From Pseudovibrio japonicus (GTDB lineage: Bacteria > Pseudomonadota > Alphaproteobacteria > Rhizobiales > Stappiaceae), in NCBI RefSeq assembly GCF_014651595.1, contig NZ_BMXE01000001.1, forward strand, positions 496,001 through 560,000: 64,000 nucleotides of DNA. Direction: 5' to 3'. Numbering within the stretch: position 1 is the first letter of the stretch; every line of letters begins with the position of its first letter. The notes under the pieces are model-generated. The model ran no database searches and had not been told where the DNA came from. It saw nothing but the letters and a program-made list of their open reading frames with translations. This document shows positions 1 through 64,000 of this stretch, one piece after another. The position numbers and the translations under genes are program-made.

Positions 1-810
1 CAGCGCTGGCACTGCGGCGAGAGCCTGCGCCAGTTTCATTAGTTCGACCGGGGTTTCATCCAGACGCAGGAAAACGAGTGTGGCCAGATAGTTGGCTTCT
101 CCGTCGTACTGCTCGACATGATCGCGAATGGCCCTTAGGTGCTCAGTCTCAGCCATGGACAGCACATTTTCCGCAAATGGAGGGGTGTTGGCCATCACTT
201 GTTCCCATGCGGGGGCTCTGTCCAGGATAACCAGCGCTTCACGCAGGAAATCGAAATTGGCGTGGCCACCGACCTTACGGCGCAGGTTTGCCTTGGTCTG
301 GCTATCCTTATCAGCCGCCGCCAGTTCCTTTTGCGCCGCTGCAACCAAACGCAAACGCAGGCCTTCGGCGCAAGTCATCAGCGCTTTTTGAATAGTCTCA
401 TGGGTGACAGGCAGGTCCTGCTGCTGACGCAGATCCTCCAGTGTTGCCAGTGTCTCTTTAAACTCTATGGCGAGCAGATCCTGACGCAGGTATTTCCATA
501 GCTCGTCCATCACGGCTGCATCGATGCGACCCTGATGGGGGGTATTCAGCGGCAATGGGACAATGAAGGGCTGAAGCGGGCTCAGGATTGCACGTTTGAG
601 TGGAGTTTCCAGCGAGAGCCTGTTTTCGTGACCGGGTGAGGCCTCACCCAGCAGGCGGCGAAGGGTCAGCAGCATGAGGTCAGCGTTTGGAATGGAGCGG
701 CCGCGTTGGACCGTCTCTTTGACAGAGCGTTCCAACATCCGCAAAGCAGTACCAGACAAGGCGCCTAGCACCTTCTCCATTTGCAACGCTTTATGGTTGA
801 CCTCGTGCAT
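1..810 (-). CDS. Unidentified protein, 3' end beyond the left edge
   Basis: The minus strand is open without a stop from an ATG at 808-810 to the window edge, giving 270 codons of a partial protein. A purine-rich AGAGAGAG stretch just upstream can serve as ribosome binding site. The protein is almost entirely alpha-helical in character, rich in Leu, Ala, Arg and Glu, with no signal peptide, membrane segment or recognisable catalytic motif. It begins MHEVNHKALQMEKVLGAL. I do not recognise the family. An 8-bp inverted repeat lies about 100 bp upstream of the start. Third-position GC and codon use look like those of the neighbouring genes, so it is probably real and native; its function is unknown. 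Confidence 0.65.
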   Translation of the reverse strand, partial: MHEVNHKALQMEKVLGALSGTALRMLERSVKETVQRGRSIPNADLMLLTLRRLLGEASPGHENRLSLETPLKRAILSPLQPFIVPLPLNTPHQGRIDAAVMDELWKYLRQDLLAIEFKETLATLEDLRQQQDLPVTHETIQKALMTCAEGLRLRLVAAAQKELAAADKDSQTKANLRRKVGGHANFDFLREALVILDRAPAWEQVMANTPPFAENVLSMAETEHLRAIRDHVEQYDGEANYLATLVFLRLDETPVELMKLAQALAAVPAL

Positions 811-1015
811 CCAAATCTCTCTGGTACTCAGCTTTACTCAAATTGAGCCATTACACGCTCAACCTTCAAAACACAGCAGACAACACCTGCTCAAATTGTA
901 ATAGGTTGATTAAAACTATCGGCGTAATTGCTTAATCAAATCTTGATGAGCAGAACTTTCCGCTAGCGAAAGACCGGTTTCCTTCGACAAAACTGCTTTT
1001 ACTCCGAGATGCAGG

Positions 1016-1471
1016 TTAGTTCAGGGCGGCCCAGCGCTCTCCGTCTTTACATGCAGCGCCCTTGATGAGCTGGGTTTTTTCATCGTAAGCGATGGTATGC
1101 TGGAAGTCACGGCAGCGGCGGTCATTCACGTAGTAGACAGGGCCAGACTTTACTGTGCCTTGCGCTCCGGAGAATCGATTACGCCAGACAACCTTGTTGC
1201 CAGCGTCCGACGCGTTCAGTGCCGTGCTTTGCGCTTTGTAGACGGTGTCCAGATCACCACTTCTGAGCAGCTGCTTCAACTCGCCTTCTGTGGCGCTGTC
1301 GATAGCTGCATGAGCGGCATCATTCTGCTCGCTTTCGGAGGACCAGAATCCAAACATGGACGAGGATGAACTCTCGGTTTCAGTACTGGTGGTTGGGTCA
1401 GACGCGCAGCCGGCTATACTTCCGATAACAACAGGCAAGACCATCAGTTTTTTCCAGTTTCGCAGCAACAT
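1016..1471 (-). CDS. Small outer-membrane lipoprotein with surface-antigen-like C-terminus
   Basis: A 151-residue protein with a lipoprotein signal: positively charged start, hydrophobic core and lipobox Ile-Ala-Gly-Cys at residues 19-22, so Cys22 would be lipidated. A Ser/Thr-rich linker (about residues 27-50) leads to a C-terminal domain (about 90-150) containing WRN, a Gly-rich turn and VYYVNDRRCRDF. This layout is seen in alphaproteobacterial 17-kDa surface-antigen or outer-membrane-antigen domains. The Asp after the lipid Cys region is compatible with either membrane. It stands alone, between the left-edge gene and the histidine kinase, both on the same strand. The lipoprotein call is seen directly; the surface-antigen assignment is by resemblance; the specific role is unknown. 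Confidence 0.7.
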   Translation of the reverse strand: MLLRNWKKLMVLPVVIGSIAGCASDPTTSTETESSSSSMFGFWSSESEQNDAAHAAIDSATEGELKQLLRSGDLDTVYKAQSTALNASDAGNKVVWRNRFSGAQGTVKSGPVYYVNDRRCRDFQHTIAYDEKTQLIKGAACKDGERWAALN

Positions 1472-1666
1472 GCATCCTCTTTGTCGCTTTGGCGACTTAT
1501 CAGTTTTTGGGAAGAACCACTGTCCCCTTCCCCCGGGCCGCTCGATACCCCACGCCAGAGCAGCGTCATTAGCTTGAAAACAGCTCAGCTGAGCAACCCC
1601 TCAAAACACAGTTACAATTACTATCATGGCTGTTAGGGACAGATGCAACCCCGGCCCAAACACGGC

Positions 1667-3088
1667 CTAGATTGTCAAAGACGGCAGGATCACAGTCGCT
1701 TTCAAGCCGCCCAACTCGCTGTCACAGAGTTCAAATGAACCACCGTAAATACCTGCAATGTCAACGATTATGGATAGACCCAGCCCCGTACCCGGGACGG
1801 TTTCATCCAGTCTTTGCCCCCTGCGCAGCGCGCGTTTTTTCTCTTCTGCCCCTAATCCGGGGCCATCGTCTTCCACGATCAGGCACATAAATGACGTAGC
1901 GGAATTGTTGTTTTTCAGTGTCACTGACACTTTTTTATCACACCATTTACAGGCGTTATCCAACAAATTCCCAAGGATTTCTTCTAGGTCCTGCTGCTCT
2001 CCGCGGAACAAAAGGGCCTCATCCATCTCAACTGAGATGTCCGGCTCTTTGTCGCGGTGGATTTTTTCCATGGCGCGCGCCATGCGCGTGACTACGGGAG
2101 CGGCTTCACACGACACGCCAATCACGCGGCGCTGTGCGGCCATGCGTGCCTTCTCCAGATAGTGCTGAACTTGCCCCTTCATCAGGTCGGCCTGCTCGGA
2201 CACCTTCTGGGCAAGCGGGTCGTCTGAGCTGCGCGCCTCGTTGGAGATGACCGAAAGAGGCGTTTTCAGCGCATGGGCAAGGTTACCAACCTGCGTTCTG
2301 GAGTGTTCGACCACTTCTCTGTTGGAGTGGATGAGTGCGTTGAGCTCGACAGCCAGCGGCTTCAGTTCTTTCGGCAGTTTTTCCTGTACTTCTTCTTCCT
2401 TACCCTGCCGGACACGGCCAAGGCTTTCCTGAAGCTCGTTCAACGGGCGCAAGCCAAAGCGGACTTGCAGGAAGATGGCAGCTACAAGACCGAGCCCGAG
2501 GGCTCCCAAGGTGATGGCAGCCTGCCATGCAAAGGAGGCGGTACTTTCACCAACTTCGCGGGTGCTTCCGGCCACGGCGATTGTTACGGACTGAAGACCG
2601 CTGAACAGGATTCGGCGTTGCAGGACACGCAGGTCACGCCCTGCGGGGCCAACAATATCTCGCTTGAGTTCCCGCGCACCCCGCATGGGCTCAAGTTTCA
2701 GCTTATCGCCAAAAAGGGATTCACTCTCAAACAGGATATTGTCGTTGCGTTGCACGGTCCAATACCAGCCGGAGAGCGGCATGCTGAAGCGGGGATCGCC
2801 GATACCGCGAAGGGCAAGGTCTTGCTGATCGCCTTCGGCTGCAAGTGCGCTTACAATTGCGGTCATATGGACTTCCAGGCGATCATCCAGCGCATTGACG
2901 CCAGCCTCGCGAAACAGGGCCACCAGAATTGCGCCGGCAAACACCAGACTCACCAATGCCCAGAGCATAGCAACAAAGATCAGACGCCATGCCAATGACG
3001 CCTGTTGCTTTCTGCGAATGAAGCCTATGAGGTTCCACCTTGATGAATCCCCAGTGCTGCTCCTGTCTGAGCTGGTTTTATCAGGCAT
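1667..3088 (-). CDS. feuQ: Sensor histidine kinase, FeuQ/PhoQ-like
   Basis: Inner-membrane sensor kinase of 473 residues when started at the ATG that overlaps the stop of the response regulator gene (ATGCCTGA); the longer reading frame has no better start. Two membrane segments at about 35-59 and 188-208 bracket a periplasmic sensing domain of about 130 residues. A HAMP-like linker follows, then the H-box with phospho-acceptor His273 (AHALKTPLS), the N-box with Asn378 (NLLDNA), the G1 box with Asp408 (DDGPGLG) and the G2 box 433-438 (GTGLGL). It autophosphorylates and passes phosphate to the partner regulator. The gene order and sequence style fit FeuQ of rhizobia, which controls export and osmoadaptation genes; the ligand cannot be read from the sequence. 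Confidence 0.75.
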   Translation of the reverse strand: MPDKTSSDRSSTGDSSRWNLIGFIRRKQQASLAWRLIFVAMLWALVSLVFAGAILVALFREAGVNALDDRLEVHMTAIVSALAAEGDQQDLALRGIGDPRFSMPLSGWYWTVQRNDNILFESESLFGDKLKLEPMRGARELKRDIVGPAGRDLRVLQRRILFSGLQSVTIAVAGSTREVGESTASFAWQAAITLGALGLGLVAAIFLQVRFGLRPLNELQESLGRVRQGKEEEVQEKLPKELKPLAVELNALIHSNREVVEHSRTQVGNLAHALKTPLSVISNEARSSDDPLAQKVSEQADLMKGQVQHYLEKARMAAQRRVIGVSCEAAPVVTRMARAMEKIHRDKEPDISVEMDEALLFRGEQQDLEEILGNLLDNACKWCDKKVSVTLKNNNSATSFMCLIVEDDGPGLGAEEKKRALRRGQRLDETVPGTGLGLSIIVDIAGIYGGSFELCDSELGGLKATVILPSLTI

Positions 3089-3746
3089 TTTCTTCCTGTA
3101 GCCGGTAGCCCAAGCCACGCACAGTCTCAATTAGCGCACTGCCAAACTTTTTGCGCAGGCGGCCAACGAAGACCTCGATGGTGTTTGAGTCGCGGTCGAA
3201 GTCCTGATCATAAAGATGCTCTACCAATTCGGTTCGGGAGATCACCCGGCCCTTGTGGTGCATGAGATAAGACAGCAGGCGGAATTCGTGGGATGTGAGC
3301 TTTACGGACATTCCGTTTTTGGTCACCTTGCCTGCCTTGGTGTCCAGAACGATTTCACCGATGGAGATTTCATTGGAGGCGAGGCCCGCAGCGCGGCGCA
3401 CAAGCGCCCTCACCCGTGCCAGGACTTCTTCCATGTGGAATGGTTTGGCCACGTAGTCATCAGCACCTGCATCAATACCGGCGACCTTGTCGCTCCAGCG
3501 ATCGCGGGCGGTGAGAATGAGCACCGGGGTTGCGTGTCCGTCGCGGCGCCAGCGTTCAAGGACGCTCAGTCCGTCCATCTGCGGCAGGCCTAGGTCGAGG
3601 ATCACAGCATCATAAGGTTCGGTATCGCCGAGGAAATGGCCTTCCTCGCCGTCATATGCTTTATCGACAACGTAGCCGGCATCTTCCAGTGCTTCACATA
3701 ATTGTCTGTTCAAATCGCGATCATCTTCGACGACCAACATTCGCAT
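3081..3746 (-). CDS. feuP: OmpR-family response regulator, FeuP-like
   Basis: A 221-residue DNA-binding response regulator. The receiver domain (1-115) has the acidic pocket Glu7-Asp8-Asp9, phospho-acceptor Asp51 (LDLGLP), Thr79 and Lys101 (KPF). The C-terminal winged-helix domain (about 125-218) carries the family pattern LTSHEFRLLSYL, YDQDFDRDSNTIEVFVGRLRKK and ETVRGLGYR. From memory this is very close to FeuP of Sinorhizobium, including the GHFLGDTEPYDAV segment. It lies upstream of and overlaps its kinase by 8 bp, so the two are translationally coupled. About 100 bp separates it from the small periplasmic gene upstream on the same strand. Confidence 0.8.
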   Translation of the reverse strand: MRMLVVEDDRDLNRQLCEALEDAGYVVDKAYDGEEGHFLGDTEPYDAVILDLGLPQMDGLSVLERWRRDGHATPVLILTARDRWSDKVAGIDAGADDYVAKPFHMEEVLARVRALVRRAAGLASNEISIGEIVLDTKAGKVTKNGMSVKLTSHEFRLLSYLMHHKGRVISRTELVEHLYDQDFDRDSNTIEVFVGRLRKKFGSALIETVRGLGYRLQEENA

Positions 3747-3853
3747 AAAATATACCCCGTACAGCGTTCAGGCTTTTTGTTGCCTAATATCACTTTAAAA
3801 ATTCGTTCAAATTCAGGCAAAAGTCATATCAATAAAAGTTCTTATTAAAGCGG

Positions 3854-4147
3854 TCACCTGCGCCGCCCTGTTCGTGCATCCAATGTCACTTGGGAGACAT
3901 TGCCGTTGTTAAGCACGGAAAGCACGTAGACCAATCCACCACCCTGCTCGCATAGTTTGGCAGAGAGGATCTGCCCGTTCACCCTCAGCGAGCCCAATGG
4001 CCGCGCCTGACCGTTGGCAACCGCCTGCCGGGTCTGGCTGGATGACAAACACGCGGCATGCGCAGGGGCAGACCATGTGAAAACTGTCAGCGCCAAAGCC
4101 AAAGCCATCCCTGAGCGGAATATGAGGTTGTGGAGTTGGTGTCTCAT
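3854..4147 (-). CDS. Small periplasmic protein, PepSY-like, FeuN candidate
   Basis: With the ATG at 4147 (AGAAG-type ribosome site before it) the product is 97 residues with a classic Sec signal peptide: MRHQLHNLIF, hydrophobic stretch, and an Ala-His-Ala cleavage site near residue 31. The frame extends 20 codons upstream, but that extension does not look like a signal sequence. The mature protein of about 66 residues has two Cys and ends with a strand pair (YVLSVLNNGNVSQVTLDARTGR) resembling a PepSY repeat. In rhizobia a small periplasmic protein, FeuN, is encoded beside feuPQ and inhibits the kinase. Location and size suggest the same role here, but that is inference. Confidence 0.65.
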   Translation of the reverse strand: MRHQLHNLIFRSGMALALALTVFTWSAPAHAACLSSSQTRQAVANGQARPLGSLRVNGQILSAKLCEQGGGLVYVLSVLNNGNVSQVTLDARTGRRR

Positions 4148-4284
4148 AAGCTGTCTTCTACCCGGCACTGGCTGAACCTCACATGAACGAGGTGTTATGA
4201 ACGTCAAAACAAAGACCTAGCAGATTCTTTTGGGCCTGTGATGTTTCATGGTTTACCTAATGGATAATCCTCCAAAACCACTTT

Positions 4285-7200
4285 TCAAAGTGTTACACTC
4301 ACCTGACAATCTGAAGTTGTCCCCAAGCCGAATTTAGTCGATTTTTGAGCGACTTGGCAGATCAGAACATGGGTACCTGTACCAAGTAGCTGCAAAAGTT
4401 TATTGCGCTGGATGAGCAATTGTTCCTCTACGGCTTCAAAGACTTGCAGGAAAATCGGTACAGATTCGCCCTCAGGCAGATGATGCAACCGCACCGCATA
4501 CTGGAGGTTGTCCTCATGCAGCGGGATATCCTGCACCGCCCAACTGTCGCCCTCCCATCTGGTTCTTCGGGTCCATGTCAGCTCAAGGTCTCCATTGGTT
4601 TTCACAGTGGCTTTCAGGGAAACAGGTGCATGGGGTTTGAGTGAGGTTTGCGCTCCCGTATGGCTGAGATCGACCGCCCATTTATAGCCCAGCGGCTTGC
4701 CTGCGGGCACCACACGATAAGAAAGAGAGACACCTGCTTTGTCACTGGACCACGGCAGTTTGAGAAGCGACTGATTGAGCAGGAGAAACTCTGCGTCTGC
4801 GGGAGCTGCCATATCAACGAGGTGTTCGGTTCCCAATTGGCCTCTAAGCAACTTGGTTAGTTGATAGGTCTGGGGTGCTATCAGTTCTGCGTTACAAAAC
4901 TGTATCACTTCCCATTGATCCTCTTTGCGCACGGCACAAGCGTTGGCACCGGAAAGCACGTCGAGCAGCTTGCGGCTTTGCAGTTGGCCGCCGTGGAGGT
5001 TGACGGCGATACGGGAGCCATCATCCCAACGCCAGAGCGGGCCTGCGGCGAGCGGCTCTAGCAGGCTGCCCATGATCGTTGGTTCTGGCACCTGCAATAA
5101 CGGGGTAAATTCCTCTCCTGAGCTGGAGGCATAGACCTGATAGGCGCCCGGCCAGTTTGCGCCATAGACCGCGATAGCCGGACTGCCGTCATCTGCGCCC
5201 TCGCTATGGAAGCGTGGTAAGTCCAGAATGCGGACAACCGGAGGGCCGAGCGTGGTGTCGTTGTATGAAGGCTGCGAGGACTGGTCAGAGATTGCCAGTC
5301 CGGCGGAGACCGGCAGTCCGTATAAGCGTGTTGCCAAAACTTCCATATGCGCACCGGAGGAGATCTGATCGATCCGGCACAGTATCGGGGTGCCCTCCTC
5401 TTTCAAGAGGTCTTCCGGTAGTTCGATCACGTCTCCCGGCTTCAGGTGGATGCTGCCTAAGGCTAGTCGGAACTGGATCGTCTCCCGATCCAGCCAGAGG
5501 GACTGGTGCATTTTCTGGACCAGTTTTTTGGCAAGAGGCAGCGATGTGGTGATGGGAAGCTGAAGGGTTGCGGTGCGGCGGTCCATTCCGTCCAGACGCC
5601 GCGAGGAGACCATTAGGGCCTCATAGCGATTGCTGGGGTCCATTCCGCGTAGGCGCAGCTCAGCTGGCAGATCGCTGCCGTCATTTCGGCTGATGGTGAT
5701 ATAGCTCTCAGTCTCCTCATCTGCTTCCAGCAGGTCCGCTAGGTCGAGTTTTCCTTGCTCTCCCACCGCAGCGTATTTGGGCAGGACCGCCAGATGGGTT
5801 CCACGATCCACCGCAATGCCGCCTGTTAGTTGCAGGATGGGCGAGAGCGCGGCGCGGAGGGAGGTTGGGCCGTTTACAATCAAGCCTTCAATGGTTTCTC
5901 CCAGTTCTGCAATCTGGGTGAGCTCCTGGGTGTGACCAAAGTCATCGCGCATGGCGCGGATGAGGCCGGAGACTGACAATTCGCCGAGGCGGCCGGTGAG
6001 CCAGTGGCCAAACTGCCAGTTCTGGCCATCTGACCAGACGTCGGTATAGGTCGGAAATTCGGGGAACGGGCGGGCGTCCCATGTCCATAAAAACGTGTTG
6101 TCGGAGTCCACCATGGTGCCTTGATAGTGCGACGAGGCGGGGTTGTCTCCCTGTGGCCAGTCGGGATGATCGGTTCCCCAATAACTAAGACTGGCTTCCA
6201 GAGCACGACGCTGGACGAGATCGTCCTGTTGTCCATTGGAAAAGTGCGGAAGCGCGCTTTCGGCGGATTTGGGATCCACAAACACGTTGGGCTGGTTTGC
6301 GCCCTTATCGACAGCCGGAAAGCCCAGCTCGGTGAACCAGATGGGCTTGGATTGTGGTACCCATGGGGTGGCCGTGCTTTGCTCGGTATTCGAGACCCGC
6401 TCGAAGTGCTGGTTCTGCCACCAGTTCTTCAGGTCCTTTTGGCGGAACACCCATGGCTTGTTGTAGGCTCCATCGGTAATCGGACTGCGGTTCTTTGCAC
6501 TGCGGTCCTCTGAGCTTGCATAGTACCAGTCATGATATTCACCAGAGGCTATTCCTTCACGCAGTTCTTCCAGATCATAGGCGGCTTGCGGGTCATCGTC
6601 GTCGCGCAGGTCGGTTATGGGCAGGTAGTTGTCGATGCCGACAAAATCAATCTCATCAAGAGCCCATAACGGATCGAGCGGGAAGCGAAGGTCACCGGAG
6701 CGGGGCGTGTAACCCGCATACTCACTCCAATCTGCGGCGTAGGAGAGTTTTGTCTGGCTGCCGACGATCTGGCGGACGTCGGATGCGAGCGTTTTCAGGT
6801 GGTCGACAAACGGGAACATACCTGCACCTGCCCAGCATCGGGTGAGGCCACGCATTTCTGAGCCGATGAGGAAGGCCTCCACACCGCCTGCTTCCTGCAC
6901 CAGATCGGCGTAGTGCAGGATGAACCGGCGGAACCTCCAGTCTGTGCCGGTGCCGAGGAAGGCATCAATCTGGTGGGCGATGGCGCTCGTTCCCTGCTGT
7001 GATCCGGGCTGGCCTGCGGCAATATCCGAGGTGATGCGGCCACGCCATGGGTAGCTGGGCTGCCGCGCTGCGCCATAGGGGTCAGGCAGCTGGTTGGTCT
7101 CGGGGATATCCATCATCACGAAGGGATAGAACATCACCTTCAGGCCACGGCGTTTGAGCTCCTTGATAGCGGCGATGACCGATGCGTCCGATGGGGTGCC

Positions 7201-8169
7201 CCCGTAGGCTGGTCTGTCGTTGACGCGGGAGACCTCGGGAACCTCGCTCCGGTTCAGGCCGGCCACACTCCAGTTTTCCGGCAGGTGCTGGGTGGTCTGG
7301 TAGGTAACCTTTGGCCTGATGGAGCATTGGGAGGCGCGCAGGTCATCACCAAACCATGAGACCACAAGGGCGACGCTTTGCAAGTTGGGGCACAGGGCCT
7401 GAAGCTCGTCCAGCGAGCGGACAAGATCCGTTTCCTCACCTTTGCCGTGGCGGTTGACGCTGCGGGTGTTGCCGGGGGAGATGTCTTCGATGATCTCCTG
7501 CGGATGGTAGGCGAACTCTCCTGCACCGGGGATGAGGGTGACGGCTTTGATCTGTTGTTCCAGCGGCTCTATGGCGCGCAGCACCTCGAACGCAAGTTGC
7601 GGGATGCGGTTACCAAATTCAGCCAGTGGCAAACGCTCAAACACAACATAGCCGGTTCCCTTATAGGCGGGGGCTGTACTTTGCTTGGCTTCGATCAGGG
7701 GATCAGCCTGCTGGTCCTCATTGCCCAGATAGACGCGCATATTGAGTACGCTGACATCCAGTTCCTTACCGTTGGCCCAGACGCGGCGTACCGCGGTGAT
7801 GGGACCTTCGCACAAGGCGACGGCGAAGTTGGCGAAGTAGCTGTGGCTGGTGACGGTCGTGGAGGAGCCGGTAGCCTTGCCGCCTTGCTTCTCCTCGGAG
7901 ACCACTTCTTCCAGCCGCGTCGCCCAGATGATGTTGCCGGTGACACGCACGCGGCCATAAACAAAGGGGAGCGAGGCGCCTTCTGCTGCGGTTTGCAATT
8001 GCAAATCGCCCAGTTTGCCGACAGAGACCTCTCGTGTTTCGCCAAAGATCTGCTGGTCGATCCACGCTCCGGCCAGGGCGCCGAGTGCTTGCCCTGCGAT
8101 GGCGCCAACTGGGCCGCCGATGGCACCCCCAACAGCTGCGCCCACGCTTGAAAGTACCATTGTGGCCAT
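4285..8169 (-). CDS. GTA gp15-like giant tail protein with TIM-barrel domain
   Basis: Largest protein of the gene transfer agent cluster, 1294 residues, the tail tip hub/fiber protein corresponding to RcGTA ORFg15 (rcc01698). The N-terminus has Gly/Ala-rich helices (GGAIGGPVGAIAGQALGAL) typical of the family. The middle third is the GTA TIM-barrel domain (about 300-660), recognisable by VMFYPFVMMDIP, WRGRITSD and DEIDFVGIDNYLP. It is followed by the phage-tail_3-type domain and a C-terminal domain with fibronectin-like strands near residue 1180. It is expected to contact the recipient cell surface. A good AAAAGGAC ribosome site precedes the ATG. It is the last structural gene of the operon. 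The reading frame is uninterrupted, so the particle tip is probably functional. Confidence 0.9.
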   Translation of the reverse strand: MATMVLSSVGAAVGGAIGGPVGAIAGQALGALAGAWIDQQIFGETREVSVGKLGDLQLQTAAEGASLPFVYGRVRVTGNIIWATRLEEVVSEEKQGGKATGSSTTVTSHSYFANFAVALCEGPITAVRRVWANGKELDVSVLNMRVYLGNEDQQADPLIEAKQSTAPAYKGTGYVVFERLPLAEFGNRIPQLAFEVLRAIEPLEQQIKAVTLIPGAGEFAYHPQEIIEDISPGNTRSVNRHGKGEETDLVRSLDELQALCPNLQSVALVVSWFGDDLRASQCSIRPKVTYQTTQHLPENWSVAGLNRSEVPEVSRVNDRPAYGGTPSDASVIAAIKELKRRGLKVMFYPFVMMDIPETNQLPDPYGAARQPSYPWRGRITSDIAAGQPGSQQGTSAIAHQIDAFLGTGTDWRFRRFILHYADLVQEAGGVEAFLIGSEMRGLTRCWAGAGMFPFVDHLKTLASDVRQIVGSQTKLSYAADWSEYAGYTPRSGDLRFPLDPLWALDEIDFVGIDNYLPITDLRDDDDPQAAYDLEELREGIASGEYHDWYYASSEDRSAKNRSPITDGAYNKPWVFRQKDLKNWWQNQHFERVSNTEQSTATPWVPQSKPIWFTELGFPAVDKGANQPNVFVDPKSAESALPHFSNGQQDDLVQRRALEASLSYWGTDHPDWPQGDNPASSHYQGTMVDSDNTFLWTWDARPFPEFPTYTDVWSDGQNWQFGHWLTGRLGELSVSGLIRAMRDDFGHTQELTQIAELGETIEGLIVNGPTSLRAALSPILQLTGGIAVDRGTHLAVLPKYAAVGEQGKLDLADLLEADEETESYITISRNDGSDLPAELRLRGMDPSNRYEALMVSSRRLDGMDRRTATLQLPITTSLPLAKKLVQKMHQSLWLDRETIQFRLALGSIHLKPGDVIELPEDLLKEEGTPILCRIDQISSGAHMEVLATRLYGLPVSAGLAISDQSSQPSYNDTTLGPPVVRILDLPRFHSEGADDGSPAIAVYGANWPGAYQVYASSSGEEFTPLLQVPEPTIMGSLLEPLAAGPLWRWDDGSRIAVNLHGGQLQSRKLLDVLSGANACAVRKEDQWEVIQFCNAELIAPQTYQLTKLLRGQLGTEHLVDMAAPADAEFLLLNQSLLKLPWSSDKAGVSLSYRVVPAGKPLGYKWAVDLSHTGAQTSLKPHAPVSLKATVKTNGDLELTWTRRTRWEGDSWAVQDIPLHEDNLQYAVRLHHLPEGESVPIFLQVFEAVEEQLLIQRNKLLQLLGTGTHVLICQVAQKSTKFGLGTTSDCQVSVTL

Positions 8170-8186
8170 GGTCTTGTCCTTTTAGG

Positions 8187-8624
8187 TCAATCGGTTGGAA
8201 AGAAGGAGAAACACCCGGCAATCTTGTTGCGCCACATGGGCACCAGCGGGCTTTCCACCACACCCACCGCCTCATAGGCATGGATGAAGCGGTCTTGTGC
8301 ACTCATGAGGCCGAGATGCTTGCAAGGGTAATGAGGTGCCCAGCGAAACAGGAGCACCTGTGCAGGCTTTGGTGAGGTTTCAGGCACTTCATCAAGGTAC
8401 TGACGTGCAGCGATGAGCAGCTGATCCTCATTGTTCAAATCCGCCCATTCAGGCGCGTAGTTGGCGGGGATTGCAGGTTCCCGGTTGTGCAGGAAACGAT
8501 AGAGGCCGCGGATGAGACCGAGACAATCACAGCCAGCGCCTTTACGGGAGGCTTGATGTTTATAGGGTGTGCCGATCCAGCTGCGTGCTTCTGCCAGAAG
8601 CGCCTCAGGGGTCTGTTCCATCAT
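8187..8624 (-). CDS. GTA gp14-like NlpC/P60 peptidase
   Basis: A cell-wall peptidase of 145 residues, the tail-associated NlpC/P60 protein of gene transfer agents (RcGTA ORFg14, rcc01697). It helps the particle pass the peptidoglycan of the recipient. Catalytic Cys34 sits in GCDCLGLIRG, and His103 in KHLGLM followed by FIHAYE is the usual second half of the site. The ATG used here overlaps the TGA of the upstream gene by one base (TGATG), so translation is coupled; a GTG one codon earlier is possible. Length and motif spacing are normal for the family. Confidence 0.9.
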   Translation of the reverse strand: MMEQTPEALLAEARSWIGTPYKHQASRKGAGCDCLGLIRGLYRFLHNREPAIPANYAPEWADLNNEDQLLIAARQYLDEVPETSPKPAQVLLFRWAPHYPCKHLGLMSAQDRFIHAYEAVGVVESPLVPMWRNKIAGCFSFFPTD

Positions 8625-9511
8625 CACCCCACCAGCTTTCCGCCGTTATTGGCGGCAGATTGAGCGTCGGGTCCGGCAAGAATGAAGTCGTTGCCGGGGA
8701 TGTGGGGGAAGCCACGGAAATTCTGGCTGTTCTGGAATTTACCCTGACAGGTGCCCCACTTCTTATCGCAGCCAGTGGTGATGGTGGCATCAAGAGGATA
8801 GTCCAGCTCCATTATCAAGGGTGACCACAGAGTGATCTTGTCTTCGCCCTGCTCCTGAATATGACCGGCGATGTGCAGGGGCTGATTGGTGTAGGGGCCG
8901 GTGTGAAAGGTGAGCCTGCCGAAGGACCACCAGCCTGCACTGACATCAGTGTTGTCCTCAATAACCAGCCGGTTGCCTGCCTCTTGCCTTACGACATCTA
9001 CTCGCCGCGCATAGGCGGGGTCATTCAGGTCGACACTACATTTTGTATCTCCCAGATCCGCATGGCATTGGTGGGAGAGTTCTCTGCCCTTGGGCTCGGA
9101 GAGGCGGGCGGCCAGTGAGCGGAATTCGGCGCGGAACACATTGCGGTCGCGGCTCACCTCCCCCAGCGAGCCACGTCTTAAAAGCTCGTGTTGCTCCGGC
9201 TCTTGCCAGTTGACCAGAAAGACCTCAACCTCGGCATTGTCCCAGAGGCCAGCGGCAAGCTCTTCTTCCTCCAGACTGTCAGAGGAGAGGAAGCCCAGCG
9301 CCTCCTCCTGCCCTGCCTGAAAATTGGATTGTGCCATGGCCTGGGTGCCGTCCAGCCCGATGCCCGGCTCATAGGTTTTGCCAAGCAGCGTGATGGCGTG
9401 ATCGTGGGTGGTGAAGCCAAGGCTGAGGCCGGAGGGTGCAGTCAGACGCCAGCAATAGGCCACAGTTGTCCCTTCACCGTTCAGGTGTTGTTGCAAAGCA
9501 GCGTTGAACAT
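8624..9511 (-). CDS. GTA gp13-like baseplate hub protein, DUF2163
   Basis: A 295-residue protein of the DUF2163 / phage BR0599 family, equivalent to RcGTA ORFg13 (rcc01696), a tail hub or baseplate component. Recognisable segments are LGFTTHDHAI and EVFLVNWQ in the N-terminal half. The C-terminal half has cysteines in CHADLGDTKCSVDL and CDKKWGTCQGKF and ends GFPHIPGNDF, all characteristic of the family. In cellular GTA work this protein binds an iron-sulfur or metal centre through these Cys residues; that is family knowledge, not shown here. It sits between gp12 and gp14 with close spacing in the same operon. Confidence 0.9.
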   Translation of the reverse strand: MFNAALQQHLNGEGTTVAYCWRLTAPSGLSLGFTTHDHAITLLGKTYEPGIGLDGTQAMAQSNFQAGQEEALGFLSSDSLEEEELAAGLWDNAEVEVFLVNWQEPEQHELLRRGSLGEVSRDRNVFRAEFRSLAARLSEPKGRELSHQCHADLGDTKCSVDLNDPAYARRVDVVRQEAGNRLVIEDNTDVSAGWWSFGRLTFHTGPYTNQPLHIAGHIQEQGEDKITLWSPLIMELDYPLDATITTGCDKKWGTCQGKFQNSQNFRGFPHIPGNDFILAGPDAQSAANNGGKLVG

Positions 9512-9534
9512 GGATTTGCTTTCTTAGATTATCG

Positions 9535-10176
9535 TCAGATCAAAAGTTCAAGGAGAGGGATGGACGGCACCTGACCGGCTTCAAAATGAAGCAGGTTGAT
9601 TTCCAGATGGTCGCTTTCAAAGCGGGTCGGCGTATCAAACAAGAACCCGGCTGTGACCTGCTGATTGTTTGATGGGATGTGCCCCGCCTGAAACTCAAGC
9701 AGACCGGTTGCCGGATCCAGCAAGACGTGGCTGCCGACGGTTTTTTCCTGTCCGTCAACGGCAACGGAAACAGTTCCCGCAACTGGTTTTGTAATCTTGC
9801 GCTGCCACGCTACGCCTACGGTGCCCACAGGTTTGATGAGCTGGAACGATGCGGTACTGCCGTCTCCGGTTCCCAGCAGCACATCAGTTACCGTCGGCGT
9901 TTGGTCGAATGCACAAGATTTATGGTCCATTGGGTCACGAAAGCGAAACCCACAGAGGCGACCGCCGACTTTTTCGAAGAAGTTGAGCACGCGGTGCAGG
10001 TCGGCGGAGGAGCGCAAGCCGGTGCCTACGTCAAAGTGCCGTCGCGTTCCCCTCCAGATAGCGTTGCGCGTTTCGGCGCCATTGAGTAACCGCGTGACCT
10101 GACTACGTTTTTCTACCCTGACAGAAGCCCCTAGGGAAATTCCAAGTGGGAACGATTCATCAACAAAACATGGCGT
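9535..10176 (-). CDS. GTA gp12-like distal tail protein, DUF2460
   Basis: A 213-residue member of the DUF2460/TIGR02217 family, the distal tail protein of gene transfer agents (RcGTA ORFg12, rcc01695). Start chosen at the ATG at 10176 because a strong AGGAGAGGGA ribosome site lies just before it; the frame runs ten codons further upstream. Family marks are FPLGISLGASV near the N-terminus, RRHFDVGTGLRS, GGRLCGFRFRDP and the closing DTPTRFESDHLEINL. It connects the tail tube to the hub proteins encoded next. Unlike its neighbours it is preceded by a gap of more than 200 bp containing a terminator-like hairpin. Confidence 0.9.
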   Translation of the reverse strand, partial: TPCFVDESFPLGISLGASVRVEKRSQVTRLLNGAETRNAIWRGTRRHFDVGTGLRSSADLHRVLNFFEKVGGRLCGFRFRDPMDHKSCAFDQTPTVTDVLLGTGDGSTASFQLIKPVGTVGVAWQRKITKPVAGTVSVAVDGQEKTVGSHVLLDPATGLLEFQAGHIPSNNQQVTAGFLFDTPTRFESDHLEINLLHFEAGQVPSIPLLELLI

Positions 10177-10313
10177 CATTTCCCTCTCCTGTTTGATTTG
10201 TCTCAAGGCTGCGGGGGCCTGAAGTCTCTAATAGGTGTGACATGGGAAAGATGTTTGCGTAATTTTTGCAGGCCCGTTGTTCATGCTCCTCCCTCTTTGC
10301 ACGGCAACGGTTT

Positions 10314-10349
10314 TTCTCAAAAAGTTTGCTACCACCGTCCGGTAGCAAA
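10314..10349 (-). terminator. Terminator-like hairpin between gp11 and gp12 genes
   Basis: On the minus strand a perfect 9-bp stem (TTTGCTACC pairing with GGTAGCAAA, 10325-10333 with 10341-10349) with a 7-nt loop is followed by a run of five T. It lies inside the only sizeable untranslated gap in the second half of the GTA operon. It could lower expression of the downstream tail-tip genes or be an RNA-processing site. T-run and stem are modest, so confidence is moderate. Confidence 0.45.
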
Positions 10350-10389
10350 GCCACGTCGGCCCTTGAGTCCCTCCTCTTCAATGCCGACG

Positions 10390-10935
10390 TCATAGCCCGC
10401 GTCGCCCCCGTCCGGTGGCGCGGGCCATTATCATCGCAATCTGCCCCTGGGATCTTTCAAAGCTGCGCACATCCTGTGTAGCAACATTGATGGTCACGTT
10501 CGGCTGCGTGCTGCCTGCATTCGCTGCTACACCGAGGCGTCCATCTGCACCGCGCTGCAAGGGCAAGATTGCTTCAGCCCCTGCCTCTCCCATCAAACCC
10601 AGACCGGAACCGCCCGTTGCAAACAGGGTCGGACTGCCCACCACACCGCCCTTTGCAAAGGGGGTAACGCCAGTCATCCCACCCACCGCAGAGGAGATGC
10701 CTGTTGAGATGAGTTGTTCCAGCGGTTTCATGGCGCTGGAGAATGCGGCGCTTGAGAGGCTCAGGGCGACCTGAGAGAGGATTGATTGCAGGTCTTTGCC
10801 GGAGGTGACGGCACTTTGCAGGCCCTTGCTGAGTTCTGATGAGAACTCTCTGGCAAGGGAGTTGACCTCTTGCATGGTCACCTCCAAAGCACGTGCCTGT
10901 TCCACGTTGAGCGACTCATTGAAATCATCGGTCAT
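10390..10935 (-). CDS. GTA gp11-like tail tape measure protein
   Basis: A 181-residue protein matching the small tape-measure protein of gene transfer agents (RcGTA ORFg11, rcc01694). It begins with an alpha-helical segment (LNVEQARALEVTMQEVNSLA). The middle has the typical phage tail pattern GVVGSPTLFATGGSGLGLMGEAGAEAI at about residues 95-125, which is Gly-rich and common at the end of tape-measure proteins. It ends in a basic tail. Short length agrees with the short tail of these particles. The start overlaps the stop of the preceding gene (ATGA), so it is translationally coupled. Confidence 0.85.
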   Translation of the reverse strand: MTDDFNESLNVEQARALEVTMQEVNSLAREFSSELSKGLQSAVTSGKDLQSILSQVALSLSSAAFSSAMKPLEQLISTGISSAVGGMTGVTPFAKGGVVGSPTLFATGGSGLGLMGEAGAEAILPLQRGADGRLGVAANAGSTQPNVTINVATQDVRSFERSQGQIAMIMARATGRGRRGL

Positions 10936-11159
10936 GGGGTTGGTGGCTCCTGTTGGTCTGGAAACCGGCGCAGCAGGTCATCCAGAGTGCTGCGTGAAAA
11001 GGCGTGTTTGGCAGGGCTGCCTGTCGGGTTCAGAGCCATTTGCAGTTCCTTTGGGGTTGCTTGCCAAAAGGAGCGAGGCGACCAGCCGAGTTCCCGGCAG
11101 GCTTTGTGCATCAGGTCATGCCAGGGAAAGGAACCACGTGCGGTTTGCTGCTCTTTCAC
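10932..11159 (-). CDS. GTA gp10.1-like tail assembly chaperone, TIGR02216
   Basis: A 75-residue protein of the short rcc01693/TIGR02216 family found only in gene transfer agents and related prophages. The defining core is LGWSPRSFWQATPKELQMAL (about residues 24-43): a helical segment beginning at LGW and continuing FW..TP.E. It is probably the second tail-assembly chaperone, located as usual between the tail tube/chaperone genes and the tape measure. Both ends overlap neighbours by 4 bp, indicating coupled translation. Confidence 0.85.
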   Translation of the reverse strand: MKEQQTARGSFPWHDLMHKACRELGWSPRSFWQATPKELQMALNPTGSPAKHAFSRSTLDDLLRRFPDQQEPPTP

Positions 11160-11524
11160 GGACCATCATGCTCCGGTTTGACGCTTTCCTGCTGGGGGGA
11201 AAACGTTGCGACGAGCAGCTCGCCAGCCAGTTTGGCGAGGGCTGCAACTCCGCCATCGTGAGAGAGTTCGGCAACCTCCTCATTTTCGATGATAAGGCCG
11301 CCACCGCGCAGACCTGCACCGAGCACCCTGATAATATCGGAGGCACTCAACTGGCCGGAGGAGAACCGCTCGGTCAGGTCGTGCAGATTGTTGCAGGTCA
11401 GCGCCTCCTCAAGTTCAGCCAGCGCGCCGAGGGTGAGCACCAAAATGTGCTTTTGGCCGCCCAAGTCTGCGAGGATTTCACCGCGTTGGCGGTTTGCGCA
11501 ACGCGTGAAGGTTGTTGCTGTCAT
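11156..11524 (-). CDS. GTA gp10-like tail chaperone (gene transfer agent family)
   Basis: A 122-residue protein corresponding to RcGTA ORFg10 (rcc01692), a tail assembly chaperone family with the pattern NRQRGEILADLGGQKHILVLTLGALAELEEAL near the N-terminus (residues 9-40). A central SDIIRVLGAGLRGGG at about 62-76 is also diagnostic. It is placed between the tail tube gene and the 75-residue chaperone, which it overlaps by 4 bp. It is expected to keep the tape measure soluble while the tail tube polymerises. Confidence 0.9.
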   Translation of the reverse strand: MTATTFTRCANRQRGEILADLGGQKHILVLTLGALAELEEALTCNNLHDLTERFSSGQLSASDIIRVLGAGLRGGGLIIENEEVAELSHDGGVAALAKLAGELLVATFSPQQESVKPEHDGP

Positions 11525-11534
11525 GTCAGTTCTC

Positions 11535-11951
11535 TCAGTTCAGCGGTGTAAAGGTGAGCGCACCGGCAGATTCCAGCGAAATCTCGAAGGTGACTTCGGA
11601 TCGGTAGTCACCGGCGTATTCCAGCGCCGATAGGTGGAAAGGGCCTTCCAGCGTGCCGAAGGCGGGCAGGATGATCTGCCAGTTGCGCAGCTCGCCCGCA
11701 AAGAAGGCTGCGCGGACTTTTTCTGCTGAGGCCTTGTCGCGAAACAGGCCGCTGCCTGACAGGGAGGCGTGACGGGTGGCTGCACCTGCCAGCAGCTCGC
11801 GCCAGCGACCTGTGCTCTCCGCGTCGGTGATGTCAATTGGCGTTGCGTTGAGGGCAAGGCGCCGACTGCGCAGCCCCGCCACGCTTTCAAAGGTTCCTGT
11901 GCCTGCTTCGTCCAATTTCAAAAGCAGGTCCTTTCCGGCCTGTGCGACCAT
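11535..11951 (-). CDS. GTA gp9-like major tail tube protein
   Basis: A 138-residue major tail protein of the TP901-1/RcGTA ORFg9 (rcc01691) type that builds the tail tube. Characteristic segments are GKDLLLKL at the start, TPIDITDAESTGRWRELL (about 37-54), the GLFRDKASAE turn near 70 and the closing FEISLESAGALTF. No signal peptide or membrane segment, as expected. It follows the tail terminator gene by about 20 bp and precedes the chaperone gene by 10 bp in the operon. Confidence 0.9.
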   Translation of the reverse strand: MVAQAGKDLLLKLDEAGTGTFESVAGLRSRRLALNATPIDITDAESTGRWRELLAGAATRHASLSGSGLFRDKASAEKVRAAFFAGELRNWQIILPAFGTLEGPFHLSALEYAGDYRSEVTFEISLESAGALTFTPLN

Positions 11952-11974
11952 CTGATTTCCTTTCGGGGTTCATC

Positions 11975-12385
11975 TTACGCAGTGTTTTGGAGCAGGACGG
12001 AGAACTTGATGCGTCCGTACCATGTGCGCCCATCGCTCAAGCGCCTGCAGCTGGTCTCTGTCATAGTAAGGCCAGCCACTTCCGTCTCAGCAGACGGGGT
12101 CACGCCCACTTCCAGAAGCTCGTTGAAGATTTGCAGGATCTCCAGCGTTTGCGCGCGGTCGGCGTGGCGGGAGTAGATTCCAATGGAACCGATGAGCCTT
12201 CCGCCCTCCTCCAAGTGCCCGGTCAGCAACTGTGTGCTGACTGCTTCCAGCGTGGCATAGGGCAGAGCTGCGCCGCGCGGGACACCGTCAAACAGGCGCA
12301 GTGGGTCGCCCAGATAGGGTTTCAGGGCTGGCTTGGCGTGCGCGGCCGCAAACAGGGCTTTGCGGAATTCAAGTTCCCCCATCAT
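11975..12385 (-). CDS. GTA gp8-like tail terminator, DUF3168
   Basis: A 136-residue DUF3168 protein (RcGTA ORFg8, rcc01690), the tail terminator that caps the tail tube at the head. Family features are LRLFDGVPRGAALPYATL (about 29-46) and the IYSRHADRAQTLEIL helix near 71-85. The start lies inside the end of the head-tail adaptor gene, overlapping by 17 bp; two consecutive ATG codons make the exact start ambiguous by one codon. Confidence 0.88.
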   Translation of the reverse strand: MMGELEFRKALFAAAHAKPALKPYLGDPLRLFDGVPRGAALPYATLEAVSTQLLTGHLEEGGRLIGSIGIYSRHADRAQTLEILQIFNELLEVGVTPSAETEVAGLTMTETSCRRLSDGRTWYGRIKFSVLLQNTA

Positions 12386-12707
12386 CCCCCTCCTCGTGCT
12401 CGCAAAGGATCTGCATGAAAGGGTCTTGCCCGGCGTGCGGTATAACTGCCCTTACTCTCAGGCTTTGCCCATCCCGCTCAATCCGCCAGCCTTCCGCCAC
12501 ATCTGTGCGGCGGCGGATAGTGATGGTGAGTGGGTAGGTGCTGGCGATGCGGCCTGCTGCCATGGACTCGGTGCCAGTTGATGGGCGCACCTGCCCCCAC
12601 ACCAGCGCGACTTGCGCATAGCTTTTGGTGGTGGAACCATCTGTTGCATGGTGGATATCCGGGCGCAGCAGCAGCAGGGGTTCACTCAGTGTGCCAGCCG
12701 CCCTCAT
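12369..12707 (-). CDS. GTA gp7-like head-tail adaptor
   Basis: A 112-residue phage head-tail adaptor/stopper protein (RcGTA ORFg7, rcc01689). Recognisable by ALVWGQVRPSTGTES (about 33-47) and the strand ITIRRRTDVAEGWRI (62-76), both typical of the SPP1-type head closure fold. It overlaps the preceding connector gene by 4 bp and the following tail-terminator gene by 17 bp, consistent with a tightly coupled late operon. Confidence 0.85.
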   Translation of the reverse strand: MRAAGTLSEPLLLLRPDIHHATDGSTTKSYAQVALVWGQVRPSTGTESMAAGRIASTYPLTITIRRRTDVAEGWRIERDGQSLRVRAVIPHAGQDPFMQILCEHEEGDDGGT

Positions 12708-13294
12708 ATTCTGAGTACCTTGTATGGAGAGAGCGCGGCCTCCAAGCCGTGGGGCATGAGGCCTGTGAGGCGGGTTTCTTCCAGCATGGTGCGGCGCTCG
12801 TACCAGAAGCCGACGAGCATGAGGATTGCCGTTTGCAGGCCAGCGGGGACCGAACTTGCTTCCGGCCCATAGCCTGCTTTGAAGTCGATCTCGATGCCAT
12901 TGAGATCCCGCAAGGGACCAATGACACCAGCCTTGAAGCGCAGGCGCGCGGGGTTGCCTGCCAGATCCACCTGATAGTCCGTCTCATTCAGCTGACGCTG
13001 ATTGCCATCCAGATCATAGGTGTAGACCTGCAGGATCTCAGCCACAGGGGCCACGGGCAGGCGGATCAGGCGGTCTGGCGGCAGCTCATCAAGTAGCAGT
13101 CGCCATTGCTGATCTATGAGCGCGCGCCGTGTGAGTGTTTCCACCTGTTCACGCGCGGCTTTGATCAGGCGCTCGAGCAGAGCATCCTCGTGGGTGTGGG
13201 ACACTCTGAGCTGCGCATGCGCCTGGGCGAGCGAAACCGGCTCCAGAGCCGGTGGCACTGTGAGTATAGCCGTCACGGCGGCCCCTCCTCTCAT
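12704..13294 (-). CDS. GTA gp6-like head-tail connector
   Basis: A 196-residue head-tail connector of the phiE125 gp8/RcGTA ORFg6 family (rcc01688). It begins with the proline-rich leader and the helix EPVSLAQAHAQLRV, then the ALLERLIKAAREQVETLTRRAL helix (about 39-60), and the characteristic GIEIDFKAGYG (131-141). It forms the ring below the portal. It lies about 80 bp downstream of the capsid gene; that gap holds a 9-bp stem-loop. A few extra N-terminal residues before the VTAIL strand are possible or not, so the exact start is uncertain. Confidence 0.85.
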   Translation of the reverse strand: MRGGAAVTAILTVPPALEPVSLAQAHAQLRVSHTHEDALLERLIKAAREQVETLTRRALIDQQWRLLLDELPPDRLIRLPVAPVAEILQVYTYDLDGNQRQLNETDYQVDLAGNPARLRFKAGVIGPLRDLNGIEIDFKAGYGPEASSVPAGLQTAILMLVGFWYERRTMLEETRLTGLMPHGLEAALSPYKVLRI

Positions 13295-13322
13295 GATTGA
13301 TGTTGGTTGTGTGCGATGGAAA

Positions 13323-13357
13323 GCAGCTCAGGTTTCCGGCGGGATCAGCTGAGCTGC
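13323..13357 (-). other. Stem-loop after the capsid gene
   Basis: A perfect 9-bp inverted repeat (GCAGCTCAG / CTGAGCTGC) spans 13323-13331 and 13349-13357 with a 17-nt loop, just downstream of the capsid stop. On the coding strand only three T follow, so it is a weak terminator at best. A partial terminator or mRNA-stabilising hairpin here would help make capsid the most abundant product. Confidence 0.4.
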
Positions 13358-13372
13358 CCTCGCAGGGCCGCT

Positions 13373-14713
13373 TTAGGCGCTGAAGTCGAGCAGCTTGTAG
13401 GCGTCGTAATCCATGATGCCGCCGCCGACGCGCTTGGTGATGTAAAACAGCACATTCGGTTTGCTGGTGTACGGGTCACGCAGAACGGAGATGCCGACGC
13501 GATCCACCACCATGTAGCCGCGATGGAAGTCGCCAAACGCCACGGCATAGGGGGCAGAGCCATCGGACATATCCGGCATGTGTTCCGCTTCTGTGACCGG
13601 GAAGCCCATGAGGCTTGGGTCGGCACCGGCTGAGACAGGCGGCTGCCAGAGGTAGTTGCCCTGCCCGTCTTTAAGCTTGCGGATTGCTGCCTGTGTTCTG
13701 CGGTTGAATAGGAAGCGGGCGTTGCGGCGGATTGCGGTTGTGACGCCATAGATCAGCGAGATGAGCAGGTCGCCACCGTTTTCGGATGGAAAGGCACCAT
13801 CGTATCCCGTTTTGATGGACCCGATGGACATGCCCGTATCCTCAAGGCTCTCGTGAACCGGGCCTGTCAGCAGGCCCTGCGGCTGGGTGGTGCCATTGCC
13901 GTTGATGAAGGCAGCAGATTCCTTTTCCGCAAACATAGTTTCTACTTCTTCTGCAAGAATTTCCCCGATATTGACCGCCGCATCATCCAGCAGGGTCTGG
14001 GTGACTGCAGGCAGAGCGGAGAGCTCGAAGATCTTCACGTCGCGCAGGGCAAACTTCATGGGATTGGTGGGGGTGTCACGCGGATCGGTTTCTCCCTCCC
14101 AGTCAGTCGCGGGATTAATCAAAACCACAGGGCGGCGGTAGGAGGAGCCGGAGATCTTGCGATTTGCGGCGATGGAGCGAATGGGAGACAAAGCGGTGAT
14201 GCGGCGCAGGATATCAGTTTCCAGCTGCTGCGGCACCAGATACCCCCCATCAGCAGGCGTGCCGGAGGACATGGCTTTTTGTTCCAGCAGTTTCAGGCGC
14301 GCTTCCTGCCCCTCACGCATATAGGTATCAAACGCAGATTTATGTTCCACATCGGTCGTGGGTTCGCCCGCAGCTTCCGAGGTTGAGCGCGGCAGGCGCT
14401 GGGATTTGAGCTGGAGCTCGGTCAGGTGGCGCAGTTGTCCGTCGATGATCTCATCCAGGCGGGAAAGCTTCTCATCGAGCAGCACATCTGAACTTGATTT
14501 TTGCTCCAGCTCCGACAGGCGGGTATCGTTCGTCTGGGTGTACTCGACGTAAGCGTGGTTGAGCTCACCAAAGCTGTTAAAGGCCTCCGGCGTGTTCATG
14601 GCAGGCGAAAATTGTGCTGTCGCAACTCCGGTTACTGGAGATTGAGCCGCGGAGCTTGCAGCTTCTCTGGCGAAGTCTTTGGTTTCCAATGTTGGATTAC
14701 ATGTGTTTTTCAT
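13373..14713 (-). CDS. GTA gp5-like HK97-type major capsid protein
   Basis: A 446-residue major capsid protein of the HK97 family (RcGTA ORFg5, rcc01687). The start at 14713 is chosen because the preceding 15 codons read through the 5' leader. The N-terminal third, up to about residue 140, is a coiled-coil-like scaffold (delta) region rich in Glu, Gln and Leu that the protease normally removes. The mature part begins with the GTPADGGYLVPQQLE motif and includes DRVGISVLRDPYT near the C-terminus, as in other phage capsids. It follows the protease gene as expected. Confidence 0.9.
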   Translation of the reverse strand: MKNTCNPTLETKDFAREAASSAAQSPVTGVATAQFSPAMNTPEAFNSFGELNHAYVEYTQTNDTRLSELEQKSSSDVLLDEKLSRLDEIIDGQLRHLTELQLKSQRLPRSTSEAAGEPTTDVEHKSAFDTYMREGQEARLKLLEQKAMSSGTPADGGYLVPQQLETDILRRITALSPIRSIAANRKISGSSYRRPVVLINPATDWEGETDPRDTPTNPMKFALRDVKIFELSALPAVTQTLLDDAAVNIGEILAEEVETMFAEKESAAFINGNGTTQPQGLLTGPVHESLEDTGMSIGSIKTGYDGAFPSENGGDLLISLIYGVTTAIRRNARFLFNRRTQAAIRKLKDGQGNYLWQPPVSAGADPSLMGFPVTEAEHMPDMSDGSAPYAVAFGDFHRGYMVVDRVGISVLRDPYTSKPNVLFYITKRVGGGIMDYDAYKLLDFSA

Positions 14714-14798
14714 AGGATTATTTTCCTTAATGCGCACATAAAAAAACTGCGGCACCACCGGGACACCACAGGCAGATAAAGTCAGGTTGTCTGGTTCC

Positions 14799-15224
14799 TC
14801 AGGAGACCACGGTCAGGCGAGCTGACGGCAACAGGGGGAACGTGACCAGCGAGATCTCCCAGAGATCAACTGCCAGCACATCCCGGCGTCCGGTTTTGGC
14901 ATTGCGACTTGCACGGCGGGTTTTAAAGCCGATAGACAGTCCATCAAGAATGCCTGCCTGCACCATTGCGATGGCTTGCCGACCCTGGGCGATGCCGGGA
15001 AACAGCAGGCCCTTTACAAAGAGGCCGATCCCGTCCTCCTGAATGTGCAGCCATTTGCCGATGGGATTTGCCGGATCGTGCTGCCAGAGCATTTTGACGT
15101 CGGTGAGTTTTTGCTGTTGCAGTGAGCTTTGGAAAGCTCCTTTGCGCATGACATCGCCGCCCTGATCGCTCAGTTCAAATCGGCTGGCGTAGCCTTCAAT
15201 GACGATGGGGTGATCTGTATTCAA
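14799..15224 (-). CDS. GTA gp4-like HK97 prohead protease
   Basis: A 141-residue prohead protease (RcGTA ORFg4, rcc01686; peptidase family U35/S78). The catalytic His49 lies in LWQHD and the Ser97 in GLSIGF, with Glu123 in LWEISLV as the likely third residue. It matures the capsid by removing the scaffold part. Its start is a TTG at 15224 preceded by GAGGGAGG; no ATG is available at the right position. The first 29 bp overlap the end of the small gene upstream. Confidence 0.88.
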   Translation of the reverse strand: MNTDHPIVIEGYASRFELSDQGGDVMRKGAFQSSLQQQKLTDVKMLWQHDPANPIGKWLHIQEDGIGLFVKGLLFPGIAQGRQAIAMVQAGILDGLSIGFKTRRASRNAKTGRRDVLAVDLWEISLVTFPLLPSARLTVVS

Positions 15225-15426
15225 ATTGAGTGCCTCCCTCTTTCAGCTGGGATTTGGTCTTACTGCCGGAGTTTGGCACCTCCTCCTTGGCGCTGCGGCG
15301 CTCGCTTAAAGCCCCGGCAAGTGCCTGGGTGAAGTTGGCGAAGGTGTGGGCCGGTGGTTCTCTGCGCTTTTCGGAGAACTGCTTTTTACACTCCTCGAGC
15401 GCTGGTTTCTTTTTGAATTCTCTCAT
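15196..15426 (-). CDS. Small basic protein in the GTA operon, unknown
   Basis: A 76-residue highly charged protein (MREFKKKPALEECKKQFSEK and onward), starting at the ATG at 15426 with AAGGTGG just before it. Lys, Arg and Glu make up much of it, and there is one short hydrophobic patch, ANFTQALAGAL. It has no recognisable domain. It lies between the gp3.5-like gene and the protease gene and overlaps the latter, so it is transcribed with the GTA. RcGTA is not known to me to have a second small gene here. It could be an accessory head component or scaffold helper, but that is guesswork. Good ribosome site and operon position support it being translated. Confidence 0.5.
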   Translation of the reverse strand: MREFKKKPALEECKKQFSEKRREPPAHTFANFTQALAGALSERRSAKEEVPNSGSKTKSQLKEGGTQFEYRSPHRH

Positions 15427-15480
15427 CACCACCTTACTCCGGACATTTCAATTTTTCTCAATATTTTAAAAGTGCCTAAT

Positions 15481-15672
15481 TCAGGCTTCCAATCGCAGCA
15501 AGCTGTTCAGTTTTTCCAGCTCGCACATGAACTCTTCAAAACGGCGATTGAAGCGGATGACCTGCTTTAAGGCCCATAAAAGCATGGAGGTGGAGGTGCC
15601 TGCCCAGGCACCAAGCGCCACGTGGGCGAGGTCTCCATTTGCCGCGAGCGTCGCCATCAACTCAGTCATCAT
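15481..15672 (-). CDS. GTA gp3.5-like small protein, DUF6107-like
   Basis: A 63-residue protein starting MMTELMATLAANGDL at the ATGATG that overlaps the portal gene stop by about 11 bp. The same frame is open further upstream but only as an out-of-frame shadow of the portal gene. The sequence HVALGAWAGTSTSMLLWALKQ resembles one membrane-spanning or amphipathic helix, followed by a charged tail. Size and position between portal and protease match RcGTA ORFg3.5 (rcc01685), annotated in related genomes as DUF6107. The assignment is by position and general likeness. Confidence 0.65.
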   Translation of the reverse strand: MMTELMATLAANGDLAHVALGAWAGTSTSMLLWALKQVIRFNRRFEEFMCELEKLNSLLRLEA

Positions 15673-16840
15673 TGCCCTCCGCTCCGTAACCAACGGCGAT
15701 GCGCTTTTCATCGCGGGAGAGGAAGTCGGCGGCGGTGATGCGATCCCATAGAGCCTTGCGCTCCTGTGCCAACGCTTCCACGGAATCAAGGTCCAGTTCC
15801 AACCTGAGCTGCTCGCCATAGGCGGCAGAGAGCCAGCTGGAAAGTTCAGAAAGAACCCGTGCCGCAAGCGGCACCACGGTGAGGCGCCAGAAGGCGCGGT
15901 TGGCTTCCTGATAATTGGCGTAGGTGTTGTCTCCGGGAATGCCGAGCAGCATGGGTGGCACCCCGAACGCCAGAGCGATTTCACGGGCGGCGACGTTCTT
16001 CAGTTCGATGAAGTCCATGTCCTTTGGCGACATGCCCATTTGCTTCCAGTCCAGACCACCTTCCAGCAACATGGGACGGCCTGCATTTCTCGCTCCCTGA
16101 TAGGAACTCTCCAGCTCCTCCTTCAGGCGGTGGAACTGATCGTCGGTCATGTTCATGGCATCACTTGTGCCGTAGACCAGTGCACCGGTTGGGCAGGCGG
16201 CGTTGTCGAGCAGAGACTTGTTCCACTCGCCAGCGGCGTTGTGAATGTCGAGGGCGATTTGTGCGGCCTCGATGGGTGCGAAACCGTAGTGGTCGTTGAG
16301 CGGGTTGAAGAGCTTGATGTGGAGCACGGGCTGGATCTTATCGCTGGCGTTCTTGCGTAGCTCCACCTTGCGACCGGCCACCTGATACTCGTAGGCCTCC
16401 ACCCAGCCTCCATCATCCACCAGCACCTTCATGCGGTCCGGTCGCAGTGCGTGGAGTTCTTGTGGAACACCGTCCAGCGAGACCGCCTCCACATAGGCGT
16501 TGCCGGAGACCAGCAGGTAGCCATAGACTTCCTCCAGAAACGAGCGCCGCGTTTGGATTTGGGTGGGTTGGTTGAGCAACTCCAGCAGGGGATGGGCTTC
16601 CAACTCCTGTTCGCCAACCTTCAGAATGATAGAGACGTTGGCGGCGGCCTCGGAGATTAGGCGTACACATCGGTAGGCGATCGTGTTTCGCAAATATCCT
16701 TGATTTATCAAGGACTCATAGTTGCGCGGAGTCCAGACGGCTCCCTCGCCAAACCGCATGAAGGCGACGGATTTGGCTCGTGAGGCTTTGCGCTCGGCAA
16801 TTGGTGAGAAAACTGTATCAAGAAGTTGCCTTAACCTCAT
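15662..16840 (-). CDS. GTA gp3-like portal protein
   Basis: A 392-residue phage portal protein of the HK97 family (RcGTA ORFg3, rcc01684). Diagnostic segments are the N-terminal NTIAYRCVRLIS (about 52-63), GNAYVEAVSLDG (114-125), FAPIEAAQIALDIHN (200-214) and FGVPPMLLGIPGDNTYANYQEANRAFW near residue 300. It forms the dodecameric channel for DNA entry. It starts about 180 bp after the large terminase gene and overlaps the following small gene. The reading frame is intact and of normal length. Confidence 0.92.
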   Translation of the reverse strand: MRLRQLLDTVFSPIAERKASRAKSVAFMRFGEGAVWTPRNYESLINQGYLRNTIAYRCVRLISEAAANVSIILKVGEQELEAHPLLELLNQPTQIQTRRSFLEEVYGYLLVSGNAYVEAVSLDGVPQELHALRPDRMKVLVDDGGWVEAYEYQVAGRKVELRKNASDKIQPVLHIKLFNPLNDHYGFAPIEAAQIALDIHNAAGEWNKSLLDNAACPTGALVYGTSDAMNMTDDQFHRLKEELESSYQGARNAGRPMLLEGGLDWKQMGMSPKDMDFIELKNVAAREIALAFGVPPMLLGIPGDNTYANYQEANRAFWRLTVVPLAARVLSELSSWLSAAYGEQLRLELDLDSVEALAQERKALWDRITAADFLSRDEKRIAVGYGAEGNDD

Positions 16841-17021
16841 GAGATCATTACCCTTCTTGCTTCAACTTAATGTTCAGACTCAAGCTTTATGTCGCGCAGC
16901 GGCTATCCTCACAAACAACTTAAGGTTTGCGGCGTAACCTTTGACACTAAAAGGTTTTTGGCAATTATAGGTATCTAGGAATTTATTCCTTCGACCTAAA
17001 ATTGCAGGAGGATTCTTCGTT
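16841..17021 (-). other. Gap between large terminase and portal genes
   Basis: This 181-bp A+T-rich stretch separates the first two head genes. It holds two weak inverted repeats (AGGAAT/ATTCCT and AAGGTT/AACCTT) but no open frame and no convincing terminator. An internal promoter cannot be excluded. Confidence 0.4.
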
Positions 17022-18353
17022 TTAAAGTTTGCGCAGGCGTGGTTTGCCCGCTGGCCGCCGGTTGAGTTCGGTGATGGCCCAGACCAGCGCATCGAGCCGG
17101 TCGGGTGATTTGCCACTACTCAAACCACCAGCTCCGAAGTCGGCCAGCTCGTCTTCCAGCTCCGGAAACACCCCGCAGTGATGGACGCGGCCCTGCTCGT
17201 AAAGTAGTGCAACGGGCTCTGCCCTACGTCGCTTGCTTCTTGTTGCGTGGACCGATTTTACTGGCACGCTGGCGTCCACACTTTCGATGACCTCACGCAC
17301 CATTTCGCCACCCTGATTGACTTCCGCCAGAAGGCAGTTGGCCTCCAATTCGTGATAGAGTTTGATGGCCTGCTCGGCCCATAACGCCGGGCGCAGGCCC
17401 TGTGCGGTTCGGTCTCTTAAGACAAACATTTCCGCTGTCTCATTGATCCCGACCGCAATGATGCCACACGCATCTGCGGACTTGCCGGATGTGGCGGGCG
17501 GATCGATAGCAACCACGATGCGCTTTAAGTCAGGCACCTGTCGCAGCCTGCCAGCCTCGAACCATTTGCGAGCAAACAGGGCATCCTCACGGTCTTCAAT
17601 CAGCTCGCCATCAAGCTCCTGACGGCCCAATCTGGTGCCGCCATATCGCTCAGCCATTTGCTCCAGAAAAGCCTCTGCCAGAAAGGCGGCATTGGCTTTG
17701 GTACCGGCCTTTGTCACGACGGTCCTTTTGTCCTGCAACAGCAGCTTCAGGAGCGGTGTGGACTTGGGTGTCGTGGTTACAAGTTGCTGCGGGCGGCTGC
17801 CGAGGCGCAGGCCAAACTGGAGCATATCAAAGGTCTCTATGGCGTTGCTCCACTTACCTGCTTCATCACACCAAGCGGCATCAAACTGTGGTCCGCGCAG
17901 TGCCTCCGGATCCTCAGAGGAGAACGCGCGCGCCACCGCTCCGTTGGGCCACTCCAGACGGCGACGTGATGGGTTCCACTGCGGTTTTTGTCCGGACGGA
18001 TGGACCGCGAGCAGGCCGGAAATGCCCTCAATCATCACCTCTCGCACATCGGCGTAGGTTTGCCCGACCAGTGCAATATTGCCCGCTGCGGGGCCTGCCC
18101 ACCCCTCCCCGTTCACCTTGCTGCGGACCCACTCTGCCCCTGCTCTGGTTTTGCCTGCACCGCGCCCGCCCATGAGCAGCCACGTGGCCCAGTTTCCGAC
18201 AGGCGCGCGCTGATGAGCGTGCGCAAACAGCTGCCAGTTATGTTGAATAAATCTCAACTCTTCTTTCGTCAGCGACGCGATGAAGTCATTCAGTTTGCCC
18301 TGCGCTACACAGGCTTGCAATGCGCTGCGAAAGCTGTTGTCGCATCTGGTCAT
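17022..18353 (-). CDS. GTA gp2-like large terminase (DNA packaging ATPase/nuclease)
   Basis: A 443-residue large terminase (RcGTA ORFg2, rcc01683). The ATPase Walker A motif GRGAGKT is at 63-69 and the arginine/Walker B region follows (DAAWCDEAGKW). The nuclease domain begins at IVVAIDPPATSGKSADACG near residue 258 with the first catalytic Asp. It pumps host DNA into the heads by headful packaging. The ATG at 18353 has GAGGTGAG just before it. The first 68 bp overlap the end of the small terminase gene in another frame, a normal arrangement here. A GTG one codon earlier is an alternative start. Confidence 0.92.
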   Translation of the reverse strand: MTRCDNSFRSALQACVAQGKLNDFIASLTKEELRFIQHNWQLFAHAHQRAPVGNWATWLLMGGRGAGKTRAGAEWVRSKVNGEGWAGPAAGNIALVGQTYADVREVMIEGISGLLAVHPSGQKPQWNPSRRRLEWPNGAVARAFSSEDPEALRGPQFDAAWCDEAGKWSNAIETFDMLQFGLRLGSRPQQLVTTTPKSTPLLKLLLQDKRTVVTKAGTKANAAFLAEAFLEQMAERYGGTRLGRQELDGELIEDREDALFARKWFEAGRLRQVPDLKRIVVAIDPPATSGKSADACGIIAVGINETAEMFVLRDRTAQGLRPALWAEQAIKLYHELEANCLLAEVNQGGEMVREVIESVDASVPVKSVHATRSKRRRAEPVALLYEQGRVHHCGVFPELEDELADFGAGGLSSGKSPDRLDALVWAITELNRRPAGKPRLRKL

Positions 18354-18798
18354 CACTCACCTCTTCTGAATTAGCCGCAGTGTGGGTGTCCTGCAGCTCG
18401 ATCAGCATATCCAGTGTCTTGGCGAGACTGGTGATGGCCTTGGCGGTCGCATCCATCTCCCCTGCTGCGGACTGCGGATCACCGCTCAGCTTTTTCAGTC
18501 TGGCCTCCAGCGCACTGATCTGTTTTTCAAAGGCGGCGTAAAGGCGGGCAATCATACGCTTGCGCTCTTCGGGCCGAGAGCTGGCGAGCTCCTGTGCCAG
18601 TTGCCATTTGCGCAGCCAGCCTTCACGATTGATCTTGGTGGAGATTGTACTTGCCGGCAGGCCCGTTCGGCGGGCAATCTCGGCAATGGAAAACGGCTCT
18701 TCTTCCACCATGCGGCGGACGACTTGCCAGACTTCGGTGGGCACACGCAGCCGTGTGGCCTGCTCATCTTCCTGCTCGGGGTCTTGCTGTTCTGACAT
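18286..18798 (-). CDS. GTA gp1-like small terminase
   Basis: First gene of the gene transfer agent operon, 170 residues from the ATG at 18798, which has an excellent AGGAGGGGAG ribosome site. The N-terminal region is acidic. A helix-turn-helix lies at about residues 36-57 (FSIAEIARRTGLPASTIS), followed by long charged helices typical of phage small terminases. It corresponds to RcGTA ORFg1 (rcc01682), which has been shown in that system to be a TerS with weak or non-specific DNA binding, consistent with random packaging. Its mRNA leader contains a terminator-like hairpin and a promoter. Confidence 0.8.
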   Translation of the reverse strand: MSEQQDPEQEDEQATRLRVPTEVWQVVRRMVEEEPFSIAEIARRTGLPASTISTKINREGWLRKWQLAQELASSRPEERKRMIARLYAAFEKQISALEARLKKLSGDPQSAAGEMDATAKAITSLAKTLDMLIELQDTHTAANSEEVSDDQMRQQLSQRIASLCSAGQTE

Positions 18799-18813
18799 CT
18801 CCCCTCCTGTCAC

Positions 18814-18918
18814 TCAGGCACAAAAAAAGCTGCCCGTTGAAACAAGGGACAGCTGGTCAGAGATCTTAAAATGTTGTGCGGTTAGAAAGTGAAAAGTTGC
18901 CTTTAGCGGCTCACTCAC
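18814..18918 (-). other. Possible 34-codon leader ORF over the GTA terminator
   Basis: A GTG-initiated frame on the minus strand runs from 18918 through the terminator hairpin and stops at TGA just before the small terminase ribosome site. A GAGAAAG stretch lies upstream of the GTG. Translation of such a leader could prevent hairpin formation. Nothing else supports its expression, so it is listed as a candidate only. Confidence 0.2.
18822..18854 (-). terminator. Intrinsic-terminator hairpin in the GTA operon leader
   Basis: On the minus strand AGCTG-t-CCC-TTG, a TTT loop, CAA-c-GGG-CAGCT forms an 11-bp stem with one bulged base on each side, followed directly by seven T. It is only about 24 nt upstream of the small terminase ATG and downstream of a promoter, so transcripts of the GTA operon must read through it. 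This is the layout of an attenuator. The nearest upstream gene on the strand ends about 345 bp away, making it less likely to be that gene's own terminator. Confidence 0.7.
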
Positions 18919-18938
18919 ACTTTCTCTAGCATGCCAAA

Positions 18939-18967
18939 ACACTAGCAAAGCAGCGCTGCGATGTCAA
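18939..18967 (-). promoter_or_regulatory. Sigma70-type promoter for the GTA operon
   Basis: On the minus strand a perfect -35 hexamer TTGACA (18962-18967) is separated by exactly 17 bp from TAGTGT (18939-18944), a fair -10. Transcription would begin near 18932, giving a leader of about 135 nt before the small terminase gene. No other good promoter is seen between this point and the ATG. In Rhodobacter the equivalent operon is activated by GafA; no binding site can be named here. Confidence 0.55.
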
Positions 18968-19198
18968 GATTATATTCCTAGCGCTTGGTACCCAAAGACG
19001 CATGGACACTTATCCCCGTTCCGCGCTAGGATTGCGTGTAATTCAATTTTGAATAAAGAAAGAAGTAAAGCTTTGATGGGACACTCAAAACGCGCAGAGC
19101 GATGTGGCCCTGCGCTGGTTGTGTTGCTTTTAAAGTTTTGAGTTATACCCGCTTCCCCCTTGTGGAGAAGTTCCTGAGATTAAACGTAATTTGCAGGA
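18968..19198. other. Non-coding stretch between ycgN-like gene and GTA promoter
   Basis: About 230 bp with no supported gene. It is A+T-richer than the surrounding genes. I see no clear terminator for the YcgN-like gene and no RNA gene. Confidence 0.5.
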
Positions 19199-19678
19199 TC
19201 AGTCCTTGGTATATTCTTCATCCGGCCAGTCGACGAGGTAGTTTTCGTAGTCCTCTGGCTCCATACCATCTTCACTGATGGTTTTGTCTTTTGCGGAGAT
19301 TCCGGCGTCATGAACGCTTTGCGGATCTTTTGAGACAAGAGGATGCCACCAGTACAGGTCCTTGCCTTCACGGATCAAACGATACGCGCATGTTGGCGGT
19401 AACCATTTCAAAGTTCTTACTGTTTCTGGCGAAAGCTGAACGCAATCGGGCACAGTTTCAAAGCGCCGTTCATAGTTTTTGCACCTACATGTGGTTCCAT
19501 CGAGCAGAGTGCACGCGACGCTTGTCCAGTAGATTGCGCCAGTGTCCCAATCTTCCAGCTTGTTCAGGCAGCAGCGTCCACAACCATCGCAGAGGGACTC
19601 CCATTCTTCGGGGGTCATCTCTTCAAGGGTTTTCGTCTGCCAAAAAGGGCGGTGACTCTCAGAGTTTACGGATACCAT
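19199..19678 (-). CDS. YcgN-family cysteine cluster protein (UPF0260)
   Basis: A 159-residue member of the YcgN/UPF0260 family. The family cysteine cluster is plain: CDGCGRCC at about residues 30-37, then the single Cys in VACTLL, the CRC motif near residue 65, CVQL near 79 and PTCAYRL near 96. Such clusters probably bind a metal ion; no activity is established. Near the end WHPLVS and a Glu/Asp-rich tail are also typical. It is divergent from the penicillin-binding protein gene, sharing about 120 bp of upstream DNA. Confidence 0.88.
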
Positions 19679-19802
19679 TTATGTCGTTCTCATTGCAAAA
19701 TCCGATGGGAATATCGCGAGTGGGTCGTTGCAAGTTTTTCGGTTTGGTTCATAGTTCCCCCCTGTGTCATCAGGGGTGTGACCGGTACTACGGGTAATCA
19801 GT

Positions 19803-22040
19803 TTGGAAGAGAACTCTGATAACAGCGAAAAGCAGAATGTCACGGAAAATTCTGCCGATACTGTGAAAAAAAAGGGTAAGGGGCGATCTTTTTCGCTCCA
19901 TGATCTATCTCAGCGCATGCTTGCAACCGATGCATGGCTGGATTCTGCGCTCTTTCACACGTCACAGTGGCTTGGCGCCTTCTTTCGCGAATACTCTGCC
20001 TTCATGCGCCGGTTTGCACCGCGCGGGGCTACCAAGTTCATTGCGGGACTGGCTTCCGAGGGGTTGACCTATTGCGCCTTCGGGTTCCTGATCCTGCTAG
20101 CCTTCGCGCAGCCTGCCTTTAAGGAGACGGAGCGCTCAGACTGGAAAACGACCTCCGACTTCTCTGTGAGCTTTTTTGACCGGTTCGGAAACCCGATCGG
20201 CAAACGTGGCATCTTGCTGAACGACAAAATTCCGCTGGACGAGATTCCTGACCACGTGATCCAGGCCACCCTTGCGACCGAAGACAGACGGTTCTTTCTT
20301 CACCTGGGAATTGACTTTGTTGGTACCTTTCGCGCGATGGTGGAGAACGTGAAAGCGCGCTCTGTTGTGCAGGGTGGCTCGTCAATTACACAGCAGCTCG
20401 CAAAAAACCTGTTCCTTTCAAACGAACGCACATTACAACGCAAAATCAAGGAAGCTTATCTCGCCCTGTGGCTTGAGATGAACCTTTCGAAGCGAGAAAT
20501 CCTCAAATTGTACCTTGATCGCGCCTACATGGGCGCGGGGACATTTGGCGTGGCGGCTGCCTCTGAATTTTACTTCGGCAAAGACGTTCGCGAAATTTCG
20601 CTTGCAGAAGCTGCAATGCTAGCAGGGCTTTACAAGGCACCTTCCAAGTACGCCCCGCACAAAAACCTGCCTGCCGCCCGTGCCCGTGCCAATGAAGTAC
20701 TGACGAATATCGTGCAGGCTGGCTTCATGACCGAAGGACAAGTTATTGGCGCGCGGCGTAATCCGGCAGACCCCATTGACCGGACAAAAAGCCAGGCGCC
20801 GGATCATTATCTCGACTGGGCCTACGAAAAGGTGAAGGAACTTGCCGCGCAATACCCGGAGCTTAGTACCGACAGGGTAATATCTGTTCGCACCACCCTT
20901 GATCCCGGGTTGCAGCGGGAAGCGGTTGAACAGGTTGAAAGCACGTTGCGCCAATACGGCAGCCGCTACGGTGTTGAAGAAGCGGCCATGACAGTTATCA
21001 CCATCGACGGCGCTGTTCGCGCCATGGTGGGTGGACGTGACTATGATGAAAGCCAGTTCAACCGTGCGACCGATGCGCTACGCCAACCAGGCTCATCCTT
21101 TAAGCCATTCGTTTACATGACCGCCTTCCTGAACGGCTATGAGACCGAGAGTGTTGTTCGTGATCGGCCCATCAACATTGGCGGCTGGAGCCCGCGCAAT
21201 TATACCCGTGGCTATGCTGGTCCGGTGACCCTAAAGACGGCGCTTACAAAGTCAATCAACACCATTCCCGTGCAGCTGGCGCAGGCAATCGGGCGTGATA
21301 AAATTGCGACCACTGCCTATATGATGGGCATCAACAGCGAACTGAAGATCACCCGTGCCATGCCTCTTGGGGTTGGTGAGGTGACGGTGCTTGATATGAC
21401 AAGCTCCTATGCCTCGTTTGCCTCCGGGGGGATAAAGGTTGATCCATACGCTGTTCTGGAGCTGCGCAATTCAAAAGGCGAATTGTTATATAGTCATGAC
21501 CGTGATGCGGGGCCAGCCCTGAGGATCCTGCCATTTGATAAGGTGGCAATGATGAACGATATTCTGGTCAATGTGGTGGAACGTGGCACGGGCCGCCGCG
21601 CCCAACTGGAGGGTATTACGGCAGCGGGCAAGACGGGCACAACACAGGCCTACCGGGATGCATGGTATGTGGGTTATACGGGCAATCTGGCCGCTGCGGT
21701 CTGGTTTGGCAACGATGACTTTACGTCCACGCGCCGCATGACCGGTGGTAGCCTGCCCGCAATGACCTGGGGCAACTTCATGAAGGTGGCACACCAAGGA
21801 TTGGAGCTGAAGGCTATGCCCGGTGTGGAGGCGCCTCCAGGCAAGGACGTTATTGCCGCCAACGGGCTTACGGATCACGAAGAGACAGGGCCGCCGGAGC
21901 AGCTCAACAAGACCTCACAGCAAGTTCTGGAAGCGCTTGGGAAACGGCTGCGTTCGCTTCCATTCAACAATTTTTCTCAGTCAAACGTACAGGCCCGTTT
22001 GGGTTCTGACGCTCAGGCGGATATGACTTATACCCGATGA
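19803..22040 (+). CDS. Class A penicillin-binding protein (PBP1-type)
   Basis: A bifunctional peptidoglycan synthase of 745 residues: cytoplasmic N-terminus, one membrane anchor at about 87-106, glycosyltransferase domain with EDRRF near 159 and GGSSITQQLAKN near 195, then the transpeptidase domain with active Ser431 in SSFK, the SxN motif (SIN) near 485, and KTGT at 610-613. It polymerises lipid II and cross-links stem peptides in the periplasm. The start is a TTG at 19803, because no ATG or GTG lies between the upstream in-frame stop and this point; a weak ribosome site leaves the exact start open. Its stop overlaps the next gene by 4 bp, so the three genes through 23325 probably form one operon. 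Confidence 0.9.
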   Translation: MEENSDNSEKQNVTENSADTVKKKGKGRSFSLHDLSQRMLATDAWLDSALFHTSQWLGAFFREYSAFMRRFAPRGATKFIAGLASEGLTYCAFGFLILLAFAQPAFKETERSDWKTTSDFSVSFFDRFGNPIGKRGILLNDKIPLDEIPDHVIQATLATEDRRFFLHLGIDFVGTFRAMVENVKARSVVQGGSSITQQLAKNLFLSNERTLQRKIKEAYLALWLEMNLSKREILKLYLDRAYMGAGTFGVAAASEFYFGKDVREISLAEAAMLAGLYKAPSKYAPHKNLPAARARANEVLTNIVQAGFMTEGQVIGARRNPADPIDRTKSQAPDHYLDWAYEKVKELAAQYPELSTDRVISVRTTLDPGLQREAVEQVESTLRQYGSRYGVEEAAMTVITIDGAVRAMVGGRDYDESQFNRATDALRQPGSSFKPFVYMTAFLNGYETESVVRDRPINIGGWSPRNYTRGYAGPVTLKTALTKSINTIPVQLAQAIGRDKIATTAYMMGINSELKITRAMPLGVGEVTVLDMTSSYASFASGGIKVDPYAVLELRNSKGELLYSHDRDAGPALRILPFDKVAMMNDILVNVVERGTGRRAQLEGITAAGKTGTTQAYRDAWYVGYTGNLAAAVWFGNDDFTSTRRMTGGSLPAMTWGNFMKVAHQGLELKAMPGVEAPPGKDVIAANGLTDHEETGPPEQLNKTSQQVLEALGKRLRSLPFNNFSQSNVQARLGSDAQADMTYTR

Positions 22041-22738
22041 CACATACCCCGCACATGCCTTTGGTGGCTGTTCCTGAACCGGAAACCACCCAGATTTATG
22101 ACGGAGAGACCTCCTGGCAAAAGCCTTGGCCGCGTATTTCGCCATTGCTTTACAAAGCGCCGTTTTTCTCGTTTTGGCCTTTTGTACTCTCTATCGTCAT
22201 TGCGTTGATTGTGGGGATAGGCAGTGCCTATCTTTCGCTGAACCGTGGTTCTCCGTTCAGCGCGCTTGAGAGCGGCGTCTGGGTTGGGCATCCACATGCG
22301 GGAACGATTGACAGCGACCCTTACAGTACAGCGATCTTTGCACGCACGGGCCGTGTTCCGCTGGGGAGCGGTGAAGGCATTGCGTTCTACGCCGCTTTTG
22401 ATGACAGCGGACGGGTGCTAGATCCCCAATGTCATTACAGAATTTCCGGCAGAGTGCCTTCCACACGGCTTTGGACGATCACTGCACTGAACAATGCATT
22501 GGAACTGCTTGCAACGGATGCGGGACGAGCCTCGCTGCACAGCCATGGTATGCTCATGGATCACACAGGGACATTTTCGATAGACGTTGCTCCTGAAGCG
22601 CGTCCGGGAAACTGGCTGCCAACCGGGGGGAATAGCGGACTGGTGTTTGCCATGCGGCTCTATGATATTCCCTATACGACCGGTGCCGGTTTAAGCGCGC
22701 CTGTGATGCCTGCCGTTGAATTGGTGGGCTGCAAATGA
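22037..22738 (+). CDS. Membrane-anchored DUF1214-type protein
   Basis: A 233-residue protein with one transmembrane segment at about 48-72 (FWPFVLSIVIALIVGIGSAY) and a periplasmic domain. The domain shows the DUF1214 pattern: DPYSTAIFARTGRVPLGSGEGIAFYA, CHYRISG, TRLWTITALN, FSIDVAPEARPGNWLPT and LRLY-like MRLYD. DUF1214 is usually the C-terminal half of large DUF1254 proteins; here it is a separate protein. It overlaps the PBP gene upstream and the DUF1254-like gene downstream by 4 bp each, which suggests a role linked to cell-envelope synthesis. Function is unknown. Confidence 0.8.
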   Translation: MTHTPHMPLVAVPEPETTQIYDGETSWQKPWPRISPLLYKAPFFSFWPFVLSIVIALIVGIGSAYLSLNRGSPFSALESGVWVGHPHAGTIDSDPYSTAIFARTGRVPLGSGEGIAFYAAFDDSGRVLDPQCHYRISGRVPSTRLWTITALNNALELLATDAGRASLHSHGMLMDHTGTFSIDVAPEARPGNWLPTGGNSGLVFAMRLYDIPYTTGAGLSAPVMPAVELVGCK

Positions 22739-23325
22739 ACGACCTCCTCAAAAAACTGCAGGACTTTTACATCTCGCCTCGATGGATTTTGTGGGGCATC
22801 GGCGGATTGCTGGTCGCGGGGATAATTCATGTGTCGATCGTCTTAAGCGTTCCAGGCTATGTTCCTGACTCGCCCTATGACAGGGTTGGCGGTTTTGGTG
22901 CGGACCGGAATTTTCAGGTGCTTCCACCAATCCTTCCACGAAGTGAACCGCTGCCTGATCTTGATCCATCTATGCGCCATGCGATCTGCCGTTATTCCCT
23001 TGAGAACGGCCCGTTGATCATCAACACGTATGCCCCCTCGCCGTTCTGGTCGCTGGGACTATTTAATGAAAATGGGCAGGTGACTTACAGCCTTAATGAC
23101 AAGACTTCGGAGGGCGAAGCTGTGCGTATGCTGGTACTGACGCCGCAGCAGCTTTCCATCTTACGCGAGAACCCGCCTGATGATCTGGAAGAGATGATTG
23201 TTGTGGAGACGGATGAACTGAAGGGCTTTGCGTTGTTCAGAGCTTTTGTGCCATCCAACGCGTATCTGCCACAAATCTCGCAGGCTTTGCACTCAGCGAC
23301 TTGTTCCGACCTGCCACGGATCTAG
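22735..23325 (+). CDS. Membrane-anchored DUF1254-type protein
   Basis: A 196-residue protein with an N-terminal transmembrane anchor (about 16-38, ILWGIGGLLVAGIIHVSIVL) and a periplasmic domain containing FQVLPP, CRYSLENGPLIINTYAPSPFWSLGLFNENGQ and LVLTPQQL. This matches the small stand-alone DUF1254-like proteins that follow DUF1214 proteins in Hyphomicrobiales. It presumably pairs with the DUF1214 protein encoded just before it. It ends 14 bp from the convergent lipoprotein gene; no terminator is evident between them. Confidence 0.78.
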   Translation: MNDLLKKLQDFYISPRWILWGIGGLLVAGIIHVSIVLSVPGYVPDSPYDRVGGFGADRNFQVLPPILPRSEPLPDLDPSMRHAICRYSLENGPLIINTYAPSPFWSLGLFNENGQVTYSLNDKTSEGEAVRMLVLTPQQLSILRENPPDDLEEMIVVETDELKGFALFRAFVPSNAYLPQISQALHSATCSDLPRI

Positions 23326-23338
23326 AGCAAACTTCCCC

Positions 23339-24256
23339 CTATTTTTGCGGCGCTGGTCTTTCCAGTCCCCATCCTGTGAAGATGCGTGATGTTTTGGCGA
23401 TCTGTTCTTCGCGAGGTTTCTCAGGCGCATAACACTTTGAGGGCAGCTCTTCATAGGTCCGGCGGAGCTGTTCATAGGCCTTGGCTGCGTCCCACTGTCG
23501 CCGCGCTGACGGGGTCTCCACTTCCAGGGCGTTGAGTGCAATCTGGTAGGCTTGCAGGCGGCGTCCTGTTGCGCCCAGAACCCAGTCCACAAAGGACTTA
23601 TTCTCGTTCACTCTCGCCTTTACTCCCGTTGCAAACTGCGGATTAACGTCCTGTTGGCGCGCAAGAGCAGCCTGACGTTCTTGGTCCGTAATCAGCACCT
23701 GCTGCGCAATCTTACAAAATGGCAGTAGCAGCTTTTCATCCGACTTCATGTCGTTGATTAAGCGATTATAGCGCGTTTCGCTGGAGCGGTATTTATCTGA
23801 GCGTAGATAAATATAATAGATTGAAGGGTTTATGGTCGCGTATGGATCTTTCAGAAGCCCCTGCCGTTTCAGCTGAGCCTTACTAGCGCCAACCCAATCT
23901 TCAGAGTTGGGCGGAACAACAAGGGTCCACCCGCGATCTCTCAGCTCTTTTTCCTGATCGGTCTGGTTGAGATTGGAGACATTCTGCTTTTGGGAATAGC
24001 GATAGAGCATCCCCGCATCTTCCGCAACGCGGTCATGCAGGACATTGGGCGCGGCCCGCCCAAAATCTCCGGTCGGCCTGGAACAGGCGCCGAGCAGGAT
24101 AGCGGTTGAGGAGACGACGAGAAGAGACACCATCAAGGATGGTTTTGAGCTGGACCTTGCTGCAGACCAGGATCCATCGCGTGTTGTGCGCGCAAAGGCA
24201 TCACCTTTGTCGATCAAGCCTGATTTCCTGACTTCGCCCATGACTCTCAATCCCAT
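23339..24256 (-). CDS. Lipoprotein of unknown function
   Basis: A frame of up to 305 residues. A lipoprotein signal with lipobox Leu-Gly-Ala-Cys lies at residues 55-58, after a hydrophobic run MVSLLVVSSTAILL. The true start may be the internal Met at residue 42 (24133) or Met6, since a 57-residue leader would be unusual, but Arg/Lys residues needed before the hydrophobic core lie upstream of Met42. The mature part is charged and helical, with many Lys, Arg and Gln, and has two Cys near 205 and 282. I do not recognise the family. It is convergent with the PBP operon. Confidence 0.65.
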   Translation of the reverse strand: MGLRVMGEVRKSGLIDKGDAFARTTRDGSWSAARSSSKPSLMVSLLVVSSTAILLGACSRPTGDFGRAAPNVLHDRVAEDAGMLYRYSQKQNVSNLNQTDQEKELRDRGWTLVVPPNSEDWVGASKAQLKRQGLLKDPYATINPSIYYIYLRSDKYRSSETRYNRLINDMKSDEKLLLPFCKIAQQVLITDQERQAALARQQDVNPQFATGVKARVNENKSFVDWVLGATGRRLQAYQIALNALEVETPSARRQWDAAKAYEQLRRTYEELPSKCYAPEKPREEQIAKTSRIFTGWGLERPAPQK

Positions 24257-24295
24257 TACCTCAGTACTGGGAATACAGGCATTGAACGCAGGATG

Positions 24296-24496
24296 CTAGT
24301 CCCTCTCGTATTCCGAGTATTCTTCTACAACGCGAATAATACCAATACGATTGTGGGAGACTCTTCCTGTAGGTAGGTGCTGGACCCCCGGGAACATGTG
24401 AATTTGCGCCGATGGAGCCTGTCGATCATAAGCGCGGCGTATCTGTATTGGCTGCCTTCGTGACCGCTCAGTCACAAGATCATGAAGTGTACCCAT
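24296..24496 (-). CDS. Small basic protein, unknown
   Basis: A 66-residue frame starting at an ATG with a good GAGGA ribosome site seven bases upstream. The product is rich in Arg, His and Gln and has no hydrophobic segment. It lies 39 bp upstream of the lipoprotein gene on the same strand. The ribosome site favours a real small gene, but no family is recognised and codon content is not decisive. Confidence 0.4.
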   Translation of the reverse strand: MGTLHDLVTERSRRQPIQIRRAYDRQAPSAQIHMFPGVQHLPTGRVSHNRIGIIRVVEEYSEYERD

Positions 24497-24698
24497 CGTT
24501 CCGTCCTCTGGTGCATTTGCTGGTCAATTTTCTGGCTCCTCTCCCCCACAGTTAAGCTGAGTTTCGGTTAATGAGATGTAAAGCATTTACTCTTAAATCT
24601 AACTAGTAATTCTGCTCGATGTCAGATGCACCGCCTCTATTTCTGGCAAGAACACGCACCATCAATGGCTCATTTTGCGTACACAGGTTCCTTCAGTT

Positions 24699-25538
24699 AT
24701 GGAAGACAGGTCTCAACTACTAATTGCAGCAACGGAGGCTTTTGCTCAGTCTCGCCACTCTCACGCAAGCTCTCATATGTATGAGGAGTTGGCACTGCAG
24801 CAGCTGTCGTTGGTATCGGCAGCCAGCCGGCTGAAGGTCGCGCAGTTGCTATGTCCGATCACCTATGCTCCGGAGGCCGTGTTGAAAGCACTTGCAAATG
24901 ACCATGACCAGAACATCGGTGACTACGTGAGTTCCAATTTCAAGAGCCATAGTGCATCTCAACTCCGCGCCAGTCATTTGGAGCAGTCCCAAAGTGATTT
25001 AGTGAGACACTTCTTGGAGAGTGCGCCAATTTCTTCCAACTTGGATCTTGCTGCAAGTTTGACGGGACCTTCTGCATCAGAAGACGCAGTAGAAACTCTT
25101 GCCCAGAATGAAATCCAGGAGCTTGTGCGCCGTGGTCTGAAATACGGGCACACTAGTATGATTGACCAGCTGGCACAGGCTTGCGGGCTGACGGCGGATC
25201 AGGTTCATCAGTGCTGCGCCCACGCCTCTCCGGATGGGTTCATCGTTCTGCTCGTTGGGCTTGGTGTTCCAGCGCGGTTTGTGGATCAATTGCTGGTGCG
25301 TTTTTGGGGTACTCTCATCGATCTAAACAGCATGAGGGACTTGCAACAGTCGGCAGCTGGCATTGACCGGAAGGTCGCTGGTCAATTGATCCGCCATTGG
25401 AGCAAGACGGCAGTACAAGCCAGTTATCGCAGTGTTTTTGAGAGGACAGAGACTGCAACACGTGACCTGAAGACACAGGGTGCCTCTCTCACACGGCCGA
25501 CACATAATCATGCGGAACTGGCAACGTTAAAAGCGTGA
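24699..25538 (+). CDS. DUF2336-type protein
   Basis: A 279-residue soluble helical protein, starting at the ATG at 24699 (a TTG eight codons earlier is the alternative). It is built of repeated two-helix units of the HEAT-like kind seen in DUF2336 proteins, for example LALQQLSLVSAASRLKVAQLL, the run of helices from 150 to 200 and SPDGFIVLLVGLGVPARFVDQLL. DUF2336 proteins are alphaproteobacterial with no firm function. The last 12 bp overlap the end of the convergent DUF1491 gene. The family call is by general pattern and moderately sure. Confidence 0.6.
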   Translation: MEDRSQLLIAATEAFAQSRHSHASSHMYEELALQQLSLVSAASRLKVAQLLCPITYAPEAVLKALANDHDQNIGDYVSSNFKSHSASQLRASHLEQSQSDLVRHFLESAPISSNLDLAASLTGPSASEDAVETLAQNEIQELVRRGLKYGHTSMIDQLAQACGLTADQVHQCCAHASPDGFIVLLVGLGVPARFVDQLLVRFWGTLIDLNSMRDLQQSAAGIDRKVAGQLIRHWSKTAVQASYRSVFERTETATRDLKTQGASLTRPTHNHAELATLKA

Positions 25539-25898
25539 GAATAGATCCTCTGGACCCGGCTCTTTTGGAAGAGACAGGAAGCTTCGAGCATCTTTATCTT
25601 CGACCTCAACCACCCAGAAGTCAGGGTCCATGCGCTCTTCTCGGGTAAGCTTGGCTTCGATGTCCTCACGGGACGCCTTTTCCAAAAGACACTCAAATTC
25701 CCGATCCAGCGGCTTTTCTTCGTCGAAAAAGGATTGGGGTGCAGGGCCATAAAAATCGTAGGTCGAGTCCAGCCGATCAACAATGATGAATATGGCGCCT
25801 GCCTCTTGAGCACCCTTGCGGCGTATGCCTGCAAACGCGCCCTCTGCAAAGCAGCGGCGTGTATAAGCGGCGACCCAGAATTCGGAGGTTACTCGCAT
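25527..25898 (-). CDS. DUF1491 family protein
   Basis: A 123-residue cytoplasmic protein beginning MRVTSEFWVAAYTRRCFAEG; an 11-codon upstream extension is unlikely. The segment GIRRKGAQEAGAIFIIVDRLD and the following YDFYGPAPQ are the hallmark of DUF1491, a small family restricted to alphaproteobacteria with no known function. It lies 33 bp downstream of the peptidoglycan-binding protein gene on the same strand and is likely cotranscribed with it. Confidence 0.88.
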   Translation of the reverse strand: MRVTSEFWVAAYTRRCFAEGAFAGIRRKGAQEAGAIFIIVDRLDSTYDFYGPAPQSFFDEEKPLDREFECLLEKASREDIEAKLTREERMDPDFWVVEVEDKDARSFLSLPKEPGPEDLFSRF

Positions 25899-25931
25899 CC
25901 TACTATCTTTCTTACAGAAATTATTGTGCAC

Positions 25932-26825
25932 TCATATCCGGGTGCCACTGATAACGGCGAGCCTTGAAAACAGTGCTTCGCTCATTTGTCCGTCCACTTT
26001 CAACGCATTATCACGCTGAAATGCGGCAATTGCAGAAGCTGTCTGACCGCCGGGAATACCATCAATGGTCAAAGGGCCGTATCCCAGATCAGCCAGTGTC
26101 TTCTGCAATCGCTTGATGCGCTCTGTCATTACAGCTGTTTGGGTGCCCGTCTGACCGGAAACCTTAGTGAGGTTTGAGGCGCGCTGGGTGAGTGCTTCAA
26201 TCTCCTCAGGGCTTGCCCGCGGGATGGGAACCTCGGCTCGTGCAACCGAAGCTGTATTGGTCGGAGCTGCAAAGGCCTCAAAGTCCATGGTGAGGCGCGC
26301 CAACAAGGCTTCTGTCACCTGCCCGGTCTCACTCATGCCGCGCTGTCTTTGATAAGCGCGTACGGCCCGTTCCGTCGCCGGTCCAAACTGACCGTCAAGG
26401 CTGCCAGGGTATACGCCCAAGCGACGCAGCTCGTTTTGCACCTCAGCAACCAGTTCCTGACGCTTCAAGCGCTGTGTTGCTCTGACGAGTGCTGAACTAT
26501 CCAGCTGGTCCTGTGAGGTCCGCGTGGCGAGAATTGGTGATGGGTGTTTGCTGTCCTGCAAGAAGGCGGCATTGACTGCGATGAGCGAAGACATTGCCCC
26601 GAAGCCGAGCAGCACCAAAGTGAAACGTTTGCTCAGGCCAGATGATTTCTTGGAAGCGGCTTGCGCAACAGCTGCATGGTCGACTTCGCCGTCCTCGTAG
26701 AACACGCCGTCGTCATCGTAGTGCACATGCAGTTGGTAATCGCCATCAGGCCGAGCTTTCGCAGAACCCGAGCGGGTTCCAGCTTTTCTCGCATTTTTGC
26801 CGTTTGGCTTCCGCCCCACCATCAA
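25932..26825 (-). CDS. Membrane protein with two peptidoglycan-binding domains
   Basis: A 297-residue protein. A basic, disordered N-terminal part (1-66) is followed by one transmembrane segment (about 67-87, FTLVLLGFGAMSSLIAVNAA) and two PG_binding_1 repeats in the periplasm: about 130-172 (LRRLGVYPGSLDGQFGPATERAVRAYQ) and about 238-290 (LADLGYGPLTIDGIPGGQTASAIAAFQ). It probably anchors to the cell wall; there is no enzymatic domain. It is likely transcribed with the DUF1491 gene next to it. Family arrangement is common in Hyphomicrobiales. Confidence 0.85.
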   Translation of the reverse strand: MMVGRKPNGKNARKAGTRSGSAKARPDGDYQLHVHYDDDGVFYEDGEVDHAAVAQAASKKSSGLSKRFTLVLLGFGAMSSLIAVNAAFLQDSKHPSPILATRTSQDQLDSSALVRATQRLKRQELVAEVQNELRRLGVYPGSLDGQFGPATERAVRAYQRQRGMSETGQVTEALLARLTMDFEAFAAPTNTASVARAEVPIPRASPEEIEALTQRASNLTKVSGQTGTQTAVMTERIKRLQKTLADLGYGPLTIDGIPGGQTASAIAAFQRDNALKVDGQMSEALFSRLAVISGTRI

Positions 26826-27348
26826 GCACTACCTCTTTTACTGCAAACTATATGTTACCCGAGTACCAGCCATTACCAAGCCAAGCTGGTGTCTTCCTGA
26901 GGAGGTTAGAGATATCGCCCTCCTCTGATCAAGTCCACTTTGAATAGACCACTGCCCACCGAGAACCTCCAAATTCCTTGGGTAAAATCAGGGGGTGTCT
27001 CTGTTTTCCAGATCACCCGGTTGTACCAAGGTATACTTAAAAAAAGCCTTATCTGCAGCTGCGGATTGAGGCCAAAACAGATGTCAAATGCATTTTTCTT
27101 TCGCCGACATCGGCCTTTTGGATCTTTCCTTTACACTCTGTTCACCATGTCTGACCATCCTGAAAACTGTGAGGAGCGGCAAAATGCCATACATCTCATA
27201 GGCTTCTCATTTCTGATAAAATTTGACTCAAATTTAATGAGAACAAGATATGTTATATTTGAGTGTAAAGCCTATGGTTTCAATAGGTTAATCGACTATT
27301 TAAAAGTTGCCGAGTGTTCGGCATGACTGATACCCATGAGCGAGATCA
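26826..27348. other. Non-coding intergenic region
   Basis: A 523-bp A+T-rich stretch between two divergent genes. A 128-codon frame on the plus strand (from about 26940) looks non-coding: unusual composition, no ribosome site and no family. The region should hold promoters for the peptidoglycan-binding gene and the DUF5330 gene, but I cannot point to a convincing pair of hexamers. Confidence 0.5.
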
Positions 27349-27933
27349 ATGTTCTTTCTGCTTAGAACTGCATTCTGGATCGGCCTTGTCCTCCTTCTAC
27401 TACCCATCGGAACCGGGAGTGATGAGGATGCTCCCTCTATTGGGATCGTCCAGGTTTATCTCGCAGCTCAGTCCACTCTGCAGGATCTGGGTGGCTTTTG
27501 CGAGCGTAACCCCAATGCCTGCGAGATGGGGAGCTCCGTAGTCACGTTGGTGGGGTTAAAGGCGAAAGAAGCGGCTCGGCTTGTCTATGATTATCTTAAC
27601 GATAGTGAAACAGACGATTTGCAGCCAGTAAATTCTACCGCTCTGCCTTCCGCTCAGGATCTGATTGAAACTCTTCCGTTTGACGAGGTTGCGGCGGGAC
27701 AGTTGCTGCCAAGCTTCGGGAGTACCTCGGACGAACCTGCTCACTCCGGCACACTTAGCTCGGCGGATCTGGATATCCCGTGGCAGCTGAAAGGCAATCA
27801 GGCAAGCGGGCGTCCTGCGTCGCAAAAGTCCACAGAACGGGGATTATTTGCTGAAGTTCGCCCGACCTACGGAACGCCTGTTTTACCCGTTCCCTTGCCG
27901 CGGCCCAATCCGCTGCATTATGGCGCCAATTGA
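27349..27933 (+). CDS. DUF5330 family protein
   Basis: A 194-residue protein whose first 22 residues form a hydrophobic signal or anchor (FFLLRTAFWIGLVLLLLPIG). The following IGIVQVYLAAQSTLQDLGGFCERNPNACE with two Cys and the helix preceding DYL are the core of DUF5330. The C-terminal half is low-complexity and ends in the proline-rich PVLPVPLPRPNP. In Hyphomicrobiales this gene stands directly before sufE, as it does here, but it has no established role. Confidence 0.85.
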   Translation: MFFLLRTAFWIGLVLLLLPIGTGSDEDAPSIGIVQVYLAAQSTLQDLGGFCERNPNACEMGSSVVTLVGLKAKEAARLVYDYLNDSETDDLQPVNSTALPSAQDLIETLPFDEVAAGQLLPSFGSTSDEPAHSGTLSSADLDIPWQLKGNQASGRPASQKSTERGLFAEVRPTYGTPVLPVPLPRPNPLHYGAN

Positions 27934-27965
27934 GAATAACTCGCTGGTTCAATCAGCTTTTCCGG

Positions 27966-27999
27966 CCCATACTCTTACTTGAGTGTGGGTCGTTTTATA
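27966..27999 (+). terminator. Likely terminator after the DUF5330 gene
   Basis: CCCATACTC pairs with GAGTGTGGG (one G-T pair) around a 6-nt loop, followed by TCGTTTTAT. It lies about 30 bp after the DUF5330 stop and 80 bp before sufE, so sufE probably has its own promoter or receives readthrough. Confidence 0.5.
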
Positions 28000-28077
28000 T
28001 TTTGAATCTAATCATATTGCCCCAGACCAGCTGGCGCGATAAAAACTCGTCAAAACCATGAGTGAAAGAACAGACCT

Positions 28078-28509
28078 ATGACCACTGCGATCGCCGATAT
28101 TCTAGAAGGATTTGAATTCCTCGAAGACTGGGAAGATCGCTATCGTTATGTGATCGAACTGGGTAGAGAACTCGAGCCACTGACCGATGATGAACGCAGT
28201 GAGGAAAACCGCGTGCATGGCTGTGTTTCTCAGGTTTGGCTTTCAAAGAGCATCCGGAAAGATTCTGATAAAGGACCGATCCTATATTATAAAGGTGACA
28301 GTGACGCTCATATTGTTCGCGGTCTTGTTGCCATCGTGCTTGCGCAGTACTCCGGCGTATCGGCTCAGGAGATCCTTGAGACCGATATTGAGGGTATATT
28401 CAACAAAATCGGCCTCAAAGAACATCTGACACCACAGCGCTCCAATGGTTTGAGCTCCATGGTTCAACGCATCAAAGATGATGCGTCTGCTGCGCTGGCT
28501 CTGAACTAG
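28078..28509 (+). CDS. sufE: SufE, sulfur acceptor for cysteine desulfurase
   Basis: A 143-residue SufE-family protein. The sulfur-accepting Cys49 lies in RVHGCVSQVWL, and the family start EGFEFLEDWEDRYRYVIELGR (11-31) and FNKIGLKEHLTPQRSNGL near the C-terminus are clear. It takes persulfide sulfur from SufS for iron-sulfur cluster assembly in the cytoplasm. The suf operon itself is not in this window. The last 38 bp overlap the 3' end of the convergent DUF6456 gene. Confidence 0.93.
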   Translation: MTTAIADILEGFEFLEDWEDRYRYVIELGRELEPLTDDERSEENRVHGCVSQVWLSKSIRKDSDKGPILYYKGDSDAHIVRGLVAIVLAQYSGVSAQEILETDIEGIFNKIGLKEHLTPQRSNGLSSMVQRIKDDASAALALN

Positions 28510-29218
28510 GAGCTGTCCAGCTGGCCATTTGCGCCACATCAGGGACGACTGCGCAGCTGCGTGAAGATCCATAATGAGCGGCAAGGCGGTCGAGCGCCAG
28601 ACCCAACACGATTTTTGCCGTCCGTTGTGGCCATTGGCGTTCCACCTCGATGTCCTTCAGGGATTTCAGAAAACAGCAGACATCCAAAAGGATCCCGGAG
28701 AGCTCGGGACCCACGGCGGAGAGCGCGTTTTGAAGACGCTGTCTGGCATCGTAAACGCTGTCGGACACGTCATCTATACTCTTACTCGACTTGGATGAGC
28801 GTTCGCTGCGCCAGTTTGATTTCACCGTACCCCAGAGCTGCGCGTAGGTGAAATCCTCTCGTAAACGCTCTCCAGCCTCGAATTGCTGAGCCGAGATATG
28901 GGTTTTGCCGGTTTTATCTTTGCGCTTCTTTAGCCAGGCAAGTGGACTTTCCGAACGATCTGTATGAACTGGTCGACCTTTTGACCGAGGCACGGCCTCA
29001 AGCCCCCCTTCACTCAGTCGCTTCTTCAGCCATACCCGTCCTTCTTTTGTTAACTGATATCCTTCAGTGCCAACATTCACAAACCCCAGAGAGACTGCGC
29101 GCGCAACTGTTGCCTCCGCTCCAACTGACTCACTTATCTTTTGGCGGGTGCCGGCGAGGTGCCTGCACAGTTTAATCAAAGGCTCATCGTGGGTGTTGAA
29201 CTCAGGCTGTGCACGCAT
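28472..29218 (-). CDS. DUF6456 domain protein
   Basis: A 248-residue cytoplasmic protein. The N-terminal part (about 1-70) resembles a winged-helix fold (ATVARAVSLGFVNVGTEGYQLTKEGRVWLKKRL). The C-terminal part (about 85-235) has the DUF6456 signature ESPLAWLKKRKDKTGKTHISAQQFEAGERLREDFTYAQL. Family members occur beside a DnaA-domain-IV protein in Hyphomicrobiales, as here, hinting at a shared DNA-binding or replication-linked role; that is inference. Its start overlaps the end of that gene by 17 bp. Confidence 0.85.
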   Translation of the reverse strand: MRAQPEFNTHDEPLIKLCRHLAGTRQKISESVGAEATVARAVSLGFVNVGTEGYQLTKEGRVWLKKRLSEGGLEAVPRSKGRPVHTDRSESPLAWLKKRKDKTGKTHISAQQFEAGERLREDFTYAQLWGTVKSNWRSERSSKSSKSIDDVSDSVYDARQRLQNALSAVGPELSGILLDVCCFLKSLKDIEVERQWPQRTAKIVLGLALDRLAAHYGSSRSCAVVPDVAQMASWTAPSSEPAQQTHHL

Positions 29219-29645
29219 CTAACAACCCTCCTGCTTCCAAAGGGTAATGCATGCGAGCGCTGGCGACCGACGCCGAGAGCTGCCCCTCAATTTCTGACAG
29301 GACTGCATCAAATCTGGGGTTCTCTCTGAGGTCCTCCACCACTTTACAGGCATGGGCAGCAGTGGTCCTGTCACGGCCAAAGACAGCAGCAGCTTGCGAG
29401 AGCGTTCTACCCATGGACACGTGAAGGATGTACATGGAGACCTGCCGTGCTTTTGCTGCTTTTGCATAGCCACGGGACGCCGAGTGCAGTTCTTCGGGTT
29501 TCAACCCAAATGCGAGTGCAACACGACCGGTCGCCATCCAATCGACTGCGGAAAGAGGCTTATTCAGCACTATGGAATGATGCGAAGATTCCGAGTGTAT
29601 ACCCCGGCACCTTTCGTCTTTCTCCCCCTCAGAAAATCTCGGCAT
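29202..29645 (-). CDS. DnaA domain IV-like helix-turn-helix protein
   Basis: A 147-residue protein with a DnaA C-terminal DNA-binding domain but no ATPase domain. The region from about residue 53 to 115 carries the DnaA signature: ARQVSMYILHVSMGRTLSQAAAVFGRDRTTAAHACKVVE, with the RDRTT(A)xHA recognition helix that in DnaA reads the 9-mer DnaA box. It may bind similar sites and compete with or report on DnaA. Start uncertain: no strong ribosome site at 29645, and a start closer to LSAVDWMA is possible. Upstream of the DUF6456 gene in one transcription unit. Confidence 0.82.
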   Translation of the reverse strand: MPRFSEGEKDERCRGIHSESSHHSIVLNKPLSAVDWMATGRVALAFGLKPEELHSASRGYAKAAKARQVSMYILHVSMGRTLSQAAAVFGRDRTTAAHACKVVEDLRENPRFDAVLSEIEGQLSASVASARMHYPLEAGGLLDACTA

Positions 29646-30054
29646 TTCAATACTCCAATGAACTGGTCGTTTATCGTCAAAGAACAGTTGATTGTTGTCC
29701 TGCCGGAACTCGGGGAGGATAAGATTGAAGTCGCACGCGCTCCAAACATGAGCTCCTCTAAACGATTAAGGGAGATACGCCAGTTTAAAACACTGCTCCT
29801 GCCTTTCATTCGCGCAGGAAAAATCCAGCTCAACTTAAATTTTTGAACTAACTCTGAAAGCTTGCTGAGATTTGGAAATCAGAATCTAGGCAGCCCCAGT
29901 ACAAATAGAATACCAACTCTACTCATACATGAGACAAACTTGCCCTTCGGAAGGTTTACGCCAGACGTGCATAAAGTATCTGCAGCAGACGCGCATTCCT
30001 AAGCGAAATTCACTGATAAATGGGGGATAAAAATTGATGGAAGGGGAATAAAAA
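29646..30054. other. Non-coding intergenic region
   Basis: About 410 bp between the DnaA-like gene and the mucR terminator. Open frames here are short, poor in composition and mutually overlapping. It presumably holds the promoter of the DnaA-like/DUF6456 unit; nothing specific is seen. Confidence 0.5.
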
Positions 30055-30081
30055 AAACCAACCTCAGATGAGGTTGGTTTC
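30050..30081 (-). terminator. Intrinsic terminator of mucR
   Basis: On the minus strand, AAACCAACCTC / GAGGTTGGTTT form an 11-bp perfect stem (30055-30065 with 30070-30080) around ATCT, followed by seven T. It lies 22 bp after the mucR stop. Confidence 0.9.
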
Positions 30082-30102
30082 TTAACAGGATATATCCTGT
30101 GA

Positions 30103-30519
30103 TTACTTAGCGCGTTTACGCTGCTGACCGAGACCCATTTTCTTAGCAAGCTCGGAACGAGCTGCTGCGTAATGAGGTGCAACCATTGGGTAATCTGCAG
30201 GCAGGCCCCATTTCTCACGATATTCTTCAGGAGTCATATCGTAGTGCGTGCGAAGGTGACGCTTCAGGGACTTAAACTTCTTACCGTCTTCGAGGCAGAC
30301 GATGTAGTCGTTCGTGACTGATTTCTTAACTGCAACAGCTGGACGCAGTGGCTCTGGCTCTGGCTCGGAACGGTCGCCGCCAGTTTTCTGCAGAGCCACA
30401 TAGACGTCGTTGATCAGCACAGGCAAATCAGCGGAAGCCACAGTGTTATTACCAACATAGGCCGACACGATATCAGCAGTCAGTTCCATCAAATTGTTGT
30501 CTGCAGGGATCTCGCTCAT
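30103..30519 (-). CDS. mucR: MucR/Ros family zinc-finger transcriptional regulator
   Basis: A 138-residue global regulator. Start at [22 protein letters not shown]; the frame runs 23 codons further upstream but the family begins here. The prokaryotic zinc finger spans about 75-92 with ligands Cys75, Asp78, His88 and His92 (C-x2-D-x9-H-x3-H), Asp taking the place of the second Cys of classical Ros. It continues [23 protein letters not shown], typical of MucR. These proteins bind A+T-rich promoter DNA and control exopolysaccharide, motility and virulence or symbiosis genes. It is monocistronic with a strong terminator. MucR proteins often regulate themselves. Confidence 0.93.
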
Positions 30520-30929
30520 CTCAAACCTGTCATCTTGTGGATCTAAATTTCGTAGGTGTACTTGTTTATTACAGGACCAATACTTCAATTCGAAAATTAA
30601 AGGTTCAATCCATACTTATCTCAGCCGAGTTTCGACTCTAAACAAGTAAAAACCATAGGGAGCTTTTATAGAGACATGAAATAAGGATAACAAGTTAAAT
30701 TCAACCCTTAAAGGCAGATTTACTATGGTTTTTTGTGCATTGTGATTTAGAAGGACCTTACAGACTTCCAACAAACTTGAGAAATCAAAGAAGTAAACTA
30801 GATAAACTGGTCGCCCTAGTGTACAGGCAAAAGAATGTGACTGTACTATGTGGCCAGCTTTTGGCAACGCGATCTGGATGGAAACTTAGTTTCCTAGTCA
30901 ATCACCTTCCCAACGGGCATTGTCGATTA
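30520..30929. other. Non-coding A+T-rich upstream region of mucR
   Basis: About 410 bp without a supported gene between divergent/back-to-back units: upstream of mucR and downstream of mrpG. Overlapping frames on both strands are of poor composition. A+T-rich tracts next to mucR are plausible autoregulatory sites. Confidence 0.5.
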
Positions 30930-30962
30930 TTTCTGGGCTCTTGCAGCACTAAAGCCCAGAAA
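30930..30962 (-). terminator. Hairpin after the mrp operon
   Basis: A perfect 10-bp inverted repeat TTTCTGGGCT / AGCCCAGAAA with a 13-nt loop begins about 20 bp beyond the mrpG stop. There is no T-run after it, so it may be a Rho-dependent or stabilising structure rather than a classic terminator. Confidence 0.45.
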
Positions 30963-30982
30963 CCTTGGCTGAAGCTGACATA

Positions 30983-31345
30983 TTACTGCGGCGTCTCAGG
31001 GTCCGCAGTTTTTTTTGTCACGCTTAACGCATCCAACTGGGTCTCTCTACAAGGTTTATAGCCCACGACATAGGCAGCTCTTGCAATGAGGTGTGAAGAA
31101 ACCGGCGCCGTCAACAGAAAGAAGCTTACGGTTGCTATCGCGCGTATAAAGTCATCCCACTGCTGCGAGTAAATCCCCAACGCAAGAACCATCAAGCCAG
31201 ATCCGAGCGTGCCTGCCTTTGCCGCCGCATGCATGCGCATGTAAACATCTGGAAGGCGGTTGATACCCAAAGCTGCACCAGCGGCAAAGATTGCTCCGAT
31301 GATAAGCATGATGCCTGTCAGGATAGCGATAATTCCTGAAATCAT
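30983..31345 (-). CDS. mrpG: Mrp Na+/H+ antiporter subunit G
   Basis: A 120-residue membrane protein starting at the ATG overlapping the mrpF stop (ATGA). Three membrane helices at about 3-25, 39-58 and 63-85 and the family pattern [22 protein letters not shown] identify MnhG/MrpG/PhaG. It is the last gene of the operon and has a hydrophilic C-terminal tail of about 25 residues. It is needed for assembly of the antiporter complex in the inner membrane. Confidence 0.93.
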
Positions 31346-31695
31346 TTCTGCTCCTCCTGACATTGAGAGTTTTTGACTTCCTGCATAATGATGAAGTCTT
31401 TCGCCTGTCCCCTGTTCAGGATGAAGCGGGCGAAGGCGACAGTTGCCAGGAACCCGACAAGGCCGAGAGCCAGCGAAATGTCGATATACAGTGTATAGCT
31501 GGAACCGACGCCCACAGTGGCAATCAGACCGATGGCAACCACGACCAGCAGGTCCAGCCCGACAATACGATCAGGCAGGGTTGGTCCCTTGATGATGCGG
31601 TACACAATCATAAGGAACGTCACACCCAAGATGATGAGCGCGATGCTCACACAGACGTATAGAAAACTCGCCGCAAAAGCTTCAAATCCGCTCAT
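31342..31695 (-). CDS. mrpF: Mrp antiporter subunit F
   Basis: A 117-residue protein with three membrane helices, identified by the MnhF/MrpF motif [14 protein letters not shown] (about 37-50) and the conserved helix around [22 protein letters not shown]. It overlaps mrpE and mrpG by 4 bp on either side. Confidence 0.93.
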
Positions 31696-32171
31696 CGAAA
31701 CGCCTCCATAATCTGACGTTCAAAACCATTCTTGATACTATCTATCTGTTCATCCGGGTCAGGAACGTCGAGACAATGGACGAACAGGACTTTCCGGTCT
31801 TCTGACACGTCCACAGAGAGCGTGCCCGGCGTTAGGGTGACCATGTTTGCCAGCATCGTGATCTCGTAATCTTCCGTGACGGTGAGTGGCACCGCGATGA
31901 TGCCGGGACGGAGGCTGATCTTTGGCCTAATGACAATCATCAGCACCCGCCATGAGGAGATCACCAGTTCCAGGAAAAAGCTGCCTGCAAGGATGGCCAC
32001 TTTGCCTGCCTTTTGGAAGTATTCCCGAGAGGCGATTTGCTCACGGATCAGGAACAGCGCAATGCTGGCAAGGATAAACCCGAAGACCAGGTTGAGCGGT
32101 GTGAATGAGCCGGTAACAGCACCCCATGCCACTGCCAGCAGCAGGTTCATGAGCAAGACCATGTTCTTCAT
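31692..32171 (-). CDS. mrpE: Mrp antiporter subunit E
   Basis: A 159-residue MnhE/MrpE protein. The N-terminal half has two or three membrane helices ([22 protein letters not shown] and [23 protein letters not shown]); the C-terminal domain is cytoplasmic, with the conserved [19 protein letters not shown] strand-turn motif and FVHCLDV. Overlaps mrpD by 4 bp. Confidence 0.93.
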
Positions 32172-33754
32172 CGGATGCCTCCAAATACGGAACGGATATA
32201 TTCTGTCGGATCAAGCAGCGTTCTCGCTCCATTATCAGATATGGACATCAGAGCCTCCGGCATGACGCCAATCAGGACGATCAGCGCTGTTAATGCCAGC
32301 AATGGCAACCAAATGCTCCAGGATATTTCGGAGGCGTCAGAACTGCCTGCGATAGGAAGGGCCTGAATGCCATCCATCGTATGTTCGTTGCCTCCCCTCC
32401 AGAATGCGAAGATCCAGAGGCGTCCTATGGCGATCGTGGTTAGCAAGCCTGAGACCAGAACGCCGGCGGCAACCCAGCCGCGATCAGCTTCCAATGCACC
32501 AGCGACGAGGAGCAACTTGGCCCAGAACCCGGTAAATGGCGGCAATCCGGCGACTGCAAGTAACAGAACCAAACCGATTGCAGCTCCCAAAGGCGTACGG
32601 ATATACAGCCCTCCGATGTCACGAAGGGAAAATGTACCACTCATCTGGAACATAAACGCGACAAGAAGATAAAGAGCGGTCATGATGAGGACAGAGTGCA
32701 TGGCGTAGAAGATTGCGCCTGAGATGGCAACTTCATTACCAACTGCGATCCCAGCCAACATGGCGCCAATCCCTGCGATAACAAGATATCCCATCAACCG
32801 GCGGATATCTGTCTGCGCCAGAGCGCCCAGAGAGCCAGTCAGCATAGTTGCAATGGCGACCAGTCCAATCAGTGAGGCAAGCCAATCACGGCCTTCTGGC
32901 ATGAGAAGAACCATTACTCTGAGCAGGGCATAAACACCGACTTTTGTGAGCAGACCTGCGAAGATGGCTGCAACCACCAGCCGCGGTGTATGGTAGGAGG
33001 CCGGGAGCCAGAAGTTGACCGGGAATGCTGCTGCTTTCATCGCAAAGGCGAGGAAGTACAAAGCTGCAATTGCCAGCACTGGACCTGAGCTGTCGAGGGC
33101 TTTTATCTTGCCTGCGATATCTGCCATGTTCAACGTACCAACCAGGCCATAAAGCAATCCGGTTGTCGTCAGTAAAAGCGTTGTCGCAATCAGGTTCAGC
33201 ACGGCATATTTGACTGCACCGTCGATCTGGATTTTTTCGTTTCCGAGGATCTGCATGCCAAAGGACGAGATCAACAACACTTCAAACCAGACATAGAGAT
33301 TGAAGACGTCACCCGTTAGGAACGATCCGCTCACGCCACACAACAGCATCAGCAGAAACGGATAGAAGCCGTAGCGCCGTTCGTTTTCAGCAATTGAATT
33401 TATTGCAAAGATAGCAACGCAAAGGGTGGCAATTGACGCTGTCAGAGCTAGCAGGGCTCCCAGAGGATCTGCGGTGAATGCAATGCCAAACGGTGGCAAC
33501 CAGCTGCCCATGACCATGGTCACGACGCCGTTGGTAAGCACATGATTGAGCAAGCCAATATTTGACAGGATAACCAGTGATATTGTGGCGATCGCAATCC
33601 ATGGCTGAACAAAGGATTTCTTACGGAAAATAATCGCGGTTGCACCGCCAGCCATGGTGAGCAGGACAGGTGCAACCAGAAGCCAGTCCGCTAGCGGAAC
33701 TGCCTCAGTTACCATTGCCGCTGCGGTGTCAACGGTTGTTTGTGTTACAGCCAT
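32168..33754 (-). CDS. mrpD: Mrp antiporter subunit D
   Basis: A 528-residue polytopic membrane protein with about fourteen helices, homologous to the ND2/ND4-type proton-channel subunits of complex I. The Proton_antipo_M core (about 125-420) shows FEVLLISSFGMQIL, FAMKAAAFPVNFWLPASYHTPRLVVAAIFAGLLTKVGVYALLR with the essential Lys, and GLPPFTGFWAKLLLVAGAL. It follows mrpC by 4 bp. Together with MrpA it forms the ion-translocating part. Confidence 0.95.
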   Translation of the reverse strand: MAVTQTTVDTAAAMVTEAVPLADWLLVAPVLLTMAGGATAIIFRKKSFVQPWIAIATISLVILSNIGLLNHVLTNGVVTMVMGSWLPPFGIAFTADPLGALLALTASIATLCVAIFAINSIAENERRYGFYPFLLMLLCGVSGSFLTGDVFNLYVWFEVLLISSFGMQILGNEKIQIDGAVKYAVLNLIATTLLLTTTGLLYGLVGTLNMADIAGKIKALDSSGPVLAIAALYFLAFAMKAAAFPVNFWLPASYHTPRLVVAAIFAGLLTKVGVYALLRVMVLLMPEGRDWLASLIGLVAIATMLTGSLGALAQTDIRRLMGYLVIAGIGAMLAGIAVGNEVAISGAIFYAMHSVLIMTALYLLVAFMFQMSGTFSLRDIGGLYIRTPLGAAIGLVLLLAVAGLPPFTGFWAKLLLVAGALEADRGWVAAGVLVSGLLTTIAIGRLWIFAFWRGGNEHTMDGIQALPIAGSSDASEISWSIWLPLLALTALIVLIGVMPEALMSISDNGARTLLDPTEYIRSVFGGIR

Positions 33755-33758
33755 CTAA

Positions 33759-34136
33759 TTAGTACCCCTGCGGCGGTTCAGAGTGTTCTTTTGGTTCTGC
33801 GACGCGCATCTCCAGCAGGTCATCGGTTCCCAGCTCCTGATAGGTCCGATACCCGAGGACCAGAAAGAATGCCAGAAACGAAAATGAGATTACGATCGCG
33901 GTCAACACCAATGCCTGCGGCAATGGGTTCGCGGTCGCTTCCAAAGGAAAGTAGCTATTCTCTGGAATGATTGGTGGCACATCCCGTGTCAGCCGGCCTG
34001 CGGTGAAGATCAAAAGATTCACGGCGTTGCCGAGAATGGCGATACCAATCAGAATTCTCACCAGTTTGCGTGAGAGCAACAGATAGATGGAACCGGCAAA
34101 AAGGATCCCGATTAAAACAGCAAAAAGCGTTTCCAT
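33759..34136 (-). CDS. mrpC: Mrp antiporter subunit C
   Basis: A 125-residue protein with three membrane helices, related to NuoK. The motif LIGIAILGNAVNLLIFTAGR (about 30-49) and ALVLTAIVISFSFLAFFLVLGYR (75-97) are diagnostic of MnhC/MrpC. It starts at the base where mrpB stops (one-base overlap). Confidence 0.93.
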   Translation of the reverse strand: METLFAVLIGILFAGSIYLLLSRKLVRILIGIAILGNAVNLLIFTAGRLTRDVPPIIPENSYFPLEATANPLPQALVLTAIVISFSFLAFFLVLGYRTYQELGTDDLLEMRVAEPKEHSEPPQGY

Positions 34137-34552
34137 TAGTCGGCCCTTTCTTCCAGCGAAAGTGCGATAGAAGAAATTGCACCTACCACAACCAGATAAA
34201 CCCCAATGTCAAAGAAAAGCGGCGTTGAAAGATCGATCACAGTGCCCAGAAAGGGCATCTCCAACCACTGGCTGGTCATTGCTGGCTGCCTGTAAAAGAT
34301 GCTTGGCAGGACGGATAAGACAGCAAGGAGCAAGCCAGATGCGGCGATGGACATAGGATGATATTTCATTGCCCGGCGCACAGCAGACACACCACAAGCG
34401 ATACCGTAGATCGCAAAAGCTGATACGGCGATCAGACCTCCGATAAAACCACCTCCTGGCTCATTGTGCCCGCGCAGCAGCACGAAGACTGAAAAGAGCA
34501 TCATCAGGGCAGAGAGATACGGAGCGACCGTTCTGAATATGAGCGTATTCAT
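34136..34552 (-). CDS. mrpB: Mrp antiporter subunit B
   Basis: A 138-residue MnhB/MrpB membrane protein with four helices and the motif [23 protein letters not shown] (about 29-51). Its presence as a separate gene shows that this operon has the seven-gene group 1 layout rather than the fused phaAB of rhizobia. It overlaps mrpA by one base. Confidence 0.93.
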
Positions 34553-36900
34553 TAGCGATTATTCTCCGACTTCGAGTTTCCCTCTGATTTAGGTCGCACC
34601 CTGATAAGTGCAAGCACCGCAAGGCCAGTTACCATCACAACGGCGATCTCACCGAGGGTATCAAAGCCACGGAAATCTACGAGAATTACGTTCACGATGT
34701 TTCGGCCATGAGCGATTGTCCGGCTATACTGAGTGAAGAACTCAGAGAGTGTCGGATCAAACGGTAACTGGACAATGGACATGAGCAACATGCTGATACC
34801 CGCACCGCATAGTAGCGCCAGGCTGGTATCAAAGAGTTTTGCGCGGGACGAGCGCGCATCGGTCGGCTTGAGGTTCAGACGGGTCATAACCAATGCAAGG
34901 ATCACCACGGAAAGGGTTTCAACCATAAACTGGGTGAATGACAGATCTGGTGCTCCGAACAGCAGGAAGATCAGCGCCACTGCAAAGCCCTGGATACCGA
35001 GCAGGACGATCGCGGTCACACGATATCGTGCGGTCACCACGGCGTAGACGCCGATCACAGCGATTGCTGCGATGAACCACTCATACACATACAGACTGCC
35101 GAATCCTTCCAGTTTGGGCCAGTTTCCCGTGAGGATCATTGGCACATACAACACGAACGCAATCACAACGAAGGTGGCGCGCATGTAGCGGACCATGCTG
35201 CCGGTTTGGATCGTGTTGGACAGCGTGCCTGCGAAACGGACAATCCCTTCAATGGTCTGATCAAAGCCCTTATCCGGTCCCCACCCAATGGTGCGCAAGA
35301 TTTCTGCAATAATGAGACGCAGCTTATCGAGGTACATGAAGATAATGATACCCAGAGCGACTGTCGCCATGGACAGGTAAAGCGCCGGGGACAGGTAAGT
35401 CGGGAACAGGTGCAACTCTTCATCAAACGGCGTGCCCAGAATTGCAGAGGTCATGGGCGACAGGATCTGATGTCCGACAGAGACGATGAACAAACCGGTC
35501 ACCAGCCCCAGAACGGCGAGCGTGATTGATCCGGCATACAGCAGGATCGATCCTTCATGAGCTGCTTTCGGGGTTTTCACTTTGGACCCGAAGAACGGCT
35601 TGATGGCAACGGTTGCTGCCAGAGCAAACATCATGGCATTTCCAAGCAGAGCGAAGCCAGTCCAAAGACCACCATTCACGGCGTGCCAAGTGCCATCATA
35701 GAGAACCTCTTTTGCAACAAAGCCGATGAGAGGCGGCAGACCTGCCATCGAGAGTGCCGAAAGCACTGCTGCGACGCCGGTGATTGGCATGAGCGAAAAC
35801 AAGCCCCCTACCCTGTTCAGGTCGCGCGTGCCTGCTTCATGGTCGACGGTTCCGACCACCATGAACAGTGAGCCCTTAAAGAGTGAGTGGGCAAACAGGT
35901 AGATAACGGCGCCTTGAATGGCGATTGGGTCGGATGTGCCTGTCAACATCACGAGCAAGCCGAGAGAAGCCACGGTTGTGTAGGCCAGAACCAGTTTCAG
36001 GTCTGTCTGGCGAATGCCGAGGATGGTTCCGACAAGCAACGTAATGCCGCCGAAGATTGGCAGGATAGTCATCCAGAGTTCTGTTCCGCCAAGAGCCGGC
36101 TGCATTCGCATAAGCAAGTAAACACCGGCTTTCACCATGGTTGCTGAGTGCAAGTATGCGGAGACCGGCGTCGGGGCTTCCATGGCATTTGGAAGCCAGA
36201 AATGGAATGGGAACTGAGCAGACTTGGTGAAGGCGCCCAGTATAACAAGCACGAAGATCGCGGTGTAATACGGGCTTTCACGCAGAATATCGCCGGAGTT
36301 GAGCAGCTCACTCATCTCGAAACTGCCGCCCTGATACCCGGCAAGGATCAGACCAGCCATCAGCGCAAGACCGCCGCCGCCTGTCACAACAAGTGCCTGC
36401 ACAGCAGCGCGGCGCGAGGCACGGCGCAGGTGATCAAAGCCGATAAGAAGGAAGGACGTGATTGACGTCAGTTCCCAATAAACAAAGAGTGTGATGATGT
36501 TATCTGCAAGAACAACACCGAGCATGGCGCCCATGAACAGGAACAGGTAGGACAGGAACTGCCCTAGGTTCTGGTGGCCTTTCAGGTATCCGCCTGAGTA
36601 AAGCGTTATTAGCGTTCCGATTCCTGAAATCAGGAGCGCAAATACGACAGACAGGCCATCCAGATAGATCGAGAAATTGACGTTAAAAGTGGGGACCCAC
36701 TCCAGACTGGCCCGGAAGGTCTGCCCTGCGGCAATACCCGGCACGAACGAGAGAAACTGCAAGAAAGCTAATGCGGGAATGATAGCAAGGAGCCATGACG
36801 CATTGTGTTTCAGAGTCTTTGCCAGAATAGGACTAAGCGCAGCGGCAACAAACGGGCCCAATAACGCCCAGAACGTTGCCTCGACACCGAATAAAGGCAT
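34552..36900 (-). CDS. mrpA: Mrp antiporter subunit A
   Basis: A 782-residue polytopic subunit, the largest of the complex and homologous to NuoL. The quinone-oxidoreductase-like core shows [19 protein letters not shown] (about 137-155), [40 protein letters not shown] (226-265) with the conserved Lys and the [13 protein letters not shown] box, and [17 protein letters not shown]. The C-terminal part (about 600-770) is the DUF4040/MbhD-E-like extension including the helix [21 protein letters not shown]. First gene of the operon. About 250 bp separate it from the divergent msrB, where its promoter should lie. Confidence 0.95.
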
Positions 36901-37155
36901 TTAGCACTCCGTAAATTATTAGTGTGGTTGAACCTTAGTTCGAGTCGAATTTGCCAAACACGCTCCCCCGACCACTCTCAAGACATAATCTGCCTACCCA
37001 TCCGGGGCAAGTTCATCACATTCTAGTTTTGTCAGGTTTCAAAAAACTCCGACCTCACCTATTTGTAGTTTGCCATTTGGACATCTGCGGTTGTTTATGT
37101 CTTGGTAAACTTAACATGGCCCTACCATTGAACGCGTTGAATAAGGATTTCTATC

Positions 37156-37563
37156 ATGTTGAACAAAAAATCACCTAAGGACATGACCGAGGCGGACTGG
37201 CGGGAGCAACTGACCCCTGAGCAATATCGTATCCTTCGTGAAAAAGGTACGGAACGATCGTTTACCGGCCCTTACTGGAACACCTTTGAAACCGGCACGT
37301 ATAGCTGCACGGCATGTGGATCTAAGTTATTCAAATCAGACACTAAATTCGATGCAGGGTGTGGCTGGCCAAGTTTCTTTGAACCCGTTGCTCCGGACGT
37401 TGTTACGGAGCACAGCGACACCACGCTTGGCATGGTGCGTACAGAGATATGTTGTGCAAATTGTGGTGGCCACCTTGGACACGTTTTCCCTGACGGCCCA
37501 CCGCCAACAGGACTTCGCTACTGCATGAATGGTACTTCGATGACATTTAAGACAGAAAAGTAG
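37156..37563 (+). CDS. msrB: Methionine-R-sulfoxide reductase B
   Basis: A 135-residue MsrB that repairs oxidised methionine in proteins. The structural zinc site uses Cys51, Cys54, Cys100 and Cys103 (CTAC and CANC). The catalytic Cys123 lies in [11 protein letters not shown] and Cys69 of GCGWPSF can act as resolving residue. The catalytic segment normally reads RYCxNS; here it is RYCMNG. Length and motifs are typical. The gene is divergent from mrpA. Confidence 0.95.
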
Positions 37564-37859
37564 TTTTAGTTGTCGCTAATCTTAAGTGTTATGGCGAGTG
37601 AAAAGAGCGACGATTTGAAGCTGTGGAAGAAGAACTCAAACTACACTGAAACAATATTATCAACTCCTCTCGAAAGACGTATGAGCATGAAATTTTTCGG
37701 TGTAAAAAGCTTGGTACTCAAATTTATACCTTCGGCAGTACACACATCTTCTGAGGGATAAGGTTTAATCGGGAACTGGCTTTATGTCAGTTCTCGCATA
37801 AAATGCCGAGGCAACAGGCTACAGTTTCAAAATCATTACAGAAAACACAGTCAGGTATA

Positions 37860-39953
37860 ATGAAAAAACCAGTTCCACCTCGCGCACAAATGCGCACTCA
37901 TGAGACCAGTCATCACGGTTTTACACGTAACGAGCCTTATGCCTGGCTGCGCGCAGACAACTGGCAAGAGGTTATGCGGGATCCGGGGCTGCTTGATTCT
38001 GAAATCCGCTCATATCTGGAAGCTGAAAATGCTTACACAAAAAGCGAGATGGCGGAGACTGAAGAACTGCAAAGCGCGCTTTTTGCGGAGATGAAAGGGC
38101 GCATCAAGGAAGATGACAGTTCGGTCCCTGCTCCTGATGGGGACTATGCCTACGCAACCAAGTTTGTTGAAGGCGGACAGCACCCGAAATTTGTCCGCAG
38201 CAAGCGCGATGGCAGCGATCCTGTGGTTCTGGTTGATGGCGACCTTGAAGCGGAGGGCAAAGCCTTCTTCAAGTTTGGTGGCGCCTCCCACAGCGACGAT
38301 CACAAATATCTTGCCTGGGCCTATGATGACAAGGGCTCAGAGTATTACACACTCAAGGTCCGTGAGACCGCGACTGGCAAGGATTTGGAAGACAGTATTC
38401 CCGATACCGGTGCTGGTGGGGTGTGGTCCAGCGACGGGCAGTATCTATTCTATGTTCAGGTCGATGAGAATCATCGCCCCTCCAAGCTGTTCCGCCATAA
38501 GCTTGGAACTCCTGTTTCCGAAGATGCTTTGGTCTATGAAGAAGAAGACACCAGCTTCTTTGTCGGGCTGGGCAGAACCCAGTCAGGCCGCTTCATTTGT
38601 ATTGGGTCCGGCGACCATGAAACAACCGAGGTCTGGCTCATTCCTGCCGAAGAACCTTTGACAGAGCCTGTGCTTGTGGCGAAACGGGAAACCGGCGTCG
38701 AATACACCGTTGAAGACAATGGTGACCGGCTGCTGATTTTGACAAATGCGGGCGGTGCTGAAGACTTCAAGATTGTGAGCGTACCATTGGTTGCTCAACT
38801 GGCCTTGCCTGGGAAAGCCCACTGGGTTGACCTAGTCCCCCATAAGCCGGGCCGATTGATCCTGTCTCACGACGTTTACAAGGATTACATGGTGTGGCTG
38901 GAGCGTGTTGACGGACTGCCACGCATTGTCGTGCATCGCTTCATTGACAACATCGCCCACACTATCGAGTTTAATGAAGAAGCCTACAGCCTTGGGCTTT
39001 CTGGCAGTTTTGAGTATGACACCACCACGATCCGCTTCAGCTACTCTTCCATGACGACGCCAAGCGAGGTGTACGACTACGATGTTGCAACACGTGAGCG
39101 TGTGCTGCGCAAGCGGCAGGAAGTGCCCTCTGGCCATGATGCATCTGAGTACATCACGCGGCGCCTGATGGCACCTTCGCTTGACGGAGCGCTTGTTCCG
39201 GTGACGTTGCTGTACAAGCGATCCACGGTGCTGGATGGAACTGCGCCGTGTTTGCTTTATGGCTATGGCTCCTATGGCATCGCCATTCCAGCCAGCTTTT
39301 CAACCAATGCTCTGTCATTGGTGGATCGTGGCTTTGTTTACGCAATCGCTCATATCCGCGGCGGTAAAGACAAGGGCTATGCGTGGTATAAGAACGGTCG
39401 CCGGGAGTTCAAAAAGAACACCTTCCATGACTTCATCGCCTCGGCTGAGTTCCTTGTCAGGGAGGGCTTTACTGCTCACGACAGGATCGTTGCGCATGGT
39501 GGGTCTGCTGGTGGCATGTTGATGGGGGCGTGCGCCAACATGGCGCCTGAAGCCTTTGCCGCCATGATTGCAGAAGTGCCATTTGTGGACGTTCTGACCA
39601 CGATGTTGGATGACAGCCTACCGCTGACGCCGATTGAATGGCCGGAATGGGGTGATCCGATCCGTGACAAGAGCGCATATGGTTATATTGCGTCTTACTC
39701 ACCCATCGACAATGTGGAAGAAAAGGCTTATCCAGCCATCTTTGCGCTTGGTGGCCTCACTGATCCACGAGTGACATATTGGGAGCCGGCCAAGTGGGTC
39801 GCAACGCTGCGCGAGAAGAAGACAAACGACAGCCTTGTTATGCTGCGCACCAACATGGATGCGGGCCATGGCGGCGCTTCAGGAAGATTTGATCGACTGA
39901 AAGAGGTGGCATTGGTCTATGCCTTCGCCTTGAAACAAACTGGCAAAGCATGA
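37860..39953 (+). CDS. ptrB: Oligopeptidase B-like S9 serine peptidase
   Basis: Start set at MKKPVPPRAQMRTHE (ATG at 37860, AGGT upstream); an ATG 57 bp earlier has no ribosome site. The 697-residue protein has the S9 architecture: short N-terminal helix region (HGFTRNEPYAWLR), seven-bladed propeller (about 60-400), and C-terminal alpha/beta hydrolase with Ser549 in GGSAGG, Asp635 in LTDPR and His670 in DAGHGG. It would cleave short peptides, after basic residues if it is a true oligopeptidase B. No signal peptide, so it is cytoplasmic. A strong terminator follows. Confidence 0.88.
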   Translation: MKKPVPPRAQMRTHETSHHGFTRNEPYAWLRADNWQEVMRDPGLLDSEIRSYLEAENAYTKSEMAETEELQSALFAEMKGRIKEDDSSVPAPDGDYAYATKFVEGGQHPKFVRSKRDGSDPVVLVDGDLEAEGKAFFKFGGASHSDDHKYLAWAYDDKGSEYYTLKVRETATGKDLEDSIPDTGAGGVWSSDGQYLFYVQVDENHRPSKLFRHKLGTPVSEDALVYEEEDTSFFVGLGRTQSGRFICIGSGDHETTEVWLIPAEEPLTEPVLVAKRETGVEYTVEDNGDRLLILTNAGGAEDFKIVSVPLVAQLALPGKAHWVDLVPHKPGRLILSHDVYKDYMVWLERVDGLPRIVVHRFIDNIAHTIEFNEEAYSLGLSGSFEYDTTTIRFSYSSMTTPSEVYDYDVATRERVLRKRQEVPSGHDASEYITRRLMAPSLDGALVPVTLLYKRSTVLDGTAPCLLYGYGSYGIAIPASFSTNALSLVDRGFVYAIAHIRGGKDKGYAWYKNGRREFKKNTFHDFIASAEFLVREGFTAHDRIVAHGGSAGGMLMGACANMAPEAFAAMIAEVPFVDVLTTMLDDSLPLTPIEWPEWGDPIRDKSAYGYIASYSPIDNVEEKAYPAIFALGGLTDPRVTYWEPAKWVATLREKKTNDSLVMLRTNMDAGHGGASGRFDRLKEVALVYAFALKQTGKA

Positions 39954-39973
39954 CATAACCCCTTGAGAACTAT

Positions 39974-40001
39974 AAAGGCGCCTTTTCGGGGCGCCTTTTT
40001 C
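39974..40001 (+). terminator. Intrinsic terminator of the oligopeptidase gene
   Basis: AAAGGCGCC / GGCGCCTTT (9 bp) around TTTTCGG, followed by five T, 20 bp after the stop. Clear rho-independent terminator. Confidence 0.9.
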
Positions 40002-40165
40002 TAATTAAAGACACCTGTAAGTTTACCTTAAGCTTGTTCCTAGTTCGCACTGCTAGATTAAATTTGCAATAACCACCGGACCGCTACGATTTTCCAGTCA
40101 AACGGGACGCTAAACACGTCTCTGACCGCCCAAGTTAACAACAACAAAAAAGTCTGGAAAATACC

Positions 40166-40531
40166 GTGCGTGCCGTTCTGATCACCCTCTTCCTTTTCGC
40201 TATCGTTCCTGGTCAATCTTTTGCTCAAGTCAATAATCAGGAATACCCGTTCAACTCCCTGCTTCCTAATGACCTGCGATCACCGCCGATGATCAGGGGA
40301 ACCCAGTACGACTGTCAGATCAGGGTGAGAGCAGATGGGGCCGAGAATGTTTACCAAGCCTTCGTGGGCGGTTCCTTTAGCGACCCGATCCGCAACATCT
40401 CCAGTGTTGCCTGCTTTCAAAGCGCACAGATGTGCGATGCTTATTTGAATTTCATGCGCGGGTATCTAACCACGACGCGCACTGCAAGCTGCCAGCACGG
40501 CTATTACGACGGGCCGCTCAGCCATTTCTAA
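40166..40531 (+). CDS. Small exported cysteine protein, paralog 1
   Basis: A 121-residue protein starting from GTG at 40166. The N-terminal signal peptide (RAVLITLFLFAIVPGQSFA) is cut before QVNN. The mature part of about 101 residues has four Cys: in QYDCQI, VACFQ, QMCDAYL and TASCQHGY. Sequence blocks NNQEYPFNSLLPNDLRS and FMRGYL are shared almost exactly with the next gene. No known domain is recognised. It is probably periplasmic or secreted with two disulfides. The gene is flanked by terminators on both sides. Confidence 0.75.
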   Translation: MRAVLITLFLFAIVPGQSFAQVNNQEYPFNSLLPNDLRSPPMIRGTQYDCQIRVRADGAENVYQAFVGGSFSDPIRNISSVACFQSAQMCDAYLNFMRGYLTTTRTASCQHGYYDGPLSHF

Positions 40532-40589
40532 CAGGCGCCGCTTGCGGAGAGACTAAAAACTTTAAAAGTGTTGGATATACGAAGGCGTG

Positions 40590-40621
40590 AAAGGCGTCTC
40601 TGAAGGAGGCGCCTTTTTTAT
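40590..40621 (+). terminator. Intrinsic terminator of paralog 1
   Basis: AAAGGCGTCTC pairs over 11 bp (two G-T/T-G type pairs) with GAGGCGCCTTT around TGAAG, followed by a T-run. It closely resembles the terminator upstream at 39974. Confidence 0.85.
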
Positions 40622-40790
40622 GGTGGGTCAGCAAGCCTTGCAGCGAACCTCCGGTCCGCCAGCCTGGGCCTGTTCGCTCATCGCAAATTCATTAACCTTA
40701 AAAACAAGCGAAATATCGTCTTTATATTTTCCAAAACCATTCATGTTTCATAATGAAGTCAAGCAAACACAATGACAAGGGAGCGAACTC

Positions 40791-41159
40791 TTGCGTTTTT
40801 TGATTGTTTTTATCGTGACGCTTTTCTTGTCTGTGGGTTCGACGTCCGCGCAGGTCAACAACAAGCTCTACCCGTTTAACTACCTACTTCCCAACGATTT
40901 GCGGTCGGCTCCGCGGATTTATGGTTCCCAGTATGACTGCCGGATTAGGGTGAAGGAAGATGGGCCGGAGAATGTCTATCAGGCCTTTGTGAATGGGTAC
41001 TTTAGCGATCCCAGTCGCAACGTTTCCAGTGTTGCCTGCTTCCGGACCATGGAGAAATGCCAAGCTTACCTGAATTTCATGCGCGGGTATCTGGAGCTCA
41101 CACGCAGTGCCAGTTGTCAGCATGGCTATTACAAAGGGCTTTTTGGCTGGCTTTGGTAA
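40791..41159 (+). CDS. Small exported cysteine protein, paralog 2
   Basis: A 122-residue protein starting at TTG (40791) with a good AAGGGAG ribosome site. Signal peptide FLIVFIVTLFLSVGSTSA, then QVNNKLYPFNYLLPNDLRS and the same four Cys (QYDC, VACF, KCQAYL, SASC) as paralog 1; most of the mature residues are identical. C-terminus differs (KGLFGWLW). It has a 45-bp gap to the third paralog and probably shares a transcript with it. Function unknown. Confidence 0.75.
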   Translation: MRFLIVFIVTLFLSVGSTSAQVNNKLYPFNYLLPNDLRSAPRIYGSQYDCRIRVKEDGPENVYQAFVNGYFSDPSRNVSSVACFRTMEKCQAYLNFMRGYLELTRSASCQHGYYKGLFGWLW

Positions 41160-41203
41160 AATAATCACAGAAGAGGCTGTTAAGGCCCGAAGGTATTGAA
41201 TAA

Positions 41204-41620
41204 ATGAAGATAATTGCCCCTATCGCCAGCATTGCAGCGGCATCTCTTTTTCTTGGCAGCTGTAGTCAGCCACCTAGCACGAACTATCTGGAGCGCCAGC
41301 TTATTCCCCGCACTCCGCCCATCATCCCAGAGGTGAGAGGCACCCAATATGACTGCAACATCGCGGCCGCAGAGTACGGCGCTGCCAATGTCTGGCAGGC
41401 GAATGTGGGCGGGCGTGTGTTAAGCGACAACCGGCCGTACAACGTTGCGACGGAGGCTTGCTTTACAACTCAAAACGAGTGCGAAGCCTTCCTCTATCTC
41501 ATGAACGGCAGACTGGAACAGATTATCACATCCCGTTGCCAGTTCGGGTATCAAACCAATTTCCTCAACAGGCTCTTCGGGTTGCAATACACGGGCCCTG
41601 AGCAGAAAACTCCGGCGTGA
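41204..41620 (+). CDS. Small lipoprotein, paralog 3 of the cysteine family
   Basis: A 138-residue protein. Unlike its two relatives it has a lipoprotein signal: MKIIAPIASIAAASLFLGSC with lipobox Leu-Gly-Ser-Cys (residue 20). The mature part retains the family pattern: RGTQYDCNI, ATEACFTTQNECEAFLYLMNGRLE and SRCQFGY, so the same four Cys are kept, but overall it is clearly more diverged. It probably sits on the outer membrane and could present or bind the soluble relatives; that is speculation. Confidence 0.75.
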   Translation: MKIIAPIASIAAASLFLGSCSQPPSTNYLERQLIPRTPPIIPEVRGTQYDCNIAAAEYGAANVWQANVGGRVLSDNRPYNVATEACFTTQNECEAFLYLMNGRLEQIITSRCQFGYQTNFLNRLFGLQYTGPEQKTPA

Positions 41621-41641
41621 TGGGCTGACAGCGGGTGGCAC

Positions 41642-41666
41642 AAAAAAGGCGGCCTATGGCCGCCTT
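41642..41666 (-). terminator. Intrinsic terminator of sodB
   Basis: On the minus strand AAGGCGGCC / GGCCGCCTT (9 bp, loop ATA) is followed by a run of T, 21 bp after the sodB stop. The inverse orientation lacks a T-run, so it mainly serves sodB. Confidence 0.88.
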
Positions 41667-41687
41667 GATCATAATATGTCGTTGGGA

Positions 41688-42287
41688 TTAAACAGCTTTA
41701 GAGTACAGCTCTTCTACGTATTCCCAGTTAATCAGGTTATCAACGAATGCTTCCAGATACTTAGGACGCGCGTTGCGGTAGTCGATGTAGTAGGAGTGTT
41801 CCCAAACATCGCAGCCCAGAATTGGGGTAGCGCCGTGTACGATCGGGTTTTCGCCGTTAGGTGTTTTCATAACAACCAGTTTGCCGTCTTTCACAGCCAG
41901 CCATGCCCAACCGGAACCGAACTGGGTTACACCAGCGTTGATGAAGTCCGCGCGGAACTTATCGAAGCCGCCCAGCTCTTCGTCAACTTTCTTTGCAAGA
42001 ACGCCCGGCAGAGAAGAGCCGCCACCATTTGGCTTCATCCACTTCCAGAAATGCAGGTGGTTGAGGTGCTGGCCAGCGTTGTTGAACAGACCTGCATTGG
42101 TGCCGTAGCTTTCCTTGACGATCTCTTCGAGGCTTTTGCCTTCAAGGCCTGAACCTTCAAGCAGCTTGTTGCCGTTGGTGACATAAGCCTGATGGTGCTT
42201 GTCGTGGTGATACTCGAGGGTTTCAGCAGACATATAAGGGGCCAGAGCGTCGTATGCGTATGGCAGGTCTTCAAGAGCAAAAGACAT
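41688..42287 (-). CDS. sodB: Superoxide dismutase, Fe-type
   Basis: A 199-residue SOD starting MSFALEDLPYAYDALAPYMS; the open frame upstream (36 codons) is not part of the protein. Metal ligands by alignment are His27, His77, Asp160 and His164 (DVWEHSYYIDY). Gln73 in NNAGQH fits the position of the Fe-type second-sphere glutamine, favouring iron, although cambialistic use cannot be ruled out. Cytoplasmic. Isolated gene with a good terminator. Confidence 0.93.
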   Translation of the reverse strand: MSFALEDLPYAYDALAPYMSAETLEYHHDKHHQAYVTNGNKLLEGSGLEGKSLEEIVKESYGTNAGLFNNAGQHLNHLHFWKWMKPNGGGSSLPGVLAKKVDEELGGFDKFRADFINAGVTQFGSGWAWLAVKDGKLVVMKTPNGENPIVHGATPILGCDVWEHSYYIDYRNARPKYLEAFVDNLINWEYVEELYSKAV

Positions 42288-42522
42288 GGTATACCTCCAT
42301 GGGAAAGGAAACTTTGGGCGCAGGCTCCCCAGTCTTCCAACCGACCAGCTCTGCAACTCATGGTGCAAAATAGTGATGTTTTTGCGTATGGGCAACGGGT
42401 GAGAAGCATAATTTGCAAATATTTTTCTTGTTTTTTTAGAGGCAGAACCTCTAGGTTTAGGAACGCAGAGGCTTGGAGACCATTAAAACGACTGTTTTCT
42501 GCGGGTTATAAGGAAACAATCT

Positions 42523-43737
42523 GTGACAAATGCCTCAGAAAGACTCATGAAAACGTCCACCAATCCTGAAAAAGACAGCTATGCGTTGCGTTCTGCGGTG
42601 GGCGGTTGTCTTGCGATGGCTGCAATCATGGGTATTGGAAGATTTGCGTATACTCCGTTGCTCCCGTTTATGTTGCAGGAGGGCGTCCTGAACGAAGTGG
42701 ATGCCGGTTTCGTGGCTTCCTCCAACTATCTTGGCTATCTGATTGGCGCCCTGATGGCTGCCCGCGCTCCCCTGCCCGGTAGTCCCTATCGGATCTTCAT
42801 GATTGCGTTGATCGCGAGCACGGTCGTCACCTTTCTTATGGCCTTTAACCTTGGCCTCTACTGGTATGTTATTATTCGATTTTTAGCAGGCTTGGCGAGT
42901 GCCTATGCGTTTGTGCTGGTCGCCAACATCGTCATGCAGCGTCTGGCGGAGACGCGCAGCCTGCATCTCTTTCCGATCCACTTTACGGGGGTTGGCATCG
43001 GGATTGCGGGCTCTTCGCTTATGATTGAATGGTTGGGGGCGAGTTTAAACACGTCCGCCCAGCTCTGGATCGCAGGTGGCGTCCTCAGTTTGCTCCTTAC
43101 TATTTGCGTTCCGCTGCTGCTGCCGCCTAAAAACGAACTCCCATCCAAAGCTGTGCAGACATCCGCACCACCAACAACATCCACAAAGCCACTGAACCTG
43201 AGTGCGTGGCGACTTATCATCGCCTATGGCTGTTTCGGGTTTGGGTACGTCATTACGGCCACGTTCTTTGGTGCCCTGGCGAACTCAACACCTGAGCTGG
43301 CACCAATGAAATCCTTAGGTTGGCTGCTGGTGGGACTTGCCGTTATTCCTTCGGTCTTCTTTTGGGAGAAGCTGGCTGCACGTATCGGCTATGGTATTGC
43401 GATCGCGATCGCCTGCACACTGGAAGCCATGGGTGTGGCACTCAGCGTTCTGGTGCCGACGGTGGCTGGCCTGTCTATGGCCTCAATCCTGCTTGGCGGG
43501 ACGTTTGTCGGGATCACCTCAATCGGTCTTATCGAGGCGCGGCGGATTGCTGGCTCCAACCCTCGGCAGATTGTTGGTTTGATGACCGCTGCGTTTGGAG
43601 TTGGCCAGATGTTGGGGCCAAGTTTCGCTGGTTATCTTTACGAGCTCAACGGCAATTTCATGCTGGCATCGCTCGTTGCAGCCGGGATGCTGATACTGGC
43701 AGCGCTGCTCACGCTTAAACGCTTCATCCCGACATAA
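42523..43737 (+). CDS. YbfB/YjiJ-family MFS transporter
   Basis: A 404-residue membrane protein with twelve helices. The first helix has GGCLAMAAIMGIGRFAYTPLLPFM, the hallmark of the YbfB/YjiJ MFS group (G-x-G-R-F-x-x-T-P-x-L-P). The N-terminal GTG at 42523 has AAGGA at good distance, giving a 24-residue cytoplasmic leader; ATG at 42547 is the alternative. The substrate is unknown. The gene converges with the aminotransferase and shares a hairpin terminator. Confidence 0.88.
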   Translation: MTNASERLMKTSTNPEKDSYALRSAVGGCLAMAAIMGIGRFAYTPLLPFMLQEGVLNEVDAGFVASSNYLGYLIGALMAARAPLPGSPYRIFMIALIASTVVTFLMAFNLGLYWYVIIRFLAGLASAYAFVLVANIVMQRLAETRSLHLFPIHFTGVGIGIAGSSLMIEWLGASLNTSAQLWIAGGVLSLLLTICVPLLLPPKNELPSKAVQTSAPPTTSTKPLNLSAWRLIIAYGCFGFGYVITATFFGALANSTPELAPMKSLGWLLVGLAVIPSVFFWEKLAARIGYGIAIAIACTLEAMGVALSVLVPTVAGLSMASILLGGTFVGITSIGLIEARRIAGSNPRQIVGLMTAAFGVGQMLGPSFAGYLYELNGNFMLASLVAAGMLILAALLTLKRFIPT

Positions 43738-43766
43738 AAAGGGAGGCATCTGCCCCCCTTTAAAAA
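43736..43766. terminator. Shared terminator hairpin between MFS and aminotransferase genes
   Basis: AAAGGGAGGCA pairs with TGCCCCCCTTT with one mismatch. A-rich and T-rich flanks on both sides make it usable from both strands. Convergent genes end on either side. Confidence 0.65.
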
Positions 43767-43792
43767 CTTCAGAATGTTCTGATCGTGACTGA

Positions 43793-44662
43793 TTAGGCAG
43801 GTACTTTTGCGTGGGCAAATTCCCAATACAGCTCTCGTGCTTTCTTTGTAACCGGTCCATGGTCCATTCTGTGATCATCCAGCTTATGAACTGGCAGAAC
43901 CTTGCTGTAGTTGCCGGTTGAGAAGATCTCGTCCGCTTCCAGGAAGTCCTGATAGGTCAGTGTGGTCTCATGGACTCTGTAGCCAACGCCAGTGAGCAGC
44001 TTGATGACGCGCTGGCGTGTAATGCCATTGAGGAATGTGCCGTTCCAGAACGGTGTCAAAACCTCACCGTCCTTGACCATGAAGATGTTGGCGGAGGTCA
44101 GCTCTGCCACGTTGCCCAGTGCGTCCAACATGAGCGCATTGTCGAAACCTCGCGACTTTGCCTCGCGGGAAGCACGGGCATTGTTTGGATACAAACAACC
44201 GGCTTTCGCGTTGACTGGCATGGTCTCCATTGTTGGCCGACGGTATGGAGACAGTGTCAGGCTTGTGGACGCACCCATTGGAGGCATTGGCGTTTCAAAC
44301 AAGCACATGCAGAACCGTGTTGATTCCGGATCAGCGTCAATGATGGCCGGACCGTCATGTTCTGCCCAGTACATGGGGCGGATGTAGACAGCTTCATCAG
44401 CCTCGAACTTCTCCATGCCTTCTGTGGCAAGCTCAACCATTTCTTCAAAGCGCATGGTCGGCTTCATGCCAAGGTTCACAGCAGAGCGGTTCAGACGTTC
44501 ACAATGCAAATCAAGATCCGGCATTACACCTTCAAATCCACGCGCCCCATCAAAAACATTTGAACCCAACCAAAATGAGTGTGTACGCGGGCCGATCAGT
44601 GGTGGATTGCCCTCGTACCATTTGCCATCAACCCATGTGCGAGTCTTCGACATTTCGGCCAT
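43793..44662 (-). CDS. Class IV aminotransferase, branched-chain-like
   Basis: A 289-residue PLP enzyme of fold type IV. The PLP Lys153 is in NAKAGCLYPNN and Glu187 in GNVAELTSANIF; DGARGFEG and the RP-x-YW strand are also typical. An excellent GAGGAGA ribosome site precedes ATG. It is nearest to proteins annotated as branched-chain aminotransferase, but the active-site loops differ among IlvE, D-amino acid and R-amine transaminases, so substrate is not settled. Stands alone. Confidence 0.82.
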   Translation of the reverse strand: MAEMSKTRTWVDGKWYEGNPPLIGPRTHSFWLGSNVFDGARGFEGVMPDLDLHCERLNRSAVNLGMKPTMRFEEMVELATEGMEKFEADEAVYIRPMYWAEHDGPAIIDADPESTRFCMCLFETPMPPMGASTSLTLSPYRRPTMETMPVNAKAGCLYPNNARASREAKSRGFDNALMLDALGNVAELTSANIFMVKDGEVLTPFWNGTFLNGITRQRVIKLLTGVGYRVHETTLTYQDFLEADEIFSTGNYSKVLPVHKLDDHRMDHGPVTKKARELYWEFAHAKVPA

Positions 44663-45223
44663 ATTTATTATCTCCTCAAAAGTCGGTATGTGCGCCAGAA
44701 AGGCCCCACCCCTTCACCTTTTACAAGTCGACCCGAGAATTCAAATAAGGTCAACCATACTCTCGACAAAGAAGAGAAAGCATTAAAGCGCGCTTCTCCT
44801 GCCCAATAGGGAAGCTCTCAAAGTTATGTCTTGAAGGAATATTAGGACCAAAACGCAACTAAATGCCGCAGCAGGCGTTCATTATGCAAGATTGCGCAAT
44901 TACCTGCCAACATGCAACTTACTTATATTTCACAGAACTGATGCTTCTTCATTGTTATTTTGCACAGGTTTAACGCATTATGGCTGCCGCAACTTTTGAG
45001 ATTGCTGCAACCATTGAGCGAGCTGGCTAAAAATTCTGGTGTTTGGGATGCAGGTCAGCAATTTTCAGCTAATTCGCACGATTTGGAAAAGAATGTTAAT
45101 TTATTTCACCAAAAGCATAAGGCACACGTATTTCCCATGCCTTGACGAAACCCCATAACATCGCTTTTTTAGGGGTATTGGAATTGCCAGTATTGACGCT
45201 TAGTGCGCAGCCGGAGAGTAGAG
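44663..45223. other. Non-coding intergenic region
   Basis: About 560 bp between the aminotransferase and the dehalogenase gene, both transcribed away from it. Contains the promoters of both, presumably; A+T-rich, no supported gene and no obvious hairpin. Confidence 0.5.
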
Positions 45224-45886
45224 ATGAGCCACTCGGTTTTTGTTTTTGACGCCTATGGAACGCTTTTTGACGTGCATGCCGCCGCCAGAAAGCACATGGG
45301 CGCAGTGGGGCCTGAAGGCGAAAAACTCTCAAACATCTGGAGAGAGAAGCAACTTGAGTATTCCTGGGTACGCGCCCTGATGGGCCAGTATGTGGACTTC
45401 TGGGAACTGACCATCCAAGCATTGGACACTGCTTTTGCGCTGGTTCCGGAAGCCAACAGAGCAGCGCGTGATGATCTTTTGGCCGCATATTGGGAGCTGG
45501 ATTGCTACCCTGAAGTTCCGCAGCTTTTGAAAGATCTGCGTGCGCGGGGTTCCAAGCTTGCGATCCTTTCCAACGCCCCTATGAAGATGATGGATGGTGC
45601 CCTGAAGAACGCAGGCATCACGGATTCCTTTGACGAGGTCTTCTCGGTTGATCCGGTGCAGACCTATAAGCCAAATCCTGAGGTTTATGATCTGGTCACA
45701 ACCCATTTCCGTCTTTATCCCGAAGCGATTTCATTCCAGTCCAGCAACCGCTGGGATATTGCTGGTGCGACCAAGTACGGCATGCGGACCGTCTGGGTGA
45801 ATCGAGCACAGAAGCCTGATGAATACATGGATCTGTCGCCATATGCTGTCCTTAAAGATCTAAGCGGGCTTCCTGCTCTTGGGTGA
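45224..45886 (+). CDS. Haloacid dehalogenase, type II
   Basis: A 220-residue HAD-superfamily protein starting at the ATG at 45224 with GGAGAG upstream. Nucleophile Asp9 lies in FDAYGTLFD, Ser in LSNAPMKMM, Lys in YKPNPEVYDL and the acidic residue in SSNRWDIAGATKYGMRTVWVNR, the last being the type II L-2-haloacid dehalogenase signature. It hydrolyses 2-haloacids to hydroxy acids or related compounds. Soluble, cytoplasmic. Followed by an inverted repeat. Confidence 0.88.
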   Translation: MSHSVFVFDAYGTLFDVHAAARKHMGAVGPEGEKLSNIWREKQLEYSWVRALMGQYVDFWELTIQALDTAFALVPEANRAARDDLLAAYWELDCYPEVPQLLKDLRARGSKLAILSNAPMKMMDGALKNAGITDSFDEVFSVDPVQTYKPNPEVYDLVTTHFRLYPEAISFQSSNRWDIAGATKYGMRTVWVNRAQKPDEYMDLSPYAVLKDLSGLPALG

Positions 45887-45946
45887 AACTTGAGATTTGC
45901 TTTTAGAAATTCAAATCATTTCGCCTTTGTAAGCCTGTTTTCTGTG

Positions 45947-45972
45947 GCCATGTGAGCTTAATCTCACATGGC
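45947..45972 (+). terminator. Hairpin after the dehalogenase gene
   Basis: Perfect 10-bp stem GCCATGTGAG / CTCACATGGC with a 6-nt loop, 60 bp after the dehalogenase stop. The T-run is missing, so it may not be a conventional terminator. Confidence 0.4.
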
Positions 45973-46064
45973 TTGGCAAACATACTTGCTCTTATCCCGT
46001 GCAGGTTTCATATTTGGAATCAGCAATTTTAGAGAGTATAAGTAATTGGCATCACCTGGGTTTC

Positions 46065-46970
46065 ATGTTTCATGGATTTAAAAGTAAGGGCGCGGGCCAC
46101 GGCTTAATGAGACTGATTGCCCTGGCGCTAGGCGCTGCGTGTTTCGGGAGCATCCCATATTTTGCAAAGGTGGGCTTTGCCGCTGGCATCTCGCCGGGGG
46201 CCGCTGTTCTCCTACGCTATATTCTGCCTGCTGTTTTACTTGCGCCCTATTTGCTACAGGCGCTCAAATCTGGTCCAAGCAGTCGGCAATATGTTTTGTT
46301 TGGCATGATCATGGGGCTGGGGGCGTGGAGTTACTTTTACGCTCTGAGCGAGTTGCCGGTTTATCTGGCATCAAGCCTGTTCTTTTCCTACCCGGCACTA
46401 TTGGTGATCTTAAGAGCGATCGGCGGCGCAAAGCTACGCAACAGCGATTGGCTTACGCTCGGGTTGGTCTTCAGTGCGCTACTGATCATCATCGCATTGA
46501 CGCCATTGTCTGATGTTGATCTGACTGCCGTTGCAATTGGTCTGATTGGGCCATTATCTTATGGTGGCCTACAGTTGGTCAGCCGTAAAACGCCGAGTTA
46601 CCTCCCGTCCCTTGCAATTGCTGCATGCATCTTTGCAGGCGCTCTAGCCATCACAGTTCCGTTTGCGCTGATAGAGCTGAAGTATTGGCAAGGAACAGGC
46701 ACTGCACCGGTAATACTGCCCATTCTGGGACTGGCACTAATTGCAGGGTTGTTGCCCCAGTTTCTCCTTGCCTATGGCAGTTCGGACCAGTCTGGCAGGA
46801 AGACCGCATACACAACTGGCTTCATTGAATTTGGTCTTGCGATCCTCACCGGCTATCTGGTCTTTGCAGAGCCATTGGGGATCGGACAAGCGCTTGGTTT
46901 TACATTTTTGCTTGGTGCGCTTTACCTGAGCCACGAGCCTTCCCGGCTTCCCAGATATTTGCAGGACTGA
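46065..46970 (+). CDS. EamA/DMT-family transporter
   Basis: A membrane protein of about 301 residues from the ATG at 46065 (the frame is open from 45999, and an ATG at 46107 directly before the first helix is also possible). Ten helices in two EamA repeats; the first repeat has FGSIPYFAKVGFAAGISPGAAVLLRYILPAV and the second GLIGPLSYGGLQLVSRK. Members export small metabolites or amino acids; the substrate is unknown. It ends 35 bp before the convergent LOG-family gene. Confidence 0.82.
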   Translation: MFHGFKSKGAGHGLMRLIALALGAACFGSIPYFAKVGFAAGISPGAAVLLRYILPAVLLAPYLLQALKSGPSSRQYVLFGMIMGLGAWSYFYALSELPVYLASSLFFSYPALLVILRAIGGAKLRNSDWLTLGLVFSALLIIIALTPLSDVDLTAVAIGLIGPLSYGGLQLVSRKTPSYLPSLAIAACIFAGALAITVPFALIELKYWQGTGTAPVILPILGLALIAGLLPQFLLAYGSSDQSGRKTAYTTGFIEFGLAILTGYLVFAEPLGIGQALGFTFLLGALYLSHEPSRLPRYLQD

Positions 46971-47005
46971 TCACTAGGTCATCAGCCCTGCGGTATCTTT
47001 TGGTA

Positions 47006-47587
47006 TCAGGTTTCTGCGCGGGTGATCCACTTATAACGCGATGGTGCCTCATAGGTTTCAATCTGATCAAGCAGTTGAGCCGGATTGTCACCAACCACCA
47101 GCATGTCGCGGTGGGTCTTTTTCATGAAGGCTTCTTCCTGGATAAAGTCCAGATAGGCCAGCATGCGTCCGTAAAACCCGTTGGCGTTGTACAGAGCACA
47201 TGGCTTTTTATGATAGCCCAGCTGTCCCCACGTCCAAACTTCGAAGAGTTCTTCCATAGTGCCGAGGCCACCCGGAAGAGCCACGAATGCGTCAGACATG
47301 TCGGCCATCATGGCTTTGCGCTCATGCATGGAGCCGACGATATGAAGACTGGTCAGGGATTTATGAGCCAACTCCTTTACCGCCAGCGCTTCCGGCAGGA
47401 CGCCGACAACTTCACCACCAGCTTCCAACGCGGCATCTGCAACAATGCCCATCAGCCCAACTTCTGCACCGCCATAAACCAGACGATTACCGCGCTTGGC
47501 AATCTCGGTGCCCAAAAGGCGGGCTGCAGTTTCGTATTCCGGGCGTTTCCCGGTTGATGATCCGCAAAAAACGCAGATTGATCCCAT
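47006..47587 (-). CDS. LOG-family protein (TIGR00730)
   Basis: A 193-residue Rossmann-fold protein of the Lonely Guy family, MGSICVFCGSS at the start and the nucleotide-binding and catalytic PGGLGTMEELFEVWTW at about 104-119. Such proteins release the free base from cytokinin-type or other nucleoside 5'-monophosphates. Many bacterial members are probably general nucleotide hydrolases. Convergent with the EamA gene. Confidence 0.9.
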   Translation of the reverse strand: MGSICVFCGSSTGKRPEYETAARLLGTEIAKRGNRLVYGGAEVGLMGIVADAALEAGGEVVGVLPEALAVKELAHKSLTSLHIVGSMHERKAMMADMSDAFVALPGGLGTMEELFEVWTWGQLGYHKKPCALYNANGFYGRMLAYLDFIQEEAFMKKTHRDMLVVGDNPAQLLDQIETYEAPSRYKWITRAET

Positions 47588-47681
47588 TTCAAATCTCCAG
47601 TGGGCAGCGCAGAAATAATTAATTCAAAAGGTACTGACCCCGAAACCCAATACTCCGGAGTCAGCAATTTTCAAAAGCAAA

Positions 47682-49070
47682 TTACTTTGCCAGTTCCTCT
47701 AAAACACGTGCCCAAGAGCGAATCCCCTTATGGAAGCTCTTCAGCTCGTATTTTTCATTTGGCGAATGGATCTGATCCTCATCCAGACCAAAACCGATCA
47801 GCAGACTATCCATGTTGAGCGTGCGCTTGAAGCTACCGACAATAGGAATGGAGCCGCCGCAACCCACCAGTGCCGCTGGTTTATCCCACTCAGCTGAAAG
47901 CGCAGCACGGCCTTTTGCCAGAGCAGGCGCATCAAAGTCCATGCGCAGGGCCCGGTCCCCGCCGTGCGGGTGCAGTTCCAGCTCGAAATCTGCGGGTGTT
48001 TTGGACTTCAGATAGGCGTGGAAGGCCTCTCTGATTTTTTCTGGGTCCTGATCGCCAACCAAACGGAAGGAGACTTTTGCGTGCGCTTCTGCCGGGATAA
48101 CGGTTTTGAAGCCTGCTCCGGTGTAACCACCCCACATGCCGTTGACTTCGCAGGTTGGACGCGCCCAAAGCTGCTCCAAACCAGAGCGATCTTTTTCGCC
48201 GCCCAGATCTTTCAGCCCAATGCCACCAAGGAATTCTTCGGTAGAGAAGCCGAGGTTCTGCCACATCTCCTTGACGTCTTCCGGCAGTTCCAGAACGCCA
48301 TCATAGAACCCAGGAAGGGTGATGCGACCATCTTCATCACGCAGACCTGCAATCATGTCAGAAAGAACATGAAGCGGGTTGCGTGCGGCGCCTCCATACA
48401 TGCCGGAATGCAGGTCTTTACTTGGGCCTTTCAGGGTGATCTCTTCACCAACCAAACCACGCAGCATGACCGAGATTGCAGGAGTGTCCTTGTCCCACAT
48501 GGAGGTATCACAAACGAGCGCCAGATCTTTGGAGAGCTCCTCTTTGTTTGCATCAAGGAACGGCTGAAGGGATGGCGATCCGCTTTCTTCTTCACCTTCC
48601 AGCAAAACAGAAATGTTAATTGGAACATCCCCGGCTTCTTCAATCCAGGCACGAACGGCTTCGACAAACGTCATCAACTGACCTTTGTCATCATTTGCAC
48701 CGCGGGCAACGATCATTTTGGAACCATCTTCACGGGTCACAATTTGCGGATCAAACGGATCTGCGTTCCAAAGTTCAATAGGATCAACCGGTTGCACATC
48801 GTAGTGACCGTAAAACAGGACATGAGGACCCGGCTTTCCATCAGCAACGCGGTGACCAACAACCATTGGATGGCCAGTCGTGTCTCTGACTTCAGATGGA
48901 ATGCCAATCGCGGTTAGTTCGCGGGCCATCCATTCAGCAGCCTGGCGGCAATCGCCCTTATACTCAGGGTCGGTAGAAATACTTTTGATACGCAGTAATT
49001 CAAACAAACGGTCGAGACTCTGATCCAGATTTTGATCAATACGTTCAAGGACTTTGTCAAGTTTCGACAT
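47682..49070 (-). CDS. M20 family metallodipeptidase
   Basis: A 462-residue cytoplasmic M20 peptidase. Zinc ligands and catalytic residues are visible: His89 in FYGHYDVQP, Asp127 in ANDDKGQ as bridging ligand, and Glu160/Glu161 in LLEGEEESGS. The lid/dimerisation domain runs from about 200 to 320. It belongs to the carnosinase/CNDP-like branch, cleaving dipeptides from the amino end. No signal peptide. Two short inverted repeats lie in its upstream region. Confidence 0.9.
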   Translation of the reverse strand: MSKLDKVLERIDQNLDQSLDRLFELLRIKSISTDPEYKGDCRQAAEWMARELTAIGIPSEVRDTTGHPMVVGHRVADGKPGPHVLFYGHYDVQPVDPIELWNADPFDPQIVTREDGSKMIVARGANDDKGQLMTFVEAVRAWIEEAGDVPINISVLLEGEEESGSPSLQPFLDANKEELSKDLALVCDTSMWDKDTPAISVMLRGLVGEEITLKGPSKDLHSGMYGGAARNPLHVLSDMIAGLRDEDGRITLPGFYDGVLELPEDVKEMWQNLGFSTEEFLGGIGLKDLGGEKDRSGLEQLWARPTCEVNGMWGGYTGAGFKTVIPAEAHAKVSFRLVGDQDPEKIREAFHAYLKSKTPADFELELHPHGGDRALRMDFDAPALAKGRAALSAEWDKPAALVGCGGSIPIVGSFKRTLNMDSLLIGFGLDEDQIHSPNEKYELKSFHKGIRSWARVLEELAK

Positions 49071-49428
49071 GCTTCATTCCTTTATAGGGCAGGCTCGTGT
49101 TTATCACCTGTAGGATGGGAAAGTACGCAGGTTACTGCGTAGATATGAGGCTGTTAGAAGCTCTAACATGGTTTTCGAAGCGAACGCTATGGCCTTGTCT
49201 TTCTAACCACTTTTAATTCCGTCTCACTGTTTAATCAGATCGGTTAAACTCTTTTAAGAGGCGTGAGCGATACTTTTAAAAATGAAGGCACACAAGATGC
49301 CATGCGAAGCGGAATTGGGCCTGAGCTTCAGGTGGTGGCAGCTGTAGCGTCGCTAAATGCCTTTTCTGCTATCTCTAACATTGCACCTAATAATCCCTAT
49401 ATGAGTTTTATTAGGACTGGAGATTACG
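49071..49428. other. Intergenic region with two inverted repeats
   Basis: About 358 bp. TACGCAG/CTGCGTA (49124-49141, 4-bp centre) and GTTAGA/TCTAAC (about 49153-49167) lie upstream of the M20 gene and could be operators. A 60-codon GTG frame from 49263 overlaps the next gene and is not convincing. Confidence 0.4.
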
Positions 49429-49818
49429 ATGCACATACTTGTTGATCGCATTTACGACAAAACCGGGTTGGACCCTGAAAAGGTGAAACCTGCTGTGGGG
49501 ATCATACTGAACTTCATTGCCAAAAATAGCACGCAGGCGGAACTTGAGGCTTTACTCAACGCTTTCCCTGCTGCTGAGGGTTTTCTTGCAATTGATGAAA
49601 CTACTGAGAATAAAGGCTTATTAGGTGGTCTTGCCAGTAAGATGAATGCAAGCGTCGGCGTACTGGCTGCCTTGAATGAGATGACAAGCCTCGGGCTTTC
49701 AGTGGAGGAGATCCATAAGGTTGCCAGGGAAACTCTTGATTACACCCGCGAGAAGGTAGGGCCAGAAATGACCGATGAGATTGTGGCTCGCGTCCCCGGG
49801 CTTGCTGAAATAACCTAG
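49429..49818 (+). CDS. Small helical protein, unknown
   Basis: A 129-residue protein with a good GGAG ribosome site before its ATG. It is predicted helical throughout: MHILVDRIYDKTGLDPEKVKPAVGIILNF, a central Gly-rich bend GLLGGLASKMNA, and a C-terminal helix before TREKVGPEMTDEIVARVPG. The pattern recalls the DUF2267/DUF2780-type small proteins but not firmly. No signal peptide. A very strong hairpin terminator follows. Function unknown. Confidence 0.65.
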   Translation: MHILVDRIYDKTGLDPEKVKPAVGIILNFIAKNSTQAELEALLNAFPAAEGFLAIDETTENKGLLGGLASKMNASVGVLAALNEMTSLGLSVEEIHKVARETLDYTREKVGPEMTDEIVARVPGLAEIT

Positions 49819-49868
49819 AAATCACAGTGAAATATAATAGCCTTAACTCCCAAGACGAGGCGCACTAC

Positions 49869-49913
49869 CACACAAAAGGCAGACACATTGAGAATGTGTC
49901 TGCCTTTTGTGTG
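49869..49913. terminator. Long bidirectional hairpin terminator
   Basis: A perfect 21-bp inverted repeat (49869-49889 with 49893-49913) with a GAG loop. The stem is centred on GGCAGACACATT and ends in CACAC. It sits between two convergent genes and has T-rich tails on the plus side (AGTTTTAAG). Confidence 0.85.
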
Positions 49914-49932
49914 AGTTTTAAGAGACGTCTGG

Positions 49933-50634
49933 TCAGATCTTGATCTGACCGTAACGCAACGCTTCAACCACTGTATGTGTTTTGTTGGAGGCATTGAGCT
50001 TGGCACTTGCGTTTTGCAGGTGCGCGTGAACCGTTCTTTGTGAAATCTCCAAAAGTTCGGCAATCTCATGGGCGGTCTTGCCCAGCGCGGTCAGCTCCAG
50101 AACCCTGCGCTCACGAGCGGATAGATCTCCTGGTCTTTGGTCGGAGATAACCCCCAATTCAAACAACCGTCTGAACGCTGCAGAGCAAACGATCTCCAGC
50201 GAAGCCAGATCATAGGCTTCTGCCGCAATCTGGTGTCCTGCTCCTACAACCATCGCCTGGAATGGATGAAGCGCATCCACCGGGATCACCATGACCCGAG
50301 CGCCTTCTCCGATTGCTGCAAAGAGCTCGGAGTTGCCTGTATCTGCATTAGAAACAGGCCAAATCACCGGGCGATTGCCCGATAGTCCCAGCATAAGTGC
50401 GCTATCGCCTGCACTTAGTGCTGTCCGCTCGACGCCGCCATTTCGCTCGTCAGGCCAGCGGAACCTATGGACCAAACTGTCAATTGTACGGTTTGGCATA
50501 GGAAGTCCCGTGATGAGGATATGGGATGCTCCCAGTCGCCTCAGGTAGGATTCAACAATGTCCAGAACGGGTTTTGCTGCCCGTGCTTCTGCAATCGCTC
50601 TTACCTTCGCATCGATATCTGAAGTATCGTTCAT
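49933..50634 (-). CDS. LuxR-family transcriptional regulator
   Basis: A 233-residue regulator starting at MNDTSD (ATG at 50634); the frame extends 32 codons further up without family likeness. The C-terminal domain is a LuxR-type helix-turn-helix (about 167-230: LSARERRVLELTALGKTAHEIAELLEISQRTVHAHLQNAS). The N-terminal 150 residues fit a divergent autoinducer-binding domain only loosely: the usual Trp and Asp pattern is not evident. No luxI synthase gene is near, so it would be a LuxR solo. The 9-bp palindrome at 50739 may be its binding site. Confidence 0.8.
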   Translation of the reverse strand: MNDTSDIDAKVRAIAEARAAKPVLDIVESYLRRLGASHILITGLPMPNRTIDSLVHRFRWPDERNGGVERTALSAGDSALMLGLSGNRPVIWPVSNADTGNSELFAAIGEGARVMVIPVDALHPFQAMVVGAGHQIAAEAYDLASLEIVCSAAFRRLFELGVISDQRPGDLSARERRVLELTALGKTAHEIAELLEISQRTVHAHLQNASAKLNASNKTHTVVEALRYGQIKI

Positions 50635-51390
50635 TTGCCCTGCTTTCCCGTTTCTATCCTCGTGGCACTCGCTCTTGTGCTGCTGGATTGAAGACGCACT
50701 TGCCCACCTGACATACCGAAGGCATGCCAACTCAATTTCGCAAACCAGTGGTTTGCGCAGGTAAATCCGAAAACTCTCAGTCCTGGATGGCTATTCAGCG
50801 CAAGGCGGTGACACGGTGGAGCATGGCCTGGGCCTGTCTCTCACTCATTAAATGCTATCGCACGCCTGTTAAACGCTCTGTTTTTGCAGTCTGCGGGCTG
50901 TTTCTTCATGTTGCCTCGCTTGTGCAAGATGTAACCATCTCTTGTATTTCTGCATTTGTTTTGCATTGCACTCAGACCACGCGCTCTTCCAGCAATCTCG
51001 GCAATACGGTCATTCCGATTTTCGGAGATAGATCAACTGACCTCCAAGTATTCAGAGTACTGACAAACAATACTCTCACTGTTGCCCCATAAAACCCGTA
51101 ACTATAACGGCTTTATCCATGAGCTATTTCGCAATAAGTCCGAAATATATATAGTAAGAGTACGAGACTACTGCTCAGCTCTCGGCAATAGTAACAGCGT
51201 TACATGCCCTAGGGTCAATTGCGACAAGTTTAGGATAAATTAAGCTAATGCGAAAACTATCCAACCATTGTCACATCAGTAGTTCTGCAATTAACGCAGT
51301 GTTTTGGCCGATTGTTATCCAACCTCGTCCTAACGCATAGCTTGAAACCGTGGAAGGTTCCTTCGTATAAAGTTGTCAGAAGGACATGGG
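50635..51390. other. Intergenic region between luxR-type gene and mutA
   Basis: About 756 bp, divergent promoter region. A 122-codon frame on the plus strand (about 50724-51092) is not supported. Apart from the palindrome listed separately I see no operator, riboswitch or RNA gene; no cobalamin riboswitch motif was recognised, despite the B12-dependent enzyme downstream. Confidence 0.5.
50739..50757. promoter_or_regulatory. Palindromic candidate operator
   Basis: CGCAAACCA-G-TGGTTTGCG: perfect 9-bp arms around one base, about 105 bp upstream of the LuxR-type gene. Arm length and symmetry suit a dimeric regulator. The regulator is unknown; autoregulation by the LuxR protein is a guess. Confidence 0.45.
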
Positions 51391-53387
51391 ATGGACATGC
51401 AAAACATTGATTTTCCAAGCAACTTCCTAGAAGCTTCGCAAAGCGACTGGGAAGCATCTGCCCTGCGTGCCCTCAAAGGCGCAGCACTGGATGGACTAAA
51501 CACACCAATTGCCGGTGGCCTCGAGATTAAGCCATTATACCAAGGTCACACTGACAGTGCTCCACTGCAATTGAGGGAGTGCGCTCGCCCTTGGAAGATC
51601 ATTCAACGTAGTGATCATCCCGCTATTTCCCAAGCCAATGCCCAGATGCTTGAGGACCTTGAGGGAGGTGCCGACGGTGTCGAGCTGGTTTTGCCTGCCT
51701 CCCCTCGTGTTTTCGCTGGTGGGCTGAGCGTTCAGCGCATCGAAGGCATGATGAAACTGCTTGATGGCGTCAAGCCTGATCTCATCGACTTCCGCCTCGA
51801 CTGTGGCTATGAAGGCAGTGCAACGCTCGCGCTGCTGGTTGAGACCTGCAAGCGCATGGGTGTTGATGCCGACCAGTTGACCGTGCAAGGCGTGTTTGAC
51901 CCGCTGGCTGTGTTCGTCAACTCCGGCCACGTGCGCAACTCCTTTGAACGGCTGGCCCTGCGCGCGCAGGACCTTGTGGGATATGCGCGCAACAACGGTA
52001 TTCAAGGGACTCTGCTACGTGCTGACGGGCGCTGCTATCACGATGCTGGCGCCAACAGTATTCAAGAGCTTGGGCTTACACTTGCCAGCCTGCTCTACCA
52101 TATGCGCACGCTGGAAGCAGTAAATCTGCCAGCCGAAGACCTTCCAAAATATGTTTCTGCCAGCCTGAGTGCCAGTGCTGACCAATTCGGGACCATTGTT
52201 AAGGCCCGTGCGATGCGTCATTTATGGGCCCGTCTGCTGGACGCAGCGCAACTTCCTGCCCAGCCGCTCCACCTTCATATGGAGACAAGCTGGCGGATGA
52301 TGACCAAGCGCGATCCTTGGGTGAACATGCTGCGCACGACCGTTGCGGCGTTTGCAGCCGGTATCGGCGGCGCTGATAGTGTGGCGGTTCTACCGTTCAC
52401 AAGCCCCCTTGGTTTGCCGAATTCCTTTGCGCGCCGAGTTGCACGCAACACGCAGCTCATTCTCAGCGAGGAAAGCAATCTGACACAGGTCAGCGACCCG
52501 GCAGCAGGTAGCGGTCTGGTCGAAGAGCGCACGCAAGAGCTTGCCAATGCCGCGTGGACCTATTTCCAGAAGATCGAACAGGATGGCGGTATCCTTGGAG
52601 CGCTGACCTCTGGTGCTGTTTACGCTGATGTTACCGCAGCAAAACAGGAAGAGGATAAGTTGGTTGCCACGGGGCGTCACCCGCTGACCGGAACCAGCGC
52701 CTTCCCGAACCTCGGAGAGCTTGATGTTGAGGTTCTGAAAGCTGATACGGACGAGATCGGCGAGATTGCGACCCGGATAGAACTGCCGGAACCTAACAGC
52801 GACGGCCAATTGATTGAAGCAGTCGCCAAGGCGCTGGTTAATGGTGCTGGTCTTGTTGATATTCAGGCCAGCCGGCAGCAAGTGGGCAGTAATGAATGTC
52901 AGAAGCTCCCGCTTACCCGTCTGGCTGCACCTTTCGAGATCCTGCGAGACAAAGCTGATTCCTTCAAAGAGGCTCAAGGCGCTCTGCCGCAAGTCTTTCT
53001 GGCCACGCTTGGCCCTGTCGCTCAGTATACTGCCCGCTCCACGTTTGCTAGCAATTTTTATGCGGCCGGTGGGTTTGCCAGTGACGGCGGCAAGCTGTTT
53101 GAAAACATTGACGAACTGGTTTCCTGCTTCCAGATCAGCGGTGCCAAGGTTGCCTGCATCTGTTCCTCCGACAAAGTCTACGCAGAACAAGCGCTTGATG
53201 TTCTCAAACGGCTGAAGACAGCTGGCGCCGAGCGCGTTACGCTAGCTGGTCGTCCAAAGGATCTGCTTGCGGATCTGGTCGAAAATGGCCTTGATGGGAC
53301 CATATACCAGGGCTGTGATATGCTGGTTGAATTGAAGGCGTGTTTTGAAGTGGTAGGCGTTTCGCTCTCTGACCAAGTGGAGGCAAT

Positions 53388-53391
<4 letters not shown>
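51391..53391 (+). CDS. mutA: Methylmalonyl-CoA mutase small (beta) subunit
   Basis: A 666-residue small subunit. The ATG at 51391 has AAGGA eight bases before it. It has the mutase TIM barrel (about 40-480), with [36 protein letters not shown] as an easily seen block, and a C-terminal B12-binding-type fold that lacks the Asp-x-His-x-x-Gly cobalamin motif, as expected for the non-catalytic subunit. It stabilises MutB. Its last 4 bases overlap mutB. Confidence 0.92.
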
Positions 53392-55556
<2,165 letters not shown>

Positions 55557-55787
55557 CGTTCCATCACTGGATCTAAAGCCGATGATTATGAGTGGCACCA
55601 TTGATTGGCACTTTCTCAAAGCGTGACGGCGATGCAGCTGCTATTGCCTTCACGCCCACTCCTTCTGCCCAGCCTGAGCAGCCGGGATGCGGTGCATTGT
55701 ACATTTGGCGAATGATGCTAATATATTAGCGGTGAACGAAGTTATTCTCGTTCCCTTTCAAAACTCCCAGAAATCAGGCGCATAACA

Positions 55788-56639
55788 ATGTATGAAAAAG
55801 CTATTGATCTAGGTGGTTTGGCCGTTGTGACAGGGGCCGCAAGTGGTGTTGGCAGAGCAGCTGCAAAACGATTTGCGCAGCGTGGGCTTGGTGTGATCCT
55901 TGCTGACCTTCCCGGAGCTCGCCTTGAGGAAGCCGTGGAGGACGTTCGGTCGGTCGCCTCCAAATCGGCGACTGTGCTCGGCGTTGCGACAGATGTGTCG
56001 GATGAGGCCCAGGTCAGAGCCCTGGCCGACAAGGCCTTCGATGCGGGTGAAGTTGCAGTCCTCATGAACAATGCGGGTGTCGAGATCCCCTCTTCCAGCT
56101 GGGGTGAGATGGATAACTGGCGCCGGCTCATCTCAATCAACCTCTTTGGAGTGATCCACGGCGTCCATGCGTTCTTGCCGCATATGGTAGCAGCAAACCG
56201 TGCGGCGGTTGTGGTCAATACCGGCTCCAAGCAAGGGATCACGACGCCGCCCGGTAATCCGGCCTATAATATGACCAAGGCCGGTGTGAAAGTGATCACC
56301 GAGCAACTCAGCCACGACTTGCAAGCGGTGGATGCGCCGATTTCAGCACATCTCTTCGTGCCGGGCTTTACGCATACGGGCATTAATATCGCCCAATACC
56401 CGGAAAAGCCCGAGGACGCCTGGACCAGTGAGCAGACGGTTGATTACTTCCTTGAGCGTTTGTCCAAGGATGACTTTTATATCCTTTGCCCGGACAACGC
56501 GGTGGATTCTAAAACCGACAATCTACGGGTTAATTGGGCTGCCCATGACATAATCGAAAATCGTCCGGCTCTGTCACGTTGGCATCCAGATTATGCCGAG
56601 GCATTTGCCAATTACCAGAGGACCGGAAAACTCTCATAG
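55788..56639 (+). CDS. Short-chain dehydrogenase/reductase
   Basis: A 283-residue classical SDR. Cofactor motif TGAASGVGRAAAK near residue 16, the NNAG motif near 92-95 (MNNAGVEIP), and the active-site Ser and Tyr-x-x-x-Lys (Ser in TGSKQG, YNMTK) are present. The C-terminus is long, with a variable substrate-binding part. NAD(P) preference and substrate are unknown. It is 230 bp after mutB with no obvious terminator, so may or may not belong to the mut unit. Confidence 0.88.
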   Translation: MYEKAIDLGGLAVVTGAASGVGRAAAKRFAQRGLGVILADLPGARLEEAVEDVRSVASKSATVLGVATDVSDEAQVRALADKAFDAGEVAVLMNNAGVEIPSSSWGEMDNWRRLISINLFGVIHGVHAFLPHMVAANRAAVVVNTGSKQGITTPPGNPAYNMTKAGVKVITEQLSHDLQAVDAPISAHLFVPGFTHTGINIAQYPEKPEDAWTSEQTVDYFLERLSKDDFYILCPDNAVDSKTDNLRVNWAAHDIIENRPALSRWHPDYAEAFANYQRTGKLS

Positions 56640-56687
56640 GTTTCACTTGATGGCCTCAACTATTTTCCAGTGGCATTCGTGAGTTTT

Positions 56688-56718
56688 ACATGCCCTCAGC
56701 TTTTAGCTGGGGGCATGT
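56688..56718. other. Inverted repeat after the SDR gene
   Basis: ACATGCCCTCAGC / GCTGGGGGCATGT, 13 bp with one T-G pair and a TTTTA loop. No T-run follows, so its use as a terminator is uncertain. Confidence 0.4.
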
Positions 56719-56793
56719 GCTGTAAACTGCTTGGAGTGTAGCTATCATTCCCATTAGGTTAGCCTTGGAATTTCACTTTAGGCTTCTTTTGTA

Positions 56794-57555
56794 ATGCACC
56801 TGCGCTACTCAGATACTTCAAATCATCTTTTCGACCTCTTCATTCTCGCTCTTTCCATCTACGTGATAGCTGCGCTCGTCATTCAGGAGACCATGTATCT
56901 TGATCAGGACACGATCACGCTGCTGATTTATGCGGATACTGCAATTTGTGGGGTCTTCTTTATCGAGTTTCTTGTCCGCTTTATGCGGGCCGAAAAGAAG
57001 CTTGCGTTTTTGAAATGGGGCTGGATTGACCTTCTTGCGAGCATTCCCCTTGTGGATCCACTGAGATACGGCCGTATCATCAGGCTCTTCAGGATCATAA
57101 GGGCCTTACGCGCCTCCCATACGATTGTAAGGTACGTTTTTAACAAGAGGACAAACAGCGTTCTGACGCTTGTGCTCCTCAGTTCCACCCTGATGATTAT
57201 TCTTGCTGCCATTGCTGTTCTTCAGGTGGAGAAGAACATAGACGGCGCCAATATCCTCCATCTGCGTGACGCTGTATGGTGGGCGTTTGTTACAATCACA
57301 ACAGTTGGTTACGGTGATTTTTATCCGGTCTCGTTAGAAGGACGCGTGATTGCTGCCTTTTTGATGACTGTTGGCGTTGGCCTGTTTGCTACTTTGACAG
57401 GAACGATCGTTGCAAACCTCTTCATTAACGTGGAAGAGCAAAAAGGAAACCAGGAACTGAACGTTCTGGAGACGAAGCTTGATGCGCTTCATGTTGAGCT
57501 GGCCGAGATGCGTCGTGAGTTACAAAAACAAAGGGCACTTGGCGCGCCGGACTAA
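56794..57555 (+). CDS. Potassium channel, voltage-gated type
   Basis: A 253-residue channel subunit with six membrane helices. The selectivity filter TVGYGD lies at about residue 170-175 in TITTVGYGDFYP, and the fourth helix has regularly spaced Arg (GRIIRLFRIIRALRASH) characteristic of voltage sensors. A coiled-coil C-terminus (about 217-250) helps tetramer formation. It resembles the KvAP/Kch type. The K+ call is firm; the exact gating is not. Confidence 0.9.
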   Translation: MHLRYSDTSNHLFDLFILALSIYVIAALVIQETMYLDQDTITLLIYADTAICGVFFIEFLVRFMRAEKKLAFLKWGWIDLLASIPLVDPLRYGRIIRLFRIIRALRASHTIVRYVFNKRTNSVLTLVLLSSTLMIILAAIAVLQVEKNIDGANILHLRDAVWWAFVTITTVGYGDFYPVSLEGRVIAAFLMTVGVGLFATLTGTIVANLFINVEEQKGNQELNVLETKLDALHVELAEMRRELQKQRALGAPD

Positions 57556-57722
57556 CGTTTCACCTCTGGCATTTTGCAGCGGCATTCCTACATGAAATGA
57601 GCGCCCATACGTTTCATGAGGGTGATGGGGGCTCGGGCACTTCGATCACAGTTTGATGTTTTTGACCGAGAGATTTGATGTGCGTCTGGCAGCTGGCCAT
57701 GACGCAAATTTGAGGATGACAC

Positions 57723-58043
57723 ATGCTTACCACGACGACGAACACCATTCAGAACAAAGAGATTTCCGAGTACAAAGGCATCGTGCACGGTGAAGCGATC
57801 CTTGGTGCGAATGTCTTTAAAGACCTGTTTGCGGGTATTCGCGATATTGTCGGTGGTCGTTCCGGTGCCTATGAGGATGAGCTGAAGAAAGCTCGCCAGA
57901 TTGCTATTCATGAAATGACTGAGGAAGCTGCGCGGTATGGGGCTAACGCCGTTATCGGCATCGACATTGATTATGAGACTGTTGGCAGTAATGGGTCCAT
58001 GCTGATGGTGACCGCAACGGGGACAGCTGTCAGCTATCGCTAA
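57723..58043 (+). CDS. YbjQ/UPF0145 family protein
   Basis: A 106-residue protein of the YbjQ (heavy-metal-binding-domain, UPF0145) family: [35 protein letters not shown] in the first half and [30 protein letters not shown] in the second. Forms pentamers in structure-solved relatives; no function is firmly known. No signal peptide. About 160 bp before meaB. Confidence 0.93.
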
Positions 58044-58203
58044 ACGGGCTTTCCGGGCGCCTTCTCCCCGGACACCCAGACCGCGCTGCAATGCTGGTGC
58101 AGGGAACCGCCCTGCCCCACAACTTCTCCAAGTCGCCGACTTGCAAAGGCGCCTCATCTGTTCGAGGTTGGCAGAAGAGATTCTTCTGAACGGACTGACC
58201 TTA

Positions 58204-59202
58204 ATGACTGCACGCCCCGCTTCTTCCAGAGACAATGTAGATGAGCTTGCCGAGCGGCTGCTGAACGGGCAGCGGGCAGCGCTTGCGCGCGGCATAACGC
58301 TTGTTGAATCCAAGAAGCCAGCACACCGGAGCCAGGCCGAAGAGCTGCTGACCAAGGTGATGGGTGCAACCGGAAACGCCTTCCGCATTGGTGTTACCGG
58401 CGTGCCGGGGGTAGGCAAATCCACGATGATCGACACATTCGGCTCCAACCTGACTGCTGCCGGGCACAAGGTGGCGGTGTTGGCTGTTGATCCGTCTTCC
58501 ACACGCACCGGCGGCTCCATTTTGGGTGATAAAACCCGCATGGCACAGCTGGCAGTGGACCCCAATGCATACATCCGTCCCTCCCCCTCAGCCGGTACGC
58601 TTGGCGGTGTTGCGGCCAAGACCCGTGAGAGCATGCTTTTGTGCGAAGCAGCTGGGTTTGATGTGATCCTTGTTGAGACCGTTGGCATTGGCCAGTCCGA
58701 GACCACTGTTGCGCAGATGGTTGATATCTTTCTGGTTTTGATGCTGCCGGGTGCAGGTGATGAGCTGCAGGGCATTAAGAAGGGTGTGCTGGAGATCGCG
58801 GACCTTATTGCTGTCAATAAAGCCGAGGGCGACGGGCAGATGCGGGCGCGCTCGGCGGCCTCTGAATACCGTGCGGCCCTGAACATTCTTGCGCCGCGTT
58901 CCAAGCATTGGTCGCCTCCTGTTCTGACGGTTTCCGGCCTTGCTAACGAGGGCCTTGATGATTTGTGGGCCCAGCTGGGCATCTTTAAAGAGCGCATGCA
59001 GGCCAGCGGGGACTGGGAGAGCAAGCGCGCGGAGCAGCAGCTGGCTTGGATGTGGGGGCTGCTTAACGAGCAACTTCAGGCGGCGCTGATGGCAAATCCG
59101 GATATCAAATCCGCCCTGCCGGAGGTGGAGCGGGCGGTGAAGTCGGGTAATTTGCCCGCAACAGCTGCCGCCAGCCAGTTGGCACGCCTTTTCGGGATCT
59201 GA
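58204..59202 (+). CDS. meaB: Methylmalonyl-CoA mutase chaperone GTPase MeaB
   Basis: A 332-residue G3E-family GTPase. Walker A is [11 protein letters not shown] near residues 62-72; the VDPSS strand, DKTRM and NKAEGDG (guanine recognition) are also present, followed by a C-terminal dimerisation arm. It gates cofactor loading and protects mutase from inactivation. Start set at [10 protein letters not shown]; a TTG 21 codons upstream is open but less likely, and the ribosome site is weak. Lies apart from mutAB, with three unrelated genes in between. Confidence 0.92.
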
Positions 59203-59219
59203 ACAAAACGAGGGGCGAG

Positions 59220-60587
59220 ATGAGCAACGATCAGGAGATACTTTCAAGACGCGCCCTGCTTGGTGCTGGTGTTGCGGCGGGGGCTGGAACGCTTATAGCC
59301 TCGCAAGATGCGCAGGCGGCGCCTACAACGCCCGTGATTGTTGAGTTTCCCGCCCCTCAGTCTCAGCGAGATGTGTCTGTGGCCTTACAAGCGGCCATGA
59401 ACAGGGCTGCTGAAAACGGGCATATACTGCAGCTTGGTGCTGGCACCTATTCCTGCTCTGACTTGTCGCTTCCCAGCGGCCTGACCTTGCACGGTGTGCC
59501 GGGGCACACGCGTTTGTTGCTTGATGGAGATGGGCCTCTTCTTAAAGGCAGTGGGGCGGATCGTGTATGCCTCAGCCAAATCATCTTTGATGGTGGGCAC
59601 CTGCCGCTTGCTGAGGATGTCTCTGCTTTGCTGTGGCTGTCGCGATGTGAGCAGCTTGCCCTTACCTCCTGTGAGATCACTGGCAGTGCAAAGTCCGGTC
59701 TGGTTCTGGAGCAGTGCTCGGGTGTCATCGCCAGCAACCATATGCATGAGCTACAGGATATTGCTGTTCTCAGTTACAATGCTACAGCCTTACGGATTGA
59801 GGGGAATATTGTGTCTGACTGCGGTGATGGCGGCATTTTGGTTTATCGCTGGTCAGAAGGTGCTGATGGAACAATCATCACGGGGAATCGGGTCTCCAGG
59901 ATTGCGGCCCAAAGCGGCGGGACCGGTCAGAACGGTAATGGCATCAACGTATTTCGTGCTGATAATGTTACGATCTCCAACAACAAGGTCAGTGACTGTA
60001 CGTTTTCTGCTATTCGTGCCAATGCGGCATCCAATGTTCAGATCCTCGGCAATACCTGTCACCGCTCTGGTGAAGTGGCTTTATTTGTCGAGTTCGGGTT
60101 TCAGGGCGCAATCGTCAGCAATAACCTGATTGAGACAGCTGCCAACGGCATTTCCATCACCAACTTCAATGATGGCGGGCGCTTAGCGGTGTGCTCCAAC
60201 AACGTGCTGCGGGATATCACCGGCACGGGGCCTTATGCGCAGGACAACCCGACCTTTGGTGTCGGCATATCTGTTGAAGCGGATACCAGCGTAACGGGCA
60301 ACATAGTGGAAGATGCGCGGGTGACTGGCATCAATCTGGGTTGGGGGCCGTATATGCGTAATCTGATCGCGGCTCAGAACAGTGTACGATCAGTGCCCGT
60401 CGGCATTGCTGTAAGCTTTGCGGCAGATGAGGCAACAGCGCTTATTTCCCAGAATATCATCTCAGGCTGCACCGTGAATATCGCTGGCTTCCGCTGGGAT
60501 GAACAGGTGAGCGGCGATCTGGCGCTTTCAGCAGAGGACGTGCCACGATCAATTCGTGTGGCGGACAATCTTGTCAGTGCTGTTTAG
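59220..60587 (+). CDS. Tat-exported right-handed beta-helix protein (TIGR03808)
   Basis: A 455-residue protein with a twin-arginine signal: SRRALLGAG at residues 9-17 and a cleavage site near QAAP. The rest is a repetitive parallel beta-helix with NN/SN-type turns (NRVSRIAAQSGGTGQNGNGINVFRADNVTISNNKVSDC), matching the TIGR03808 family of Tat-translocated repetitive proteins that occurs in Hyphomicrobiales. Likely periplasmic. It begins 17 bp after meaB, so could be cotranscribed. Function unknown. Confidence 0.9.
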   Translation: MSNDQEILSRRALLGAGVAAGAGTLIASQDAQAAPTTPVIVEFPAPQSQRDVSVALQAAMNRAAENGHILQLGAGTYSCSDLSLPSGLTLHGVPGHTRLLLDGDGPLLKGSGADRVCLSQIIFDGGHLPLAEDVSALLWLSRCEQLALTSCEITGSAKSGLVLEQCSGVIASNHMHELQDIAVLSYNATALRIEGNIVSDCGDGGILVYRWSEGADGTIITGNRVSRIAAQSGGTGQNGNGINVFRADNVTISNNKVSDCTFSAIRANAASNVQILGNTCHRSGEVALFVEFGFQGAIVSNNLIETAANGISITNFNDGGRLAVCSNNVLRDITGTGPYAQDNPTFGVGISVEADTSVTGNIVEDARVTGINLGWGPYMRNLIAAQNSVRSVPVGIAVSFAADEATALISQNIISGCTVNIAGFRWDEQVSGDLALSAEDVPRSIRVADNLVSAV

Positions 60588-60625
60588 AGCAGTACGGCAG
60601 GAGATCGCTCCCCTGCCCCCCTCAA

Positions 60626-61648
60626 TTACATTGTTTTCAAGAGACGCTTGAAGTCTTCGACCGGGCGAACTTCACCGACGAGAATATCGCGGCGGTTCTT
60701 GAGCTGCTGGTGCTCCCAGGAACGCAGGCCCTTTTCTTCTTCATCAGAAAGGGGCAGGAGCGATCTGATGATGGATGCCATCATGACTTCTGCGCCACGA
60801 TCAGTGCCATCATCACACTTCAGGGTTATGCCAAAGCCCAGTTCGGGCAGGGCTGCGCAGAACACGCCTTCGGCGCCAGTCTTCGCAAACACACGGCCAC
60901 GAAAAATATCCATGACCTCGGTGCAGAACCGCTGCTTTCCGGCAACCATGTAAGGTTCGTTGACACAGGCCTCATAAAGCACTTCAGCAGCTTTTGAGCG
61001 TTCCTGATCAAGCCCGACACCTGTTCCAAAGCGGGCAAAGGCCAATGCTGTTTTATGCTGCTCCATGGCGTAGGTTGGAATGGAGCACCCGTCCGTACCG
61101 CATACATCCCGGCCCAGAATACCGCCGCTCATCTGTTCGATTACATTGCGGATTTCCGCCTGAACCGGGTGATCAAAGTCAATGTAGTTCTCGGTTGGGA
61201 TACCGAGGGTTTTTGCCATGGCCAGAAAGCCGGCGTGCTTGCCAGAGCAGTTGTTGTGCAGCTGGCATGGGGTCTCGTCGGCTTTAATGAGGCTCACGCA
61301 ATCCTCCATGTGCTTTGGCCATTGCGGGCCGCACATGAGGTTTTCTTCACTCAGACCAGCTTTGAACAGCATCATGCGCGCAGAGCTGGCGTGCACGTGC
61401 TCCCCGTTGTGAGAGGCGCAGGCCAGTGCCAGTTCTGCATCATCGTAGTCAAGGGCTTCCGCAGCGCCGGATTCCACCATTGGAATTGCCTGAAGAGCCT
61501 TGATCGCGGAGCGTGCAAAGATGCCCTGCTCCACATCACCTGCACTGAACGCCAGTTTGCCATCAGCATCTACGATCGCAATAGAGCCACGGTGACGGCT
61601 CTCAACAATGTTGCCTCGTGTTACTTCGACGAGTACGGGATTATCCAT
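60626..61648 (-). CDS. Asparaginase, rhizobial type (PF06089)
   Basis: A 340-residue cytoplasmic protein of the PF06089 asparaginase family (Rhizobium etli thermolabile enzyme). Marks include ASHNGEHVHASSARMML (about 95-110), HNNCSGKHAGFLAMAKTLG (146-164), GCSIPTYAM (about 207) and KTGAEGVFCAALPELGFGITLK near 270. Hydrolyses L-asparagine to aspartate and ammonia. Convergent with the Tat protein gene. Confidence 0.92.
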   Translation of the reverse strand: MDNPVLVEVTRGNIVESRHRGSIAIVDADGKLAFSAGDVEQGIFARSAIKALQAIPMVESGAAEALDYDDAELALACASHNGEHVHASSARMMLFKAGLSEENLMCGPQWPKHMEDCVSLIKADETPCQLHNNCSGKHAGFLAMAKTLGIPTENYIDFDHPVQAEIRNVIEQMSGGILGRDVCGTDGCSIPTYAMEQHKTALAFARFGTGVGLDQERSKAAEVLYEACVNEPYMVAGKQRFCTEVMDIFRGRVFAKTGAEGVFCAALPELGFGITLKCDDGTDRGAEVMMASIIRSLLPLSDEEEKGLRSWEHQQLKNRRDILVGEVRPVEDFKRLLKTM

Positions 61649-61854
61649 TCACACTATCTTCCAGGGTTCAATGAGGCTTTGCAGGCCAGTCTTTTTTGGG
61701 GCTGAAGCTACAAGTTGTCCTTGCCGGACCCTACGCTTCGGCGTGTTGGTGTGTTCATAACCTATTTTTGTGCAAGCGGCTACTTTTGCGATTATGCCCG
61801 TGTTTTACGCCCTTTAATGCGCGACTAGTGGCCCCTTACAGCGCAAAACCGGCG

Positions 61855-63027
61855 TTACGAGACTGCCATTGCACCCATCCATGTGCGCAGGCGGCTCAAT
61901 GCCTCATGCAGGACTTCATCTTTCTTACAGAAGCAGAAGCGCACCAGTGTCTTTGGGCCTTCGTGTGTGCCGTAAAATGCAGAGATCGGCACAGCTGCGA
62001 CACCGGCTTCCTCGACCATCTTCTGGCAGAACTCCACGTCAGTGCCGTTAAATCCAAGCGGAGAGAAATCGCAGGTCACAAAGTATGTGCCCTCACACTG
62101 CAATACGCTGAAACCCATGTCGGCCAGAGGTCCGGAGATCAGGTCGCGCTTGGCTTCCAGCTCTTTTTCGAAGGAGACGTAGTAGTCGTCGTCTTTATTC
62201 AAGCCATAGGCGACGGCTTTTTGCAGGTTTGGCGGGGTGGTGAAGGTGACGAACTGGTGGGCCTTCGCGATTGGTTCCAGCAGATTGTGAGGCGCTGTGA
62301 TGTAACCAATTTTCCAGCCGGTGAGCGAGAAGGTTTTGCCTGCTGAACCGATACGTACGCAACGATCACGCATACCCGGAAGGGTCATGAGCGGTTTGTG
62401 CTTTGCCTCGGAAAACACAATGTGCTCGTAAACCTCGTCACAAATGGCGTAGCAATCATACTCAAGGCAAAGATCTGCGATAAGTTGCAGCTCATCCTTA
62501 TGAAAGACCTTTGCGTTCGGGTTCATTGGGTTGTTGATCAGGATGGCTTTGGTCTTGCTGGAGAAGGCTTTGCGCAGCTGATCTTCGTGCAGCTCCCAAT
62601 TAGGCGGGGTTACCTGAACAAAGACCGGCGTTGCGCCTGCTCGTTTGACTAGCGAGAGATAACAATCGTAGAGCGGCTCGATGAGGATGACCTCATCACC
62701 CGGCTCGACCAGCGCAAAGATGCTGTCTGCGAGCGCTTCGGTGGCGCCGGAGGTTACCAGCACTTCGCTCTGCCAATCGATATCCAGATCGTAAAAGCGT
62801 TTGTTGTTGTCCGCCACGGCCTGCCGAAGGGCTGGCACACCGAGCATGGGCGGGTATTGGTTGGGGTCCTGCATCAGGGCATCGGCTGCAACCTGCCGCA
62901 CATCCTGCGGGCCATCCACATCCGGAAACCCCTGCCCCAGATTGATGGCCTTATGTTCCGAAGCCAGACGCGACATGCGCTCAAATACCGTTGTTTCTAA
63001 TCCGGTAAATACTGTGTTTGTCGGTTT
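61855..63027 (-). CDS. Class I/II aminotransferase
   Basis: A 390-residue PLP enzyme of fold type I. Start set at MKPTNTVFTG; the frame is open 51 codons further up, which is unlike the family. PLP Lys lies in SAGKTFSLTGWK. NLGQGFPDVDGPQDV, NPMNPNAKVF, CDEVYEHIVF and RFCFCKKDEVL are shared with kynurenine- or methionine-aminotransferase (YbdL-type) proteins. Substrate not decided by sequence. Separated from the asparaginase gene by about 200 bp. Confidence 0.88.
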   Translation of the reverse strand, partial: KPTNTVFTGLETTVFERMSRLASEHKAINLGQGFPDVDGPQDVRQVAADALMQDPNQYPPMLGVPALRQAVADNNKRFYDLDIDWQSEVLVTSGATEALADSIFALVEPGDEVILIEPLYDCYLSLVKRAGATPVFVQVTPPNWELHEDQLRKAFSSKTKAILINNPMNPNAKVFHKDELQLIADLCLEYDCYAICDEVYEHIVFSEAKHKPLMTLPGMRDRCVRIGSAGKTFSLTGWKIGYITAPHNLLEPIAKAHQFVTFTTPPNLQKAVAYGLNKDDDYYVSFEKELEAKRDLISGPLADMGFSVLQCEGTYFVTCDFSPLGFNGTDVEFCQKMVEEAGVAAVPISAFYGTHEGPKTLVRFCFCKKDEVLHEALSRLRTWMGAMAVS

Positions 63028-63941
63028 CATCTGGATATCCCTACCTGACGCATTCTTTTTATTCTCAGGAGGACAAGTAAACGATTTACCCATCACCTGC
63101 AAAGTCTGCAGGGGGACGTTATTCTGCGTGTTTCCACATAGGAATTGGAGATGTGCCAAAAGCACCACATAGGATGCCATGCAGTGGTGGAGCGAAGTTT
63201 CCCGAGATACGGGATGAGCAAGACAAGCAGGCAGTGCCTGCGCTACTTGTTAGATATGTTTCTTCGGCATTGGCTGCTTGCCTTGCCCGGGCTTTCTTTT
63301 GATGAACAACGTCGCCTCTTTTGCCTATAAGGCACGATAGCCGGTTTCCCGGAAAGACAGTGGCTTATCCAGTCAGGTTTCCCTGAGCGAACAGTTCCTC
63401 CGACTTTGGCAAAGTTGGCTGACACAAAAGGTTTCCCCATTGCGACACCCACATTTGCCACCGCGTGATACCCTATATTCCTGGGCCCTTCCCCTCAAAC
63501 CATGCGGCCACGTTTGAAGATCGGTTCACCGGACCACCAGAAGGTGCGTTACGTCTTCCAACAGCCCCACCCAACCCACGCCACACTGACGGTCGCTCCG
63601 CCAGCAGCCCGTCACGTGGGCATGGGATTAGTATGTGGGGTAGTTTGATAGGGGGAATAAGATTTTTCGGGTGAACTGCCGACATATGCTTGGGCCCTTC
63701 AGTCAAAGTCAGGGAGAACTGTGCATTTGGCTCTGGATCCCTGATCAAGCTCATGCTTGTCAGGGATGACGATGATGGTGCAAGCAGATTTGATAACTCG
63801 CTCTCAGGCTTTTTCTGAACTTGAAGTGCAAGCAAGCGATGCTAAATCACCACACAACCTTTTGGTTTTCAAAAGATTTCCTTGCTCAGACTAAGGTGGT
63901 TAGTTTAGAATTTGCGCTCTATAGTTGCGGAGACGTCTTCA
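63028..63941. other. Long non-coding region with REP-like element
   Basis: About 914 bp with no supported gene. A 120-codon minus-strand frame (63473-63835) and three short plus/minus frames are of poor composition. It holds the aminotransferase leader and the inverted repeat listed separately. Confidence 0.5.
63737..63767. repeat. REP-like imperfect palindrome
   Basis: ATCCCTGATCAAGC pairs with GCTTGTCAGGGAT around TCAT: 13-bp stem with one bulged T. Shape and wording resemble the dispersed intergenic palindromes found in many alphaproteobacteria; only one copy was noticed here. Confidence 0.5.
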
Positions 63942-64000
63942 ATGACAGAATTTTTGCTTTCAGAGTTTGAAGGCCGGTCGGATCATCTATTTATCCATTT
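63942..64000 (+). CDS. Start of an unidentified gene cut by the right edge
   Basis: An ATG at 63942 with GGAG about 9 bases before it opens a frame of 19 full codons (MTEFLLSEFEGRSDHLFIH) to the window edge. Ribosome site and A+T-rich lead-in suggest a real gene, but the fragment is too short to identify. Confidence 0.45.
   Translation, partial: MTEFLLSEFEGRSDHLFIH

Follow-up and report, generated by a model that had tools for sequence, protein, structure and literature searches.

A conserved promoter-start module and a leader terminator ahead of the gene transfer agent genes of Pseudovibrio: the probable cis part of a GafZ antitermination switch

Because the cells that produce gene transfer agents (GTAs) die, how a small number of cells commit to production is a central question of GTA biology. 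Pseudovibrio, placed in the Stappiaceae and Hyphomicrobiales in the NCBI taxonomy, was already known to have a GTA cluster, according to passages of an earlier paper (PMC3806328). The five named loci found with terS all belong to Pseudovibrio. The window analyzed here is a stretch of 64,000 nucleotides from the genome of the marine bacterium P. japonicus, and its minus strand carries the GTA head cluster in the order terS, terL, portal, protease and capsid (Table 1). In this leader, a terminator-like hairpin sits between the GTA promoter and terS. Some 10 kb from the GTA leader, the window also encodes a DUF6456 protein of the GafZ family adjoining a GafY-like protein with a DnaA domain, as in the GafYZ-controlled GTA cluster. 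Caulobacter vibrioides matched DUF6456 in a profile search, and a Pfam scan of the candidate protein from the window gave no Q or AlpA family. A ROS/MUCR regulator gene (30103-30588) lies directly upstream of the gafY-like gene on the same strand.

Table 1. Features of the GTA leader and its surroundings, in window coordinates
Feature	Position	Strand	Basis or remark
-35 element TTGACA	18962..18967	-	sequence
17-nt spacer with GafZ-box-like TCGCAGCGCTG	18945..18961	-	order consensus gCGTnACGCTG
-10 element TAGTGT	18939..18944	-	order consensus TAGGGT
putative transcription start A+1	18932	-	A in 58/58 promoters
-10-like element CATGCT at -1 to +5	18928..18933	-	T+5 in 54/58
pause-like motif, G+7 and TGTG at +14 to +17	18916..18926	-	conserved columns
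A/T-rich block 5' of the -35 element	18968..18980	-	conserved columns -52 to -38; possible UP element or IHF site
conserved box GGGGATAAGTGTCC, around -84	19004..19017	-	candidate GafY activator site
leader terminator hairpin AGCTGTCCCTTGTTTCAACGGGCAGCT	18828..18854	-	alignment, pairing, folding
seven-T run after the leader hairpin	18822..18828	-	first T paired
terS, small terminase	18286..18798	-	ATG at 18798
terL, large terminase	17022..18356	-	
YkgJ-like gene, upstream neighbour of the GTA leader	19678-19199	-	
hairpin after the YkgJ-like gene	19092..19115	-	generic scan; weak T-tail in the window
gafZ-like gene (DUF6456), candidate antiterminator	28472..29218	-	domain match
gafY-like gene	29202..29645	-	Bac_DnaA_C domain; named from domain and neighbourhood

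The first-pass annotation of this DNA had described a TTGACA/TAGTGT promoter with a 17-nt spacer, an 11-bp hairpin followed by seven T, and a terS start about 24 nt further on. Promoter and hairpin are both there, the hairpin with one mismatch (8 pairs, a C.C mismatch and 3 pairs around a TTT loop), and 23 nt separate the T-run from the terS ATG. As that annotation had also pointed out, transcripts from the GTA promoter must read through the hairpin. Folding of the 41-nt hairpin region gives -13.5 kcal/mol, with a z of -3.2 relative to dinucleotide shuffles. Neither this promoter nor this hairpin appears in a generic consensus scan of positions 17000-21000, which gave one promoter-like site, where 1.4 were expected from shuffles, and six terminator-like sites, where 5.4 were expected. 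The case for both elements rests, therefore, on comparison between genomes. When the whole leader is folded, the minimum-energy structure pairs the terminator's 5' arm with the Shine-Dalgarno region of terS (18799-18854; z -1.4), a predicted pairing that could possibly act as a second block, on terS translation after read-through.

For this comparison, 81 genomes (this one and others of its genus, family and order) were searched for TerL. Seventy matched, and the stretch before TerL was used in 69, leaving out one genome in which TerL is in two pieces (G030). Split TerL matches were seen in G030 (contig C51) and G036 (C6), which would fit either a decaying GTA cluster or a faulty assembly. Starting from 28 seed promoters selected by their -35, spacer and -10 only, a 60-nt weight matrix recovered 58 of the 69 loci; the lowest member scored 13.0 and the best of 69 reverse-strand controls -7.6. 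The 69-nt module joins TTGACA, a GCGTnACGCTG-like box, TAGGGT, a -10-like CAnnnT at -1 to +5 and a pause-like G...TGYG with G at +7 and the four last bases at +14 to +17. Its consensus reads TTGACA - gCGTnaCGcTGnTnnGg - TAGGGT - TTtGg - CATGnTCgnAnAnTTGYGg, one spacer base of G052 having been omitted from the column counts to keep register. TTGACA is exact at 50 of the 58 loci, a set selected in part by -35, spacer and -10, and TAGGGT at 24. The box in the spacer is conserved, its position matches that of the GafZ element of Caulobacter, and by sequence it is a candidate GafZ site.

The start region is conserved too. The -10-like element [CT]AnnnT has A+1 in all 58 promoters and T+5 in 54, and in the 28 seeds, which were chosen without the start bases, both are invariant (28/28 each); the conservation of C-1 and A+1 may in part reflect just the initiator. 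G...TGYG at +7 and +14 to +17 is what we take to be the consensus of elemental pauses. The 58 promoters match it at a mean of 4.24 of five positions (27 of them perfectly), as compared with a maximum of 2.48 at other offsets from -10 to +29; for the 28 seeds the mean is 4.36, and the highest value elsewhere, 3.14, falls at offset -19 inside the conserved core of the promoter. Since the motif reads TGTG in Pseudovibrio and TGCG in most others, the pause consensus is kept while its letters change. The genomes of the module set are related and hence not independent, which we count against an antitermination mechanism, as we do the partial selection of the set.

A sequence-only model (R1) built from 38 of the 58 promoters was run over whole genomes. 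In the window it gives a single strong match of 56.9 bits, with the runner-up at 11.0, and conservation supports TTGACA/TAGTGT as the putative GTA promoter. The model matches 66 of the 81 genomes, 60 of them once only. These 66 are found among the 68 genomes with both TerL and DUF6456 (G030 and G070 are missed), and none of the 13 genomes lacking TerL, DUF6456 or both has a match. The module is tied in this way to the GafZ and GTA genes. Eight of the 66 had been missed by the weight matrix; in three of these (G037, G039 and G041) some 5 kb separate the module from the downstream TerL, and in two (G031 and G059) it is on another contig than TerL, and both situations count against antitermination. 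One module per genome is expected if GafZ has a single target, as is reported for Caulobacter (PMC11150451). Second or third matches occur in six genomes: G063 (L132 and L133), G034 (L135), G067 (L136 and L137), G056 (L138), G059 and G079. In G063 and G034 the extra matches are no more than about 14 kb away from the first, and a terminator is present at L132 and L135 as well.

How, then, could the cluster be transcribed past the hairpin? Three known systems offer a comparison. The late promoters of phage Q systems, for example 21Q (PMC6606751), have a Q binding element (QBE) and a -10-like pause element, with a terminator, tR', before the late genes. The cis layout resembles the one described here, whereas the protein belongs to another family, the present system is a domesticated GTA and its protein gene lies 10 kb away. 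The alpB promoter of Pseudomonas aeruginosa has an AlpA-binding element between -35 and -10, the place of the candidate GafZ box here, and is alike in its -10-like element (CACGAT) exactly at -1 to +5, where changes of A+1 or T+5 harm antitermination, and in its downstream intrinsic terminator; it differs in that AlpA controls lysis genes and not a GTA (PMC9371919, in part). AlpA is unrelated to GafZ in sequence and predicted structure, according to the discussion of PMC11150451.

A third parallel is CcGTA of Caulobacter crescentus, another GTA cluster with a GafZ-family protein, for which read-through of a terminator is published. In the parts of PMC11150451 considered here, GafZ antiterminates the GTA cluster at a terminator after the first gene, has a single reported target and has its element in the -35/-10 spacer. 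The boxes between -35 and -10 share GCGC..CCGCTG, with a core of GCG..CGCTG by eye, and are not identical. There are also differences in those parts: the Caulobacter -35 is degenerate (AATCAT) and ours is consensus; its terminator consists of three 150-bp repeats after gtaT, whereas here an intrinsic terminator precedes the first gene; and a leader hairpin, a -10-like element or a pause element is unreported in the passages covered. The same source states that a reporter lacking that terminator also drops about fourfold when GafZ is removed, passage through the long leader being the only explanation that its authors suggest. In the open-licence PubMed Central literature we found no GTA leader terminator, no -10-like or pause element and no order-wide module, nor any paper that uses 'intrinsic terminator', 'leader' and 'gene transfer agent' together; in the main text consulted, neither of two Rhodobacter papers (PMC9638019 and PMC6363796) has the word terminator or termination. 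The first-pass statement that attenuation of a GTA operon is undescribed holds for the leader terminator, which we did not find in print, but not for antitermination of the cluster by GafZ, which has been published (PMC11150451, in part).

Both the -10-like element and the intrinsic terminator before the first gene, as in the Q and AlpA layouts, are found in the window. Because of this cis layout of the AlpA/Q type, we take the hairpin for a leader terminator that GafZ would bypass, and the leader is likely to provide the cis component of a switch that works by processive antitermination. That the promoter and the first 17 nt or so are the conserved part fits processive antitermination by a loaded protein. 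From this anatomy we infer where transcription starts, and that polymerase pauses, is loaded with GafZ, and either terminates or reads through. RNA polymerase would start at TTGACA/TAGTGT and pause some 16 nt later, where the -10-like and pause motifs lie; there GafZ, sitting on the box between -35 and -10, would be loaded onto it. In cells lacking GafZ, most complexes would come to an end about 110 nt from the start, at the leader hairpin, whereas GafZ would take them past it into terS and the whole cluster. A leader terminator would be a natural first target of GafZ in the order.

The main switch might instead be activation, by GafY and IHF at the box around -84 as in Caulobacter, with the terminator trimming leak and GafZ read-through being secondary. 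The Caulobacter promoter PgtaT needs GafY and IHF (PMC11150451, in the passages covered), TAGTGT matches TATAAT at just three of six positions, and the -84 box is conserved in most Pseudovibrio, which suggests an activator at the GTA promoter; the box is a possible GafY site. Allowing one mismatch at most, it has 14 matches in its own genome versus 4 for the reversed pattern, and with two mismatches it occurs on the same strand at 16 of the 58 loci, with none on the opposite strand and none for a reversed control. In other genera, however, the box is not at that position. Moreover, the -35 is exact at the great majority of loci, as counted above, and in Caulobacter a near-consensus -35 freed the promoter from GafYZ, at about sixfold lower activity (PMC11150451, in part). 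We regard activation as the main switch as unlikely. As to its distribution, the box GGGGAYAAGTNTCC is present in 12 Pseudovibrio loci, at -84 except for one at -172; in four other genomes it lies 3' of +1, at +72 to +181, in the leaders of G028, G036, G046 and G048, and at L179 it is inside the terminator hairpin.

Terminators stand behind the module in other genera as well. Under a strict rule (hairpin of at most -8 kcal/mol and at least six T in nine), a sense terminator was found within 350 nt of +1 at 41 of the 66 loci, in 17 of 31 genera, and within 150 nt at 34 of 66. The antisense control gave 4/66 and 2/66 for the two distances, and the sense strand upstream of the promoter 11/66 and 8/66. 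In the 58-locus set the terminator is present at 36 loci, as against 4 in antisense. Since 25 of the 66 loci have none by the strict rule, which we count against antitermination, the leader terminator is common but not universal; some hairpins whose fold is branched or whose T-tail is short escape the scan (for example in G041 and G420), and these were left uncounted. In several genera the hairpin begins at +13 to +28, directly 3' of the pause motif or overlapping it. The hairpins look unrelated in sequence between genera, leader length varies widely and the leader body between +18 and the hairpin is not conserved.

These counts also bear on the idea that the hairpin belongs to the upstream gene, or insulates the cluster against read-through from upstream. 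The YkgJ-like gene is indeed on the same strand. Yet it has its own terminator-like hairpin, followed by TTTTTT in six relatives (G010, G006, G004, G002, G015 and G007), and hairpins are more frequent after the promoter than before it (41/66 vs 11/66), so that we see little probability in this explanation.

Within Pseudovibrio the hairpin itself can be followed. The first-pass annotation had proposed to look for it in close relatives by alignment and covariance. By the strict scan, 14 of the 16 genomes have a sense terminator no further than 350 nt from +1, one of the positives (G001) being doubtful because of a partial promoter match and a hairpin at +248 that is not alignable. The hairpin of G012 lies at about +318, slightly outside the limit, and G014 has no leader terminator by the strict scan, which counts against antitermination. 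In the ten closest leaders the promoter, the first 20 transcribed bases, the hairpin and its T-run are conserved and the stretch between them drifts; four of the 14 aligned genomes (G008, G012, G011 and G013) are more diverged and retain the hairpin. Pairing is kept in 89.6% of cells, as compared with 27.7-60.4% when the pairing is slid (14 of the 16 genomes, G001 and G014 left out). Covariance did not bear the hairpin out: compensatory changes affect two pairs, which is not above shuffles (146 of 500 reach it) and counts against antitermination, and RNAalifold on alignment A2 picked another, weak helix. A palindromic repeat of about 45 nt, around TATCGCCGAAA...TTTTCGGA..GATACGC, is inserted between hairpin and terS at L033, L034, L036, L037 and L038, with two copies in G006, so the 23-nt gap is not general.

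The same leaders speak to the mechanism that the first-pass annotation had favoured, an RNA-based attenuator in which either an alternative fold formed by an 8-bp repeat or translation of a 34-codon GTG frame decides whether the terminator forms. Repeat (+8 to +15 and +42 to +49) and frame (from +15) do exist in this genome, and the whole-leader fold has the repeat paired. However, the repeat is complete in this genome only, with 5-7 of the 8 positions in the 14 other Pseudovibrio leaders tested, and, lying clear of the terminator, it is no competitor of that hairpin. Seven of 15 Pseudovibrio leaders have a GTG frame of 20-60 codons at +15, and in 2 of 15 the frame is 34 codons long. No Rfam family matched the leader above threshold; a single sub-threshold match lay elsewhere (15.9 bits, gathering score 45). 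Where hairpins start at +13 to +28, as in other genera, there is no room for a repeat or a leader-frame device. Taken as a specific candidate, a leader-peptide attenuator was rejected because no conserved leader frame covers the terminator, and so was a riboswitch or competing hairpin, for which no conserved competing structure was found, the repeat and the leader body not being conserved and Rfam having no match above threshold. Attenuation by alternative fold or leader peptide was not supported by this comparison, and we leave it a very small chance.

Promoter, some 110 nt of RNA and a terminator are also the anatomy of a small RNA gene acting in trans, but the stretch from +18 to the hairpin shows no conservation, leaders differ greatly in length and hairpins in sequence, and Rfam gave no match above threshold, which makes this reading highly improbable. 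Equally improbable is a chance hairpin without function, although the generic scan shows no terminator excess in 17000-21000 and 150 of 1160 dinucleotide-shuffled leaders of the 58-locus set carry a terminator, for the hairpin is conserved in Pseudovibrio and sense terminators stand at 41/66 versus 4/66 in antisense; what lifts the leader hairpin above chance is conservation and not the generic scan.

Antitermination at the leader hairpin remains the reading that we prefer, and the module it would depend on extends beyond the order. In a sample of the class, R1 matched 14 of 289 genomes, its own included. In six of the others (G092, G225, G324, G150, G269 and G363) a TerL match next to the module marks a GTA locus, three of the six being in one family (f46); a strict terminator is present in G269, G092, G225 and G324 and in neither G150 nor G363. 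The remaining seven matches are near threshold, four of them in genomes without a DUF6456 match. In family f46 as a whole, R1 matched 69 of 119 genomes. Twenty of these loci were read, and TerL lies downstream in 13, six of which have a leader terminator, as compared with none of the seven loci without TerL and 1/20 in the antisense control. Two patterns of the module were also found in eight distinct viral contigs, with TerL following in seven and a leader terminator in five (sense-strand count); the Caulobacter spacer box, used as a pattern, had no match in viral contigs. The BaGTA of Bartonella is said, in the title of a 2025 report by Korotaev et al., to be a chimeric GTA of diverse phage origin with transcriptional antitermination; by that title alone it is alike in being a GTA with antitermination and unlike in its chimeric, diverse phage origin.

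A broader scheme can be put forward tentatively, at somewhat less than an even chance. The GTA promoter would fire without activator in ordinary cells and yield an abortive leader RNA, and GafZ, an antiterminator that resembles Q but is unrelated to it in fold, would be loaded at a pause near +16 and would decide at the leader terminator which cells become producers. The scheme would hold for the order and for some members of at least one further family of the class. If this is true, domesticated particles have kept a phage late-gene switch, and the fourfold effect of GafZ on the Caulobacter leader, so far unexplained, would likewise follow from a leader terminator. Found in 66 genomes of the order and often followed by a terminator, the module would turn GafZ antitermination into a testable general scheme beyond Caulobacter, one that names the exact bases to mutate and predicts that non-producing cells contain a leader RNA of about 110 nt. 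With one match per genome as a rule, the module also provides a sequence signature for finding GTA loci.
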